Shown: piece by piece, positions 1 through 64,000 of the stretch | How positions within the stretch are numbered: the first letter of the stretch is position 1 | How the letters are laid out: each line of letters opens with the position of its first letter | NCBI RefSeq assembly: GCF_018882245.1 | Contig: NZ_JACVOV010000001.1 | Location: forward strand, 558,001 to 622,000 | DNA length: 64,000 bases | Source: Polynucleobacter sp. AP-Capit-er-40B-B4 | Lineage (GTDB): Bacteria; Pseudomonadota; Gammaproteobacteria; Burkholderiales; Burkholderiaceae | Direction of reading: 5' to 3' | Position numbers and translations under genes: made by a program | The notes under the pieces: model-generated | Databases searched by the model: none | What the model was told of the DNA's origin: nothing | The model's input: only the letters and a program-made list of their open reading frames with translations

Positions 1-593
<593 letters not shown>

Positions 594-796
594 TCAGGTT
601 TTTACCCTGTCGCCCTCAAATCCCCATTTTGCAAGTCGCTTTTAGCGCACTGATTGCCAACGAGGCGAGTCCTCCATTTTAAATCATTGGACGTGGCCAA
701 AATGGTGGTTTTGACCCTGAAAATGCTCGATAAAGGCCAATTTAAGGGAATCCACCGAGCCAACAGATAAGACAAATTCACCGTAAACTGCAGGCC

Positions 797-1993
797 ATGA
801 CCAGCAAACATCCCTTACTCAATAGAAACCTGGTGCTGCTGATCATTTGTCAGGGCCTATTTCTGACGAATAACGTCACTTTTATCGCCATCAATGGCCT
901 AGTGGGTCTCAGTCTGGCACCCGTCAGTTGGATGGCTACCTTACCAGTGATGGGCTATGTAGTTGGAGGCGCCTTTTCTACCTCCATCGTAGCCAAATCC
1001 CAAAACTATTTTGGGCGCAAGATTTCCTTTCAATTAGGCCTACTGGTGGCTATGCTGTCCGCTCTTTTATGTGCCTATGCTGCTGTGAGCAAAAACTTTT
1101 GGCTTTTGGTTGTGGGCACCTTTATTGCGGGCTACTACAGCGCCAATGGTCAACTTTATCGCTTTGCTGCAGCAGAACTAACGGATTTAAAGCAACGTGA
1201 CAAAGCCGTTTCTTGGGTGCTTGCCGGCGGCATTCTTGGCGCCGTCATTGGACCCAATCTTGCTTCATGGACGCGAGACCTATTTGATACCGCCTTTCTG
1301 GGCGCTTACCTGACCCTCTCTATCGCCGGCTTCATTGGTATCTTTGTGATGCAGTTCATTCACTTCCCTCAAGAGTTAAAGACTCAACACTCACTCTCTG
1401 ATGGTCGCCCCTTAAGCGTAATTCTTCAGCAGCCTGTATTTGTGGTTGCCATCATTGGTGCAGCTTTAGGTTATGGCGTGATGAATCTATTAATGGCGGC
1501 TACGCCCTTAGCGATGCAGATCTGTGGATTACCTTTCTCGGACACTGCTTTGGTTCTAGAGTGGCATGTGATTGGAATGTTTGCACCCGGATTTTTTACG
1601 GGCTCCCTCATTCAGAGATTTGGGACATTAAAGATTATGGGTGTCGGAGTGTTACTGAACTTCGTCTGTATCGCCATTGCGCTTACCGGTACTGACCTGC
1701 ATCAATTTTTTATTGCTTTATTTTTACTAGGTGTCGGCTGGAACTTTTTATTTACTGGCGCTACATCCTTGGCAATGACTGCCTATCAGCCTAACGAACG
1801 AGACAAAGCTCAAGCGGCAATTAACTTTTTTGTCTTTGGCACCATGGCTTTCACCTCTTTTGGTTCAGGCGCCCTCGTCACCTCTCATGGGTGGAGCATT
1901 CTGAATTGGGGATCACTGGCTCCTGTCGTGATTACCGGTCTTGCGCTTTACTGGCTTGCTCAGCAGCGTAAAAAGTCACAGACTCCAGCTTAG
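797..1993 (+). CDS. MFS transporter
   Basis: 398 aa, about 12 hydrophobic segments, MFS-like loops (YFGRKISFQLG, RDKAVSW). Confidence 0.88.
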   Translation: MTSKHPLLNRNLVLLIICQGLFLTNNVTFIAINGLVGLSLAPVSWMATLPVMGYVVGGAFSTSIVAKSQNYFGRKISFQLGLLVAMLSALLCAYAAVSKNFWLLVVGTFIAGYYSANGQLYRFAAAELTDLKQRDKAVSWVLAGGILGAVIGPNLASWTRDLFDTAFLGAYLTLSIAGFIGIFVMQFIHFPQELKTQHSLSDGRPLSVILQQPVFVVAIIGAALGYGVMNLLMAATPLAMQICGLPFSDTALVLEWHVIGMFAPGFFTGSLIQRFGTLKIMGVGVLLNFVCIAIALTGTDLHQFFIALFLLGVGWNFLFTGATSLAMTAYQPNERDKAQAAINFFVFGTMAFTSFGSGALVTSHGWSILNWGSLAPVVITGLALYWLAQQRKKSQTPA

Positions 1994-3006
1994 GAAGTTT
2001 TTGCCAGCGGCAAGTTAAATAGTAGATTTTGAGGTTTTAGCTTGAGCTGCTGCTGATCATTCATGGCGATAGCCATATAGACCGGCTTACCTGCTTGAGT
2101 CTTAGCTACAGCAGCTTCGTCAATAAAGTCCAGTCGGAATAAGCAAATGACTTTTTGCAGCTCATCCGCCTCAACTAACTCTTTGTTGTAAAGCTTATTC
2201 AGAATTTCAGTTGCAGCCGCATCCAAGCCAACATGCCATGACCATTTGGGATCGCTAATTTGCTGCATAGGTGTTATGCGAACGCTGGCACCCAAAAAAT
2301 GCTTGACCCATTTTTCTAAAACACGGCAAAAACGATTAATAGGCTCGTGCCCAAAATTGAGCTGCACTGCCAAATCAAAATCTTCATTACGCGACCAATA
2401 CTCATCCGCATTGTCTTCATGGAGCACGTCTAGATCTGCGGACCTCATGGTCATCGACTTACCCTTTAACAAATCCATGATGTCGCCCGTATCGCCAGCC
2501 TGGGCATTGCGAGCGACTACTTCCTCGTCGGCGCCCATCACGATGCCATCTTCAATGACAGTAATTTTCTGATTTCTGAAAAAGAGCTCCCCCATGCGCA
2601 CCTCCAGTGGATGCGCTTCATCGCCCAAAATATGCCTGATAAAAATTTGGGCTAGCAGAGAAATAAATAAAGGCGGGACATCCACTCCCTCGCCTTTGAA
2701 GAGGCTCATATAAAAGGCCTCTAGAGAGCTAGCTGACAATAGGCGCGCCCGATAACGCAACCAGACACGATAGTTCTCCTGAATATCCTCATCAGCCATT
2801 GCAGCAATATCTGCTTCAACCACTTCAGCGCGAGGGTTATCCGTCAAACGCTGATGCAAGGTCCGTTCAGCGGGGCAAGATTCCGGCACTAGCGCGAGCT
2901 CAGGCCTCGCCATATATGTACGCAAAAAGTCGTCTGTAACCAGCAACTGGCGATCGGGGCTGATTGCCAGGGTCTTATATGCGGAATTTACCCAATAATT
3001 TGTCAT
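1990..3006 (-). CDS. Conserved hypothetical protein (possibly DUF6352-type)
   Basis: 338 aa intact ORF with ordinary soluble-protein composition; convergent with the MFS gene (4 bp overlap). Family from memory only. Confidence 0.7.
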   Translation of the reverse strand: MTNYWVNSAYKTLAISPDRQLLVTDDFLRTYMARPELALVPESCPAERTLHQRLTDNPRAEVVEADIAAMADEDIQENYRVWLRYRARLLSASSLEAFYMSLFKGEGVDVPPLFISLLAQIFIRHILGDEAHPLEVRMGELFFRNQKITVIEDGIVMGADEEVVARNAQAGDTGDIMDLLKGKSMTMRSADLDVLHEDNADEYWSRNEDFDLAVQLNFGHEPINRFCRVLEKWVKHFLGASVRITPMQQISDPKWSWHVGLDAAATEILNKLYNKELVEADELQKVICLFRLDFIDEAAVAKTQAGKPVYMAIAMNDQQQLKLKPQNLLFNLPLAKTS

Positions 3007-3093
3007 ACGTTTTAACTAAAGTTAGCGTGCCATCAGAATTTATAAAGCTCAGAATATACTAGCCAGTCAATTTGCGTGAAATAGGAAAACATC

Positions 3094-3441
3094 ATGAGTG
3101 AACTTAAAAAAATCGATACCGTTGTTGGCGAAGGCAAAGAAGCTGCAGCAGGTAATCATGTGGACGTACATTACACCGGCTGGCTATACGACGAAAAGGC
3201 TGCTGATCACAAAGGTCAAAAGTTTGATAGCTCATTAGATCGCGGTCAACTCTTTAGCTTCCCTTTGGGTGCTGGGCATGTCATTAAGGGCTGGGATGAA
3301 GGCGTAGCGGGGATGAAAATTGGTGGCAAACGTACTTTGATCATTCCTTCTGAGATGGGTTATGGTCCTCGTGGTGCTGGCGGCGTTATTCCTCCAAATG
3401 CGACTCTCGTATTTGATGTGGAATTACACGGCGTTAACTAA
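3094..3441 (+). CDS. FKBP-type peptidyl-prolyl cis-trans isomerase
   Basis: 115 aa; [77 protein letters not shown]. Confidence 0.97.
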
Positions 3442-3467
3442 GAGATCTGAGTAGGCAGTAAAGCAAA

Positions 3468-3486
3468 AGCCACCCGAGGGTGGCTT
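3468..3486 (+). terminator. Rho-independent terminator after the FKBP gene
   Basis: AGCCACCC-GAG-GGTGGCT followed by TTTTTA. Confidence 0.8.
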
Positions 3487-3510
3487 TTTATATTTTGTAA
3501 TTCTGACATC

Positions 3511-4503
3511 TTAAGAGCGGATGTCTTTGCCATTCAAGGTTAAGCGATTCGTTGAGCGGTTTTGGCACAAGCTAATGAGGCGATTTCTTTCCGCCATAAC
3601 CTTGTCAGCGTAACCACCGTCATCCTCAGCGTTGGCAGCGCCTACGTAGTACTTCAAGCCATTGCGCAATGAACCAGCTGTAGCAATCAGATACTTCAGG
3701 ATATAGGCGCCAACACGAATGTTGACCTCTGGCTTAACAGCCTCAGAGGTGCCGCCAAAAATTGCATACTTATCTTTATGCACCGAAGTCATTACCTGCA
3801 TCAAACCTTCAGCACCAGCATGACTCTTTGTATTTGGGTTGAAGTTGGATTCCACAGAAATCACTGCCAACAAAAGGACTGGATCAATGTTGACTTCTTT
3901 AGCAATCAAGATCGTATTAGAAACATACTCTTCAATCTTCGAGCGATCGAGACTATATTTCTTCTCAAAGAAATCTGCCACCGCCCGTTGGTTCTGCAGG
4001 GAACCCATAAGGTTGCTATCTAAAGCCTGAGGATCAATCTTTGAACTTGGAATGCGATCAGACAAATGAGAAATCGATTTCACCTGCATTTGCGCTACAG
4101 AAGGCATCAACAGAGCGACCGTTTGTTGCTTGGCACTTGCCAAACCAGTAGTGGCTGACAATTTGGATTTGTTATAGATCACTGCCGCGATTTCAGTATC
4201 TGCAGCAGGGGCAGCAGCCAATTCATTAGCGTCTTTATATTGGTTGAGCATGCCAAAGCCATTGCTCCAAACCATGTGACGGGCTTCATCCGGAACCAGA
4301 ATACGCGCTAGGTCGAAAGCACCAGCGTTAGTACCGTTGCCTGAAAGCCAAAGACCAACCACCATAAATACAGTAACAACGAGTAGGCCATTAATGACTC
4401 GATAGACCGGAGCCATGGCATGCGCTAGCAACTCTTTGGCAACCAACATGCTTGGCTGCGGATTTTGCATATCGCTCAAATTGTTAGATAAACATTTACT
4501 CAT
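3511..4503 (-). CDS. Membrane-anchored lytic transglycosylase (SLT domain)
   Basis: N-terminal TM segment; C-terminal LLLAVISVESNFNPNTKSHAGAEGLMQVM...NIRVGAYILKYL matches the SLT catalytic signature. Confidence 0.87.
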   Translation of the reverse strand: MSKCLSNNLSDMQNPQPSMLVAKELLAHAMAPVYRVINGLLVVTVFMVVGLWLSGNGTNAGAFDLARILVPDEARHMVWSNGFGMLNQYKDANELAAAPAADTEIAAVIYNKSKLSATTGLASAKQQTVALLMPSVAQMQVKSISHLSDRIPSSKIDPQALDSNLMGSLQNQRAVADFFEKKYSLDRSKIEEYVSNTILIAKEVNIDPVLLLAVISVESNFNPNTKSHAGAEGLMQVMTSVHKDKYAIFGGTSEAVKPEVNIRVGAYILKYLIATAGSLRNGLKYYVGAANAEDDGGYADKVMAERNRLISLCQNRSTNRLTLNGKDIRS

Positions 4504-5012
4504 TCATTGTTTGCAAGACCTCATAAAAACCGTACTACCGTTTTATGCTGCATTGCAATATCTTAAAAACATGGGTCATCCTAAGAAGATTCTTATATCA
4601 AGTCAAGAATAAAGAAGTAAGAAGCCATAACTTATTGATCTAGAAATCCGGGAGTTCCCGGATATGCACCCTAAAAATCATATATAAGCTAATAAAATCA
4701 ATAACTTATAAAAGTTAGGAGGCGCTAATTTCACTCTATAAAAAAACCATCTAAGAGAGACTTTTTTACGTTTTTCCACAAATTGTGAAGCCCAAAAACC
4801 ATACATCTAGTGTTTTCATGACTCCATTTTTCTAGGGGTAGTAGGCAATCAGGGCCTACTGCAACGCGCCATCTACTAAAGCAGATAGGGCGATACGCGG
4901 CACTTAAGACAAAGAAATTGGACTGCAATGTCGAGATTTCTTATTAGCTATGGAGCTAGTTCTAGATAAAAATTTGGCATCGCCGCAAGGAGAGGTCCTA
5001 CACTTAGAACCC

Positions 5013-6041
5013 ATGAAGTTTCTGCGTAGCCTACTGACCCTTGCGGCCCTCCTCTCTACCTCATTACATGCTTTTGCAGCCTTTGAAGACTGCAAGGATC
5101 TCTTTCCTCGCCAGCAAATACCGGTAAGCACTCAAGCTGGACGAGACCTCTGCTTCGACAGCTTTGCGATTTATTACTCACCTCAAGATAAGAAACCCAT
5201 CTACACGGTAGAGAAACTCAACAAGGAGCAATTTTCTACCCCGCACCCACGCAGAAGCAATCAGTTTTATGAAGAGGCCAGATTGCCATTCTCTGAGCGG
5301 GCCCTACTCTCAGACTACCGTGGTAGCGGCTATGACCGTGGCCATAATGCACCTGCAGGCGATATGAGCAATGAACGTTCAATGGCCCAATCATTCTCAT
5401 TGGCAAACATGATGCCCCAGGCAAGACAAAATAATCAGGGCATCTGGGCGAAGAATGTTGAGGAGCCTACACGAGCCTACGTTAAAAGAGCTGCTGGCGA
5501 TATTTATGTATTTACTGGCTCCACCGGCAATGCTGGAAGCATTGGCAGAAGTCGCGTGACAATTCCGAGCCATCTTTTCAAGCTGGTTTATGACCCCAGC
5601 AAAAATACTGCATGGGCTTACTGGATTGAGAACACCAATGAAGCCAACATGACTCCCCCCATTAGCTATCAAGAGTTGGTACAAAAAACGGGGATTGATT
5701 TTCAAATACCCGGAATTGATGATGCGATCAAGCTGGGTGCTATAACTGCGGAACCCTTGAAAAAACAGGGCCTGAAGCCATTGATTGGTGGCTGGTATCC
5801 AGTATTTTTTGATGCATATTCTTCAAGCAAGCTCAATGGAGTCATTGAGAACATCAAGGCGGGTAAGGTGGAGAGTATTCAAGTTCAATATGACCGTAAT
5901 GAGAGTCTCGCGAAACAAATCGTCTTACAAATTGAATCTCAGACCAATCTCAAGGTAAGCTTGATGCAAAGCAGTCCACCAGAATCTGCAACAGTGACCT
6001 ACGAACGCAATCGCGTCACCCTCATTATTCGCTCAAAGTAA
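5013..6041 (+). CDS. Secreted DNA/RNA non-specific endonuclease (NucA/NucG family)
   Basis: From internal ATG 5013 (MKFLRSLLTLAALLSTSLHAFAA) a signal peptide precedes GYDRGHNAPAGDM (DRGH motif) and SFSLANMMPQARQNNQGIW. ORF track starts at 4950. Confidence 0.9.
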   Translation: MKFLRSLLTLAALLSTSLHAFAAFEDCKDLFPRQQIPVSTQAGRDLCFDSFAIYYSPQDKKPIYTVEKLNKEQFSTPHPRRSNQFYEEARLPFSERALLSDYRGSGYDRGHNAPAGDMSNERSMAQSFSLANMMPQARQNNQGIWAKNVEEPTRAYVKRAAGDIYVFTGSTGNAGSIGRSRVTIPSHLFKLVYDPSKNTAWAYWIENTNEANMTPPISYQELVQKTGIDFQIPGIDDAIKLGAITAEPLKKQGLKPLIGGWYPVFFDAYSSSKLNGVIENIKAGKVESIQVQYDRNESLAKQIVLQIESQTNLKVSLMQSSPPESATVTYERNRVTLIIRSK

Positions 6042-6275
6042 TTTGGATTTAGCCGCAAGACCATGGGCCCGCTGGATTGGCGCCAACAGTCCACGTAAAC
6101 CATTGTGATCCAAGGTATGCATCAACTCTAGCAATTGACCCAACTCGCTCTTAGGGAAACCTTCGCGCGCAAACCAAGCTAAATAATTCCCCGGCAAGTC
6201 TGCCAAAGCACGCCCTGCGTACTTACCAAAAGGCATCTTCATCAAAACCAGTTTTTCTAGGGACTCAGCGTTCAT
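6033..6275 (-). CDS. DUF3820-like small protein
   Basis: 80 aa: MPFGKYAGRALADLPGNYLAWFAREGFPKSELGQLLELM; convergent 9 bp overlap with the nuclease gene. Confidence 0.75.
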   Translation of the reverse strand: MNAESLEKLVLMKMPFGKYAGRALADLPGNYLAWFAREGFPKSELGQLLELMHTLDHNGLRGLLAPIQRAHGLAAKSKLL

Positions 6276-6350
6276 CTAGAGAAATCTTACAAGCAAACAA
6301 GAATGAGCTTATGGATTTCACCATTTTTGAGATCGTGGTCATTTATTTAG

Positions 6351-6398
6351 TTGAGAATCATTCTCATTTAGTGTTATATTGAGAACCGTTCTCATTTA
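6351..6398 (+). promoter_or_regulatory. Two tandem Fur-box-like operators
   Basis: TGAGAAT-C-ATTCTCA (6352-6366) and TGAGAAC-C-GTTCTCA (6380-6394), both perfect 7-1-7 inverted repeats with centres 28 bp apart, just upstream of the ORF at 6424. Confidence 0.78.
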
Positions 6399-6423
6399 GA
6401 TTAATAACCAAACTACTAAAAAG

Positions 6424-7338
6424 ATGAAATTCAACCTCAAAAAACTACTCGCCTTTACCTGTTTTATAGCCGCTGCCATCCATTTTTCACTCGCCCATGC
6501 AGGAGAGGGGACATTTGGCTGGATTTATACGCTTGATCTACAGCCAAAGGGGAGTATTGAGTTTGAGCAGCGCCTGCAATTAAATAAACAACAGGCAAGT
6601 GGTTCATACAATGCATGGCTCTCAAGAACAGAGCTTGAGTATGGTGTTACCAATGATTTTCAAATTGCCGGTTACTTAAACGCCTATTACGTTAATGCGA
6701 ATCAAAATTACACTAATCCCGAGGCCTGCGGTGACGCAGCCACCTGCACTGGTGGACAACCCGTTCCTGAAGGTCACAACCCTGCTGCGCCATTTCGTAA
6801 AAGTGGTGTTGAGGGTGGATCATTAGAGGCGATATACCGCATCACCAATCCCGTCACCTCACCAGTTGGGGTGGGTCTTTATTTAGAACCCACACTTGGT
6901 AGAAATAAAAACGAAATTGAAGCAAGACTCTTATTGCAATCCAACTTTATTGACGATCGTTTAGTTGTTGCTGGAAACGTTGTAGTTGCTAATGAACAAT
7001 TAAAATTTGTTGGGAATGGCAACGTACCAGAATCAATGCTGGATTTCTTGGTTGGCGCCAGCTATCGCTTCGCCCCCAAATGGTCTGCAGGTGTAGAAGC
7101 GCGCTTCCATAATGACTACTCTAGCTACAACCTCCAAAACCAAGTTCAAAAGGCAACATTTGTAGGGCCAAACGTTCACTATGCAGCTAAAGACTGGTGG
7201 ATCACCGGCGCATGGCGCTATCAATTAAAAGGCAATACATGCATGGGCGATGGCACTGCTGAATGCTCTAACGCACGAGTCTGGGATAGCCACTCAGTAA
7301 ATGAATTCATCGTCAAAGTTGGCTTCCCCCTTAATTAA
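6424..7338 (+). CDS. Exported protein, DUF6662-like, probable outer-membrane beta-barrel
   Basis: Signal peptide; FGWIYTLDLQPKGSIEFEQRLQL...LSRTELEYGVTNDFQIAGYL; alternating amphipathic strands; C-terminal EFIVKVGFPLN. Confidence 0.7.
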   Translation: MKFNLKKLLAFTCFIAAAIHFSLAHAGEGTFGWIYTLDLQPKGSIEFEQRLQLNKQQASGSYNAWLSRTELEYGVTNDFQIAGYLNAYYVNANQNYTNPEACGDAATCTGGQPVPEGHNPAAPFRKSGVEGGSLEAIYRITNPVTSPVGVGLYLEPTLGRNKNEIEARLLLQSNFIDDRLVVAGNVVVANEQLKFVGNGNVPESMLDFLVGASYRFAPKWSAGVEARFHNDYSSYNLQNQVQKATFVGPNVHYAAKDWWITGAWRYQLKGNTCMGDGTAECSNARVWDSHSVNEFIVKVGFPLN

Positions 7339-7350
7339 AAGAAAGAACTT

Positions 7351-7530
7351 ATGGAAATCCAGAATCTATTAGTTGCAGCCCTCACTCACTTGGTCAAATT
7401 TCAAGCTACGCAATGCCAAACAGCTAGGCAAAGAGCGGTAATGATGTTTGAAAAACTATCCACTCTTCAAGGCGTTAACCCAGAAATCCAGGCGCTTTGT
7501 AATGAAGCAAACGAATTACTTACCGCATAA
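7351..7530 (+). CDS. Small hypothetical protein (59 aa) in the flavinylation operon
   Basis: MEIQNLLVAALTHLVKFQATQCQTARQRAVMMFEKLSTLQGVNPEIQALCNEANELLTA*; below the ORF-track length limit; 12 bp after the previous stop and 8 bp before the next ATG. Confidence 0.65.
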   Translation: MEIQNLLVAALTHLVKFQATQCQTARQRAVMMFEKLSTLQGVNPEIQALCNEANELLTA

Positions 7531-7538
7531 AAGAAATC

Positions 7539-8111
7539 ATGATTTGGAAACCTTACCCGTTAGCTGCAATTGGCATAGCAATGATGAGTGCACCCATCAT
7601 TGCCCATGCAAAAATTTATATTTCTGTAGAACAGGCACAGAAGATTCTCCTTCCTAATAAGGCGCTCTCAAAGACGCCCATCATCATTACCGATGACCTG
7701 CAAGAAAAGATGCGCGTGGCATCTAGCATTCGTCACCCTTTTCAAGGAGATCGCATCTGGAGAGCATCTGACGGTAGTTGGCTTGTCATTGATGAAGTGG
7801 TTGGCAAGCACGAGATGATTACCTATGCAGTTGCCATCAATCCCAATGGCAGCATCTCCGGCATCGAAATACTGGAGTATGTAGAGTCTTATGGCTATGA
7901 AGTGTCTGAGGCGCAATGGCGTAAGCAATTTATTGGCAAGACTGCGAATGACCCTATTAAGCTCAATCAGGACATTCAAAATATTGGGGGAGCCACCCTC
8001 TCTTGCAAGCACCTCACTGATGGTGTGAAGCGAGTTGCCGTTTTATATGAGCTAGCTCTTAAGAACACCTCTTCGCCAAGCGCCCAAACCCAAACTATCA
8101 AAGCAAAATGA
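7539..8111 (+). CDS. Periplasmic FMN-binding (FMN_bind) domain protein
   Basis: Signal peptide; GGATLSCKHLTDGVKR fits the [DS]GA[TS]xx[ST]-type flavinylation motif (candidate residue Ser155, codon 8001-8003); directly followed by apbE. Confidence 0.82.
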   Translation: MIWKPYPLAAIGIAMMSAPIIAHAKIYISVEQAQKILLPNKALSKTPIIITDDLQEKMRVASSIRHPFQGDRIWRASDGSWLVIDEVVGKHEMITYAVAINPNGSISGIEILEYVESYGYEVSEAQWRKQFIGKTANDPIKLNQDIQNIGGATLSCKHLTDGVKRVAVLYELALKNTSSPSAQTQTIKAK

Positions 8112-8932
8112 TTCGTTGCAAACCCCTGCTAGGGACTTTTGTTGAAATCTCTATTCGAGAGAATGAAGATGGATTGGAGGCGATTGAAAACGCGTTTACT
8201 GCAATTCAGAAAGTCCACGACCTCATGGGGTTTCATAATCCCGAGAGTGAACTCAGCCTCATCAATCAACTTGCCCACAAGGAAGCCGTTGAAGTTCATC
8301 CGTGGACAGCCCAAGTAATCAAGATTGCTAAAGAAGTTTATTTGGCTTCAGATGGTCTATTCAATTGCGGCATTGGCCATCGCCTCGTTGCTGCAGGCTT
8401 ATTACCGCGACACATCACTTTCACAAACCATGAGCTTGGCGGTATTGAAGATATACAGTTTTTGGCGCCTGACCTCATCAAATCAGATCGACCAGTGTGT
8501 CTGGACCTTGGCGGCATTGCTAAAGGGTTTGCGGTTGATATGGCAGTGAGAGTATTAATCTCTGAGGGATTAACATCGGGCTCCGTCAATGCTGGTGGTG
8601 ACTTACGGGTCTTTGGCAAAACCGCATTACCAATTCAGATCCGCAATCCAGAGTTTCCTGAAAAGCTGATTGAGATTGGCTCCTTGAAAGATGGCGCTAT
8701 TGCAACTAGCAGTCTTTACTTCGCAAAAAGAGATCAACAGTTAAGCCACATCATTAATCCCCTGGCCCAGCATCTTTCTGAAGTACACGCTGAGGTTTTA
8801 GGCTCATTCTCAGTTCTTGCTAAAGAGTGTGTCTATGCAGACGCTCTCACCAAAGTTCTAGCCTTATCCAATAATGAGTATCACCCCTGTTTCACACGGT
8901 TTTCAGCACAAGCTTTGAGAATTGCCGCATGA
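8108..8932 (+). CDS. apbE: FAD:protein FMN transferase
   Basis: MIRCKPLLGTFVEI, NCGIGHRLVAAGLLP, VCLDLGGIAKGFAVDMAVRVL, GSVNAGGDLRVFG, ApbE signatures; 4 bp overlaps with both neighbours. Confidence 0.94.
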   Translation: MIRCKPLLGTFVEISIRENEDGLEAIENAFTAIQKVHDLMGFHNPESELSLINQLAHKEAVEVHPWTAQVIKIAKEVYLASDGLFNCGIGHRLVAAGLLPRHITFTNHELGGIEDIQFLAPDLIKSDRPVCLDLGGIAKGFAVDMAVRVLISEGLTSGSVNAGGDLRVFGKTALPIQIRNPEFPEKLIEIGSLKDGAIATSSLYFAKRDQQLSHIINPLAQHLSEVHAEVLGSFSVLAKECVYADALTKVLALSNNEYHPCFTRFSAQALRIAA

Positions 8933-9354
8933 GCCGCCTTGGAAAAATGCCGAACTGGCAAAGAAAGTTTGTGATTGTTGGGATGATGACCTGCTCTATT
9001 ACAGGCCTTATGTATCTACTAGGTCATCAATTTCAGATACAGCGAACCACTCTTGGCACTCATAGCATCCTAGCTGCCCATGGCATCGCCGCTATGCTGG
9101 CAATCTTGGCTCTTGGATCGGCGCTACCGTTTCATATCAAAGCGGGCTACAAGTCCAATAGGAAGCGCTGGAGTGGCTTTAGTCAATTAAGCTTTTTAGC
9201 AGTACTGCTAGTTACAAGTGCGCTGCTATATTACGGCCCCGAAGAGGTTCGCGACATTACGATCGATACCCACTGGATGACTGGCTTACTCTTCTTTGTT
9301 ATTTTTTTGCTGCACGCATTTCAAAAACTGCGTAGCACCAACCCACACAGCTAA
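8929..9354 (+). CDS. Four-TM, His-rich integral membrane protein (DUF4405 / cytochrome b-like)
   Basis: 141 aa, four hydrophobic helices with intramembrane or boundary His residues (GTHSILAAHG, LPFHIKAG, DTHWMTG, FLLHAFQK). Confidence 0.7.
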   Translation: MSRLGKMPNWQRKFVIVGMMTCSITGLMYLLGHQFQIQRTTLGTHSILAAHGIAAMLAILALGSALPFHIKAGYKSNRKRWSGFSQLSFLAVLLVTSALLYYGPEEVRDITIDTHWMTGLLFFVIFLLHAFQKLRSTNPHS

Positions 9355-9359
9355 AGAAC

Positions 9360-9671
9360 TTACTTCTTGCAATAGTGCTTATAGAGCAGACTCATGACTG
9401 CTACAGCTACTTCACTAGCTAGAGAATAGTAAATCTGCTTACCTTCTCTGCGTGTCTTTACCAACTTTTCTGTACGAAGCACAGTTAATTGCTGTGATAG
9501 CGTAGGCTGATGTAGATCTAAAGCGGCTTCTAGCTCGCTCACACACTTTTCACCTTGGCCAATTTCACATAAGAGCATCATGCGGTCGCTATTTGATAAG
9601 ACTTTCATTAACTTGCAAGCATCAGCGGCCGACGCCTGCATTTTCTTGAGCTCGGATTTTGTAATAGTCAT
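9360..9671 (-). CDS. ArsR-family regulator, BigR/SqrR-like
   Basis: ACKLMKVLSNSDRMMLLCEIGQGEKCVSELEAALDLHQPTLSQQLTVLRTEKLVKTRREGKQIYYSL; adjacent to a persulfide dioxygenase-like gene. Confidence 0.85.
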   Translation of the reverse strand: MTITKSELKKMQASAADACKLMKVLSNSDRMMLLCEIGQGEKCVSELEAALDLHQPTLSQQLTVLRTEKLVKTRREGKQIYYSLASEVAVAVMSLLYKHYCKK

Positions 9672-9672
9672 A

Positions 9673-10545
9673 TTAGAGAGCGTTTAAAGGAATTTTTAAA
9701 TAGGATTTGCCATTAGCTTCTGGCTCAGGCAGATGACCTGCACGTATATTGACTTGAATGGATGGCAATATCAGAGTAGGCATATCTAGAGTCGCATCGC
9801 GCTTACTGCGCATTTGCACAAATTCTTCCTCGCTGATTCCATCGTGCACGTGGATATTGGATTTCTTCTCCTCACCTACCGTTGTGCAATAGGCTTCAGG
9901 ACGATCTGTTGGCGGGTAGTCATGACACATGTATAGCTTTGTCTCGTCAGGATAAGCCAATACTTTCTGAATAGACCGATATAAAGTCTGAGCGCTACCG
10001 CCCGGAAAGTCGCAGCGCGCCGTACCAACATCAGGCATGAAGAGGGTGTCCCCAACAAATAATGCATCCCCAATTTCATAAGCCATGCAAGCAGGTGTAT
10101 GGCCAGGCACATATAAGGCTTTTAAGGAGAGATCACCAAATTGCAAAGATTCACCGTCTTTTAATAAGTAGTCAAACTGAGATCCATCAATAGAAAATTG
10201 CTCATCAAGATTAAAGACACCCTTAAATACCTTTTGCACATTAGTAATATGATCGCCAATGACAATCTTGCCACCCAATTTACTTTGAATATAAGGTGCC
10301 GCAGTTAAGTGATCGGCATGTGCATGAGTTTCAAGTACCCAAGTTAGCTGTAATTGCTCGCTTTGAATAAAGCCAATCACTTCATCAGCAGACTCAGTGG
10401 AGGTTATGCCTGACTTAGGGTCATAGTTCAATACGGAATCTATGACTACGCAGGGACTTTTCTTGCCCGCATAAACCACATAGGTAAAAGTCCAGGTTTC
10501 TGGATCAAAAAACGCCTTAACGTCAGCACTCAATTTTGGGTTCAC
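9673..10545 (-). CDS. MBL-fold persulfide dioxygenase / Blh-like hydrolase
   Basis: ETHAHADHLTAAPYIQ, VPGHTPACMAYEIGDALFVGDTLFMPDVGTARCDFPGG. Confidence 0.88.
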   Translation of the reverse strand: MNPKLSADVKAFFDPETWTFTYVVYAGKKSPCVVIDSVLNYDPKSGITSTESADEVIGFIQSEQLQLTWVLETHAHADHLTAAPYIQSKLGGKIVIGDHITNVQKVFKGVFNLDEQFSIDGSQFDYLLKDGESLQFGDLSLKALYVPGHTPACMAYEIGDALFVGDTLFMPDVGTARCDFPGGSAQTLYRSIQKVLAYPDETKLYMCHDYPPTDRPEAYCTTVGEEKKSNIHVHDGISEEEFVQMRSKRDATLDMPTLILPSIQVNIRAGHLPEPEANGKSYLKIPLNAL

Positions 10546-10636
10546 GGCAGACTTTCCTAAAAATATCCTAATTACCGCTCTAAAAGAGTAATTGATATAT
10601 ATATTTATATATTATCTTAATATAAAATTAATTGCA

Positions 10637-11455
10637 ATGGACTACTCGATCTTTATCAGCCCCGCCCTAGGCCTTATCGTAGGTTTACTAATGGGTCTTA
10701 CCGGCGCAGGAGGCGGCATACTGTCTGTTCCTCTGCTGGTTTTTGTCCTACATCTACCGGTAGCCGAAGCAGCGCCAGTCTCGCTCTCAGCCATTGCTCT
10801 ATCTGCAGGTGTGGGCGCACTACTGGGATTAAAAAATAAAATTTTGCGTTATCGCGCTGCAGGCTTTATGGCCGCATTTGGACTTCTCCTCTCGCCATTA
10901 GGTCTTTGGGTGGCACAACGAGTTCCCAACGCACCGCTACTAATTCTTTTTAGTGCCACGCTATTTTTTGTCTCTACCCGTTTACTACTTCAGGCGAGAA
11001 GAGAAATTCTTAAACTCCCCAGGAAAAAGCGTAAGCCACCCCCATGCCTACTGAATCCAGAAGTAGGTAAATTGAGTTGGAATATTCCCTGCGCTAGGTC
11101 ATTAATGCTCTCCGGAAGTTGGGCTGGCTTTCTGTCGGGACTATTGGGAGTTGGTGGCGGCTTTGTCATTGTCCCGGCATTGAAACGCTATACAGACTTG
11201 CAAGTGCAATCGATTGTTGCAACCTCGCTGGGCGTGCTTGCCATTATCTCTGGCGGTGGCGTAGTCTTTTCTGCAGTCTCAGGCAATTTGGATTTATCGC
11301 TTGCAGCACCCTTTTCTTTAGGGGCTCTATGTGGCCTTCTGATTGGAAGAGCACTAGGTAAAAAATTAAGCGGGCCAAGACTCCAGCAAATCTTTGCCAT
11401 ACTCACCTTTGGCGTTGCAATCAGTCTTACTATCAAGGGCGTTAACGCCTTATGA
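10637..11455 (+). CDS. TauE/SafE (TSUP) family sulfite/organosulfonate exporter
   Basis: MDYSIFISPALGLIVGLLMGLTGAGGGILSVPLLVFVL and GFLSGLLGVGGGFVIVPAL; ATG at 10637 is preferred to the TTG at 10592 used by the ORF track. Confidence 0.87.
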   Translation: MDYSIFISPALGLIVGLLMGLTGAGGGILSVPLLVFVLHLPVAEAAPVSLSAIALSAGVGALLGLKNKILRYRAAGFMAAFGLLLSPLGLWVAQRVPNAPLLILFSATLFFVSTRLLLQARREILKLPRKKRKPPPCLLNPEVGKLSWNIPCARSLMLSGSWAGFLSGLLGVGGGFVIVPALKRYTDLQVQSIVATSLGVLAIISGGGVVFSAVSGNLDLSLAAPFSLGALCGLLIGRALGKKLSGPRLQQIFAILTFGVAISLTIKGVNAL

Positions 11456-12015
11456 GAAAACCCCTCCGACCCCTTCTCTATATACTCACTATCAGTCTTC
11501 TGGGAGTTCTGCTGATGTCCATCAATAAACCAAGCTCTTTGCTATCAAGCTCTATTAGTTCGATTTCTGGCACGGTTAGCAATCTCAATAATGAGTTGCT
11601 CGAATACGTAAATCCTGAAAAGCCAACCCACGACCATTCCTCGGTCTACTACAAGCGCTTTTTTATCTCTAAATTTAATTTGGGTGATAAGGTAATTGAA
11701 GCCAAGTTTTCATCGCCGATGCAGATTGCTGATGGCGATCAAATCGCAGTAGCGGGTTATCAAAAAGGTGAAGCTCTTCAGGTTCTCGCCTACAACAACC
11801 AAACTCAACAAGTCAGCAGCAATGAAAATTGGATCATCCTCGGACTGGGGGCACTCTTCTTTTTTGCCGTAGCGATTAGCTTACTTAATAGTGAATTGGT
11901 AGCTGAAGGTGCATTGATACCTAAGCTCTTTTTATTTGGATTTACCTTAGTTGCCATTTATATGGGTTATCGCGCCCTGCTGATACGGGAAGCAGTAAAG
12001 CTCTTAGCTAGCTAA
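11452..12015 (+). CDS. Hypothetical membrane protein coupled to the TSUP gene
   Basis: 187 aa, N-terminal TM and two C-terminal TMs; overlaps the previous stop by 4 bp (ATGA). Confidence 0.7.
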   Translation: MRKPLRPLLYILTISLLGVLLMSINKPSSLLSSSISSISGTVSNLNNELLEYVNPEKPTHDHSSVYYKRFFISKFNLGDKVIEAKFSSPMQIADGDQIAVAGYQKGEALQVLAYNNQTQQVSSNENWIILGLGALFFFAVAISLLNSELVAEGALIPKLFLFGFTLVAIYMGYRALLIREAVKLLAS

Positions 12016-12020
12016 AAAGA

Positions 12021-12046
12021 AAAAGCCCTTATTGCTAAGGGCTTTT
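12021..12046. terminator. Bidirectional terminator between convergent genes
   Basis: AAAAGCCCTTA-ttgc-TAAGGGCTTTT followed by TT. Confidence 0.85.
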
Positions 12047-12072
12047 TTAATACCAGTAGCTTGAATGACTAC

Positions 12073-12801
12073 TTAGTGACCACCAGCGCCACCCAAGTAA
12101 GCTGCTTTCACAGCAGGATCATCCTTGAGCTTTGCAGCAGGTCCATGAGTAGCAATCTTGCCATTCTCCAACACATAACCGTAGTCAGCTACATTCAAGG
12201 CTGCTGCAGCGAACTGCTCAACCAACAACATGGTCACACCTTGTGACTTCAAGTTAGAGATGATCTTAAATACTTCCTCAACCAAAATTGGTGCCAGACC
12301 CATTGATGGCTCGTCCAAGAGAATAATCTCTGGATTGAGCATCACGGCACGAGCCATAGCCAACATTTGCTGTTCGCCACCAGATAGCGTTCCGGCCAAT
12401 TGATTACGACGCTCTTTTAGGCGAGGGAACATTTCGAGTGACTTTTCCAAGTCATTCTTGATGTCGCCTTTTGGACGGCTACCTGTAAAGCGTGGAAATG
12501 CGCCCAACAATAAGTTGTCAGTTACTGACATGGTTGTAAATACGCGACGACCTTCAGGGCTGTGTGCCAAACCCAGGCGAGCGATTTTATGAGAGTCGTA
12601 ACCATCAATTTTTTCACCGCCTAGAGTGACCTCACCAGCTGTTGGCTTGATCATGCCAGTGATAGCACGCATGGTTGTTGTTTTGCCGGCGCCGTTTGAG
12701 CCAATCAAAGTGATAACTTGACCTTTAGGAACATCAATATTGATGCCATGGAGGACTTTGACTTTGCCGTAGCCTGCTTCAAGATTCTTAATAGATAACA
12801 T
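12073..12801 (-). CDS. livF: Branched-chain amino-acid ABC transporter ATP-binding protein
   Basis: GSNGAGKTTTMRAITGMIKP, LSGGEQQMLAMARAVMLNPEIILLDEPSMGLAPILVEE. Confidence 0.95.
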   Translation of the reverse strand: MLSIKNLEAGYGKVKVLHGINIDVPKGQVITLIGSNGAGKTTTMRAITGMIKPTAGEVTLGGEKIDGYDSHKIARLGLAHSPEGRRVFTTMSVTDNLLLGAFPRFTGSRPKGDIKNDLEKSLEMFPRLKERRNQLAGTLSGGEQQMLAMARAVMLNPEIILLDEPSMGLAPILVEEVFKIISNLKSQGVTMLLVEQFAAAALNVADYGYVLENGKIATHGPAAKLKDDPAVKAAYLGGAGGH

Positions 12802-12831
12802 GGTATTTACCGATTCAATATGTTCTAGTGA

Positions 12832-14760
12832 TTAAGTACCCAAGTAGGCATGAATCACCTTCTCGTCTGCCTGAACTTCAGCTGGTTTACCTTCTGCAAT
12901 CTTCTGACCGAAGTCCAATACAGAAACGGTATCGCAAACTGACATCACCACATCCATGTGATGCTCAATCAGGATGAAGGTAATACCGCTATCGCGGATC
13001 TTACGAATAATGCGCAAGAGTTCTTTAATGTCAGGAGCTGTCAAGCCTGCTGCTGGCTCATCCAACAAAAGCAACTCAGGATCCAATGCCAAGGCACGGG
13101 CAATCTCGAGCAAACGCTGCTTACCGTAAGGCAAGTTGCGCGCTTCTTCATTAGCCAAATCATCTAGACCAACGAACTTGAGAAGCGCCATTGCACGAGC
13201 ATGGGCCTCAGCTTCTTCACGCTTGTAGCGTGGCAGATTCAATGCAATCTCCACCATGTTCGACTTGAAGGTGTGATGCAAGCCAACCAAAATATTTTGG
13301 ATGGCAGTCATTTCACCGAAAAGCTGAACGTTTTGGAAGGTACGTGCAATACCAGATAAGGCGATGTCGGAAGATGTCTTACCAACAACGCTTTCGCCAG
13401 CGTACATCACGTTACCAGCTGTAGGTACATAGATACCTGTCAACACGTTCATCATCGTGCTCTTACCGGAACCGTTAGGACCGATCAAGCCATGAATAGT
13501 CCCGCGCTTGATGCTCAGATCAACATTATTCAATGCCTTCAAGCCGCCGAACTGCATTAATACAGAGTCAACCTTCAAGAGCTCAGCACCAGCATTCGCG
13601 TTAGATACATTACTAATGAAGCTGATAGAGTCATCAACCACTTCAGCATCACCACCACGTGTAGTTTTTGCTTTGCCAACGATCGATTGATAGAAGCTCT
13701 TCGCGAAACCAACAATACCGTTTTGCAAGTAGTACACCACCAACAAAATCATGAAGCCGAAAATACTCAAGCGCCAGTCGGAAATCGTATTGAGCCAGAA
13801 TGAGAATGCGGCCAAGCCTACTACGCCAGCGATAGGTACAGCAACGCGACGCGGAGTAGTTGTCTTCTTGGACAAAGCCATGCCGGCACCAATTAGCACT
13901 ACAACTGCAATGATCGAGGCAACGATTCGGAACAGGCTGATATCGTCCAAGAGCTTAGGTAACAACACAATGATGGCTGCGCCAATCAAAGCACCGAGGC
14001 GAGACTTACGTCCACCCATAATGATGCCGAGCAAGAACAAAACAGCAAGTTCGTTGTTGTAAGTATTTGGTGAAATATATTGCTCAGAGTAGGCGTACAA
14101 GCAACCAGCCAAACCTGCAAAAGCAGCGCTGATCACAAATGCGATCACCTTAAAGCGATATACGGAAACGCCCATACAGTCACAGGCAATCGGGCTATCA
14201 CGCAAAGCTTCAAAGGCGCGACCAATTTGTGACTTTACAAAGCGATCTACAACAATCATGGAAAGAATCAAAATGATGCCAACCATCCAGAAGTACTCTG
14301 CCTTGGTCATTGGCACGCCCATTAAATCAGGCTTTGGAATCTTGATGCCCAATGGGCCTTCAGTCAACCAAGTCATTTCATTAATCAGAATCTGTGCAAT
14401 GGTTCCGAAAGCCAAGGTCACCATCGCCAAATACGGTCCAATTACCTTCAGGGCTGGCAATGCCAAGATACCGCCGAAGATCGAGGTCACGATGATAGAT
14501 GCAGGTAGCGTTCCCCAAATTGTCCAGCCAAAGTGGAAGTACAAAACACCAGCGGTGTATGAACCGATACCAAACAGAGCTGCGTGGCCCAAGGAAACCT
14601 GACCAACATAACCCACCACGATGTCTAAACCATATAACAAGATGGTATAGATGAGAATGGTTTCAACTAAGTGAATGTAATAAGGGTTATGGACAAACAA
14701 CGGCAAACAAAAGAGTGCCGCAATCGCAATTAATAGCGGTATTAGAGACTTCTTCATCAT
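12832..14760 (-). CDS. Fused LivM permease + LivG ATPase
   Basis: 642 aa: N-terminal LivM-like TM region (YVGQVSLGHAALFGIGSYTAG), C-terminal LivG-like ATPase (GLIGPNGSGKSTMMNVLTGIYVPTAG, LPYGKQRLLEIARALALDPELLLLDEPAAGL). Confidence 0.94.
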   Translation of the reverse strand: MMKKSLIPLLIAIAALFCLPLFVHNPYYIHLVETILIYTILLYGLDIVVGYVGQVSLGHAALFGIGSYTAGVLYFHFGWTIWGTLPASIIVTSIFGGILALPALKVIGPYLAMVTLAFGTIAQILINEMTWLTEGPLGIKIPKPDLMGVPMTKAEYFWMVGIILILSMIVVDRFVKSQIGRAFEALRDSPIACDCMGVSVYRFKVIAFVISAAFAGLAGCLYAYSEQYISPNTYNNELAVLFLLGIIMGGRKSRLGALIGAAIIVLLPKLLDDISLFRIVASIIAVVVLIGAGMALSKKTTTPRRVAVPIAGVVGLAAFSFWLNTISDWRLSIFGFMILLVVYYLQNGIVGFAKSFYQSIVGKAKTTRGGDAEVVDDSISFISNVSNANAGAELLKVDSVLMQFGGLKALNNVDLSIKRGTIHGLIGPNGSGKSTMMNVLTGIYVPTAGNVMYAGESVVGKTSSDIALSGIARTFQNVQLFGEMTAIQNILVGLHHTFKSNMVEIALNLPRYKREEAEAHARAMALLKFVGLDDLANEEARNLPYGKQRLLEIARALALDPELLLLDEPAAGLTAPDIKELLRIIRKIRDSGITFILIEHHMDVVMSVCDTVSVLDFGQKIAEGKPAEVQADEKVIHAYLGT

Positions 14761-15638
14761 TAAACTTTCTTAATTGCAGATTTACCAAAGAGACCAGATG
14801 GTTTGTACGCGAGTACAAGCAACAATAAGATCAAACCTGGAACGTCTTTGTAGCCAGTGGAGATATAGAAACCGGTTGCAGTCTCAACAATTCCGAGAAT
14901 CAAGCCGCCCACAATAATGCCCATACCACTGGACAAGCCGCCAATAATCGCTACCGCGAAAGCTTTCAAACCTAATGCGCCACCCATGGTTGCGCCAGTC
15001 AGCGTCAACGGCGCAATCAACACACCAGCAAACGCTGCGGTCAAAGAAGAAAGCGCATATGAGAAGGTAATCACGACGCTGGTATTAATACCCATCAGGC
15101 CTGCAGCGTCACGGTCGTTTGCTGTTGCTACAACCGCCTTACCGTAAATTGTTTTACGGTTAAAAAATTCTACTAACAACATCATGACCAACGCGCCAAC
15201 CACCACCAAAATTTCCATTGGCAGAATACTTGCGCCCAAGAAGCTCATTGGCTCCATTGGCAATGGTGATGGGAATGGCAATGCATCGCGACCCCAAATG
15301 TTTTCTGCAACGTTTTTGAAAATAATACCGAGAGCAATGGTGGACATAATCCAACCAAACTCGGATTTAATTTTGATCGCAGGACGTACGCCGATTAACT
15401 CAACGAAGCTACCCTGAATCATGCCGAATAAGCAAACGACCGGAATCATTACCCAGTAGTTCATGCCAAAAGTGTCAACGCAGGTTAAACCTACGAGAGC
15501 ACCCAACATCAGCGCTTCACCTTGACCGAAGTTCAAAGTGCCTGATGTGGCAAAAGTGAGCTGGAAACCGAAAGCGATTACCGCATAGATCATCCCCACC
15601 GCGATACCGCTTGAGAGGATTTGTGCAAGCATGTCCAT
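14760..15638 (-). CDS. livH: Branched-chain amino-acid ABC transporter permease
   Basis: 292 aa; GMIYAVIAFGFQLTFATSGTLNFGQGEALMLGAL, GLKAFAVAIIGGLSSGMGIIVGGLILG. Confidence 0.95.
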   Translation of the reverse strand: MDMLAQILSSGIAVGMIYAVIAFGFQLTFATSGTLNFGQGEALMLGALVGLTCVDTFGMNYWVMIPVVCLFGMIQGSFVELIGVRPAIKIKSEFGWIMSTIALGIIFKNVAENIWGRDALPFPSPLPMEPMSFLGASILPMEILVVVGALVMMLLVEFFNRKTIYGKAVVATANDRDAAGLMGINTSVVITFSYALSSLTAAFAGVLIAPLTLTGATMGGALGLKAFAVAIIGGLSSGMGIIVGGLILGIVETATGFYISTGYKDVPGLILLLLVLAYKPSGLFGKSAIKKV

Positions 15639-15700
15639 TATTGTTGGCCTAAAAGATACTTAAAACTGTTTTATTAACGAATCCGACATTGTAAGCAAAA

Positions 15701-15719
15701 CGCCGCTTTTTGGGCGGCG
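15701..15719 (-). terminator. GC hairpin between livK and livH (possible attenuator)
   Basis: Plus strand CGCCGC-tttttgg-GCGGCG; on the minus-strand transcript it is followed by TTTTG, in the livK-livH gap. Confidence 0.5.
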
Positions 15720-15782
15720 CTTTGTTTTAACAATTGCTGCAGTGCAAAATAAAGTTATTTTTGCCCGCTTTACTAAGTTGAA

Positions 15783-16967
15783 TTACTTCTTCTTAGGAGT
15801 TGCGTCCTCAGCATTCAAGAATTCAACGCGACCGTTTTCAACTACACCCATCACTACGTCTTTCATCTTAATAGCGTCGTGATCAGTTGCAGAGAATGGC
15901 TTGTTGTAAGTAATAACAACACCGTCAACTGGAGCCTTCAGATCTTGCAATGCTGCAACAATCTTTGGTCCTTCTGTGCTGTTTGCTTGCTTAATAGCGG
16001 CTGCCAAGAGGTAAACAGAGTCATATCCTTGTGCTGCAGAAACTGGAGATGCAATGTTGTTGTTCTTTGGCTTGAACTCGGCCAAGTAAGCTGCTTGGAA
16101 AGCTTTACGCTTAGCTGTTGTAGATGGAGTCTGAATGTAAGTTTGTGGCATTGTTGCGCCGTTACCATTCTTACCAGCTGTATCAATAAAGCTAGCCATA
16201 GACAATGTCCATGAACCAATCATTGGCTTCTTCCAACCCAACTTCGCCATACCGTTAGCAATTTGTGCCAACTCTGGTCCGATTGCGTAAGTCAAAATCA
16301 CATCAGCACCAGCATTTTTTGCTTTGAGCAATTGTGAAGTCATGTCAACGTCACCAATGTTGAATTTCTCAACCGCTACCGGTGTTACGCCATAGCCTTT
16401 CAATGCTTTCTCTAAGTCCTCACGACCCAACTGGCCGTAGTTTGTAGAGTCAGCCAAAATTGCGACTTTCTTCAAGCCACGCTTTTCAACCGCCTCTTTA
16501 GCGATCAATGGTGCTTGAATATTGTCAGGAGCAGCATTACGGAAAACATAGTTTTCTGGTGCGTTAGGGAATTGCTTAGTCAAGATAGAACCAGTAGCAA
16601 CGTTATTCATTACTGGAATCTTGGCATCTTGGTAGAAGCGCTGGGAAGCCAATGCAACACCAGTATTGATGTAACCAAGAGTAGCAACTACTTTTTCGTT
16701 GTTAATCAACTCTTGTGCAATTTGCACGCCACGCTCATTTTTTGCTTCATCATCGCGCTCAACCAAAACGATTTTGTTGCCGTTGATACCACCAGCAGCA
16801 TTAATCTCTTTCGCAGCAAGACGCACACCATCACGCATACTTACACCCATAGAGGCAGAGCCGCCAGTGAATGGTCCTGATACACCAAGTTTGATATCGG
16901 CAGCGTAAGCACCGGTTGCAAGCATCGCAGTAGCTGCTACTGCAAAAATGTGACGACGAATGTTCAT
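15783..16967 (-). CDS. livK: Branched-chain amino-acid ABC transporter substrate-binding protein
   Basis: Signal peptide; DIKLGVSGPFTGGSASMGVSMRDGVRLAAKEINAAGGINGNKIVLVERDDEAKNERGVQIAQELI. Confidence 0.93.
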   Translation of the reverse strand: MNIRRHIFAVAATAMLATGAYAADIKLGVSGPFTGGSASMGVSMRDGVRLAAKEINAAGGINGNKIVLVERDDEAKNERGVQIAQELINNEKVVATLGYINTGVALASQRFYQDAKIPVMNNVATGSILTKQFPNAPENYVFRNAAPDNIQAPLIAKEAVEKRGLKKVAILADSTNYGQLGREDLEKALKGYGVTPVAVEKFNIGDVDMTSQLLKAKNAGADVILTYAIGPELAQIANGMAKLGWKKPMIGSWTLSMASFIDTAGKNGNGATMPQTYIQTPSTTAKRKAFQAAYLAEFKPKNNNIASPVSAAQGYDSVYLLAAAIKQANSTEGPKIVAALQDLKAPVDGVVITYNKPFSATDHDAIKMKDVVMGVVENGRVEFLNAEDATPKKK

Positions 16968-17111
16968 AAAGTCTCCATGACTAAAAATTGCTAATGAATA
17001 AATACTTTTTTATGGGTAAAACACAAACGAACAGTAATCTTACTGTTAATACAATGGCAAAAAAAGAGGTATCTATTAGGGTTTTACATTAGCCCCTAGA
17101 GAGTCAATTTT

Positions 17112-18029
17112 TTATGAAAAATGCCGCTTGAGTTTGAGTGCAATGCTTGGCCAAAATAAATTCACTATCAAGCCAGCGATCACTAACCCCGCCGCCTCGA
17201 TCTTCCATGGGGGCAATGGTTCGGCCAAGAAATAAGCAGCAGCACCCATACCAAAAATAGGCACCAGCAAAGGTGCAGGCGCCACTACCGCCGCAGGATG
17301 CTTAGAGAGTAGCCAAGCCCAAGCTGCATAGCCAAAGAGGGTATTGGCCCAGGATTGCCATAGAACCCCGGCCCAAGCCCCTACTGGAGCAGAGGTTAAT
17401 GAACTACTGATGTGGCTCCACCCACCCTCAAATAAATAGGACACGACAAATAAGGGTGGAATAGCAAATCCACTGGCCCAAACCACATAAGCCAGCATAT
17501 TGATAGAACCCGCCCTACGGCTAACAGTATTAGCCACCCCCCAGGAGAGACCAGCGAATACAACCAAGGCAAGCCCGAGGAAAGTCGTGTTGGCATCAGT
17601 GTGCAGTGCAATAACTACCAAACCTACGATGGCAACCAGCAACGCCATTATTTGATAAGTTCGCAAACGCTCTTTAGCAAAGAACATCGCAAAGCCGATA
17701 GTAAAAAATACTTGTGTCTGAATTACTAATGAAGCAAGGCCAGGAGAGATGCGGCCATCGATCGCGAAATACAAAATCCCGAACTGTCCTACGCCCACAG
17801 CCAACCCATAAACACAGAGATTGATCCATGAGACTTTGGGCATAGGAAAGAAAAGTGCCAAAGGTAAAAAAGCAAAGGTGTAACGAAGTGCGGCAAATAA
17901 GAATGGCGGAAAAGCATTTAGGGATAACTTAATCACCACAAAATTAGTACCCCATACGGCCACTATGGCTAGTGCCAGCAATAAATGACTCGCTGGCAAT
18001 GAGTGGCTTTTTTGTGGAATGTTATTCAC
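17112..18029 (-). CDS. EamA/DMT-family transporter
   Basis: 305 aa, about 10 TMs, WGTNFVVIKLSLNAFPPFLFAALRYTFAFLPL. Confidence 0.87.
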   Translation of the reverse strand: MNNIPQKSHSLPASHLLLALAIVAVWGTNFVVIKLSLNAFPPFLFAALRYTFAFLPLALFFPMPKVSWINLCVYGLAVGVGQFGILYFAIDGRISPGLASLVIQTQVFFTIGFAMFFAKERLRTYQIMALLVAIVGLVVIALHTDANTTFLGLALVVFAGLSWGVANTVSRRAGSINMLAYVVWASGFAIPPLFVVSYLFEGGWSHISSSLTSAPVGAWAGVLWQSWANTLFGYAAWAWLLSKHPAAVVAPAPLLVPIFGMGAAAYFLAEPLPPWKIEAAGLVIAGLIVNLFWPSIALKLKRHFS

Positions 18030-19647
18030 GCGTGAGTAATTCTGCTACACGCTCTGCAATCATCATGGTCGGTGCAGCAGTATTGCCTGAGGTAATAGTT
18101 GGCATCGCTGAAGCATCAACTACCCGTAGATGATGAATCCCTCTCACACGTAGCTGAGAGTCCAGTACGGCCATCGGATCATCTGCGCGGCCCATCTTAC
18201 AAGTACCCACTGGATGAAAGATCGTAGTACCAATATCCCCTGCAGCCTTTACTAACTCTGCATCGGTTTGATACTGTGCGCCGGGCTTATATTCTTCTGG
18301 TGCGTATGGTGCGAGCGCAGACTGTTCAACAATCTTACGAGTTAAGCGCAATGATTCTGCCGCTACTTTGCGATCTTCATCTGTCGACAAATAATTGGGG
18401 CTAATGACTGGCGGTGCCTCTGGATCAACTGAGTTGATGTGGACACTACCGCGTGAAGTAGGACGTAAATTACAAACGCTGGCAGTGAATGCATTAAATG
18501 AATGCAAGTCTTCGCCAAACTTTTCCAAGGACAAGGGTTGCACGTGATACTCCACATTCGCGCTCTTTTGCTCAGGCGAACTATAAGCAAACGCGCCCAG
18601 CTGTGATGGTGCCATCGACATGGGGCCAGAGCGCTTCAATACATACTCCAAGCCAATCATCATCTTGCCCCAGAGTGTGTTGGCTTTAGTGTTTAAGGTC
18701 TTAATGCCATTGACTTTGTAAACCATACGTAATTGCAAATGGTCTTGTAGATTCTCGCCAACACCTGGAAGATCAGCAATCACTGGAATACCTAATTGTT
18801 TAAGGTGTGATGCGGCACCAATTCCAGAGCGTTCCAATATTTGTACGCTACCAATAGCCCCGCCGCTTAGTAATACTTCACCACCATGCTCAATGGCACA
18901 TAAGGCTTCATGCGCTTGACCATTCTTAATGTACTCAACACCGTAACAATTTTTAGTTACAGGATCAATCTTGAGTTTGTTCACTACTGCTTCAGTCAAT
19001 ACCGTGAGATTACCGCGCTTTGCAGCATCTCTTAAAAAGGCTTTAGAAGTATTTAAACGCCAACCAGCGCGTTGACTCACATCGAAGTAACCTACGCCAA
19101 AGTTATCACCACGATTGAAGTCATCAGATGCTGGAATGCCCGCCTCTACTGCAGCATCCTTAAATCGATCCATGATGGGCCAACGCAAGCGTTGCTTGGA
19201 AACCGTCCACTCACCACCTTTGCCGTGCCATTGATTAGCAGCACTGTGGTAATCCTCGAATGACATATAACGCTTGAGTGCGTTTTCCCATGACCAAGAG
19301 TCATCGCCAGTTGCTTGTACCCAAGACTCGTAATCACCTGCTTGGCCACGCATGTAGATCATGCCGTTAATAGAAGAGCACCCGCCCAGAACACGACCGC
19401 GCGGATACAACAAAGATCTGCCGTTTAAACCCTTTTCGCTAGCCGTCTTAAAGCGCCAATCTGCTCTTGGGTTATCTATGCAATATAAATATCCAACCGG
19501 AATATGAATCCAGATGTAGTTGTCATTTTTGCCAGCTTCAATCAGCAGGACTTTCTTGTTGGGGTTTTCGGTCAAACGCTTAGCCAACATGCAGCCAGCA
19601 CTACCCGCTCCGATGATGATGTAGTCGTAAGTGTTTGTTTGAGTCAT
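18022..19647 (-). CDS. GMC-family FAD oxidoreductase (choline dehydrogenase-like)
   Basis: DYIIIGAGSAGCMLAKRLTENPNKKVLLIEAG, YPRGRVLGGCSSINGMIYMRG, C-terminal HPVGTCKMG...DASAMPTITSGNTAAPTMMIAER. Start taken at ATG 19645-19647. Confidence 0.93.
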   Translation of the reverse strand: MTQTNTYDYIIIGAGSAGCMLAKRLTENPNKKVLLIEAGKNDNYIWIHIPVGYLYCIDNPRADWRFKTASEKGLNGRSLLYPRGRVLGGCSSINGMIYMRGQAGDYESWVQATGDDSWSWENALKRYMSFEDYHSAANQWHGKGGEWTVSKQRLRWPIMDRFKDAAVEAGIPASDDFNRGDNFGVGYFDVSQRAGWRLNTSKAFLRDAAKRGNLTVLTEAVVNKLKIDPVTKNCYGVEYIKNGQAHEALCAIEHGGEVLLSGGAIGSVQILERSGIGAASHLKQLGIPVIADLPGVGENLQDHLQLRMVYKVNGIKTLNTKANTLWGKMMIGLEYVLKRSGPMSMAPSQLGAFAYSSPEQKSANVEYHVQPLSLEKFGEDLHSFNAFTASVCNLRPTSRGSVHINSVDPEAPPVISPNYLSTDEDRKVAAESLRLTRKIVEQSALAPYAPEEYKPGAQYQTDAELVKAAGDIGTTIFHPVGTCKMGRADDPMAVLDSQLRVRGIHHLRVVDASAMPTITSGNTAAPTMMIAERVAELLTRE

Positions 19648-19745
19648 AGCTTTATGTTGATTGCAATATTCCAACGCCATTATTTACCAATACAAAAATT
19701 CAGGTATTTCTTGGTATTTTTGTTGATTTGTTATAGAATCAAATT

Positions 19746-19763
19746 TGATCTAATATTAGATCA
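19746..19763. promoter_or_regulatory. 18-bp perfect palindrome at the start codon of a TA operon
   Basis: TGATCTAAT-ATTAGATCA; last base is the A of the ATG at 19763. Confidence 0.6.
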
Positions 19764-20065
19764 TGAGAACTACCTTTAAAAAAGCGTTTGCCCAATTTGT
19801 AAAAAAGGCTTCCAAGCCTTTGCAGTTGGAAATTGAAATTAGGGTAGATGAGGTTTGTAATAACCCTAGAATAGGCCAACAAAAGTTGGGGGATCTACAG
19901 GGGGTTTTTGTTTATAAATTTCGCTTTAATGGGCAGGAATATTTAATGGCTTATCAATTTGATCATTTTTCAGGAGTGGTTGAAATAACTTGGATTGAAT
20001 TTTGCCAAATCGGACCTCATGAAAATTTTTATACGCAACTAAAAAGATCTATTCGATTCAAATGA
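19763..20065 (+). CDS. RelE/ParE-superfamily-like toxin (putative)
   Basis: 100 aa basic protein; NPRIGQQKLGDLQGVFVYKFRFNGQEYLMAYQFDHFSGVVEITWIEFCQIGPHENFY resembles the RelE/ParE fold core. Confidence 0.72.
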   Translation: MRTTFKKAFAQFVKKASKPLQLEIEIRVDEVCNNPRIGQQKLGDLQGVFVYKFRFNGQEYLMAYQFDHFSGVVEITWIEFCQIGPHENFYTQLKRSIRFK

Positions 20066-20105
20066 CAATCTTCAGCCGCTTCAATACAGAAAGTGAGGGC
20101 TATAT

Positions 20106-20423
20106 ATGACTCAATACATGACCGCAGAGGATCTGTTTGCTCACGTGCAAAAAATGTCTTCAAAAGAACGTATTAAATTTTTCTCTTTAATTGCTATAAA
20201 TGCTTTCCAAGAGACCGACTATACGCATGAGCAGGTATTTGGGCACCTAAGAAATGCAACCTTTTCATCAGAAGAGGCGGCAGAGTTTTTAGAAATCTCT
20301 ATTCCCACTTTGCGTAGATACGTTCAGACCGGAAAATTAAAGCCGTCTTCAATCATTGGCAGAAGCCAATTGTTTTCCAGTGCCGATCTGAAGCTACTAA
20401 AACAAAAAATAAACAAAGAATAG
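20106..20423 (+). CDS. Excisionase/MerR-type HTH putative antitoxin
   Basis: 105 aa; C-terminal TFSSEEAAEFLEISIPTLRRYVQTGKLKPSSIIGRSQLFSSADLKLL winged-HTH pattern; downstream of the toxin-like ORF. Confidence 0.72.
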   Translation: MTQYMTAEDLFAHVQKMSSKERIKFFSLIAINAFQETDYTHEQVFGHLRNATFSSEEAAEFLEISIPTLRRYVQTGKLKPSSIIGRSQLFSSADLKLLKQKINKE

Positions 20424-20454
20424 GTAAAGTTCAATACCCGTCTAAAATAGCAAT

Positions 20455-20982
20455 ATGCATATTAATGAGAAGAATCGCACTCCAAAGGTGGTTGACGCCG
20501 AGGAAGGGCCAAGCAAGTCAGAGTTAAAGCGCCAAATGACTGAGCGCCAAAAGCTGGCCGAGGTTTTGGCAGCCCTCAGTAGCGATGCTTTGAAAACGAT
20601 TCCTTTGGATGAGGCCATCAAAGCCGCTATTGCGGAAACCAACAAGATTAAAAGTTTTGAGGCAATACGTCGTCACAAACAATATCTTGGCAAACTCATG
20701 CGCTTCTTGGATGCAGAAGAGTTAGATGCTATTCAGAAACGTCTAGATGCTATACAAGGTGTTAGCAAGGCGGAAACTGCCAAGCTACATTTTCTAGAAA
20801 GCTATCGCGATAGATTAATTGCGAACGACGAAGCATTTACCAAAATGATTGAGCAATATCCCGATATGGATATTCAGAATATGCGCACCTTGATTCGAAA
20901 TGCGCGTAAAGAGAAAGAGCAAAACAAACCACCTAAAGCTTATCGTGAGATCTTCCGCGTTCTCAAAGATATGGGTCTCTAA
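20455..20982 (+). CDS. yjgA: Ribosome-associated protein YjgA/DarP (DUF615)
   Basis: SKSELKRQMTERQKLAEVLAALSSDALKTIPLDEAIKAAIAE...IRRHKQYLGKLMRFLD...EKEQNKPPKAYREIFRVLKDM. Confidence 0.88.
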   Translation: MHINEKNRTPKVVDAEEGPSKSELKRQMTERQKLAEVLAALSSDALKTIPLDEAIKAAIAETNKIKSFEAIRRHKQYLGKLMRFLDAEELDAIQKRLDAIQGVSKAETAKLHFLESYRDRLIANDEAFTKMIEQYPDMDIQNMRTLIRNARKEKEQNKPPKAYREIFRVLKDMGL

Positions 20983-20994
20983 GCTTAGCTTGCT

Positions 20995-22056
20995 TTAGAC
21001 CTTCAGCTTGTTCGCTGGAACTTCTATCCAACGATAAACATAGTTAGCTGCAATCGCGCTGGTTGTTACAACCCCCAACATCAATGCAATAGCCAATGCG
21101 CCACTTTCGTGAGCATGTAAACCGGATGCAATGTAAAGCGTGTTTGCCAGTAAGATGAAGGCGAAGTGAATTAAAAAAGCGCAATACGAACGCTGACTTC
21201 CCCAAGCTATTACCTTACCAACAATCCTCTGTGCAATATCTTTAGGATATTGAGCGTCGCCCCATAAGTACAAAGCAAGCGCTATCAACCAAGCGAGAAT
21301 GTTTCTAAGCCATACCTGCTGAAACGAAGCGGCTGCAATAATCAAGCCAATCAAAATCAATACTACCTTCGCTAAGCGCTGGATTCCCAAGTCCTCAAAG
21401 CGGCTCGCTAAATATGCTAAAACACCTAAGCCATAAGATCCAATGAAGTAAATAAAATAAGCTTCATAGTCACCAGAGCGATTGAAAAACAATAGAGAGC
21501 TCACAGCCAATACACTGATTAACCAAATTAACGCCTGATATCTCGGAAAAGAGACAAACAAGATTGCTAGCACTGAATACAGCTGCCAATCGATTGCGAT
21601 ATACCAAGCACCAGCAGAAATGGAATCTAAGCCCAAGATTCCTTGGATAAAAAAGAGGTGTGCCAAAAATTGCGCAAGGGTTTCTGATTGACCGACAAAT
21701 TCATCATTGACCCAGAGGCGCGCAATGTAGGCGCACACAATAGTAAAAATAAGTGCAGCAGCATATGGCGCAAATAAACGAAGATAGCGATTTAATATCA
21801 GCTTGAGTAAACCATTGGCGCTAAATTGAATATTGGCATATCGACTTAAAGACTGAGCCGCAAGATAGCCCGCCATCACCAAAAAGATTTGTACTGCATA
21901 ACGGCCGTACTCAAACAGCCAAGTCATGAGGCCCGGAAGGACGCGACGCGCATCCTCTGCAATTTGCCCATAACTAGAAAGATGATGCAGGATGATTAAT
22001 AAGGCCGCAAAGACCTTGAAAGAATCAATCAGAAAAAGCGGGGCTGCTTTCTTCAA
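20995..22056 (-). CDS. Acyltransferase 3 (OafA/YrhL-like) membrane protein
   Basis: 353 aa, about 10 TMs; DSFKVFAALLIILHHL, YAVQIFLVMAGYLAAQSL, RYLRLFAPYAAAL. Confidence 0.85.
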   Translation of the reverse strand: MKKAAPLFLIDSFKVFAALLIILHHLSSYGQIAEDARRVLPGLMTWLFEYGRYAVQIFLVMAGYLAAQSLSRYANIQFSANGLLKLILNRYLRLFAPYAAALIFTIVCAYIARLWVNDEFVGQSETLAQFLAHLFFIQGILGLDSISAGAWYIAIDWQLYSVLAILFVSFPRYQALIWLISVLAVSSLLFFNRSGDYEAYFIYFIGSYGLGVLAYLASRFEDLGIQRLAKVVLILIGLIIAAASFQQVWLRNILAWLIALALYLWGDAQYPKDIAQRIVGKVIAWGSQRSYCAFLIHFAFILLANTLYIASGLHAHESGALAIALMLGVVTTSAIAANYVYRWIEVPANKLKV

Positions 22057-22059
22057 AAA

Positions 22060-22239
22060 TTACTTTGACTTGGATTTGCCCATCAAAGAAGCTAGCAAGG
22101 GATTTGCACCCGCTAGCTCTTTTTTAGACTTTGCTGCGGCTTCAGCGGTGCCTGGCTTAGGAGACTTAGCAGCGTTCTTCATTCCCTGCGCAGTTTTCAA
22201 AGCCAAGTTCTTATAGAGATCGGTTTTTTTCATTGCCAT
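22060..22239 (-). CDS. Small lysine-rich hypothetical protein (59 aa)
   Basis: Reverse translation MAMKKTDLYKNLALKTAQGMKNAAKSPKPGTAEAAAKSKKELAGANPLLASLMGKSKSK*; 59 aa, just under the ORF-track cutoff. Confidence 0.6.
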   Translation of the reverse strand: MAMKKTDLYKNLALKTAQGMKNAAKSPKPGTAEAAAKSKKELAGANPLLASLMGKSKSK

Positions 22240-22302
22240 GATGCAGACTTTTTATCCTATGTTTCTACTCTATAAATCCATATCGACTAATTTGCTATTA
22301 AT

Positions 22303-22881
22303 TTATTTAATGAGTGAGCGTGCTGCTAAGCCCATAAACAACAATGACCAGCCTTGCAATAAGAGCTCAATTGCAATCAACATGCCAGGAAGCCAAAGAC
22401 TAGACTCAGGATAGCCATTCATGATGAGTACGCCCATTAAGATAGAAAGCGCTGAAGAGAGTACCAACCAGAACCATTCGCGGAAGTGACGATGCTGAAA
22501 TGCAGAGATTAAACGCAAGGCACCCGTTACAAAAAAGATTGCCGCCAACCAGAGAGTAATTGCTTCAAGGGCAGGAATTGGGAAAGCCCAAGTAAAGAGT
22601 GCTGCAGCAATATAAAGTGCCGCTAGTACAAGCTGTACACCTACGCTTTTCCAGCCATGTGATTTGAGAGCATGAGCGCCTTGCAAGATGCCACCAGCAA
22701 ACAAAAAGATACCCAAGATATTCACTGTGACAAATGAAAACAGTGTTTGACCAGCAATACCAATCATACCCAGCACGATGAATAAAATGCCCAGACCAAT
22801 TAAGGCACCTGGAACCTTGGCGGCTGCGCCTAATACTTTTGTGCGGAGCTCTTGAATTTGAGCATTGGATAGTTCGGTCAT
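22303..22881 (-). CDS. HdeD/DUF308-family membrane protein
   Basis: 192 aa, six TMs, internal repeat-like hydrophobic pairs. Confidence 0.75.
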   Translation of the reverse strand: MTELSNAQIQELRTKVLGAAAKVPGALIGLGILFIVLGMIGIAGQTLFSFVTVNILGIFLFAGGILQGAHALKSHGWKSVGVQLVLAALYIAAALFTWAFPIPALEAITLWLAAIFFVTGALRLISAFQHRHFREWFWLVLSSALSILMGVLIMNGYPESSLWLPGMLIAIELLLQGWSLLFMGLAARSLIK

Positions 22882-22936
22882 AAAGGTACTTTCTGTTTTA
22901 AATAGGCGCTACTAAAAATGAAACAACTAGGCTAGC

Positions 22937-23752
22937 TTACAAAGTATTGTCAACCGAATCAATAAATTGACGTACTGTTTTATTAAATACTTCTGGCTGC
23001 TCAATATTGGATAAGTGCGCCGCTTCTTCTAAGATCACCATTTTGGAGTGATCTATTAGGCGGTGCAAAACTATGCCTTGGTCAACAGTACAGGCTGGAT
23101 CAGAGCGTCCTGATAACACCAAGGTGGGAGTCTTAATCTTCAATAACATTGTACTTTGTGCCATATCTCGTACCGCACTGCCGCACGCCATATAACCAGC
23201 AACATTCGTCCCTAGGATCATTTGACGCACTTTTTCAATTTCTTGTGGAGCGCGCTGAATAAAGGGGGCGGTAAACCAACGTTGAATCGTGCCATCAACT
23301 AAGCCAGCGATACCTTGAGTGCGAGCAATTTGAAAACGGTCTTCCCATAAGCTACGTGGCGGCATTTCTGAAGCGGTGTTGCAGAGTGTTAGAGACAAAA
23401 TGCGGTCAGGAAAGCGTGCGCCCAATTGTTGGCCGATCATACCGCCAATCGATAAACCCATAAAGTGAGCCTTCTGAATGCCAAGCGCATCCAATAGCCC
23501 AATTGCATCATCTGCTAATTGAGCGATAGTGTATGGACCCTCACTAAGACCAGAACCTCCATGTCCTCTTTTGTCGTAACGGAGAACACGATAGCGATCG
23601 GCTAAAGCGGGTACGTTGCCATCCCACATGCTGCCATTGGCCATCAAACTATTTGCCACTAATAAAACAGGGCCATCTTCAGGGCCATCAAAACGGTAGG
23701 CAATATCAATGCCATTCACTTTAATTACTTTTAAATCCTGCATTTGACTCAT
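22937..23752 (-). CDS. Alpha/beta hydrolase, 3-oxoadipate enol-lactonase-like
   Basis: GPVLLVANSLMANGSMWDGNVPALADRYRVLRYDKRGHGGS, AHFMGLSIGGMIGQQLGARFPDRILSLTLCNTA, LSGRSDPACT, EEAAHLSNIEQPEVFN. Confidence 0.85.
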   Translation of the reverse strand: MSQMQDLKVIKVNGIDIAYRFDGPEDGPVLLVANSLMANGSMWDGNVPALADRYRVLRYDKRGHGGSGLSEGPYTIAQLADDAIGLLDALGIQKAHFMGLSIGGMIGQQLGARFPDRILSLTLCNTASEMPPRSLWEDRFQIARTQGIAGLVDGTIQRWFTAPFIQRAPQEIEKVRQMILGTNVAGYMACGSAVRDMAQSTMLLKIKTPTLVLSGRSDPACTVDQGIVLHRLIDHSKMVILEEAAHLSNIEQPEVFNKTVRQFIDSVDNTL

Positions 23753-23872
23753 TGATCTCCACCCTATCTTTAGTTCTCGCTATCTTTATTAATCTCTATT
23801 GATCTCTATTTATCAAATCTTCAGACCATGTTAGATTATCTAACGAAACTATAAAAATACTAAGGAGACAAG

Positions 23873-24868
23873 ATGTTCGCCTCACTCATTCATGAGATTT
23901 CTACCTCTACATTTGGTAGATGCATCCTCGCGGTAGGCCTTGCTTGTGGAGTAAGCCTGAGCTATGCGCAAAACTACCCTAATCGCACAGTCAAGATGGT
24001 AGTTCCCTTAACCACTGGCTCAGGTGCCGATATCGCAGGACGCGTAGTGGCTAAAAGCCTTTCGGAGACCTGGAAGCAATCAGTCATTATTGAGAATCGC
24101 CCTGGCGCTGGCGGCCTTATTGGTACGGGTGTAGTTGTAAACGCTGAGCCTGATGGATATACCTTATTGGTGCAATCTGCCTCTTATGCAGCTAATCCTG
24201 CTATTTATAAAAAGCTTCCCTACGACCCCCTCAAGAGTTTGGTAGATGTCGCTATTTTGGGCCAAACCCCTTATGTCATGATTACTGCGGCAGATAGCCC
24301 CTATCAATCGATTCGTGATTTAGTGATTGCCGCCAAATCCAAACCCAATGAAATCACTTTCGCTTCAGCAGGCGTTGGTAGCTCGACCCATCTTGCGGCC
24401 GAATACTTTAATCAAATCATGGGCATCAAACTCATTCATGTTCCTTACAAAGGATCGCCTGAGGCTATTGCTGACACCATGTCCGGACGCACTGCTTTTT
24501 ACATGGCTCCATTAGATACCGCGATTGGCCAACTGAAGGGCGGCAAAGTACGCGCCCTTGGAGTTACTAGTAAAACTCGTAATGCAGCAGTTCCAGATAT
24601 TCCTAGCGTTGCAGAACAGGGTTATGCTAACTTTGAGATTGGTTTGTGGTTTGGGGTGTGGGCGCCAGCCGCTACACCACCAGCCATCGTGAAAAAGATT
24701 AATCAAGATATTAATCAGGCAATGCAAGATCCCGAAGTCAAAACTGCCTACGAAACAAAAGGTATTAAGGCAACCCCAATGAATCCAGCAGAGTTTGCAA
24801 AGTTTGTTCGTGAAGAGATGGGCAAGTATCAAAAGATCGCCAAGGAAGCTGCGATTGAACCCCAATAA
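23873..24868 (+). CDS. Tripartite tricarboxylate transporter (Bug/TctC) substrate-binding protein
   Basis: QNYPNRTVKMVVPLTTGSGADIAGRVVAKSLSETWKQSVIIENRPGAGGLIGTGVVVNAEPDGYTLLV. Confidence 0.94.
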   Translation: MFASLIHEISTSTFGRCILAVGLACGVSLSYAQNYPNRTVKMVVPLTTGSGADIAGRVVAKSLSETWKQSVIIENRPGAGGLIGTGVVVNAEPDGYTLLVQSASYAANPAIYKKLPYDPLKSLVDVAILGQTPYVMITAADSPYQSIRDLVIAAKSKPNEITFASAGVGSSTHLAAEYFNQIMGIKLIHVPYKGSPEAIADTMSGRTAFYMAPLDTAIGQLKGGKVRALGVTSKTRNAAVPDIPSVAEQGYANFEIGLWFGVWAPAATPPAIVKKINQDINQAMQDPEVKTAYETKGIKATPMNPAEFAKFVREEMGKYQKIAKEAAIEPQ

Positions 24869-25763
24869 GACGGCGCCACTGTGCCAAGCCCCAGACCCTG
24901 AAATTCGATCTCCTAAAATTGTATTTCCGGCGGGGGCTGTAGATTGCCACGCCCATGTGTGTGGACCAGCCAACCAATACCTCTATGCAGAGGAGCGTAT
25001 CTATACGCCACCAGATGCCACACTAGAAAGCTACCAAGCACTATTACAGATGTTGGGAATCAGTCGCGCTGTTCTAGTTCAACCTAGCGTGTACGGCACA
25101 GACAATAGTGCCATGTTAGCTGCCCTGAAAATGCACCCACAACAGTTTCGTGGAGTGGCAGTAATTTCAAATGATCCTAAAGCTGTGAGCGATGATGAAC
25201 TCGCCCAATTGCATGCGGCCGGTGTCAGAGGGCTTCGTTGCAATATTGTTGATCTTGCTGATCAATCCGCTGGTCTACCCATTGAGCAATTACGCAATCT
25301 CGCAAAACGTATTCAAGCGTTTGGTTGGCACTTAGAGTTATTGATGCATGTGAACGAATATCCTAACCTTGCCAAAACCTTTGAAGATTTTCCAGTGGAT
25401 CTGGTATTTGGTCACTTTGGCTACTCTCACGCCAAACACGGCGTTACTGATAAAGGATTTCAGGGGCTCCTAGATTTAATTCAACACGAGCGTGCATGGG
25501 TCAAAATGACTGGCCCTTATCGCATCTGCGACGGCAATCTCCCATACTTTGATATGCGCCCATTCTCCGATGCTGTCATTAAGGCAAATCCGAGCCGCTT
25601 AATTTGGGGGAGCGACTGGCCGCATGTCATGGTAAAGAAGCAAATGCCACATGATGCAGACTTGTGCGACCTCCTTGGGGATTGGGTGCAGGATGAAAAC
25701 CTCAGAAATTCGATCTTGGTCGACAACCCCTGTATCCTGTATGACTTTCCGGCTGATAACTAG
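24855..25763 (+). CDS. Amidohydrolase family 2 (2-pyrone-4,6-dicarboxylate hydrolase-like)
   Basis: VDCHAHVCGP, RAVLVQPSVYGTDNSAML, VFGHFGYSHA, RLIWGSDWPHVMVKK. TTG at 24855 is a likely start overlapping the Bug gene end; ORF track begins at 24795. Confidence 0.85.
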   Translation: MNPNKTAPLCQAPDPEIRSPKIVFPAGAVDCHAHVCGPANQYLYAEERIYTPPDATLESYQALLQMLGISRAVLVQPSVYGTDNSAMLAALKMHPQQFRGVAVISNDPKAVSDDELAQLHAAGVRGLRCNIVDLADQSAGLPIEQLRNLAKRIQAFGWHLELLMHVNEYPNLAKTFEDFPVDLVFGHFGYSHAKHGVTDKGFQGLLDLIQHERAWVKMTGPYRICDGNLPYFDMRPFSDAVIKANPSRLIWGSDWPHVMVKKQMPHDADLCDLLGDWVQDENLRNSILVDNPCILYDFPADN

Positions 25764-25833
25764 CCAAATGACCTAAATCACCCAAGATAGAGGTCTTTAC
25801 TTTTAAATTGAGTAAGAGGGATTACAAATCAAT

Positions 25834-26058
25834 ATGGATAACACGCTTACCGTTATTTTAGGAATTGTCGCAATACTATTGCCGCTAGTTGTGGGCCGTC
25901 TATTTTGGAAGCGCTTTGACCATTATTTCGGTAGAGGTGATGAGGTCTACATGGATAGCTTGGAATACTTTCTCAAAAAAATTGGCTCAACTGTCTTAGT
26001 TGCTTTTGTTATTTTATGGATTGGCATCAGCCTCGTATTTAACGGTAGCGCTTCATAA
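25834..26058 (+). CDS. Small membrane protein (74 aa)
   Basis: Two hydrophobic segments; ATG at 25834. Confidence 0.55.
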   Translation: MDNTLTVILGIVAILLPLVVGRLFWKRFDHYFGRGDEVYMDSLEYFLKKIGSTVLVAFVILWIGISLVFNGSAS

Positions 26059-26062
26059 AACC

Positions 26063-26434
26063 ATGACTGATCAATTTAAAACCATCCTTCTAAAAGCAAA
26101 GCTTAACTTTGCCATCTTGGCTTCTATCTTGGTCATCGTAGTTTTAGGAAAGTTCATCAACCCAGAACTGACTAATGGCATATTTGTAACGGCCGATCAA
26201 CTGGTATCTGATCTCTATATTGTCTTTATCGCTATTACCTTAGGGGCTTTTGTTCCGAACTTTAAGTTAGTAGTCTTTGGATCGATAGCTGCATTTATTG
26301 TGGCAACTATCTTGGTACAAATGGGCGTTTATACCTACCTCACGACTGAATACTTATTTGCAGTCTTAATTGTGGTGCTAGGCTTTGCTTCCATCGCCAA
26401 CCTGTATAGGCACTATCGCGAAAACGGGCTTTGA
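26063..26434 (+). CDS. Hypothetical membrane protein
   Basis: From ATG 26063 (MTDQFKTILLKAKLNFAILASILVIVVLG), 4 TMs; ORF-track start at 26000 lies inside the upstream gene. Confidence 0.55.
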   Translation: MTDQFKTILLKAKLNFAILASILVIVVLGKFINPELTNGIFVTADQLVSDLYIVFIAITLGAFVPNFKLVVFGSIAAFIVATILVQMGVYTYLTTEYLFAVLIVVLGFASIANLYRHYRENGL

Positions 26435-26445
26435 TGCCCTAAAAG

Positions 26446-27171
26446 TTAGCCGCCCTGCTTCTCTAGGTAGGCAAGGTGGCTTGACTTCAAATCTTTCAGC
26501 TTTTGCCACAACAGTGCTTTAGGTAAATATATCTGCAAATTTTTGATTGATTTTTCCAGCTTCCCCTCACGAGATAGCAGTTCATCTATGGCCTTCTGAA
26601 GGTCTTTATGAATACTATTTCCGTATGCATCAAATGACTTCTCAAGGGCATTTTTTAACTCTGCTTTTCCTGGGTTAAGCATTACCAAATCAATAAGATC
26701 TCTACTAAAAACTGCCTCATCATTCCATCGATCGGAATTGGCTAATAATTTACTAGCAAGTAAATCCATTCTTGTTAGCGTAGTAATGCCTTCGATTTGA
26801 TCATGGGGGTCCGGATTCTCAAAAGCAATCCTCCCCTCCAAGACGATCTCAAATTTCACCCGCACGTCTCCAGATTGAATGGCCGAGCGAATGCCGTACT
26901 GATCGGCCTTAATATCTCTGGCCAAGATTAATTTGGCTCCATTTTTGGCAATCGCATAAATACCCTGGGAATCCGTTAGCAAATTCCGCAACTCTCGATA
27001 ATGCTCTTTATCGGAGATCAGAAAGTCAATGTCAACAGACTCGCGATATTCATCTTGCGACAAAGCAATTGCTGTGCCGCCACCAAAATAACAACGATGA
27101 TCTCTCAGCAGATCTCCATTGAGCTGCCGAAGAATATCGGCAATAACCTGATGGTGTTTTCTTTTAAACAA
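26446..27171 (-). CDS. AbiEii/AbiGii-like nucleotidyltransferase toxin
   Basis: CYFGGGTAIALSQDEYRESVDIDFLIS (GG..A....R.S.DIDF NTase motif); preceded by an HTH gene. Confidence 0.78.
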   Translation of the reverse strand: MFKRKHHQVIADILRQLNGDLLRDHRCYFGGGTAIALSQDEYRESVDIDFLISDKEHYRELRNLLTDSQGIYAIAKNGAKLILARDIKADQYGIRSAIQSGDVRVKFEIVLEGRIAFENPDPHDQIEGITTLTRMDLLASKLLANSDRWNDEAVFSRDLIDLVMLNPGKAELKNALEKSFDAYGNSIHKDLQKAIDELLSREGKLEKSIKNLQIYLPKALLWQKLKDLKSSHLAYLEKQGG

Positions 27172-27655
27172 GTAATTGCTCCATGCCTCTTGTATCCACC
27201 AGTCTTTGTATTAACGCTCGCTCATGTCTTTGTAGGCTATCCAAATCCAAGAAGCGCTTGTTGCGCTCATAAATTGATACCGCTTCGGCATCAGTTAAAT
27301 ACTCGTCATCTTTTAGTTGCCACGCTAATGCTTTTAGTTGCGGAAAGTCTTTAATCCGAATATGAGGCATTTCAGAATTCTGAATATGATCTTTAGTAGC
27401 CTCACCCTGAAGGGAGCCCAAAGGCATCAAAGCTAAATGCAAACCGAGTGCCTCACAAACCTGCAAATAAGCGCCCATGCTGACACTTGGCTCCCCCTTT
27501 TCAATGCGATGCAATGTCACTCTTGAAATGCCTACTACTTCAGCACAAACCTGAGCGCGAATCCCCAAAACCTTTCTTCTAGCCGTTATTTGGCCACCCA
27601 AACGCAGAAGAGAAGGTGGGTTCTGAGTAGCTTTTTTGTCCAGGAGATTTTTCAT
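27164..27655 (-). CDS. XRE-family HTH regulator / putative antitoxin
   Basis: LGGQITARRKVLGIRAQVCAEVVGISRVTLHRIEKGEPSVSMGAYLQVCEALGL; 8 bp overlap with the NTase gene. Second Met (27655) preferred. Confidence 0.8.
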   Translation of the reverse strand: MKNLLDKKATQNPPSLLRLGGQITARRKVLGIRAQVCAEVVGISRVTLHRIEKGEPSVSMGAYLQVCEALGLHLALMPLGSLQGEATKDHIQNSEMPHIRIKDFPQLKALAWQLKDDEYLTDAEAVSIYERNKRFLDLDSLQRHERALIQRLVDTRGMEQLLV

Positions 27656-27730
27656 AATGTTTCTTATTATATACATTAATTATTTTTTGTAAATTATTAG
27701 AAACATATTTAAATAACCACCTCCCAGACA

Positions 27731-28045
27731 CTACCACCATGACCAGTTGGCATCATGCCTGTGGCGCGCCTCAAAAATAGGGTCCGCCAAACCCATCAAC
27801 CAAAGCCTCATGACTCGGTTATTTCTCGTCCTGCGACGATGCTCAAACGCATTCCGATACCAACGGGGCGCAGAGCCACCCATAGTGACTTGTGTATCTG
27901 AATGAAAGATCGCAATTGCTTTTCGACCAGCTACAGATTTAGGGCTATGACGAATAGTAGGTTCGCCACTATAAAATGCCTTCCAGTCCTTCAAGACCCA
28001 AGCATATTCATGTTGTTGATTTTTGCGTCTATAAGTTCTCGACAT
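27731..28045 (-). CDS. Basic hypothetical protein (104 aa, Arg/His/Trp rich)
   Basis: MSRTYRRKNQQHEYAWVLKDWKAFYSGE...WYRNAFEHRRRTRNNRVMRLWLMGLADPIFEARHRHDANWSWW; no family recognised. Confidence 0.55.
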   Translation of the reverse strand: MSRTYRRKNQQHEYAWVLKDWKAFYSGEPTIRHSPKSVAGRKAIAIFHSDTQVTMGGSAPRWYRNAFEHRRRTRNNRVMRLWLMGLADPIFEARHRHDANWSWW

Positions 28046-28125
28046 GAAAAACTCCTCATACTTTTATTAATTAGTTACATCATGTCGAGCTCCTTAGTGA
28101 GATTGGGAAATTGCTAGGCAATAAA

Positions 28126-28154
28126 AAACGCAGTCATGTTCAGTGACTGCGTTT
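28126..28154. terminator. Terminator-like hairpin
   Basis: AAACGCAGTCA-tgttcag-TGACTGCGTTT, 11-bp perfect arms followed by ATTTT. Confidence 0.75.
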
Positions 28155-28289
28155 ATTTTAAAGAATAGGAAAACCCTATTCAAATGATGGGGCTGAGGTA
28201 ATCAATTTTTACAAGCCACCAATGACGATCTTGCATGTTACGAACTCTGCACATTCATTCAATCTATAGCAAAACTAATACTGGTTTAT

Positions 28290-30314
28290 TTATTTCCTAC
28301 TAACGATGCCGGTAAGATATTGATTGAGCGGCTCACCTACTTTGCCTGCAGCATAGTCAGACACATGGGCTCCGTATGAGTACATTCTTCTGCCCTCTTT
28401 TTGATATGAACATACACCTTGTTCTTTGGAGCAAAGATATGGTGTTGCATCAAATACATACACTGCAGTTGGGTGGGCCAAGGCAAGCTTATTTAGGACT
28501 GCGCGGTACTTTGCTGTAAATGCTAGATATTGATCAATCGGCATTTCACAGGCTGGCTCAATCTGATTAAAGTTATCCAGTGCAGAAATACCTACTTTGC
28601 GATGAAAGCAATCTTGCGGAGATGCTAAGTGGGGGTTGTCTACCAGTAGCACTATTTTCTTATGATTAGTAATGAGTTTAGTGACAACACTATCTAGACC
28701 TTTATAAGCCTCAGCTTGATCGTATTCATTGGCATCAGCCATTGAAGGCAAAAGACTGTTGCTTGAGAACGTAAGGAGTACCACTTTGATATTGGGATTG
28801 GCAATCAGCTGCTCAACCGCTTTATCGGTATATACGGAGTCTTTAGCGGACACATTCTGTCGAACATTGGAGAGATAAGGCCTCATATTCTGGGGGCCGC
28901 CAGGTCCATTGATAGTGAGCCAGCGATATGGCGGCGCTGAGGTACGAATCAAGCCAGGCCAGAGTGATGTCGCGTGACTATCTCCAATCAATGCAAACTG
29001 CGCAGGCTCACGCCGATCTTGCAAACAGCTGGCAAAGAAATGATTGAGGCTCGGGTCAGATAGTCCACAACCATCTTCCTGAAATCCACCATTACCACCA
29101 TCTTCACCAGAAAACTCAAATTGAGTGATTTGATTGAGCGGTCTTTGTTCAAAGCCATTTTTACTGAATACTAAGGCACAAGCTAAAACGATAGCCATAC
29201 CTAAAAGCAATACCAATGCTTTCTGTTTGACGGAGTCGTTATTGCGCAGCGGTTTCTCAATGAACAGATACGTGAGCCAAGCAAGAAGTACTGACAAAGC
29301 AACCAGCACCAATCTTTGCACAACAAATACCGGACCCCAGATCTGAGCGTATGAGAGCAAGATCCAATGCCATAGATATAGTGGGTAGCTAATTAAGCCC
29401 AATGCCACCATCGGACGGCTAGCCAAGAAGTATTGGTTAATCCAAGCGCGTGGACCCGCAGCAATCAATAGTGTTGCGCCCAACACGGGTAATAGCGCTA
29501 GCCAAGCTGGAAAGCGGCTATGCGCATAGGTCACCGTCACGCCAACAACGAGCATCGCAAAGCCCAAGATGGAGACTATTTGTGGCAGCGAATAGCTTAC
29601 CCAGCTAGGAAGTGGAATGCGCCCCGCACCGTTTTGACTTAAAGCTAGGTTTGCAATAAACGCACCGGTCAGCAACTCCCAAAAACGCGATTGAGGTGAG
29701 TAGAAATCTAATACTGGCGAGTGATGAGCATAATCAATATTGAGCGCAAATGAGATTACCCACAACACCACAATGAGCAAGGCAATGCGCAGCTTGCACT
29801 TATATCCCAGCCATAGAATGAAAGGCCAAATGATATAAAACTGCTCTTCAATCGCTAGGGACCACAAATGCAAGAGTGGTTTCTCAACAGCACGACTATC
29901 AAAATAACCAGCCTCACTCAGATAAGTAAAGTTAGAGAAAAACCCCACTGCTGAAATGAGATGCTTTCCTAGGATTTGCAATTCAGATGGGAAGAGAAAA
30001 AACCAGCCCAGCAGAATCGAACTTGCCAATATCAATAGCAACGCCGGAAAGATCCGAATGATGCGTTTGCAGTAGAACCAAACAAAACTAAATGTATTGG
30101 TGGAGAGTCCCTTCAAAATGATAGAAGTGATCAAGAATCCTGAAATGACAAAAAAGATATCGACACCAATAAAACCGCCATGAGCCCACTTGGGGAAGGC
30201 GTGATAAATGAGCACCAGCAAAACTGCCAAGGCTCTCAATCCATCAATATCTGGCCTGTAAGCCAAGATATGGGTGCTGTTGGGGGTATCTTTCAAAAAC
30301 GACTTAGGTGTCAA
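28290..30314 (-). CDS. Acyltransferase 3 with C-terminal SGNH domain (OafA-like O-acetyltransferase)
   Basis: YRPDIDGLRALAVLLVLIYHAFPKWAHGGFIGVDIFFVISGFLITSII; SGNH block FALIGDSHATSLWPGL. Confidence 0.93.
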   Translation of the reverse strand: MTPKSFLKDTPNSTHILAYRPDIDGLRALAVLLVLIYHAFPKWAHGGFIGVDIFFVISGFLITSIILKGLSTNTFSFVWFYCKRIIRIFPALLLILASSILLGWFFLFPSELQILGKHLISAVGFFSNFTYLSEAGYFDSRAVEKPLLHLWSLAIEEQFYIIWPFILWLGYKCKLRIALLIVVLWVISFALNIDYAHHSPVLDFYSPQSRFWELLTGAFIANLALSQNGAGRIPLPSWVSYSLPQIVSILGFAMLVVGVTVTYAHSRFPAWLALLPVLGATLLIAAGPRAWINQYFLASRPMVALGLISYPLYLWHWILLSYAQIWGPVFVVQRLVLVALSVLLAWLTYLFIEKPLRNNDSVKQKALVLLLGMAIVLACALVFSKNGFEQRPLNQITQFEFSGEDGGNGGFQEDGCGLSDPSLNHFFASCLQDRREPAQFALIGDSHATSLWPGLIRTSAPPYRWLTINGPGGPQNMRPYLSNVRQNVSAKDSVYTDKAVEQLIANPNIKVVLLTFSSNSLLPSMADANEYDQAEAYKGLDSVVTKLITNHKKIVLLVDNPHLASPQDCFHRKVGISALDNFNQIEPACEMPIDQYLAFTAKYRAVLNKLALAHPTAVYVFDATPYLCSKEQGVCSYQKEGRRMYSYGAHVSDYAAGKVGEPLNQYLTGIVSRK

Positions 30315-30738
30315 AAGTTCTAATAATTAGTGAGGATACACAAAAGCAACCTCAGATTGTGGTTATGGTTGTCGCGGTTTTTAGCCCCAGGCTTCGTCCT
30401 ATATAAAATATGGCTTAGAAGGCTATTACCCGCCTAATTTTTTATCTAGAAATCCAATAAACATTACATTTTGTGTAGCCGTTTATTTTTGCTGTATTCG
30501 CAGCCATTTAAAGCTAGAAATCCACTTGAGCAGCTCTGGAGGACAGCAAACACCCTAAAGAGACCATGCAAAAAAAAAAGGGGGGGGTAATGCTGGGGCT
30601 TTATGAAAAAGCAAGCAATAAAAACCAGCAAAACAGGGTTTTTGGGTGCCTAAGTGGAAATACTGATGTCTTTTTGACTAACTGCAGTTAAATTCTTAGA
30701 AAAATTTGTATTGCTCTAATTATTGAATTAAAATTAAT

Positions 30739-30752
30739 TTTGTATATACAAA
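30739..30752. promoter_or_regulatory. 14-bp palindrome upstream of a TA pair
   Basis: TTTGTATATACAAA ending 15 bp before the ATG at 30768. Confidence 0.5.
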
Positions 30753-30767
30753 TTCATTAGGCTACGA

Positions 30768-31055
30768 ATGAAAAATTTAATAATTAGCGAGCAGGTTTTG
30801 GCTCATATTTGGGATAAGCATCAAATAAGAAGAGTGGATGTAGAGGAGTGCTTCTTTAATCATATTGATAACAGGTACATTGAGGATGATAGGGCCCACA
30901 ATAAGACAAACCCGCCAACCTATTGGTTTATAGCAGAAAATCACCAGTGCGTAAAACTAAAGGTAGTTTGCGTTTTCAAGGCTGGTAATGTGTACTTAAG
31001 AACGGCATATCCACCAAATGAAGTAGAATTAAGTATATACAAAAACGCTAAGTAA
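30768..31055 (+). CDS. Putative BrnT-like / small toxin of a CopG-type TA pair
   Basis: 95 aa; HIWDKHQIRRVDVEECFFNH...KTNPPTYWFIAENHQCVKLKVVCVFKAGNVYLRTAYPPNEVELSIY; followed by a ribbon-helix-helix-type gene. Confidence 0.6.
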   Translation: MKNLIISEQVLAHIWDKHQIRRVDVEECFFNHIDNRYIEDDRAHNKTNPPTYWFIAENHQCVKLKVVCVFKAGNVYLRTAYPPNEVELSIYKNAK

Positions 31056-31085
31056 TCGCTAAATTTATTTAAAATGAGGATACAA

Positions 31086-31433
31086 ATGAGCACCAAACAA
31101 GTTGCAACTGAAATTGCAGACACTCCAGAGGCGTGGGAGAACGGTGAGCTTGGTCAAAGCCTAGATCACGCAGTCGTTGCTTCTAGCAAGGTTGCCTCTG
31201 AAATGGATGAGGCCCTTGGATTGCAAATGATTTCGATTCGATTAAATAAGGATTTAATTGATGCGCTTAAGCTTTTAGGCGTGAAATATGAAATGGGTTA
31301 TCAGCCACTAATGCGTGAGGCGTTAAAGCGCTTTGTAGAGGGGGAATACAAAATGATTGCTCAAGAACAGCTTGAGCGACAAAAAGCCGAAAAGAAAAGG
31401 GCCGCAACACAAAAACTAGCAAAAGTCGCATAA
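31086..31433 (+). CDS. CopG/BrnA-like ribbon-helix-helix antitoxin
   Basis: ALGLQMISIRLNKDLIDALKLLGVKYEMGYQPLMREALKRFVEGE. ATG 31086 used (track start 31074). Confidence 0.72.
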   Translation: MSTKQVATEIADTPEAWENGELGQSLDHAVVASSKVASEMDEALGLQMISIRLNKDLIDALKLLGVKYEMGYQPLMREALKRFVEGEYKMIAQEQLERQKAEKKRAATQKLAKVA

Positions 31434-31436
31434 ATC

Positions 31437-31458
31437 AAAAGCCCCAAAAGGGGCTTTT
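31437..31458 (+). terminator. Rho-independent terminator after the TA pair
   Basis: AAAAGCCCC-AAAA-GGGGCTTTTTT. Confidence 0.82.
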
Positions 31459-31598
31459 TTCTTGGCTTAAATTACACATCTGAACAGGAGCAGGATAAAT
31501 AGCCTGGAAAACCTAAATAATCTATATGCATTTAAGTTATATAGGATCAATTTTTCAGTATTTTGAGGAATATTGAAAACCCCTGACAATTCATACCT

Positions 31599-33347
31599 AT
31601 GTATAAATATGATGCTATCGATCAAACCCTTGTAGATCAACGGGTTGCCCAATTTCGTGATCAGGTTGCCCGCCGTTTGGACGGCAGCCTGGCCGAAGAA
31701 GAATTCCGCCCATTGCGCCTACAAAATGGCCTGTACCACCAACGCCATGCATACATGCTGCGTGTTGCCATTCCTTATGGCTTATTTAGCGCCAAACAAC
31801 TGCGCACACTGGCACTCATTTCTGAAAAATATGATCGTGGCTATGGTCACTTCACTACGCGCCAGAATATTCAGTACAACTGGGTCACCTTAGAAGACAC
31901 TCCAGATATTTTGGCTGAGCTTGCCAAAGTGGAGATGCATGCCATTCAAACTTCAGGCAACTGTATTCGCAACATTACAAGTGATGCCTTTGCAGGTGTA
32001 GCCGCAGATGAATATGTAGATACTCGTCCGATTTGCGAACTCTTGCGTCAATGGTCAACACTGCACCCAGAGTTTGCACACTTGCCACGCAAGTTTAAGT
32101 TTGCAGTCAATGGCGCCAAAGAAGATCGCACGGTATTGCTTTGCCATGACGTCGGTATTGAGCTCAAGAAAAATCCTAATATCAATAATGGTGAACTCAC
32201 TGCCGATATTTACGCAGGTGGCGGCATGGGTCGCACCCCTATTTTGGGATCCCTCATCAAGCAGGACTTGCCATGGCAACTACTCCCAAGCTACCTCACT
32301 GCATTGCTGCGCGTATACAACCGCTTTGGCCGCAGAGACAATCTCTATAAGGCTCGCATCAAGATCTTAGTAAAGGCCTTAGGCCCAGAAGAATTTGCCC
32401 GTCAAGTTGAAGGTGAATGGCTTCACATCAAAAATGGTGATGACAACTTTACTCAAGCGGAGTGGAATCGTGTTGCCAAGCATTTCACTAAGCCTGCATA
32501 TAAAGCTTTACCTGCTTTGACAACAGAGCAAGTGATTGCAATAGCAAGTGATGCTGACCAAGCCACGCAAACTGCCTTTGCAAAATGGTTAAAGCGTAAC
32601 GTCAAACCACATCAGGTGCCTGGTTACGCTAGCGTGATTTTGTCACTCAAACCTCATGGCACGGTTGCCCCTGGAGATGCCACTACTGCACAGATGCTAG
32701 CGATTGCCGATCTTGCAGATCAATACAGTTTTGGTGAATTACGTGCTACCCATGAACAAAACTTGGTACTAGCCGATGTAGAGCAAGCTAAGCTGTATGA
32801 GCTCTGGCAAGAAGCCAAAAAACAAAAGGTAGCTTTACCAAACGTGGGTTTGCTGACTGACATCATCGCGTGTCCTGGCGGTGATTTTTGCTCCCTGGCT
32901 AATGCCAAGTCCCTGCCTATTGCCAAAGCCATTCAAGAACGCTTTGATGACCTGGACTACTTATTTGATTTAGGTGATATCAGCTTAAATATTTCTGGAT
33001 GCATTAATTCTTGTGGCCACCACCACGTTGGCAATATCGGCGTACTCGGCGTCGATAAAGATGGTGAAGAGTGGTATCAAATCACTCTGGGCGGAGAGCA
33101 AGGCAACAATGCTGCTATTGGCAAGGTAATTGGCCCCTCTTTCTATGCCGATGAGATTCCGGATGTGATTACCAACATCATCAATACCTACATCAAAGAG
33201 CGCACTGAGGATGAATCCTTTATTGCTAGCTATCGCCGTATTGGTGTAACGCCTTTCAAGGAAGCCGCTTATAAAAATAAAAAAGAGTATGCCAAGAAAA
33301 GCAATGCAGAGGCAGAAAGTAACACCGCCACTGGAGTGACATCATGA
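31599..33347 (+). CDS. cysI: Nitrite/sulfite reductase hemoprotein (assimilatory sulfite reductase beta-like)
   Basis: RHAYMLRVAIPYGLFSAKQLRTLALISEKYDRGYGHFTTRQNIQYNW; CPGGDFCSLANAKS...NISGCINSCGHHHVGNIGVLGVDKDG (siroheme/4Fe-4S Cys motifs). Confidence 0.93.
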   Translation: MYKYDAIDQTLVDQRVAQFRDQVARRLDGSLAEEEFRPLRLQNGLYHQRHAYMLRVAIPYGLFSAKQLRTLALISEKYDRGYGHFTTRQNIQYNWVTLEDTPDILAELAKVEMHAIQTSGNCIRNITSDAFAGVAADEYVDTRPICELLRQWSTLHPEFAHLPRKFKFAVNGAKEDRTVLLCHDVGIELKKNPNINNGELTADIYAGGGMGRTPILGSLIKQDLPWQLLPSYLTALLRVYNRFGRRDNLYKARIKILVKALGPEEFARQVEGEWLHIKNGDDNFTQAEWNRVAKHFTKPAYKALPALTTEQVIAIASDADQATQTAFAKWLKRNVKPHQVPGYASVILSLKPHGTVAPGDATTAQMLAIADLADQYSFGELRATHEQNLVLADVEQAKLYELWQEAKKQKVALPNVGLLTDIIACPGGDFCSLANAKSLPIAKAIQERFDDLDYLFDLGDISLNISGCINSCGHHHVGNIGVLGVDKDGEEWYQITLGGEQGNNAAIGKVIGPSFYADEIPDVITNIINTYIKERTEDESFIASYRRIGVTPFKEAAYKNKKEYAKKSNAEAESNTATGVTS

Positions 33348-33928
33348 GTCAAGCAGAAGCAAATACCAACATCATTGCTGCCCACGAGCAGATTTTGCAC
33401 TTTCCAAAAGGTGGGAAGCCAACACTGGCCTCAAATGAATGGCAAATCTGGAATGGCAGCCAAGATGAAGGTGGCCTGCCAGATTTAGAGCATGGTCCTC
33501 ATAATGTATTGGTGCCTTTTGCTTGGTGGATACAGCACCACAAGGAAATAGATATTCAATCTAAAGCTAAAGCTGGTCAAATTGGTGTCTGGTTTGCTGC
33601 CGATGACGATATTTTGAAACACGCCGATCTAATTGAGCAAGGTAAAGCCGTGTGGCCTTTAGTGGCAGCACACTTCCCAATCTTTAGAGATGGTAGAAGT
33701 TTTAGTACCGCCGCCCTCTTGCGAGATCGCTTCCAATGGACTGGTGAGATTCGGGCGATTGGTGATGTGCTTATCGATCAACTCTTGCAAGGTGCTCGGG
33801 TTGGTTTTGATAGTTTTGCATTGCGTCCAGATCAGAACTTAGATATTGCACTCAAGCAATTTGATTTGTTCTCCGTTACCACCCAGAACAGCTGGCGCAA
33901 CAAGAGAAGCTTACTAGCAACGAACTAA
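33344..33928 (+). CDS. DUF934 protein (sulfite-reductase associated)
   Basis: 194 aa; VWPLVAAHFPIFRDGRSFSTAALLRDRFQWTGEIRAIGDVLIDQL; 4 bp overlap with cysI. Confidence 0.88.
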   Translation: MSQAEANTNIIAAHEQILHFPKGGKPTLASNEWQIWNGSQDEGGLPDLEHGPHNVLVPFAWWIQHHKEIDIQSKAKAGQIGVWFAADDDILKHADLIEQGKAVWPLVAAHFPIFRDGRSFSTAALLRDRFQWTGEIRAIGDVLIDQLLQGARVGFDSFALRPDQNLDIALKQFDLFSVTTQNSWRNKRSLLATN

Positions 33929-33946
33929 GCGCATAAATCTATCCTC

Positions 33947-34825
33947 ATGAAAAACAATTCTTCAAGTCTCGGTAAAGTATATTTAGTTGGCGCTGGCCCT
34001 GGTGCAGTCGATCTCATTACTGTGCGTGGTGCCAAGTTATTAGCCAAAGCAGATATCGTTTTTCATGACGCATTAGTTGACCCTGAGATGTTATCGCTAT
34101 GCCCACAAGCAGAACATGTCGCTGTTGGTAAACGCTGTGGCAAGCTCTCTTCTGCGCAACATTTCATCAATAAGCGCTTAGTGGATGCTGCCCAAAAGCA
34201 TCAAGTGATTGTGCGTCTTAAGGGTGGTGATCCTATGCTCTTTGGTCGCGCTGATGAAGAAATCACTGCCCTCAAACAAGCAGGCATTGAGGTAGAGGTT
34301 GTACCTGGCATTACCGCCGCACTAGCGGGAGCTGCTAGCCTGCAGCAATCCTTAACTCTCCGCGGAGTCAGTAGAAGCGTCGCCTTTATTACCTTAGCGC
34401 AAGGCACAGAAAATACTAATCAATCGAAAGTCGATGAGAGTCAGCCGGGCAATAACCAAACCATCAACCCAATAATCAACCCCATCACCAATCCTAACGC
34501 GGATACTTTGGTGTATTACATGGGACGCAAAGATGCGGCGCAGATTGCAAGGCAATTGATTAAGCAAAATCAACCTCACCAAGCCACTACACCGGTACAT
34601 ATTTTGGAAGCAGTTTCCACCCCAAAAGAAAGACTATGGAGTAGCACCCTTCAAGAGTTGGCGGACGGTAAAGCAGATGATTGGTTTGATAGCAGCTCGC
34701 CTGCACTAATTATGATCGGCGCAGCCTTAAGTCATTCCAGTGAAAATTTAAAGGGCTCTAGCCCCGAAATCAACAATAGCCTGCAAGACAGCCAAATCCT
34801 CGCCAACAGCCGGCGTCGCGCTTAA
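33947..34825 (+). CDS. cobA: Uroporphyrinogen-III C-methyltransferase
   Basis: GKVYLVGAGPGAVDLITVRGAKLLAKADIVFHDALVDPEML, VIVRLKGGDPMLFGRADEEI, VVPGITAALAGAASLQQSLTLRGVSRSVAFIT. Confidence 0.93.
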   Translation: MKNNSSSLGKVYLVGAGPGAVDLITVRGAKLLAKADIVFHDALVDPEMLSLCPQAEHVAVGKRCGKLSSAQHFINKRLVDAAQKHQVIVRLKGGDPMLFGRADEEITALKQAGIEVEVVPGITAALAGAASLQQSLTLRGVSRSVAFITLAQGTENTNQSKVDESQPGNNQTINPIINPITNPNADTLVYYMGRKDAAQIARQLIKQNQPHQATTPVHILEAVSTPKERLWSSTLQELADGKADDWFDSSSPALIMIGAALSHSSENLKGSSPEINNSLQDSQILANSRRRA

Positions 34826-35110
34826 AGCAATTGCTGGAAATTTAGCCTTACACGCATCTAGCAGCACCGGGAAATCATTACGCAAGTGACCACCTTGGCC
34901 AAAAAAGACCGGCACAACGGTGATTTGAGTGGCGCCAGCAAGACTCAGGGCACCAACAGCCTCTTCTAGAGAAGGTTGCATCATTTCTAGAAAAGCGAGC
35001 CCTACAGGAACGGTGGCATTCTGAGAGCGCCATAGCTCTGCCAGGCGATCAAATGGCTCGCGCCAACGCACGTCACGGGCACCATGGCCAAAGAGGATGA
35101 TTGCTTTCAT
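34748..35110 (-). CDS. Sirohydrochlorin chelatase-like (CbiX/SirB) protein
   Basis: MKAIILFGHGARDVRWREPFDRLAELW, ITVVPVFFGQGGHLRNDFPVLLDA. Confidence 0.87.
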   Translation of the reverse strand: MKAIILFGHGARDVRWREPFDRLAELWRSQNATVPVGLAFLEMMQPSLEEAVGALSLAGATQITVVPVFFGQGGHLRNDFPVLLDACKAKFPAIALSATPAVGEDLAVLQAIVDFGARAL

Positions 35111-35259
35111 TTTGATGAATTCTTCAGAAATCGCTATAAAACAGATTAATCATTAGATAATTGAGTCATATTAATTGCTTTTCAAGATATCCGTTTATTT
35201 TGATGAGTGGACAGTATCAAGATTATTTATTCAATACATAATTTATTTCTATAGCACCT

Positions 35260-36291
35260 ATGACAACTTTACTTAGCGAGCTTAGCAGCCAAACTTGGTT
35301 CATTGCCCTCATGGCAGCAGCCCTGATTGGCGGCGTACTTTCAGCCGTGCACCATGCCGAGGTAGTTGCTCATAAAACGGGTGAGCCTTATGGTGCTCTT
35401 ATTCTAGCCATTAGTGTCACCATCATTGAAGTCTCTTTAATCATCTCGATGATGCTCTCAGGCCACGATGGCTCGCAATTTATTGCTAGAGATGCCGTCT
35501 TTGCGACCGTAATGATCGTGATTAATGGCGTGATTGGTTTGTGCATCTTTATTGGCGGTCTTCACCATCATGAAATGTCTTTTCGTAATGAAGGCACCAA
35601 CTCTGCCCTAGCAGTACTCACCGCATTAGCCACATTCATTCTGGTGATGCCCATTGTGACCACCAGCACACCAGGTCCTGACTTTACTAAAAGCCAACTG
35701 GCGTTTGCAGGGATTGCCTCTTTTGCACTCTATGCAGCTTTTTTATTCTTTCAAACAGTCAGCCATCGCGACTACTACCTACCCAAAGCAGAAGATAAGA
35801 AAACAGATATTAACTTTCATGCGCAAAAACCTAGCAATCTCAAAACAGCTGTCAGCGTTGCGTTGCTCATTCTGTCGTTGATTGTGGTTGTAGGTCTTGC
35901 AGAGCTATTAAGTCCAGTGATTGAAGCGGGAGTTAAAGCTGCGGGAGCACCCAAGACAATTGTTGGTATTGCCATTGCGATGCTGGTTCTTCTTCCCGAA
36001 GGTTTTGCAGCAGTGAGAGCCGCCAAGGCAAACCGCCTTCAAAGCAGCCTTAACCTGGCGCTAGGTTCAGCGCTAGCCAGTATTGGGCTTTCAATCCCAA
36101 CAATTGCAGCGATTGCTATTTTCTTCAACCTGCCTTTAAGCCTTGGTATTAGCGATCTCAATATGACGCTGATGTACCTGACCTTCTTTATTGGGGCATT
36201 AACGCTAGCCATAGGCAGGACCACTCTATTACAGGGTGTTGTGCACCTGATTATCTTCTTTGAGTATTTGTTCTTGAGTTTGGTGCCGTAA
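35260..36291 (+). CDS. Ca2+:H+ antiporter, ChaA-like (CaCA family)
   Basis: 343 aa; VVAHKTGEPYGALILAISVTIIEVSLI, IAIAMLVLLPEGFAAVRAAKANRLQSSLNLALGSALASIGLSIP. Confidence 0.9.
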   Translation: MTTLLSELSSQTWFIALMAAALIGGVLSAVHHAEVVAHKTGEPYGALILAISVTIIEVSLIISMMLSGHDGSQFIARDAVFATVMIVINGVIGLCIFIGGLHHHEMSFRNEGTNSALAVLTALATFILVMPIVTTSTPGPDFTKSQLAFAGIASFALYAAFLFFQTVSHRDYYLPKAEDKKTDINFHAQKPSNLKTAVSVALLILSLIVVVGLAELLSPVIEAGVKAAGAPKTIVGIAIAMLVLLPEGFAAVRAAKANRLQSSLNLALGSALASIGLSIPTIAAIAIFFNLPLSLGISDLNMTLMYLTFFIGALTLAIGRTTLLQGVVHLIIFFEYLFLSLVP

Positions 36292-36704
36292 AGATAGCTC
36301 ATAAAAAAATCTATAAATTGACTAATAAGATATTAATAAATCAATAGTAGGATAGTATTTTATTTACTCTAAAATCTGGTTTTCTTTCAATTGAATCCTA
36401 TTTAGGTTAAAAAAATATTAGTAATTTTCAAAATATTAGATCTGGTGATTTAGAGAATTTAATTTATATATCAAATAGACGAAATGCTATAATTTGATTA
36501 AGAGCCATAGGAAAACTATTATAGTCTAGACTTAATTTAGAAAAATCTTCGATTCCTGAATTTAAAGAACAAATAATTTATTCTAGATTAGTATCAATAC
36601 ACCCAATGTTGTAGCATTGATAAGGCGAATAGAAATATATTTTTGAAAGTCCCTACCCCCTTGCCTTATTATATATTTAATTAAAAATATCAACGGTATT
36701 AAAA

Positions 36705-38033
36705 TTAATAAGAGTCCAATAAATTATCCATAAATTGAATATCCACAAAAAAATCCTTATGGACAAGTGACTGAGAATTAGGGTCGGGCTCAAACATTAC
36801 AAAGTTAATATCGCCGGCAAGATCATCCCGAAGATTAATAAAAAAATGGCAATTTCCAGCATTTCCCGGCCAACCCGCAAATGTAAGTATTTTAGTTTTT
36901 GGCTTAAGAAAGATTAGTGAACTTAAAGCAGCACCAGTTTGAGTTACAAAGAAATTACATCCACTTAAAATATGAATTTGCTCTTTAAATGATAAGTCGT
37001 TGGGATTATATACTTCAAATCCCTTATCTTTAAAAATTTGAATTAGTAACCGATGATTATGAACTTTTCGCCCTTGATTTTCACCCCTGCAGAAAAATAT
37101 TTTTTTTTGGCCCAAAGTGGATATCGTATTGGTAGTAGCAATGACATTAAGCACATGTTTAGACATAGACTTAATTGCATTAAGATTATAAAAACTATCA
37201 GAAAAAACTAGTGGATCGGATAGGTTAATATTTTTGTGGTTATAAATAATTCTTGCGGTCGGTGTAAAAACAACTAATTTTTTACAAATAACCATTTCGC
37301 CTTTTGCGACCTTTATTATGCGTCCAGAAAACCCCGTCAGCAACTGAATTGCCTCATAAATATTTTCATGCAAACCTTCATCTATCAAAATTGGCTGGTT
37401 TTTATATACCCCCATACAGATTAATCCACTTAATTTTGGCAATGTTTCCAGTAAAAAGTGGGCATAATTGCCATTCAAACCATTAATAAGATGAATAGCG
37501 CTATCAATTTCCAAAGATTTCGAACGGTTACGGACTAAAATTCCTTTTCCAGAGTCCCAGATAATTGCATTAGAGACTGGGTACAGCTCCTCTCTGTTCC
37601 AATTGATAAAATTTGAGTGAATACACTCAGAATCAGTAAAAATTAAATCTGCGCCGCCTAACAAAAAACAATTTTGAATCTCAAAAGTAAGCACTTGAGG
37701 GAAGGTTAACTCATCAAATGAGATGTTATATTCATTTTGATACCTCTCCGGAATAGAAGTAAAAGGTCGTGGATTGTATTGATATTCGTCGAATAAAACC
37801 TGCGCCGATATTTTATTAACACTTATAAAGTCACTGAAGCTAATTTTTTTATGGAATGAGTGTTTGAAGAATTTAGGGTATAAATCAAGAAAGTACACCG
37901 GTGATTTATTTCTTAGCTCTATAATAATTGCATCAAAGTCATTTTTTATTAAATTTCTTATTATTCTAAAAATAAAATATTTAGCAAAATTTTTACGGTA
38001 AAAAACCTTCGCTTTCTCAATGTAAAGATTCAT
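36705..38033 (-). CDS. GT61-like capsular polysaccharide glycosyltransferase
   Basis: HLINGLNGNYAHFLLETLPKLSGL, KKIFFCRGENQGRKVHN, ILSGCNFFVTQTGAALSSLIFLKP. Confidence 0.78.
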   Translation of the reverse strand: MNLYIEKAKVFYRKNFAKYFIFRIIRNLIKNDFDAIIIELRNKSPVYFLDLYPKFFKHSFHKKISFSDFISVNKISAQVLFDEYQYNPRPFTSIPERYQNEYNISFDELTFPQVLTFEIQNCFLLGGADLIFTDSECIHSNFINWNREELYPVSNAIIWDSGKGILVRNRSKSLEIDSAIHLINGLNGNYAHFLLETLPKLSGLICMGVYKNQPILIDEGLHENIYEAIQLLTGFSGRIIKVAKGEMVICKKLVVFTPTARIIYNHKNINLSDPLVFSDSFYNLNAIKSMSKHVLNVIATTNTISTLGQKKIFFCRGENQGRKVHNHRLLIQIFKDKGFEVYNPNDLSFKEQIHILSGCNFFVTQTGAALSSLIFLKPKTKILTFAGWPGNAGNCHFFINLRDDLAGDINFVMFEPDPNSQSLVHKDFFVDIQFMDNLLDSY

Positions 38034-38766
38034 TTTGATACTTTAATAAACATCCAGCAATATCGTCTCCAAAATATACTATTTTGTTATTTTTAATATA
38101 AATTATTTTATTAAAAAAAGTTTTAGCATAGTTCAGATCATGAGTAACACTAATAAATATTGAGGAATCATTTTTCAACTCTTCAACTCTTTTTGTGGAC
38201 TTTTCGATAAAGTTTAAGTCGCCACCAGCGAATAATTCATCCACAACTAGAATATCAGGCCTGACCAATAGTGCCAAAGAAAAAGAGAGTCTATAGCACA
38301 TTCCAGTTGAATAATATTTCATTGGAACATCAATAAAATCACCAATATCAGCAAAGTCTATAATTTCCTGTTCGCGTGCACGCAACTCTTTTGAATTAAA
38401 TCCTGAAATTAGCCCAGATAATATTATATTCTCTCGCCCAGTTAATTCCGGATTCATTCCCGCTCCAACTTCAATTAATGAGGTTATTGAACCCTCAATT
38501 TTCACCTCACCACTTGTGGGCTTGTATATTCCTGTTATTAATCGTAAAAGAGTACTTTTACCTGCACCATTCTGCCCAATAATTACCACACGATCACCAT
38601 CAATAATTTTAAAATTAATATCTCTTAATACATCGTGTGTATCGTATTTATAGTAATTTTTTCCAAAATTTAATATAAATTTAATAATACCTTCTTTAAT
38701 TGTATTTTTCTTATTTGTAGGTTTATTAAATTTTAGAGAAACGTTATCGAAATTTACAGTTGACAT
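38017..38766 (-). CDS. Polysaccharide ABC exporter ATP-binding protein (Wzt/TagH-like)
   Basis: VVIIGQNGAGKSTLLRLITGIYKPTSGEVKIEGSITSLIEVGAGMNPELTGRENIILSG. Confidence 0.92.
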   Translation of the reverse strand: MSTVNFDNVSLKFNKPTNKKNTIKEGIIKFILNFGKNYYKYDTHDVLRDINFKIIDGDRVVIIGQNGAGKSTLLRLITGIYKPTSGEVKIEGSITSLIEVGAGMNPELTGRENIILSGLISGFNSKELRAREQEIIDFADIGDFIDVPMKYYSTGMCYRLSFSLALLVRPDILVVDELFAGGDLNFIEKSTKRVEELKNDSSIFISVTHDLNYAKTFFNKIIYIKNNKIVYFGDDIAGCLLKYQNESLH

Positions 38767-38767
38767 T

Positions 38768-39535
38768 TTATAGATAAAGAGGTATTTTGTTTCGGTTAGT
38801 ATTTAATATAGCCTTAGCCATAAAATAGAATATGATGCTCCCAAAAAGTACTAAAAAAATAAGGCTATATTCTTCAGTTTTTCCGGCGTATCCCTCTCGA
38901 ATAGATCCAATCATGTAGCTTAATGGATTAAGGCTAACAATAATATCTGCAACTGCTTGTTTGCCAGCTATCATATTTTTGGAGTAAAGTACTGGGGTCA
39001 TAAAAAAAAGTATTTGCAATATAACCCCCAATAAATATCCTACATCTCTGAAATATACATTTAATACCGACAATATCATTCCACCACTATATGCGAAAAT
39101 AATTAAACTTATGAGTGAAATAAAAAACCCCAAATCAGGGAGTGGGGATGAAAATCGTGACCCAATTATCATCAAAATACTTAGCATGGTAATTGAAAGC
39201 AAAAAATCAATCATATGGTTGCCGAGGTTAACTAAAAGAAATATCTCTAAATTGATTGGCACTTTTTTTATCAAACCCTCATTACCCGTCATTGATCCCG
39301 CTGCTCCAGAGAGTAAATTTGAAAACAACTGCCAAGATAAATAGGCTGGGAATAACTGCAAGAAATACGAGGAATAAGATTGCCCAAGCAGAACCGCCCA
39401 GATTACAGAAATAAATGAGACGGATAGCAATGGGTTTAATAACGACCAGAATAACCCTAGAATGGTTCTTTTGTATCTTATTTTAAGATTTGATTTAATT
39501 AGTATTTCAGCAATCCGTAAATCGTTTATTTTCAC
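38768..39535 (-). CDS. Polysaccharide ABC exporter permease (Wzm/TagG-like)
   Basis: 255 aa; KIRYKRTILGLFWSLLNPLLSVSFISVIWAVLLGQ, FRDVGYLLGVILQILFFMTPVLYS. Confidence 0.92.
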   Translation of the reverse strand: MKINDLRIAEILIKSNLKIRYKRTILGLFWSLLNPLLSVSFISVIWAVLLGQSYSSYFLQLFPAYLSWQLFSNLLSGAAGSMTGNEGLIKKVPINLEIFLLVNLGNHMIDFLLSITMLSILMIIGSRFSSPLPDLGFFISLISLIIFAYSGGMILSVLNVYFRDVGYLLGVILQILFFMTPVLYSKNMIAGKQAVADIIVSLNPLSYMIGSIREGYAGKTEEYSLIFLVLFGSIIFYFMAKAILNTNRNKIPLYL

Positions 39536-39635
39536 AAAACCTCTTTTTTAATAAATTTGATTTAGTTTAACAGGACTAGTTAACTATAGTTAACATTTCT
39601 CTACCATAAACGATAAATCGATATATTATTGAAAT

Positions 39636-41564
39636 TTATTTATCGTTTGGAGGGACAGTATTATTTTCAATAAACCCGAATATTGAATATTTTATCTCGT
39701 TTTCAGAGCCATCTTTCAATATTTTTTCTAATTCCAGCAAGTACTTAAAGACCATCTCAAGCTCTACATATCCCTCATGAGCTCTTAAGATGCGCGGATG
39801 AATTGTCAACTTTGGATCGTTTCCAATCAATAGCTCCTCATAAAGTTTTTCTGCGGGGCGCAAGCCGGTTATAACAATCTCAATATCGCCATTTGGATTT
39901 TTTTCATCTCGCAATTCGAGGCCAGATAATTGGATCATCTTTTTTGCTAAATCATAAATTTTTACCGGATCCCCCATGTCCAATACAAATACATCACCCC
40001 CCTTGGCCATCGAGCTTGCCTGAATCACTAATTGGGCGGCCTCTGGAATCATCATGAAAAAGCGAGTGACCTCTGGATGTGTTAAGGTAATTGGACCACC
40101 ATTTTGAATTTGCTTACGGAAAAGTGGCACAACAGATCCAGAAGAATTGAGAACGTTCCCAAAACGCACCATTGAAAAAATGGTATTGGAACTTGATGAG
40201 AAATCATTTGCTAGGGCTTGCAAAATAATCTCCGCAAGACGCTTGCTTGCTCCCATAATATTGGTTGGCCGCACAGCCTTATCGGTACTGATGAGTACAA
40301 AATTTGGAACGCTATACTTGCTTGCTAGACATGCAAGGTTGAGAGTTCCATATACATTGTTTAAAATACCTTCAACTGGGTTTTTCTCAACAAGTGGTAC
40401 ATGCTTATATGCTGCCGCATGAAAAATGATATGCGGATGAAAGCCTTCAAGAATAACTCTAACGGCTCGCTCACTTGTTATAGGCGCTAAGAATGCTTTT
40501 ACTGGCGCCCCATAAATACCAATATCACCAGCCAACGATAAAAGCTCTTGCTCAATAGCATATAGAGAATATTCACTTTGGTCTACAAGAATTAGCTGCT
40601 TTGGTTTCAAATCAAAGATTTGACGACACAATTCACTTCCAATTGACCCTCCCGCCCCTGTAACCAACACCACTTTTCCGGTTACATTTTTTGATAACAA
40701 ATTAATATCAGGGTTTACAGGGTCTCGACCCAATAAATCCTCGATATCCAAGTCATGTATATCAGAGACTAAAATTTTTCCGCTAGCCAAATCCTGGACG
40801 CTAGGCAATGTCCTGATAGTAACTCCTAATTTCGAAATCCCTGAGATCAGCTTAGCACGTTTAGAGCGCCCGATCGATGGCATAGCCAATAGAATATCGC
40901 TAATTCCAAGCCTTTCTACAACATAGCTTAAATTCTCGGAAGCATAAATTGTTAAATTATTTAAATTACTACCCTGCAACATTTTATCGTCGTCAATAAA
41001 TCCAACGACTTGCATTTTTTTACTATTGCGAATTGCCGCAGCTAACTCTCTTCCAGCGCTACCAGCACCATAAATTAAAACTTTAGGAAGCTCTCCAAGC
41101 GCCAATTGCTCTCTGTAAACTTTACCAAACCAATGACTAACAAGGGCCCTTGAGGAGCCAACAGCAATTAAGAGCAGAATTGGTTGAATTAAACCGATGG
41201 TTCGAGGTACGCCTTGAATACCAATTATAGTAAAGACGCCAGCATAAAGAATGCCGTAGATTCCAATGGTGCGAGCAATTGCAAGCAAGGCTGACCATCC
41301 TGAATATCTAAAGATAGCACGATAAAGTCCAAATGAAACAAAGAGCGGTATAGATAGGATAACTGATAGACCCATAGCAATGTCAGGCCTGGCCAATATA
41401 TCCAAGGATGCCTTATCTTGAAGAGGACTCACCCATACACCTAGTCGCAAATAGAATGCGAACCATGTAGTTAAAAAGCATAGCCCAATATCTAGGGTCA
41501 AGGCAATTAATCGCTTGAGCCAACGCGGCAAACCTAGGGCTACATTGACTCCACCTCTCACCAT
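39636..41564 (-). CDS. Membrane-anchored nucleoside-diphosphate-sugar dehydratase (WbpM/PglF/CapD-like)
   Basis: N-terminal TMs; VLIYGAGSAGRELAAAIRNS; VLVTGAGGSIGSELCRQIFDLKPKQLILVDQSEYSLYAIEQEL; HAAAYKHVPLVE; ISTDKAVRPTNIMGASKRLAE. Confidence 0.94.
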   Translation of the reverse strand: MVRGGVNVALGLPRWLKRLIALTLDIGLCFLTTWFAFYLRLGVWVSPLQDKASLDILARPDIAMGLSVILSIPLFVSFGLYRAIFRYSGWSALLAIARTIGIYGILYAGVFTIIGIQGVPRTIGLIQPILLLIAVGSSRALVSHWFGKVYREQLALGELPKVLIYGAGSAGRELAAAIRNSKKMQVVGFIDDDKMLQGSNLNNLTIYASENLSYVVERLGISDILLAMPSIGRSKRAKLISGISKLGVTIRTLPSVQDLASGKILVSDIHDLDIEDLLGRDPVNPDINLLSKNVTGKVVLVTGAGGSIGSELCRQIFDLKPKQLILVDQSEYSLYAIEQELLSLAGDIGIYGAPVKAFLAPITSERAVRVILEGFHPHIIFHAAAYKHVPLVEKNPVEGILNNVYGTLNLACLASKYSVPNFVLISTDKAVRPTNIMGASKRLAEIILQALANDFSSSSNTIFSMVRFGNVLNSSGSVVPLFRKQIQNGGPITLTHPEVTRFFMMIPEAAQLVIQASSMAKGGDVFVLDMGDPVKIYDLAKKMIQLSGLELRDEKNPNGDIEIVITGLRPAEKLYEELLIGNDPKLTIHPRILRAHEGYVELEMVFKYLLELEKILKDGSENEIKYSIFGFIENNTVPPNDK

Positions 41565-43327
41565 TAGTGCGCCACTCCATCACTACGAAAAACTTTACCC
41601 ACAGTAAGTAATAATATTTTCAAATCCAATAATAACGATTGCTGTTGCAAGTACTGACAGTCATAATGAACCTTATCTTCAACTGGAATTTCATCCCTAC
41701 CATTCACTTGCGCCCAACCTGTAAGACCCGGTCTCAAAGAATCAATACCAACTTCGTAGCGCTTTTGAATTAATTCGTACTGGTTGTATAGAGCTGGCCT
41801 AGGTCCGACAAAACTCATATCACCCAAAAGAATATTCCATAGCTGAGGTAATTCATCTAGGCTTGATTTTCGTAAAAATTTTCCAATTGGTGTTATAAAA
41901 AAATCTGGATTTCTCATCAAATCTGTTGCTATTGCTGGTGTATTTAGTCGCATAGATCTAAATTTTGCCATCTTAAAAATTTCTCCATCCTTGCCAACTC
42001 GATCAGACCAATATATGGCTGAGCCAGGAGAGGTCATGGTTACCAATATGGCAATTATGAGCATTGGAATAAATAAAATAATTAAACCAAGTGCGCTGAG
42101 TATTAAGTCAAAAATTCTTTTCATCACACTAAAGAAGGTCCTGTTGGGGCCTAATTTCAATGCTCTCGAAAAGTAGTTTATGTATGCCTGCACAACATAC
42201 TCTTGACGAAAGTCTCTTAAAACCCTTTGTCGAGCTGCTTCTCCATACGCCTTACGCTTTTTAGGATTTTTATAAAAAAAAGTAATTGCCCTGGAAAGTG
42301 CTTGGATATTTTTAGACTCAACCAATAATCCAGTTACTCCATTATCTATGGCGTCACATATTCCATAAATATTAGTTCCAATTGATGGAATTCCAATGGC
42401 GGAAGCCTCTAATATTGAAACTGGGAATCCCTCTCTATAACTCGGTAAACACAAAAAATCTGCTGCAGACATATATTGTTCTGGATTGGCAGTAAAACCT
42501 TCCACCCTAAGACGATTGAAACTAGAGTCGTGAGCAGAAAATAACCTTGACACCAATCCATCTTCATCAGGACCCACAATTACGAGATAGAGATTTGGGC
42601 ATTCCTTAAAACATTTTATAAATGCTTCAACCAGCTCAAATACTCCTTTATCCATAACAATGCGCCCCATAAATAAGGCTACAGTAGCATCAATAGGAAT
42701 ATTTAAAGATTTTCTGATGTTAAATCTAGATAAGTCTTGATATTGATATCTTTCGACGTCTACCCCACCTATAGAGCCATAACTAATAACATCGATTTTT
42801 CCTATCGGGGCAATACCCTGAGCAGCTAAAAATAATTTTTCTGAAAAACTTACGGCTAATAATTTATTTGCAAGTAGGGCTGTTAGTGAATCTGCTATTT
42901 TTAAAATTAATCTGAAGATTCCTCGCTTAGAGGCCCAAAATTCCCCTTGAAAAATATGTAATCTAATGGTGGGCGCGCTAAAACATGAAGCGATCATAGA
43001 TAGTAAGCCAGCCTTGGGGGAGGTGGAGATCAAAAGATCAAACTTACATGTCCTAAACACTTTACATAAATCCCAAAGAGAAACTAAATCCTTAATAGGG
43101 CTAAGCTTTCGAGCCATTCTCACTGGAATTACTTTTGCCCCTAAATCCACACCACTTATATAGATGTCATTTCTAGGATCAAATACAAGAGTTACATCAA
43201 ATTTTTTTGAAAGTTCTGAAATATGGGGGATAAGAAAAAAATAAATGCTAAGCGGCGAAGCAGATACTATGCAAATAGATTTTCTATTGGTCATAGCTTC
43301 ATTCATTAAATAAATTTTTTCTGGCAC
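41564..43327 (-). CDS. Fusion: N-terminal GT4 glycosyltransferase + C-terminal bacterial sugar transferase (monotopic phosphoglycosyltransferase, PglC-like)
   Basis: N-part ATVALFMGRIVMDKGVFELVEAF...LCLPSYREGFPVSILEASAIGIPSIGT; C-part KRIFDLILSALGLIILFIPMLIIAILVTMTSPGSAIYWSDRVGKDGEIFKMAKFRSM...KSSLDELPQLWNILLGDMSFVGPRPALYNQY...RPGLTGWAQVNGRDEI. Confidence 0.93.
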   Translation of the reverse strand: MPEKIYLMNEAMTNRKSICIVSASPLSIYFFLIPHISELSKKFDVTLVFDPRNDIYISGVDLGAKVIPVRMARKLSPIKDLVSLWDLCKVFRTCKFDLLISTSPKAGLLSMIASCFSAPTIRLHIFQGEFWASKRGIFRLILKIADSLTALLANKLLAVSFSEKLFLAAQGIAPIGKIDVISYGSIGGVDVERYQYQDLSRFNIRKSLNIPIDATVALFMGRIVMDKGVFELVEAFIKCFKECPNLYLVIVGPDEDGLVSRLFSAHDSSFNRLRVEGFTANPEQYMSAADFLCLPSYREGFPVSILEASAIGIPSIGTNIYGICDAIDNGVTGLLVESKNIQALSRAITFFYKNPKKRKAYGEAARQRVLRDFRQEYVVQAYINYFSRALKLGPNRTFFSVMKRIFDLILSALGLIILFIPMLIIAILVTMTSPGSAIYWSDRVGKDGEIFKMAKFRSMRLNTPAIATDLMRNPDFFITPIGKFLRKSSLDELPQLWNILLGDMSFVGPRPALYNQYELIQKRYEVGIDSLRPGLTGWAQVNGRDEIPVEDKVHYDCQYLQQQSLLLDLKILLLTVGKVFRSDGVAH

Positions 43328-44174
43328 TAGCGATAGTTTTAAAAAAGCCTCTTGTTATAATACGACGAAAAAATTTTATTATTGACCAAATGCATACAAT
43401 AGTTAATACATAAAAATTAATACCGCCCCTACGACGAAGATCGTAAAGAGTGAATAACTCTCTTTTTTGCTGCCTCCATAGCTGGCTACTATAACCATCT
43501 CCACTAAACTCTGGTCTGAAAGTATAGGCAAGAGGGCAATCCATGATTCGCACATCATAACCCGCAGAGATAATAGATAACCAGAGAGAAAAATCTTCAG
43601 AAAAATGTCCATTGGGAAATCGGTAAGGGATATCTTTTCTTAATATGACAGAACGTGTTGGAATTGAGTTAGAAATCAGCATCTGAGATAGACTGATTCT
43701 TTTCAAGCGACAATTTTTCACCAATGATTGCCGTGGCAAAAAATTTATTTCAGGAATTAAGATGCTTTGATGCGCGATCAAGTCAATACCCTCTATCTTT
43801 TTAAGTAGGCCGTATTGCAATGCAATTTTATTTACCGCCCAAGCATCATCAGCATCCAAAAAAGCAATCCACGGTTGGGTTGCCCTAGCCCATCCTATAT
43901 TTCGCGCACCACCAGGACCAATATTACTATTTAAAAAAATAGCCTTGACTGAAATACCCAAATTTCTTCGATAAATCATCTTCTCTAGGGTTGAGATTAT
44001 AAATTTCGTCTTACCATTATCTGGACTGGCATCATCAACCATAATCAACTCCATTGGTAATTGAGTTTGATCGAGAATTGACTGGACCGCCCTTTGCAAT
44101 GTAGAGCTAGCCCTGTAGCAGGGGATAATTACACTAATCGGGGCGTGGCATACATCAGAGATCATGACTAACAA
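43299..44174 (-). CDS. GT2 family glycosyltransferase
   Basis: ISVIIPCYRASSTLQRAVQSILDQTQLPMELIMVDDASPDNG...NIGPGGARNIGWARATQPWIAFLDADDAW. Confidence 0.9.
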   Translation of the reverse strand: MLVMISDVCHAPISVIIPCYRASSTLQRAVQSILDQTQLPMELIMVDDASPDNGKTKFIISTLEKMIYRRNLGISVKAIFLNSNIGPGGARNIGWARATQPWIAFLDADDAWAVNKIALQYGLLKKIEGIDLIAHQSILIPEINFLPRQSLVKNCRLKRISLSQMLISNSIPTRSVILRKDIPYRFPNGHFSEDFSLWLSIISAGYDVRIMDCPLAYTFRPEFSGDGYSSQLWRQQKRELFTLYDLRRRGGINFYVLTIVCIWSIIKFFRRIITRGFFKTIASARKNLFNE

Positions 44175-45054
44175 CTGGGAACTTTATCCACCCCTCAGGC
44201 AGGATATTAATCTGTGGTACCGGCCCTCTATTCCAGATATCTGGTGCTAATATAGTTTTATTTTCTGCCTTATTTAAATAAGCGCCCCACCAGCTAAAAG
44301 AGCTATTAGAAATAATATGGTGATCACATTTCGACATCAATACCATCTCTTGAGAGGGCTTAAGATCTATTCGCATATTCTCATTTGCCGATATATAAGT
44401 AACGTCGGCATTGAAGCTAAGGCTATTGCGAACCCACTGGGGATCATCGGAAAAAATATATAAATGCAAATTTGGATATTTTTTTTGCATTTCGGAAACT
44501 GCACGCTCATAATAGCTAATATCGCAGACTAAATGCTGCCTCCTAGCTCGTGGATCCTCAACATAATCACCCCTTCGCACATGAAGACTAACAGATACAG
44601 GCTTATTTTTTATATCATCAATTAACGGAAGAATATTTTTATACAAATCCGACTTAAGCGAAAATTCAGCACGAATTAAATTTTCATTACCTATAAAATA
44701 TTTTTCACTCTGAAAGTAACCATCCAAATAAATATTACCAACTTTTTTTAAAATCTCAGGATGCCAATCTATATAGTATCTTTTGAATATTTTTTGCTCT
44801 AATAGTCGCAAGATCTTAGATAGAGATCCCAGTGGATTTTTGGCTTGGCTAACCTCCTGAGGGCTCGCAATAGCTGCTGTTATTGTAAAATCTTTAATAT
44901 CTAGATTCCGATAAATTTGTCGTCTATTTTCTATATTTTGATAACCAGAAATGTCTAGCTTTAAGACATCATCATTTTTAAATGCAAGCATGAATCCGGT
45001 AGCATATTGAAACATTTGATTGCCAAGCCCGCCATTAAGTCTAACTAATATCAA
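44155..45054 (-). CDS. Alpha-1,2-fucosyltransferase-like (GT11)
   Basis: MILVRLNGGLGNQMFQYATGFML, SVSLHVRRGDYV, MVLMSKCDHHIISNSSFSWWGAYLN. Confidence 0.9.
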   Translation of the reverse strand: MILVRLNGGLGNQMFQYATGFMLAFKNDDVLKLDISGYQNIENRRQIYRNLDIKDFTITAAIASPQEVSQAKNPLGSLSKILRLLEQKIFKRYYIDWHPEILKKVGNIYLDGYFQSEKYFIGNENLIRAEFSLKSDLYKNILPLIDDIKNKPVSVSLHVRRGDYVEDPRARRQHLVCDISYYERAVSEMQKKYPNLHLYIFSDDPQWVRNSLSFNADVTYISANENMRIDLKPSQEMVLMSKCDHHIISNSSFSWWGAYLNKAENKTILAPDIWNRGPVPQINILPEGWIKFPVVSHDL

Positions 45055-46256
45055 GATACCCTCCTTTTTGAAAGGATCGCCTGATAGACATCAATATACT
45101 TATCGATCATCTTACCAAGACTAAATCGCTCTTGCGCATAATTCCTCAGCTCATTACGAAGTCCATCACCCCTGATACGAGCTTCACTAATAATGTTATG
45201 AAGTGATTCAATCAATAGCTTACGATTCCCAGGCATAATCGATACGCAATTGGGCGCATCTACAATAGCCTCAGAACACCCTCCAATGTCATACGTTAAT
45301 ACAGACGTACCGCACGCCATCGCCTCCAAAATTACAAGTGGAAAGTTCTCATATTTAGATGTACATACCAAGACATCAGCGCAAGACAGAATTTCCGCAA
45401 GATATGCTTTATCCGAAGATGCTTTCAAATGATGAATACCCATCCTAAATCCATCATTCTTTGACCCTAAACATACATATTGAAACCCTAACCCCAGGTC
45501 TGATGCAGCAAGCCAACAAAAATCCTCATATCCTTTGTAATAGTTAGTCTCAGCATTTGCACCAATAAATAATATCAATGGCGCATGTGAAAATTTAAAT
45601 TTCTTTCTTAGATCCGCCTTAGGGCCAATCTTAAATTTATTAAAATCAATCCCATTAGGTACATGGAAGGCCTCCTTTGGAGAGAGAGAAGAAGTCCTTA
45701 ACTTACCAAGCAACCAATGCGATGGGCTTGCTAAGGAAATATTCATCTCCTTATACAAACTAGATTTTCGCCACGAAAGATAATAATCATTATTCCAGAT
45801 TGTTGTTGGGTACAGCCTTTTATCTGAGATTTGGTAAATACCATTTTTTATAACATCCGAAGATGTATGTGCAGAATGCGGTGTGATGGCCCACATATCA
45901 TGCAACGTCCATAAAACAGGCTTAATCTGAGACATTTTTTTTAATGTTTTTAGACTGAAATACCAACCATGAAGATTGTGACAATGAATCAGGTCTGCCG
46001 CTAAAAATTCGGGGGTTTGCAATAAATAATCAGTTTGGAAAAAATCAACATCATTTGATAATAACCAAGAAAGGGCTTTAGACCACAACGGACGCTCAAT
46101 CTGTTTAACCATAGGATTGTCACTACTAATCTCAGACTTTCCAGAAAAAACAACAGACTCGTGCCCACGCTCTAGTAGCCCACGATGAATATCCATCGCT
46201 ACCCTAGACGCTCCACCGATTGAATTATCACTTGCAGTGATGGTCAAAATTTTCAC
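45051..46256 (-). CDS. GT4 family glycosyltransferase
   Basis: NSIGGASRVAMDIHRGLLERGHESVVFSG, APLILFIGANAETNYYKGYEDFCWLA, VLVCTSKYENFPLVILEAMACGTSVLTYDIGGCSEAI. Confidence 0.9.
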   Translation of the reverse strand: MKILTITASDNSIGGASRVAMDIHRGLLERGHESVVFSGKSEISSDNPMVKQIERPLWSKALSWLLSNDVDFFQTDYLLQTPEFLAADLIHCHNLHGWYFSLKTLKKMSQIKPVLWTLHDMWAITPHSAHTSSDVIKNGIYQISDKRLYPTTIWNNDYYLSWRKSSLYKEMNISLASPSHWLLGKLRTSSLSPKEAFHVPNGIDFNKFKIGPKADLRKKFKFSHAPLILFIGANAETNYYKGYEDFCWLAASDLGLGFQYVCLGSKNDGFRMGIHHLKASSDKAYLAEILSCADVLVCTSKYENFPLVILEAMACGTSVLTYDIGGCSEAIVDAPNCVSIMPGNRKLLIESLHNIISEARIRGDGLRNELRNYAQERFSLGKMIDKYIDVYQAILSKRRVS

Positions 46257-47173
46257 AATAAGAATTTTCTTAGTTTATTAATGGCTGATTTTATTAAGCC
46301 TCCAATAGTTGGCTTATAAAAATTATCATAAAGATAATAATCTGCTTCAGCTTGGATAGATCGACAAGATGGATCTATTACTGTACTCCCCAATGAATGT
46401 ATCGGAAGTGCGTGCGTATCCATACGATTCTTAGTATGAGTTGCTTGCTCACCATAACCAATATTCGTAGATAAATTGACATTTGGGGACAACGAAAGTC
46501 CATCTACTCTCCAAATTGCATATAACCACTTTGCATCCCAGAATGTATAAACACCCCTCCTAAGTCCTTTAAAAAACTTAAGCCAATAGGTCCTCTCTTG
46601 AGCACTTAATTTAATTTTATAAAAGCCCCCACCTGAAGCAACAAACCGATCCAAATCATTTAACTCTTGGTCAAAGTGCTTCCAAGCCCTACTCCAAGTT
46701 GCCCACCCCCAATTGGCTGGATATCTAGAAAAATAATAATCTCCGTCTCCCCACTTTTTGGTCTGAAAATTTGCAGCTGAAATATTCATGATGCGATGAT
46801 CATCTCGATATTTATGAAGTAAATATGATGAATATTCATAGAATTCTCTGGAGATTAAACAGTCATCTTCAAGAATAATTCCAGATTGATTTTTTGAGAA
46901 AAACCAATTAATTGCAGTTGGAACAAATAAATCACATCCAAGATTTTTTTTAGCGTAAAAGAAGTCAAGGGTACAGTCCCAATCAACCAACTGAGAAATC
47001 ATTTGTTTGCAAAATCTTAATTTCTCAACATCCTCCTCATCAAAATTTCTAGCTCCATCTGCCGCAAAAAAAATAATGGGGGGCTGGAAACTTCTAAGTG
47101 CGGCAAGCTGCCTGTAAAAAATATCAGGTCTATTAAAAAAAATAACCAGTATTGGGCATGGTAAGGGTTTCAT
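46253..47173 (-). CDS. Glycosyltransferase (GT-A fold, HlpA/GT2-like)
   Basis: PCPILVIFFNRPDIFYRQLAALRSFQPPIIFFAADGAR, SGIILEDDCLISREFYEYSSYLL, YPANWGWATWSRAWKHFD. Confidence 0.8.
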   Translation of the reverse strand: MKPLPCPILVIFFNRPDIFYRQLAALRSFQPPIIFFAADGARNFDEEDVEKLRFCKQMISQLVDWDCTLDFFYAKKNLGCDLFVPTAINWFFSKNQSGIILEDDCLISREFYEYSSYLLHKYRDDHRIMNISAANFQTKKWGDGDYYFSRYPANWGWATWSRAWKHFDQELNDLDRFVASGGGFYKIKLSAQERTYWLKFFKGLRRGVYTFWDAKWLYAIWRVDGLSLSPNVNLSTNIGYGEQATHTKNRMDTHALPIHSLGSTVIDPSCRSIQAEADYYLYDNFYKPTIGGLIKSAINKLRKFLL

Positions 47174-47175
47174 TT

Positions 47176-48132
47176 TTATATCAATAATTTCAAAATCTCT
47201 TTAGATTTTCGAAATGCATTTATTAGATTTGAGTGCAAAAATCTTGAGGCTAAGGATTTACTTGAGCTTAAACTACCTGAATTAAATATATTTACAAGGG
47301 TAAATAATATGCTTTTAACCAAGGTCAGAAATCCTCGATTAATTTTCCAGGAGAGATAAGCCCTCTCGCCCTCCAAATAAATTCGATCAAAAAATGAAAG
47401 AGAATTTTTGTATTTATTCATCAGATAAATAGTAACCTTCAGATAGGAGTCATCAATCTCCGCATTTGCAGTTTTTGAGGAGACGCCAATCTTTGCATAA
47501 TGTATGTAGCAAATTTCATTTATTACGTAATAGGAATTAGCTTGGTTGCAGATACTTATATCCCAGGCCCAATCAGCCCAAATACCAATATCATCGGGGT
47601 AGTCCACATTAATAATAGAAGATCTTGAAAATCCAATCTTTCCAAATGGGGCACATTTCCGAATCATGGTTTGGAAAGGTGATTGTCGATATATCTTGTA
47701 GTTAGCTAATACCTGATTTTTTCCATCAGCATCCATATTGAGTGAGGGTGAAAAGCATACGAACACATCATGATCAGGATCTAATCCGGCTTTCTGAATC
47801 GCATTCTTAACGCAACGGGTAGCATTTGGTAGAAAAATATCGTCAGCGGCGAGCAAACTAAAAACGTTTCCAGAAGAAACTTCAGCGGCTTTCTTCATAT
47901 TTTTTGGTATACCCAAGTTTCGCTCGTTAATAATTACTCGACACTTAAACGAAGGGTTATAGCTCTCAATTAATTCATGTGCAACCTTAGCAGTTCCGTC
48001 GGTCGAGCAATCATCTAAAACTATTAATTCATATGGCTCAAGTTGCTGATCAAAAATAGATTTGATTGCATTTACTATATATTTCTCTTGATTGAATGAA
48101 ACTATAACAATACTATGTTTAATATTTTTCAT
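47176..48132 (-). CDS. GT2 family glycosyltransferase
   Basis: HSIVIVSFNQEKYIVNAIKSIFDQQLEPYELIVLDDCSTDGTAKVAHELI. Confidence 0.9.
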   Translation of the reverse strand: MKNIKHSIVIVSFNQEKYIVNAIKSIFDQQLEPYELIVLDDCSTDGTAKVAHELIESYNPSFKCRVIINERNLGIPKNMKKAAEVSSGNVFSLLAADDIFLPNATRCVKNAIQKAGLDPDHDVFVCFSPSLNMDADGKNQVLANYKIYRQSPFQTMIRKCAPFGKIGFSRSSIINVDYPDDIGIWADWAWDISICNQANSYYVINEICYIHYAKIGVSSKTANAEIDDSYLKVTIYLMNKYKNSLSFFDRIYLEGERAYLSWKINRGFLTLVKSILFTLVNIFNSGSLSSSKSLASRFLHSNLINAFRKSKEILKLLI

Positions 48133-48202
48133 TTCACTCTTTACGATGCGTCTTTCTAAATCAAGTGATCATGGATGGTTTTAGCAGCATATTTTAACTT
48201 TA

Positions 48203-49297
48203 CTAAGTAGAGACTTTGCGGGGTAAGAAAAACATTACTGTTTCGTAGATAGATTCTGTATAGTGCCGAATATAGACATCATAATCATCTCGAATACTCA
48301 GAATTAATTCGGGAATTCTCCAAAAGTCGCCTGGATTATGATAAATCGATATTGCCATTTTAGGGTGACCATTCAAAATAGTATTGCGTCCGCCCTCAAT
48401 TGCAGCCAACTCGGCACCCTCAATATCGATCTTAATAAACGTGGGGCGAACCTTAAGGATGTCATCAAGACGATCCACATTAATGATGACCGAGCCATCC
48501 TGGCTCACGCTGGATGAAGACCCCATCATATTAAATCTTAGAGTTTGTTTTTGATTTGAAAGTCCTAATAAATGAAAATTAACATTCTTATATTGTGATA
48601 GCGCAGCTAAACAAGAATCATAATTTTTTTTATCTGGCTCAAAAATATGAATTGAGTCAAATTGAGGGCAGAGCTTTATAAACTCTTGGGTTGTATACCC
48701 ATCGTATCCCCCAACATCAAGAAATAATTCATGGTCCTCATTCAAGCATAGAAAATTTTCAAAATATTGAATATCTTCACGCTGAGTAAATCCTTCTAAG
48801 TGTGAAATATCGTGGTCAAATCTAAATTTCACAAGCCTAGCGAATACATCCCGCGATTCTTCATCCTTCAATAAGTTATATATCCATTGGTATTTATTAT
48901 TGTTTTCGAGAAATTCTCGCTCAAAACCTTCGTTAAATCGCAGCTCCCTCAAAGGCAATGGCGCAATTTTAGAAAATGCAAAATAATCGAGGTTTTGTAA
49001 GCCCAACGCATTTAGTCTTGTACGTGCAGATAGCGGTCGACCACCCGCCACATTAAGTACTAGTGAATTTTGTGGAACCAAGGATGATTTAACAACCGGC
49101 TTACCAAGAAACTTTAAGTTACTTGAATAATCATCAATAAATCCATCTATATCAATATGTTCTGCAACACTCTTAGCATATATGTTGCAGCCAAGAATGT
49201 ACTTAGGCAAACTTGATTGCAAGAAATCATCGCAAAATTTTATTGCAGATGAAGACCAATCAAGCTTTTTTTCTACAACTGCAGCATTAAAACCCAT
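48203..49297 (-). CDS. FkbM family methyltransferase
   Basis: ELFLDVGGYDGYTTQEFIKLCPQFDSIHIFEPDKKNYDSC...PTFIKIDIEGAELAAIEGGRNTILNGHPKMAISIYH. Confidence 0.9.
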   Translation of the reverse strand: MGFNAAVVEKKLDWSSSAIKFCDDFLQSSLPKYILGCNIYAKSVAEHIDIDGFIDDYSSNLKFLGKPVVKSSLVPQNSLVLNVAGGRPLSARTRLNALGLQNLDYFAFSKIAPLPLRELRFNEGFEREFLENNNKYQWIYNLLKDEESRDVFARLVKFRFDHDISHLEGFTQREDIQYFENFLCLNEDHELFLDVGGYDGYTTQEFIKLCPQFDSIHIFEPDKKNYDSCLAALSQYKNVNFHLLGLSNQKQTLRFNMMGSSSSVSQDGSVIINVDRLDDILKVRPTFIKIDIEGAELAAIEGGRNTILNGHPKMAISIYHNPGDFWRIPELILSIRDDYDVYIRHYTESIYETVMFFLPRKVST

Positions 49298-49375
49298 TAC
49301 TAGGCCTCACTTTAAATTTAGATAATATTTAAGAATGCGAATGAAAAAATTTAAGCACTTAACACCAGGACTCTC

Positions 49376-50524
49376 TCAACCAATCTCGATTACTGAAGCA
49401 CTATTAGCTGATTGATGCATCGATTGAATAAACTTTAGCCCCTCGAGAGAATGCTCAGAGCCAAAAACCTCGGTTGAGCTCCATGCACCCCTTTCATCAT
49501 AGTCAATTAGGGCATGATAAATATCCACATATAGATTTGCAAATGCCTCTATGTAACCAGCAGGATGTCCTGCTTTAAAACGAGCATACCTTGAAGATGA
49601 AAGCTCTGAACCTCCGACACCACGATCGCGCAACTCAATTCTTCCATCAGCATAAGAAAACTTTATACACTCTGGATCAGACTGCGTCCACTCCAGAGCT
49701 GCTTTAGTACCAAATATTCTAATTTTCAGACCATTACGATAGCCAATCATTGTCTTTCCAAACATGAAGTTACCAATAATGCCGCGCTCATACTTAACCA
49801 AAGCAGATACCGAGTCAACAACAGGATAAAAACCGCAGGATTGCTCTGTGGCAAACACGGATCTTGGACGGACGCCAAGAATATATGAAGATAGTTGATA
49901 AAGGTGTGAACCTAAATCGAGATAAATAACAGGTATCTGCTCGTCCGCTTGACGCCAATTCTGAGGTTGCAGCCGTTTTCCATCCAGATTAGTTCGTAAA
50001 TATCCTTCTTGCGGCATTTCGACTGCAAAATGAAGAACCTCACCAATTTGACCAGAGTTAATAAGCTCCCGCAATTCCCTAACTGCTGGATATCCCGAAT
50101 AGTTATATGTTACAGCTAAAAATCCTTTATTAGAAATTAACGTGTCACTCACCAATTGAGTATCTTTAATATTGGCAGTTAATGTCTTTTCACAAATCAC
50201 GGGAATGCCTGCATTTAATGCATCTAAAACAGGTATTGTATGCAATGATGTCGGGGTAAGGACAATAATTGCATCAATCTTGCCCAACTCACTAGAGATC
50301 AATTGCTTGTGATCCGAATAAACTCTGGAGATATCGACCCCGTACTCAACGGCTGAACTCATATTAACTTCATTATTGCGGCTAAATGAACCGGCTACGA
50401 TTTTAAAGAAGCCATCTATCTTCAATGCTGCAACATGCGCTCTACCTACGGCGGAATTAATGCCTCCCCCAATAATCGCAACCCTCATAATCTTCCGAGA
50501 AATTATTTTCTGCACTGAAATCAT
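49376..50524 (-). CDS. Gfo/Idh/MocA family oxidoreductase
   Basis: MRVAIIGGGINSAVGRAHVAALKIDGFFKIVAGS...IDAIIVLTPTSLHTIPVLDALNAGIPVICEKTLTANI; probable start at internal Met 50488. Confidence 0.9.
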   Translation of the reverse strand: MISVQKIISRKIMRVAIIGGGINSAVGRAHVAALKIDGFFKIVAGSFSRNNEVNMSSAVEYGVDISRVYSDHKQLISSELGKIDAIIVLTPTSLHTIPVLDALNAGIPVICEKTLTANIKDTQLVSDTLISNKGFLAVTYNYSGYPAVRELRELINSGQIGEVLHFAVEMPQEGYLRTNLDGKRLQPQNWRQADEQIPVIYLDLGSHLYQLSSYILGVRPRSVFATEQSCGFYPVVDSVSALVKYERGIIGNFMFGKTMIGYRNGLKIRIFGTKAALEWTQSDPECIKFSYADGRIELRDRGVGGSELSSSRYARFKAGHPAGYIEAFANLYVDIYHALIDYDERGAWSSTEVFGSEHSLEGLKFIQSMHQSANSASVIEIG

Positions 50525-51693
50525 AAAAGGGAACTCCGATTAGTATAAAGACTGACTTTATTAGCCAAAATTTTTGTATTTGTATACAACTGCTCAAGAG
50601 ATTGGTAGCGTGTAAGGAATATAGCAACCTTTCCATAGGGCGCTTTCTTGATCAGACTCCCAGACTCACTGAGTTGGAAAAACCTCGTTTCCTCAGCACC
50701 ACCCTCAACTGAGTAGCCATAAACTACAGCATCATCTGGCATTGAAATAGTGTGACGTGCCCATGGAATCTGTTTATCATCACTCAAAAAAACATATGGT
50801 TTTCCCAGAAATGGTCTCAAATAATTTGATATGTATGCATTTTCAGTTGAAAAACTAACGAGGTGATAAAAAAGGTCACCCGGACATCTGCGCATACACT
50901 CTACCAAATAAGGCTTACCGTCTGAAACAATAAACTGGGTATGCAGAAGTCCATCAGCCAAACCTAGCAAGGTCGATAGATTCTCAATATATTGACGAAT
51001 CAGAATTCGAACTTGATTATCTAGACTTGAAGGACAATTTGAAGAATTGACCTGATAGGGATAAACAGTGCAAAATTCGTCTACAAAAAATTCACGTTCA
51101 ATCTTAGTTTTTTTTATAAAAGCTGAATGACTGTGTAGTGACCCATTTAAAAAACTTTCAATTACATAACTCTTGGAACGTGAGTGTAATTTAGCAATGT
51201 GAATTGCTTCGTGCAAACCGTCTTTATTCAATAATTTTGTAATCCCTTTTCCACTGAAGCTATCTACAGGCTTTACCAAAAGCGGATAGTCTGAAGCATT
51301 AGGAGTTTCACTACCTGATCCGTAATCCCAAATTTTTGGGACAGGGATGCTGTGAGAGGACGCAAAGGATCTGAACTTGAATTTATCATGCAATATTAGA
51401 GTAGTTTCTACACTGTCAAAACCAGGTAAACCCAAAATCTCAGCAACCTTAATAACTGAAAGATAGGAATCGTCATTGCATGTCGGAAGGATTGCAGAGT
51501 AATTTTCTTTTTTAACCAATTCCAATAAAAGATCTGGATTTGAGTAATCGAAACAATGATGTTCGCCAGCCCAGCTAACGCATGGATCTTGCGCTTGATT
51601 TCCGCAAGTATGTAAACTATAACCCATTTTTATTAAGCATTCAGCCAAGGGGGCTGCACTAAAACTTGTTCCAACTAATAATATTTTTTTCAT
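50521..51693 (-). CDS. ATP-grasp domain protein
   Basis: 390 aa; YSAILPTCNDDSYL, LHDKFKFRSFASSHSIPVPKIWDYG, YPLLVKPVDSFSGKGITKLL, PYLVECMRRCPGDLFYHL. Confidence 0.83.
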   Translation of the reverse strand: MKKILLVGTSFSAAPLAECLIKMGYSLHTCGNQAQDPCVSWAGEHHCFDYSNPDLLLELVKKENYSAILPTCNDDSYLSVIKVAEILGLPGFDSVETTLILHDKFKFRSFASSHSIPVPKIWDYGSGSETPNASDYPLLVKPVDSFSGKGITKLLNKDGLHEAIHIAKLHSRSKSYVIESFLNGSLHSHSAFIKKTKIEREFFVDEFCTVYPYQVNSSNCPSSLDNQVRILIRQYIENLSTLLGLADGLLHTQFIVSDGKPYLVECMRRCPGDLFYHLVSFSTENAYISNYLRPFLGKPYVFLSDDKQIPWARHTISMPDDAVVYGYSVEGGAEETRFFQLSESGSLIKKAPYGKVAIFLTRYQSLEQLYTNTKILANKVSLYTNRSSLL

Positions 51694-51722
51694 ATTAATT
51701 TCATAATCATTCTATTCCCTTA

Positions 51723-53447
51723 TTATATCTTTCTAATAGATCCATCTCCCACATATATGTTTTGAGTATTGTTCAATAAATTTACATTATGTGTGATCCA
51801 AATTTTAGTCATGCCAGATGTAAATCCAAGGATATTGCGGACAATTTCTGCTTCAAGTTTTGCATCTAAAGCATTTGTTGCCTCATCCAATATTAATAAA
51901 TCACCTCCTCGATATAGAGCTCTTGCAAGACCAATTCTTTGACGCTGGCCACCAGAAAGATTGCTACCGCGCTCGCCAACTCGTGTATCAATACCGCCAG
52001 GTAGGGAGTGGACTATTTCATTCACCCCGGAAATTCTGCATACCTCCCTTAAGCGATCCTCATCAATTGCCTCTTTAGAGGTGCTAAAAATTATATTTTC
52101 CTTAATTGTTCCGTCCAAAAGAAAGGTGGTTTGGTGTACGTATGCAATGTGCTTTTGCCAGCTAGCTATATCGCCCGAAATGTCTGCACCATCAACTAGA
52201 ACGCGCCCACTTGTAGGTTGTTGCAATCCGCAAATAATATCTACTAAAGTTGTTTTTCCCGACCCACTTGGACCCGATAAAAATACGACATCACCTTTTT
52301 TGATAATTACGTTTGCATCATTAAATAAAATTCTTGCATTTTTATTAAAGCTAAATGATATTTTTTCTAAATTAATATTTTTTTTAAAATGGATTGGAGC
52401 ACCCTTTCGAATATGTGTTTTTACATCTAAAGTTAATTCTTTTTTTAATAATTGCACTGTTGATGCTGAGTAACGCAAGGACTGAAGCGAATTAATAATT
52501 CTGTTAATGCCGGGCATAAGACGAAATGCAGACGCAGCATAAAGACCGATAATTGGTAACAACATAGCGGGATCTAAATGACTAAAAAACCATATCGAGA
52601 TAGAAAGTACCACCACTGCAAATAATTCAATAAAAAGTCTTGGGGCCGACTGTATTGACTGTTGATTTATTCCGGCTAGCGAACCTGCACGCATGTGTTC
52701 AGCATACGCTGCAGTAAATTTATCCTGAAGCGCCCCTATCAGAATTTCCTTGATAGAACCAAAACCCTCTTGTAAGTTTTGCAGTCTCCTCCCCTCGTGA
52801 AACTGATGATCCCTGCCCCACAAAGAAATTCTCTGATGTGCAAATACGTAGAAAAAGTATCCAACAACTCCAAATAGAGCTAAGGAGGTAATGGTGCCCA
52901 GGGGATTAACAAGGATTAATAAAGAAACAATGCCAACGGATATGAAAAATTCTGTAACCAATGAACAAAGAGGTGAGAGTGAATTATGAGCAAATTGACT
53001 TGGTTCGCGCATTATATTTCTTAGAAGCTGAGCGGAATTATGTTGCAAAAAAAATGAATACGGCTGATAGAGATAAATTTGATATATGCGATTCGATAAT
53101 GCCTCCTCAATACCAAATACATACTTTGCTTGAAATCTTGCCAAAAAAAGAAGAAAAATATTTTTAAGGGAAAAAAGGATTACTAGCAACAATAATGTAT
53201 GAAATAAAGTTAGATCCCTTATAAAAGAAAGACTCATAAAAATTCCGAATAAGCCGGTATTTTGTGACTGTGCAGATGCTGAAAAAGCATATAGCAGGGG
53301 AACAACTATTCCAAGACTTAACATTTCTAAGAGAGTGGCTAAAATGCTCATCGCAATGAATATCTGGGCAAGCTTTCGCTCTCTATGATCCAACAATTCC
53401 CACACAGAAAGGACTATCTCTCTGAGGCCTATTTTTTTTGATGTCAT
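51723..53447 (-). CDS. ABC transporter, fused TM + ATPase, PglK-like lipid-linked oligosaccharide flippase
   Basis: 574 aa; LPIIGLYAASAFRLMPGINRIINSLQSLRYSASTVQLL (PglK-like TM region), LSGPSGSGKTTLVDIICGLQQPTSGRVLVDG, GGIDTRVGERGSNLSGGQRQRIGLARALYRGGDLLILDEATNALD. Confidence 0.85.
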   Translation of the reverse strand: MTSKKIGLREIVLSVWELLDHRERKLAQIFIAMSILATLLEMLSLGIVVPLLYAFSASAQSQNTGLFGIFMSLSFIRDLTLFHTLLLLVILFSLKNIFLLFLARFQAKYVFGIEEALSNRIYQIYLYQPYSFFLQHNSAQLLRNIMREPSQFAHNSLSPLCSLVTEFFISVGIVSLLILVNPLGTITSLALFGVVGYFFYVFAHQRISLWGRDHQFHEGRRLQNLQEGFGSIKEILIGALQDKFTAAYAEHMRAGSLAGINQQSIQSAPRLFIELFAVVVLSISIWFFSHLDPAMLLPIIGLYAASAFRLMPGINRIINSLQSLRYSASTVQLLKKELTLDVKTHIRKGAPIHFKKNINLEKISFSFNKNARILFNDANVIIKKGDVVFLSGPSGSGKTTLVDIICGLQQPTSGRVLVDGADISGDIASWQKHIAYVHQTTFLLDGTIKENIIFSTSKEAIDEDRLREVCRISGVNEIVHSLPGGIDTRVGERGSNLSGGQRQRIGLARALYRGGDLLILDEATNALDAKLEAEIVRNILGFTSGMTKIWITHNVNLLNNTQNIYVGDGSIRKI

Positions 53448-53458
53448 TTAACTCAAAC

Positions 53459-54558
53459 TTATGCAATTACTTGCAAAACAGATTCAGCAACTCTTTTTGC
53501 ATCTTCACTGGAAAGATGTGGTCCTATAGGTAGACTGAATAACTCACTTGCAAGGGTTTCTGCAATTGGAAACTTACCGCGCACATGCTCTGCTGATGCA
53601 TAAGCGCGTTGAAGGTGAGGTGGAATTGGATAGTGAATTAAAACATTAATCCCCAACTCATTCATATCCTTGACAATCTTATCTCTATTTTTTTGTCGCA
53701 TTACATATAAATGCCAAGATGATACAGAACCTACAGCCTGCTTTGGAATACTTAGTCCTGCTGCAGAAAAAGTGTCATTGTAAAAATTAGCAATATTAGT
53801 ACGACGCTGATTCCATTCATCTAGTTTAGAGAGCTTTACGCTCAAAATCGCGGCTTGGATTGGGTCTAACCTACTATTTAAGCCTATGACGTCGTTAACA
53901 TATTTGCGTTCGGAACCATAATTTCTAATAATTGAAGCCTTTTTAGCAAGCTGCTCATCATTTGTTGTAATGGCTCCACCATCACCAAACGCCCCAAGGT
54001 TTTTCCCTGGATAAAAGCTCCAAGTAACCATATCGGAATGTGCACCTATTTTTTTCCTTTATAACTAGCACCATGAGCTTGTGCAGCATCTTCAATAACT
54101 TTAAGATTGAATTCTTTTGCAAATTTTATTATTTGATCCAATGAGGCTGGTTGACCATACAAATGGACAGCGATAATTGCTTTGGTATTTTTTGTAATTA
54201 CCTTTGAAAATAAAGAAGGATCTATATTGTAAGTATCCATATCTGGCTCCACTGGAACCGGAATTGCGCCACACTGACTTACCGCTAACCACGTTGCAAT
54301 ATAAGTATTGGATGGGACCAGCACCTCATCCCCAACGCCGACGCCAAGAGCCTTTAACGCAATATAGATAGCATCTAAACCATTTCCAACCCCTATGCAA
54401 AATTTAGCATTACAGTAGGAGGAAAAATCGGATTCAAATGACTCTAACTCTGGTCCAAGAATGTAATACCCTGAATCTAAAACTCGCTTTACAGCAACAT
54501 CTATCTCAGACTTGAGCTCAGTATATGCAGCACGTAAATCTAAAAATGGAATATTCAT
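53459..54558 (-). pseudogene. DegT/DnrJ/EryC1/StrS aminotransferase (FdtB-like), split by a frameshift in an A7 tract (possible -1 recoding)
   Basis: Two ORFs in different frames: 54046-54558 ([19 protein letters not shown]...[17 protein letters not shown]) and 53459-54031 ([23 protein letters not shown]...). Adding one A or slipping -1 at 54049-54055 restores ...[24 protein letters not shown]..., about 366 aa. Confidence 0.88.
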
Positions 54559-54968
54559 TTAGAGAACCTTAGTGATAAATAATCTTCATACTCCCGGAGG
54601 TAATCTTTTTCATCATAGAACCTCGAGGCTAATACAGTACATACGGAGTCCGATGAAAAATTATCCAATTCTCTCCAAATATACGGGCAGATATAGAGTC
54701 CGAAAGATGGTCTGTTTAAATGAATTCGCTTTTGCCTCTCACCATCACCAATGACTACATCAAAGCTACCTGAAGAAGCAATTATTAACTGCTCTAGCTC
54801 AAGATGAGCGTGGCCACCCCGTTCCGCACCATTCGGTACATCATATAAATAGTAAACACGCTGAATCTGAAACGGAACCTGCTTATTGGCCTCTATAAAT
54901 GTCAAATTACCTCTTGCATCAGAAATTTTTGGCAGCTCTATAATTCTGCATTTTTCAATATTAGTCAT
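54555..54968 (-). CDS. fdtA: Sugar 3,4-ketoisomerase (FdtA/QdtA, WxcM-like cupin)
   Basis: 137 aa; [69 protein letters not shown]. Confidence 0.9.
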
Positions 54969-56116
54969 CCCATATACCTACTAATCTTTAGTCTATTTAT
55001 AAATTTTTGCCTCAAGAAATTAAACCGCCAAGAGCGACTCTTTTCTTTACTGAAGAAATATGACAGATCTTCAATATCACACAAAGAAAAATTATTTCCA
55101 AATATCTTTGCAAGCATGGGATACATCAATCTAATTCGATGCGAGCAATACTCATCCTGCTTCAGCCGATCAAATGCAGCCTCATAATGTCCATTTTTTA
55201 TTTCATAAGAAGCACACCAGGCATTCATAGTGCAATCACCTGTATTAGCGTATTTGATATATGCTTCATCCTCGTCCAAGCCCATAGAGTCCTTGCAATA
55301 AAAGCCTATGTCACTCGCCTGGTCCGCCAATACATTAAAAAGATTGTGTCCTTTTGCTAATAAAAGAGGATCTGAATAAGGAAATTCAAGAATTAAATTC
55401 CTTACTTTTGGCGAAAATTTGTAGAGGCATTCATTAAAAATATAAAACCAATTCCTATTCACATTTCCAGCTCTTGCTTCTCTGGCGTAATATGAGGGTT
55501 TAAATGGTAATCTTTGATAATAAATGAATGTTCTACCAACATATATTTTCTTATTGTTTTGAAGAAGTCTAAAACCGAAACCTTGGGTATCAAAACTATG
55601 ATGACTAGGATATCCACCAACATCAAGAAAAGCCTGCTTGGTAAAAAGTAAATTGCCTATTACAGGGTTTGGGGTATGTGATACTAAATTCTCAAAAGTA
55701 GAATACCCACTCTTATATTTAATAATATTGATTGGCTTAGCTACAGCATCCGAAAAAAATACTGATTGCGAAGTCGCGACCCCATCAGCCTGAGTAAGCT
55801 TAAGATCCTCTACCGCCTCACCCAAAGCACCTGGCAGAAGAATATCATCGCTATCTAAAATAAAGATAAAGGGATTTTTCGCCTGCTCCACCCCTTTATT
55901 ACGAGTCGCACCGCCACCAAGATTTAAAGGGTTCTTTAGAAAAATAACATTGGAATTTGTCGACTTAATGCGAGAAATTATTTGATGAGTTTCATCTGTT
56001 GAGCCATCATCCACAAAAATAATCTCTTGATCCTTTACGCCACTTTTTAAAACGGATTTGTATGACTCCAAAAGGGTCTCAGCACTGTTATAAGTCGGGA
56101 TAATAACCGAAAGCAT
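54965..56116 (-). CDS. GT2 family glycosyltransferase
   Basis: LSVIIPTYNSAETLLESYKSVLKSGVKDQEIIFVDDGSTDETHQIISRI...NLGGGATRNKGVEQAKNPFIFILDSDDILLPGAL. Confidence 0.9.
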   Translation of the reverse strand: MLSVIIPTYNSAETLLESYKSVLKSGVKDQEIIFVDDGSTDETHQIISRIKSTNSNVIFLKNPLNLGGGATRNKGVEQAKNPFIFILDSDDILLPGALGEAVEDLKLTQADGVATSQSVFFSDAVAKPINIIKYKSGYSTFENLVSHTPNPVIGNLLFTKQAFLDVGGYPSHHSFDTQGFGFRLLQNNKKIYVGRTFIYYQRLPFKPSYYAREARAGNVNRNWFYIFNECLYKFSPKVRNLILEFPYSDPLLLAKGHNLFNVLADQASDIGFYCKDSMGLDEDEAYIKYANTGDCTMNAWCASYEIKNGHYEAAFDRLKQDEYCSHRIRLMYPMLAKIFGNNFSLCDIEDLSYFFSKEKSRSWRFNFLRQKFINRLKISRYMG

Positions 56117-56244
56117 TTGGAATCATTCTATCTCATGGATTAAAGACATTTTAACCGGATAATTGAGTCAAAATCTCAATTTTAAGAATTATAATTAACA
56201 CATCTAGTGTTAATTATTTGTCAAACCCCAATGTCTTTAAAACC

Positions 56245-57117
56245 ATGATTAAAAAACTGAACTCCCAGGTCAAAATGTTACAGCAGCGCGGGCCTTGGAA
56301 ATATACTCACTTTTTAATGCTTAAACTCGCAAAATCCTTAAAAATAGGGCTAAACTTTCCGTATATAACTCCTAAAAATATCGATATTGTTTACGTGGTT
56401 CATCAAAAGGATTCTGGCGCACTTAATAGATCAATCAATAGTCTCAATCTAATCAAAAATATTAAGATAAACAATATTTTCATCATTTCAAACAATGTCG
56501 CCCATATACGAACCCTTATTAAAGATCATAGAGTCATTTTTATTGACGAGATTGATGTAGTCGATTTTAGTATCGATCACTATCCTTACCCCCTTGAGAG
56601 CGCCTTACCCAATCGATCAGGATGGCTTTTTCAACAATTTCTTAAATTAGGATGGTCTATTCAATCCGAATCTGAGAACTATATTGTGATTGATGCTGAT
56701 ACATACTTCATAAAACCTATATCATTTTTTGATCACAGGGATAGATTTATTTTTTTTGGAGTCGAAGAATGGTGGCCCCCATATTTTGCAGCTTTTAATC
56801 TTTTATTTAATGAAAGACCCCCCGCACTTTGGTCCAGAGTGGCACACATGATGATATTTAATAAGAAGAATGTTTTAAGGATGTTTGCAGAGTTGGAGTC
56901 TATCCATCAGGTTCCATGGCATGAGGCTATTGCTAAAACTCGCTCTCTGAGTTCGCACGCTTGTTTCTCAGAATATGAAACCTATGCAAATTGGATGCTT
57001 CTGAGAAATCCGAAACAATGCAGTGTCAGGCCTTCCTACAACACAAATGCCAATAATCCAAAATTAAATAATAATTGCAAAAATTTTAACAGCATATCAA
57101 GCCACTCATATCTCTAG
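56245..57117 (+). CDS. DUF6492-like glycosyltransferase (putative)
   Basis: IDIVYVVHQKDSGALNRSINSLNLI, YIVIDADTYFIKPISFFDHRDRFIFFGVEEWWPPYFAAFNLL (DxD); ATG 56245 chosen over TTG 56218. Confidence 0.7.
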   Translation: MIKKLNSQVKMLQQRGPWKYTHFLMLKLAKSLKIGLNFPYITPKNIDIVYVVHQKDSGALNRSINSLNLIKNIKINNIFIISNNVAHIRTLIKDHRVIFIDEIDVVDFSIDHYPYPLESALPNRSGWLFQQFLKLGWSIQSESENYIVIDADTYFIKPISFFDHRDRFIFFGVEEWWPPYFAAFNLLFNERPPALWSRVAHMMIFNKKNVLRMFAELESIHQVPWHEAIAKTRSLSSHACFSEYETYANWMLLRNPKQCSVRPSYNTNANNPKLNNNCKNFNSISSHSYL

Positions 57118-57153
57118 AGCAATCAAGAGTCTCAGCAATAAATCCTTTAAGTA

Positions 57154-58215
57154 TCATTTTTTCAGAGCTTGTGACATTTGCCATTTCCAAGAATCTTCGC
57201 ACATATTTTTTAGGGAGCGCTTGCTCTTCCAGCCCATCCTTTTAAAAGCCTTATCAGCATTTGCGTAACAGGAAGCAATATCGCCAGGTCTCCTTTCAGT
57301 TACCTCAAAAGGAATGCGTCTCGATGAGGCTATCTCATATAACTTAAGCAGATCTAAGACGCTGCAACCATATCCTGTGCCTAAATTAATAATTGATAGC
57401 GGCTCCGACGGCTCCGACAGGTACTCCAATGCCGCTTGATGACCCTCCGCTAAATCCATTACGTGAATATAATCACGAATACCAGTTCCATCAAGTGTTT
57501 CGTAGTCGCTCCCAAATATTTTAAGTCTTTTCAAGGCTCCTATTGCTACCTGGGAGATATACGGCATTAAGTTATTGGGAGTGCCGTTGGGCTCCTCACC
57601 AATTAATCCAGAATCATGCGCGCCAACGGGATTGAAGTATCGCAAAGCAACTACTTTCCAGCCAGAATCAGATGCCACTAGATCCCTCAGGATTAACTCA
57701 ATCTGTAATTTAGTTTTCCCATAAGGACTTTCAGGGTTTAGTGGATGCATTTCGTCGATCGGCAAATATTGTGGAGACCCATAAACTGTTGCGCTCGAAC
57801 TAAAAACAAATTTTTTGACTCTGCATAGCTGCATTGCCTTGAGAACAGAGATTGCCCCAATTAAATTGTTATTGTAATAAAGCATTGGATCTAAAACTGA
57901 TTCCCCAACAGACTTTAGACCAGCGAAATGAACTACAGAATCTATTGAGTGGGTTTTTAAAATTGATTCAACCAGGGAAGTCTCACGAACATCGCCCTTG
58001 ATAAATGTAGGCTCCTTACCCAAAATTTTAGTTAGACGATCCAAAACAGCATGCTTGCAATTGGATAAATTATCTAAAATAGTGACTTGATGACCCGCCT
58101 CTGTCAAGACAACCGCAACATGGCTTCCTACATAACCTAAACCGCCCGTTAGAAGTATATTCAAACGAAATGTCTCCAAAATTACTAAACCAACCCATCT
58201 TAAAAAACTTTGCAA
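57154..58215 (-). CDS. galE: UDP-glucose 4-epimerase
   Basis: NILLTGGLGYVGSHVAVVLTEAGHQVTILDNLSNCKHAVLDRL...FSSSATVYGSPQYLPIDEMHPLNPESPYGKTKLQIE. True start probably downstream of the track Met. Confidence 0.94.
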   Translation of the reverse strand: MQSFLRWVGLVILETFRLNILLTGGLGYVGSHVAVVLTEAGHQVTILDNLSNCKHAVLDRLTKILGKEPTFIKGDVRETSLVESILKTHSIDSVVHFAGLKSVGESVLDPMLYYNNNLIGAISVLKAMQLCRVKKFVFSSSATVYGSPQYLPIDEMHPLNPESPYGKTKLQIELILRDLVASDSGWKVVALRYFNPVGAHDSGLIGEEPNGTPNNLMPYISQVAIGALKRLKIFGSDYETLDGTGIRDYIHVMDLAEGHQAALEYLSEPSEPLSIINLGTGYGCSVLDLLKLYEIASSRRIPFEVTERRPGDIASCYANADKAFKRMGWKSKRSLKNMCEDSWKWQMSQALKK

Positions 58216-58649
58216 AATATTACTAAATATTCATTTAACAGTCTTGGTCTTGATTGTTTTTTATTGTGATGTAAGAGTACATCACTTAATATTTAGACCA
58301 GAATCTTCATCATGCGATGATAAAAGATAACCCAATGAGAGACCATTGCCTTGTAAGGCGCCAAATACTATCTTACAAGTAGTCAGAGCTTACAAATAAA
58401 ATACTGTTATAAAAAAATAGTGCACACTTTAATTCCGACTCAACATAAACGGTAAATATAGATGATTTACTTTTTATGGCAATTAATCGTTAAGATGGAT
58501 ACTAAATCGAATCAAAAAAATAATTTATATTTTATCATTTTTAAATTAATCTAAAAGTGATTAGAAATACTAACGGGAAATTGTCTTACCCCATAAAAAA
58601 TTACGCTTTAACCTTTAAAATAGATATTTAACCTTTATTGTTCAAATAT

Positions 58650-59738
58650 ATGTTTTTTACTACCCTAATTGATGCATTAACAGATTTTAATGAATTTTAT
58701 TCTTGGGTCTTTTTTAGCTTTTTTATCACGCTGACATGTTTGACGGCTTACTTAAGCCTATACCCTAATTCTACTCTCGAAAAACGTATTTACTGGGCCA
58801 TGGGTATAGCCCTTATAGGATTTACCGCATTACGCCCACTTGGGCTTGGGCGGGATGATTTAGCATATATTGATATATCGAAAAGTATCTGCCCGATATC
58901 GGAATGCTTAAAGCTACAGCATTTTTCTAGAGATTGGGGTTGGTATCTCTTGGCTGGGATTTTAAAGTCACTCATACCAAACCCAACTGCATTACTGGTA
59001 ATTAGCGCATTTGGTACATTCATGCAACTTTACATAATAGACAAATTATGTACCAGAAAATTACTTGCATTTACTCTTTTTATACCGCTAACCTATATTT
59101 ATTTTGATTTCACATTGCTTCGCGCTGGTTCTGCCATTACTCTTTTTTTTATAGCCTTTTATTTTCTAGTCCTAGGTCAAAAAATTTTAGGGTCTGGGAT
59201 ATTTCTTTCGAATTATTTTTTTCATTCACAGGGCATTTTTTCTATCGGCATCATTCCATTTTCTTTCGCTTCAAAATTCAAAAACCTCTTAACAGCATTA
59301 ATCATCCTTGCGCTGGCTTGCATCTACTTGGGCTGGACACCATCGGCAAATCAACTTAGCTTCCTTGCTAAAACTGAATCTCAGCTTTACTTGGACCAGT
59401 ATCACAGTGGAATATTTTCCCAGGAAAAAAAATTTCCCGATGCATATCTTTTGATAATTGCATACCTGATCTTTATCTTGTATGCAGATAAGATGTCGCC
59501 GATGATTAATTTTCTACAGCGATTTTCATTGGCAAGTATTCTTTTAGCAGTATTTCTTGCTTGGATTTTTGCTCCTATTCATATAGCTCAAACTAGACTT
59601 TTTGATTTTTATGTTTCCCCCTTAATTTTTCTAGCCGGAAATTTAAAACCGAATAAATACACTCTAGTTGCCACTCTAAGTCTTGCCATTCTTCTCTATA
59701 TTCGTATGGAATTGATACATAATTGGATATTGGGATGA
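58650..59738 (+). CDS. EpsG/Wzy-like polysaccharide polymerase
   Basis: About 362 aa, about 10 TMs, ALRPLGLGRDDLAYI; located between galE and the initiating transferase. ATG 58650 chosen over TTG 58638. Confidence 0.7.
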   Translation: MFFTTLIDALTDFNEFYSWVFFSFFITLTCLTAYLSLYPNSTLEKRIYWAMGIALIGFTALRPLGLGRDDLAYIDISKSICPISECLKLQHFSRDWGWYLLAGILKSLIPNPTALLVISAFGTFMQLYIIDKLCTRKLLAFTLFIPLTYIYFDFTLLRAGSAITLFFIAFYFLVLGQKILGSGIFLSNYFFHSQGIFSIGIIPFSFASKFKNLLTALIILALACIYLGWTPSANQLSFLAKTESQLYLDQYHSGIFSQEKKFPDAYLLIIAYLIFILYADKMSPMINFLQRFSLASILLAVFLAWIFAPIHIAQTRLFDFYVSPLIFLAGNLKPNKYTLVATLSLAILLYIRMELIHNWILG

Positions 59739-59790
59739 GTTATCTGCTACCCATTATTATCCTTGTAAGCTTTTTATCCTGAAAGGAGCT

Positions 59791-61125
59791 ATGCGAATAA
59801 CAAATTCTCTAACCCCCTATATCAATCGATTAATTGATGCGGGGATTATTTTTTTCTCTGGTTTTGCTGCCTTACACCTGCGCTTTTGGAATCTGGTAAT
59901 ACCCAATGATTCATATAATATTTTTATTTTTGGCGCCTGCTTAGTTTATTTACTCATTTCTTCGAAGCCAGCCATTCAGGGGGACTCATTTTCACCCACA
60001 CAAGCCATCACTAGAGTAGGCAAGTTTTGGGTCATCACCTTCATGACAATTTCACTATTAATTATTTTTACACAAAGCGGCAATCTTCTCTCCAGGATTT
60101 GGCTGGCACTTTGGGTAGGGCTTGCATTATTCTTCCTAATAATCTGTAACATCGCTCTTCAACTGGTGTTAGAGCAGCTACAAAGACATTCTCACACCAA
60201 AAAGAAAGTGGCAATTATCGGGGCTGGTGTAGTTGCTGAGCAATTAATTGAAAAGGTCCGCCAAACTCCTTATATAGAGTTTGAGTTGGCTTGTTTGATC
60301 CCTCATATTGACGCAAAATCTACATTAGAGGGCATATCTAGTCAGCTACTGGACGAAATCTGGATTGCCCTACCCATCAGTGAAGCAAGTAAGCTTCCTG
60401 AACTTATTCATCAATTGCGCTTTAGCTCAGCTAGCATTAAATATGCGCCAGACCTATTTACTTTGCGCCTAATCAATCATGGCTCCACAGAAGTGCTTGG
60501 TGTGAATATGCTCAATCTCAATGCTTCTCCGTTTTCTGGTGAAGCATTACTGGTTAAAAATATTGAAGACTTTGTAATTTCACTCCTTATCCTCATTTTA
60601 TTAAGCCCTTTACTGCTGGTCTTAGCCATTAGCGTAAAGATGACATCACGAGGACCCGTCTTTTACAAGCAGGAGCGAGTAGGTCTTAATGGCCGTCCAT
60701 TCAAGATGCTGAAATTTCGATCCATGCCTGCAGATGTAGAAAAAAATGGTGTGCGCTGGGGTAATTCAGAAGCAAAGACAGCACATCCTTTTTCTAGATG
60801 GATGCGTCGCATGAACTTAGACGAACTCCCTCAGTTTATTAATGTGTTGCGAGGCGAAATGTCTATAGTGGGCCCTCGCCCTGAGCGCGTAGAATTCATT
60901 GAACAGTTTTCTCGGGAGATCCCCAACTATGCCAAGAAGCATTTAGTTAAAGCAGGCATTACCGGCTGGGCGCAAATTCATGGATTGCGAGGAGATACAG
61001 ATCTCAATAAGCGAATTGAGTATGATCTTTACTATATTGAGAATTGGTCATTATCGCTTGATCTCAAAATCATTCTAATGACCGCAATAGAACCGCTCCT
61101 ACCTAAAAATAATTCTACTCGGTAA
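59791..61125 (+). CDS. Undecaprenyl-phosphate glucose phosphotransferase (WcaJ-like)
   Basis: 444 aa; N-terminal TMs; KVAIIGAGVVAEQLIEKVRQ; YKQERVGLNGRPFKMLKFRSM...RMNLDELPQFINVLRGEMSIVGPRPERVEFI...KAGITGWAQIHGLRGDTDL. Confidence 0.94.
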   Translation: MRITNSLTPYINRLIDAGIIFFSGFAALHLRFWNLVIPNDSYNIFIFGACLVYLLISSKPAIQGDSFSPTQAITRVGKFWVITFMTISLLIIFTQSGNLLSRIWLALWVGLALFFLIICNIALQLVLEQLQRHSHTKKKVAIIGAGVVAEQLIEKVRQTPYIEFELACLIPHIDAKSTLEGISSQLLDEIWIALPISEASKLPELIHQLRFSSASIKYAPDLFTLRLINHGSTEVLGVNMLNLNASPFSGEALLVKNIEDFVISLLILILLSPLLLVLAISVKMTSRGPVFYKQERVGLNGRPFKMLKFRSMPADVEKNGVRWGNSEAKTAHPFSRWMRRMNLDELPQFINVLRGEMSIVGPRPERVEFIEQFSREIPNYAKKHLVKAGITGWAQIHGLRGDTDLNKRIEYDLYYIENWSLSLDLKIILMTAIEPLLPKNNSTR

Positions 61126-61155
61126 TTTAACTAAACTATTCACGAAATCACTGGC

Positions 61156-61986
61156 ATGCCCAATCTACTTATTAATCAGCTTAAAAAATCCATTAGAAGA
61201 GCCCAGTTGGTTTTAGAAAAACCTTATCAATGGTTAGATGACCAGGTTGCCACACAACCCTTTAATCATGCCCACATACCACCTAATGTTTATCAAACTT
61301 GGGTTAATCGTCAGTTTGGAAAAACACTTTACAAAAATATTATTAACTTTAGAAAACTAAATCCTGATCTGAATTTTCACCTTTTTGATAATCAAAAAAT
61401 TCAAGCTTATATGGAAGAGTTTTGGGGCGATCACCCCATCTTTCATATTTATCAAAATTCTCAGTTTGGCCCATCCAAGGCAGATATTTTTAGAGTTTGC
61501 ATATTGAATGAGCGAGGCGGATTTTATTTTGATATCAACAAAGGTTGTGCAGTTCCTTTAAGGAGTTTATTAAAACCTGAGTCTGATTGCCTGATCTCGT
61601 ACGAGCAAAATAACTGCATCATATTGCCCGAACAAGCCACTATGGATAGAGTCCAGCACCCTACCAAACTAGCCATGCAATGGTCTTTTGGTTTTGCAAA
61701 AAACCATCCTGTCACCAATATGATGATTGAAGAAATCTGCAACTTCTATCCCTACTTTAAAGATAAGATTTTTGAGAATCCTAAGGATGCAATTTTAAGC
61801 TTTACCGCAACCGGAATGCTTACAAGAGTGATTCGTAAGGCACTTTTGCAAAATCCTGATCTACAGTTAAACCAAGCAGGCATTGATTACAACGGGCATG
61901 CGATCCCTGAGATGCCGGGATCATGGTCTCGCTACTTCACCTCCCCAGCCTATAGCAAATCCCAAAATAAACCAATTGTTTTATAG
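61156..61986 (+). CDS. GT32-like glycosyltransferase with DXD motif
   Basis: IPPNVYQTWVNRQFGKTLYKNIINFRKLNPDLNFHLFD...PSKADIFRVCILNERGGFYFDINKGC. Confidence 0.83.
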   Translation: MPNLLINQLKKSIRRAQLVLEKPYQWLDDQVATQPFNHAHIPPNVYQTWVNRQFGKTLYKNIINFRKLNPDLNFHLFDNQKIQAYMEEFWGDHPIFHIYQNSQFGPSKADIFRVCILNERGGFYFDINKGCAVPLRSLLKPESDCLISYEQNNCIILPEQATMDRVQHPTKLAMQWSFGFAKNHPVTNMMIEEICNFYPYFKDKIFENPKDAILSFTATGMLTRVIRKALLQNPDLQLNQAGIDYNGHAIPEMPGSWSRYFTSPAYSKSQNKPIVL

Positions 61987-62018
61987 CTCTAAGTAAGTCC
62001 AAATCTATTCACAGTAGA

Positions 62019-63131
62019 TTATTTTGTAGTGAGTTGTTTGAGTGCTGCTTGAACTGCTTGTACAGTAATTTGATTCATGCTGTACTGAGGATTGCTGGGA
62101 TATTCAAATCCGAGATTCAAAAAGCCGCCTCCATGCTCTTTTGGAACATCAATATTTTTCGAGACTGAATTCGTAACACCCCATCTGGCTGAATTTGTTG
62201 GCCCGTTAAGAGCAATAGTTGGAACCTTCAAGTGATCAGCTAAATGCGCTATTCCCGTATTTACGGAAATTACAGCGCTAGCACCTAGAAGAGCTTTAGC
62301 TACCTCAGGTAAAGTTAGCTTCCCAGCTAGCACATCAACCTTATTCTCGGCCCCAATGGCATTTGCAAGTTCAACTGCATCAGCATGGTTCTGAGGAGAT
62401 CCGGAAATTAAGATACTCCAGCCATCTTCCACCAAGCTTATAGCTAACTTAACCCACAAATCGATAGGCCACTGACGCAAATCCGACCTGGTACCGCTAG
62501 CCCAGGGATGAAAAACTATATAGGGCTGGTGCTGCTCTAGATCAATAGAACCCAAGTTTTGGCTAGCAATCTTTTCTAGATTAAATGATGGATTTCCTTG
62601 GCAAGGGATTTGCAATGGCTTTAATAAGCAACGAAAGTTCTCTAACTCATGAATAGCATTTGAATGCTCTACTACCTCGTCATATCCGAAATGACGAAAT
62701 TGGCCCCGTGTCTTAAAGCCAATCTTAAATCTGGCTTTAATAAATAGACTGTAAAGAGCGCTTAACTTTGGCCATTGGGAAGTATCAATCAATACATCTA
62801 ATGAGTATTTCCTTAGCAGACTGAATGCATTGAGCGGCTTAGTGACAGGCAAGACCACTAACTCATCGTATTCAGACAAAATAGGATAAATGGCAGCATT
62901 AGCTGATGAGGCAAAAACGATCATTTTCGCTTGGGGGTATTGAGTCCTCAAGGACGGCAATAAACAGGAAGACAAGATTGAATCGCCAATGGCGGCAAAA
63001 GCAAAAATGCCAATACATTTAATCTCTTGTGGCTTATTAACTGTCTTTCTCTTTAATAGAGATAGACAATACAGCAGCGGAATACCTATCCAAAAGTCCA
63101 AACTCTTTAGCAGTTGATTATTGCGCTCCAA
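62019..63131 (-). CDS. GT9 heptosyltransferase-like glycosyltransferase
   Basis: IGIFAFAAIGDSILSSCLLPSLRTQYPQAKMIVFAS...SAVISVNTGIAHLADHLKVPTIALNGPTNSARWG. Confidence 0.87.
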   Translation of the reverse strand: MERNNQLLKSLDFWIGIPLLYCLSLLKRKTVNKPQEIKCIGIFAFAAIGDSILSSCLLPSLRTQYPQAKMIVFASSANAAIYPILSEYDELVVLPVTKPLNAFSLLRKYSLDVLIDTSQWPKLSALYSLFIKARFKIGFKTRGQFRHFGYDEVVEHSNAIHELENFRCLLKPLQIPCQGNPSFNLEKIASQNLGSIDLEQHQPYIVFHPWASGTRSDLRQWPIDLWVKLAISLVEDGWSILISGSPQNHADAVELANAIGAENKVDVLAGKLTLPEVAKALLGASAVISVNTGIAHLADHLKVPTIALNGPTNSARWGVTNSVSKNIDVPKEHGGGFLNLGFEYPSNPQYSMNQITVQAVQAALKQLTTK

Positions 63132-64000
63132 GAGTATCCTCGCTCAAAGCTATCATTGCTTTTTTAAACACCGCATCTACAGTAGTTGAACGCATACAAA
63201 TTGGATCTTGACATGGGGCATAGCTAACACCGTCATAACAGGGCGAACAAACCACATCAGCAGCAGCTTTGAATACCGCCAAAGATTGTCTTTCAGCAGA
63301 AACTACGGCAGAAGCTGGGGTTGGGCCAAATATGGCAATTAAAGGGGTTGGGGTCATGGTGGCTAAATGTAGGGGGCCTGTATCGTGACTAATAACCAAA
63401 TTCACTTTAGAAAAAATCTCAATGACGTCATTAATGCTAGTCTCGCCAATCAAATCCCTGACTCGAATCTCTGAGAAATAAGACTTAACCCAAACATCGC
63501 CCTTACCACCCACCAATACCACTTCATACCCGTTGGCAATGAATTTGCCTGCCAACTCAACATAGCTTTCAGTTGGCCAGCGACGTAAAAAATCATCGCG
63601 CATCATATTTCTACTGCCCCCCGGCACAAGTGCCACATACTTTCTTGAGGGTTCAGAAATAAACTTATGACGTTCTTTGGAGCTAAGTGCATTTATGCCC
63701 AGATTTTGCAGTGCCGCATTACCTTGTCGGCCCGTCATTGAACTTTGCGATATAAAGTGGAAATATTCACTAACGCGAAATTTTGTTAATTCTGGGAAAA
63801 AACGTTTTATGCCACCAAATAAAAGTATTGGATTTTTTAAGAGCAATGGAATTGCAAAAACACAATATTGCCAATTACTATGAGCTATATAGAGTTGATT
63901 GGAATGCGAAATCTGCCTAAATATTTGAATAAAAGCCTTTAGTAAAGACTGTAGCCTTGCTACCGGCTTGCCGTGCAATATGGATTGATCCTCAATGGCA
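63118..64000 (-). CDS. GT9 heptosyltransferase-like protein, partial (runs off right edge)
   Basis: VALVPGGSRNMMRDDFLRRWPTESYVELAGKFIANGYEVVLVGGKGD...VNLVISHDTGPLHLATMTPTPLIAIFGPTPASAV. Frame stays open upstream of the track start (TTG at 63978) to base 64000, so the true N-terminus is outside the window. Confidence 0.87.
   Translation of the reverse strand, partial: AIEDQSILHGKPVARLQSLLKAFIQIFRQISHSNQLYIAHSNWQYCVFAIPLLLKNPILLFGGIKRFFPELTKFRVSEYFHFISQSSMTGRQGNAALQNLGINALSSKERHKFISEPSRKYVALVPGGSRNMMRDDFLRRWPTESYVELAGKFIANGYEVVLVGGKGDVWVKSYFSEIRVRDLIGETSINDVIEIFSKVNLVISHDTGPLHLATMTPTPLIAIFGPTPASAVVSAERQSLAVFKAAADVVCSPCYDGVSYAPCQDPICMRSTTVDAVFKKAMIALSEDTLGAQ

Follow-up and report, generated by a model that had tools for sequence, protein, structure and literature searches.

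What would a freshwater bacterium with few iron-uptake genes do with a set of flavin-based electron-transfer genes that appear to be under iron control? This question is raised by an operon from the 2.04-Mb genome of a Polynucleobacter strain, located at positions 6351-9354 of the 64,000-nt stretch which was analysed (the window, to which all coordinates refer). A promoter with two Fur-type palindromes is followed on the plus strand by genes for a DUF6662 barrel, a 59-aa protein, an exported FMN_bind protein, an ApbE flavin transferase, and a 4-helix membrane protein, in this order (Table 1). The five tightly spaced ORFs noted in a preliminary description of this DNA are confirmed by the ORF list, with Pfam assignments for DUF6662, FMN_bind, and ApbE; gaps of +12 bp and +8 bp are followed by two ATGA overlaps. 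We consider it probable that the operon is a Fur-repressed system for reductive iron assimilation, in which electrons would pass from quinol via the 4-helix protein and the FMN_bind protein to Fe(III), with FeoAB as the final step.

Table 1. Features of the operon (positions in the window).
Feature	Position	Strand	Characteristics
Sigma-70-like promoter	6351..6380	+	-35 TTGAGA at 6351, 18-nt spacer, -10 TATATT ending at 6380
Fur-type 7-1-7 operator 1, TGAGAATCATTCTCA	6352..6366	.	Perfect palindrome, conserved in orthologues
Fur-type 7-1-7 operator 2, TGAGAACCGTTCTCA	6380..6394	.	Perfect palindrome, conserved in orthologues
DUF6662 outer-membrane beta-barrel, 304 aa	6424..7338	+	Pfam, AlphaFold2, Foldseek
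59-aa protein	7351..7530	+	17 orthologues; two invariant Cys, C22 and C50
Exported FMN_bind protein, 190 aa	7539..8111	+	Pfam FMN_bind 41.5 bits, cut-off 22
Thr153 codon, predicted FMN-bearing residue in D-x-x-N-I-G-G-A-T	7995..7997	+	Thr in 83/83 relatives
ApbE flavin transferase, 274 aa	8108..8932	+	Pfam ApbE 141 bits, cut-off 25.6
Lys249 codon, at the metal-site Thr position of solved ApbEs	8852..8854	+	Lys in 70/70 aligned relatives
4-helix membrane protein, 141 aa, predicted di-heme b cytochrome	8929..9354	+	Model and invariant His

The two perfect palindromes reported upstream of the operon are present, their letters being confirmed at both sites, and are 13 bp apart. In a consensus scan, the promoter proved to be the best sigma-70-like one of the region (10/12 consensus matches); its -35 element lies inside operator 1 and its -10 element abuts operator 2. 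Exact matches to TGADAAYNRTTHTCA occur three times in the whole genome, and two of these are the operon's pair. Because sites with one mismatch are at chance level genome-wide (25 compared to 20 for a reversed control), we relied on the conservation of the boxes across species. Allowing up to three mismatches did not help to locate Fur sites, with 30 matches in the window where 23 would arise by chance. One of the one-mismatch sites is found ca. 45 bp upstream of feoA; apart from this site, they are mostly beside genes without an obvious link to iron.

Far from being generally absent in homologous operons, boxes with at most one mismatch are found upstream of 60/74 loci (0.25 expected) and in 0/19 cases for a control promoter. 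Fur-type boxes occur in 54/55 Polynucleobacter-like loci and, outside the genus, in 19/82 loci (about 0.1 expected). Across 16 orthologous promoters, the conserved columns correspond to TATATT and both boxes. One Fur protein is encoded in the genome. The operon thus fits a Fur regulon, as had been proposed, by the 7-1-7 palindromes which overlie its promoter and are kept in orthologues, and to which Fur would be expected to bind.

The FMN_bind protein carries, as judged by eye, a signal sequence of the Sec type and is related to RnfG and NqrC, for which structures have been solved, by remote sequence similarity only. As in these proteins, the flavin is predicted to be attached covalently to a Thr, although no Rnf or Nqr complex accompanies the operon. 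The flavin had previously been assigned to Ser155; the predicted residue is instead the invariant Thr153 (GGAT153). The motif is non-canonical. It has the GAT required by the GA[S/T] rule (PMC12052999) but deviates from the strict form D-x-x-[S/T]-G-A-[S/T] by Gln at position 1 and Gly at position 4, the Asp being placed two residues further upstream.

Since the genome has a single apbE gene and a single FMN_bind gene, both in this operon, their products form a dedicated pair. The ApbE protein starts at its catalytic domain (MIRCKPLLGT), an N-terminal signal extension is impossible, and a signal peptide is found neither in the window protein nor in the genus. Among 65 wider relatives, a crude hydropathy filter left only two with a possible signal, and one of these is an artefact of the chosen start. 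Because ApbE lacks a signal peptide, a periplasmic ApbE which flavinylates a periplasmic partner is unsupported by the sequence, and no route of ApbE to the periplasm is visible, though its partner carries an export signal. Two further features set the enzyme apart from typical ApbEs, as judged by alignment: solved ApbEs have a Thr at the position of Lys249, and the residue aligned with the catalytic His of V. cholerae ApbE (H214) is not conserved in relatives. The missing signal peptide, the non-canonical motif, and the unconserved catalytic His speak against the iron-reduction reading.

The 4-helix protein, earlier described as a 4-TM protein with His at helix ends that would suit heme b ligation, was modelled with four helices (pLDDT 84), and four His (helix 2: H51 and H69; helix 4: H115 and H129) are invariant in 73/73 relatives (profile alignment). 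The helices bear out the description, in which the conserved His are to be corrected to these four; heme b ligation is a prediction. The best fold match in the PDB is FdnI (1kqf_C, TM 0.68, 14% identity), which is not significant by its Foldseek E-value of 0.16; FdnI-type di-heme cytochrome b subunits share the four-helix fold, but the operon has no dehydrogenase partner. No Pfam family is above cut-off, with NnrS and cytochrome b561 among the rejected candidates. We predict that the protein is a transmembrane electron carrier, a di-heme b cytochrome. With apbE beside an FMN_bind gene and a membrane carrier encoded alongside, the operon belongs, as far as its genes tell, to flavinylation-based extracytosolic electron transfer; PMC8238504 further asks that ApbE or its substrate carry a signal peptide, and the FMN_bind protein does (by eye).

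The DUF6662 protein (40.8 bits, cut-off 27) has an N-terminal signal sequence at approximately 6424-6501 (by eye). Its AlphaFold2 model (pLDDT 84.8) has 12 long strands, and Foldseek matches FapF, NanC, and a COG4313 channel with E-values down to 2e-10; unlike a TonB receptor, this channel has no plug. No papers on DUF6662 were found in a literature search, most subscription journals lying outside its reach. The 59-aa ORF is a genuine gene, with 17 orthologues that lack indels and a dN/dS of 0.02-0.15 where computable, pointing to purifying selection. The protein has no Pfam family and no obvious membrane helix. Weak homologues head tonB/exbB operons behind Fur-like boxes, in one case with hemP; a candidate homologue at locus L281 proved spurious once aligned.

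The FMN_bind protein, ApbE, the four-His protein, and the outer-membrane barrel form a unit which is found again across the Burkholderiales, in Acinetobacter, and in certain further Pseudomonadota, a range beyond the host genus which the preliminary description had not mentioned. Among 83 loci outside the main genus set, the 4-helix gene is present in 73, ApbE in 71, both in 67, and an outer-membrane channel in 58; the phylum-wide additions have all four parts in 6/6 cases. FeoB is an Fe(II) importer. Its gene follows the module immediately and in the same orientation in only 4/83 loci, perhaps representing two lineages (L155, L162, L236, and L240, the latter also with FeoA), while FeoAB of the Polynucleobacter genome is encoded away from the operon. 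In Variovorax (L167), a heme oxygenase gene is downstream of the module. These links, together with those to tonB and hemP, fit a reduction of Fe(III) which is induced by iron starvation and feeds Fe(II) import. The iron-reduction reading of the preliminary description thus gains iron-uptake links; the direction of electron flow and Fe(III) as substrate are inferred.

Several known systems resemble the operon. The PepSY-like/DUF2271/DUF4198/ApbE clusters (PMC8238504), which are Fur-repressed in Caulobacter (CC_3060-3063; PMC3751524) and Shewanella, likewise combine ApbE, a small exported flavinylation substrate, a heme-type inner-membrane carrier, Fur control, and a link to iron; their ApbEs from the same bacterial family also have no visible signal peptide. 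However, their substrate is DUF2271, which a Pfam search did not find in the operon, rather than FMN_bind; PepSY_TM matches the 4-helix protein only with E 0.73 (10 bits, cut-off 28.8); and DUF4198 is found where the operon has an outer-membrane barrel and the 59-aa protein. DUF4405 cytochromes (PMC11334425) are also small membrane proteins with four conserved His and are genomic partners of apbE, but have six helices rather than four (15.8 bits for the 4-helix protein, cut-off 26.7). HiuABC of Caulobacter (PMC13001220) and FoxB share Fur-regulated inner-membrane reduction proposed to feed FeoAB, and HiuABC includes a small accessory protein close in length to the 59-aa protein. They differ by a TonB receptor and a PepSY protein and by having neither FMN_bind nor ApbE, and HiuC is a membrane protein. 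The kinds of parts are thus known already, and the combination matches neither the PepSY/DUF2271 nor the DUF4405 type. The view that this architecture is uncharacterised agrees with a literature search, missing most subscription journals, in which no description of the operon was found for Acinetobacter or Polynucleobacter.

Under the preferred reading, iron shortage would cause Fe-Fur to leave both operators and so free the promoter. The 4-helix protein, with one heme site per membrane face, would draw electrons from the quinol pool, a source suggested by its lack of an NAD- or FAD-binding domain, and pass them to FMN held covalently on Thr153 in the periplasm; motif and gene pairing suggest that this FMN is attached by the operon's ApbE. 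The flavoprotein would reduce Fe(III), probably in organic complexes admitted by the 12-strand barrel, to Fe(II) for import by FeoAB, with the 59-aa protein as an accessory common to tonB/hemP-type operons. For the related P. asymbioticus, PMC6629928 reports only ferrous uptake as known and no ability to use the Fe(III) present in the medium, an observation which can be cited both for and against iron reduction.

Alternatively, the operon may be an iron-sparing redox branch, with the flavin carrier replacing c-type cytochromes during iron starvation and feeding a non-iron periplasmic acceptor such as a peroxide reductase; Fur control would then exist because the branch saves iron, not because iron is reduced. 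Exchange of flavin and cytochrome has been described for respiratory systems (PMC8238504), and in several relatives the genes next to the module encode a MauG-type di-haem peroxidase and a porin, with a perfect Fur-type box in 2/7. In relatives with the peroxidase, the electron acceptor could differ. We nevertheless consider this explanation unlikely, as the operon itself has no reductase or peroxidase gene, the module would still need two hemes, and a role in iron uptake is indicated by FeoB/FeoA, heme oxygenase, and the small ORF with its link to tonB. It is also quite unlikely that the iron is reduced inside a chelate which has been taken up, namely heme or a hydroxamate siderophore, instead of as free or loosely bound Fe(III). 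Such release has been proposed for FoxB and HiuBC, HiuABC coupling a PepSY reductase, a 61-residue protein, and FeoAB (PMC13001220), and would suit the Variovorax heme oxygenase, the small-ORF homologues beside tonB/exbB and hemP, and the TonB-receptor-like ORFs near L222 and L225. However, the barrel is a plugless channel, the operon has no TonB receptor, and the four TonB receptors of the genome have no Fur-type box within 2 mismatches. Reduction of Cu(II) or another metal for import or enzyme assembly, of which PepSY_TM proteins are capable (one from Bordetella supports heme-copper oxidoreductase function, according to PMC13038864), is very improbable given the Fur-type operators, the linkage to an Fe(II) transporter, and the fact that no recurrent copper-gene neighbour was recognised in neighbourhoods read by eye or family-searched.

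The operon offers a concrete and testable way in which Fe(III) could be used where iron-uptake genes are few, as in the abundant freshwater Polynucleobacter, and a likely role for DUF6662 barrels and the unnamed 4-helix family. It also raises the question of how an ApbE without a signal serves an exported partner. A bolder view, which we regard as rather unlikely, is that the operon represents a further class, defined by a four-helix di-heme carrier, an ApbE subfamily which is active in the cytosol and has a Lys at the metal site, and an obligatory outer-membrane channel. Through this channel, either the flavoprotein or its electrons would reach extracellular iron, so that Fe(III) reduction would take place at the outer membrane or beyond it and not in the periplasm. 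Because the module also occurs in Acinetobacter and many Burkholderiales, a result obtained once would apply widely.

The genome, 2.04 Mb in 10 contigs, carries at 6351-9354 a single promoter followed by five plus-strand ORFs. Their tight packing on one strand, as given in the preliminary description, was confirmed: gaps of 12 bp and 8 bp are followed by two ATGA overlaps (4 bp each). A convergent ArsR-type gene forms the operon boundary. Pfam matches above cut-off were obtained for DUF6662, FMN_bind, and ApbE; neither the 59-aa ORF nor the 4-helix protein gave one.

Features of the operon and its surroundings
Feature	Position	Strand	Remark
DNA/RNA non-specific endonuclease gene	4950-6041	+	upstream of operon
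Box 1	6352-6366		palindrome TGAGAATCATTCTCA
Sigma-70-like promoter			TTGAGA within box 1, 18-nt spacer, TATATT abutting box 2
Box 2	6380-6394		palindrome TGAGAACCGTTCTCA
Barrel	6424-7338	+	DUF6662
59-aa ORF	7351-7530	+	
FMN_bind protein	7539-8111	+	
ApbE	8108-8932	+	
4-helix protein	8929-9354	+	
ArsR-type gene	9360-9671	-	convergent

The ArsR-type regulator is close to BigR. With it lie genes for a TauE/SafE exporter and for a metallo-hydrolase that matched the model of the Blh persulfide dioxygenase, though below cut-off; the region 9360-11455 looks like a sulfide-response cluster. The endonuclease gene keeps its position in most Polynucleobacter loci; in loci from outside the genus, none was seen next to the operon.

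Two perfect palindromic operators had been described ahead of the operon; both are present and flank the promoter. Exact matches to TGADAAYNRTTHTCA number three genome-wide: boxes 1 and 2, and a site that precedes a HiPIP-like gene by ca. 145 bp (locus L004, C1:634289). Matches with one mismatch are at chance level (25 vs. 20 in the reversed control), so that single weak sites mean little and conservation is the better test. A box differing from TGANAATNATTNTCA at no more than one position was found in the 200 bp preceding the barrel gene in 60 of 74 loci (0.25 expected from dinucleotide shuffles), and in 0/19 cases for a control promoter from the same set. The box is present in 54 of 55 Polynucleobacter-like loci, which are related to each other and do not represent 54 independent events. 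When 16 promoters were aligned, the conserved columns coincided with the boxes and TATATT. Boxes with no more than one mismatch are also present at 19 of 82 loci from outside the main genus set (ca. 0.1 expected). Homologous operons thus carry boxes, in line with the proposed Fur control, and some lineages have none with at most one mismatch near the first gene. Because the spelling differs between lineages (TGATAAT...ATTATCA in Acinetobacter, TGCGAAT...ATTCTCA elsewhere), the boxes would seem to have been repeatedly maintained in evolution. The genome encodes one Fur-family protein, and we infer that Fur binds at the boxes. A one-mismatch box lies ca. 45 bp upstream of feoA in feoAB; for the four TonB-dependent receptors (L099-L102), no box within two mismatches was found in the stretches read.

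Within the genus, the FMN_bind gene occurs in 34 of 40 sampled genomes; in one Polynucleobacter locus (L077) the operon is decaying, with barrel, FMN_bind, and ApbE matches in pieces. Strong profile matches were obtained in ca. 60/399 genomes order-wide and in 13/399 phylum-wide, five of the latter being from the same genus. Among the named relatives are Acinetobacter, Variovorax, Dechloromonas, Aquabacterium, and Methylotenera, with a few MAGs assigned elsewhere. The 83 neighbourhoods outside the main set contain the 4-helix gene (73), ApbE (71), both (67), and an outer-membrane channel (58, including 43 DUF6662 and 17 porin O/P); the complete set is present in each of the six loci added phylum-wide. 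In a second architecture, a MauG-type peroxidase and porin O/P are encoded upstream of the FMN_bind-ApbE-4-helix unit (L064, L065, L070, L233, L244, L246, L251, L255, L264, and L265), with perfect Fur-type boxes at L244 and L265; the count is 2/7 for relatives in which peroxidase and porin replace the barrel.

ApbE enzymes are known to transfer FMN onto Thr in flavinylation motifs of this kind. The FMN_bind protein (96% identical to one from Polynucleobacter yangtzensis) has a Sec-type signal as judged by eye, and the solved structures matched by its profile include RnfG and NqrC. Thr153, invariant in 83/83 relatives, is the predicted flavin site. In the published motif, D-x-x-[S/T]-G-A-[S/T], the last residue is the modified one (PMC12052999); the seven residues ending at Thr153 are Q-N-I-G-G-A-T, position 4 being Ser in 73/83 relatives, and D145 (conserved in 75/83) lies eight residues before Thr153 rather than six.

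The operon encodes the only ApbE and the only FMN_bind-type substrate of the genome, and these are thus a dedicated pair. Lys249 of ApbE, conserved in 70/70 relatives, occupies the Thr position of solved ApbEs, a metal-ligand position in this family; Thr is kept there in other Burkholderiaceae ApbEs. While its partner is exported, ApbE lacks a visible signal: all Polynucleobacter orthologues start directly at the domain (MIRCKPLLGT), and ahead of this start the reading frame either ends after a few codons or lacks a hydrophobic stretch. Among 65 wider relatives, two passed a crude hydropathy filter for signal peptides, one being an artefact. Signal-less ApbEs from the same bacterial family also adjoin PepSY/flavodoxin-reductase genes (L192, L194, and L206), so the question of ApbE localisation extends beyond this operon. 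As a cytosolic ApbE is also known from Klebsiella (PMC12052999), a signal-less ApbE does not refute the system. In V. cholerae ApbE the general base is His257 (PMC12052999); H214, which aligns with it, is not conserved among the relatives.

The 4-helix protein was modelled with four helices (pLDDT 84). H51 and H69 in helix 2 and H115 and H129 in helix 4 are invariant in 73/73 relatives. Because helices 2 and 4 are parallel, H51 would pair with H115 and H69 with H129, placing one bis-His site close to either face of the membrane. Among solved structures, FdnI, a di-heme cytochrome b, gave the best fold match (TM 0.68, probability 1.00), although with E 0.16. The protein is predicted to bind heme.

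The barrel, with a signal sequence judged by eye, was modelled with 12 long strands (pLDDT 84.8). It is of the channel type rather than a TonB receptor, and matches FapF, NanC, and the COG4313 channel in Foldseek (E down to 2e-10); it presumably has a role in the module. A role is likewise assumed for the 59-aa protein, which has 17 orthologues without indels (mean column identity 78%, two invariant Cys, dN/dS 0.02-0.15 where computable) and is missing from some Polynucleobacter. A related two-Cys small-protein family is found behind Fur-like boxes at L278, L279, and L280. The weak homologues (E ca. 1e-6) at L278, just upstream of tonB and exbB, and at L279, just upstream of hemP and tonB and then an ExbB-like ORF (read by eye), preserve the C...C pattern and flanking residues.

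FeoB directly follows the module on the same strand in only four of 83 loci: L155 (Azonexaceae, one unassigned frame before FeoB), L162 (Dechloromonas MAG, contig end inside FeoB), L236, and L240 (FeoA before FeoB). As L236 and L240 belong to one family, these perhaps represent two lineages. A heme oxygenase is encoded downstream in Variovorax (L167), and TonB-receptor-like ORFs with modest scores lie ca. 4 kb downstream at L222 and L225. For the congener P. asymbioticus, only ferrous uptake was known, and the species is reported to be unable to use Fe(III) from its medium (PMC6629928).

The closest described systems are PepSY/DUF2271 clusters, whose Caulobacter and Shewanella examples are under Fur repression (PMC8238504, PMC3751524), DUF4405 cytochromes with six helices (PMC11334425), and HiuABC (PMC13001220). 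Since the module falls outside the first two by their defining tests and differs from HiuABC in its parts, we file it as a variant of flavinylation-based extracytosolic electron transfer without earlier description in the open-licence papers searched.

Sequence evidence shows the operators, the layout of the operon, the recurrence of the module, the invariant residues, and the linkage to iron genes. FMN_bind proteins are electron carriers, and Fe(II) is imported by FeoB. Quinol would be the electron donor to the module, through which electrons may flow toward Fe(III) as the putative acceptor.
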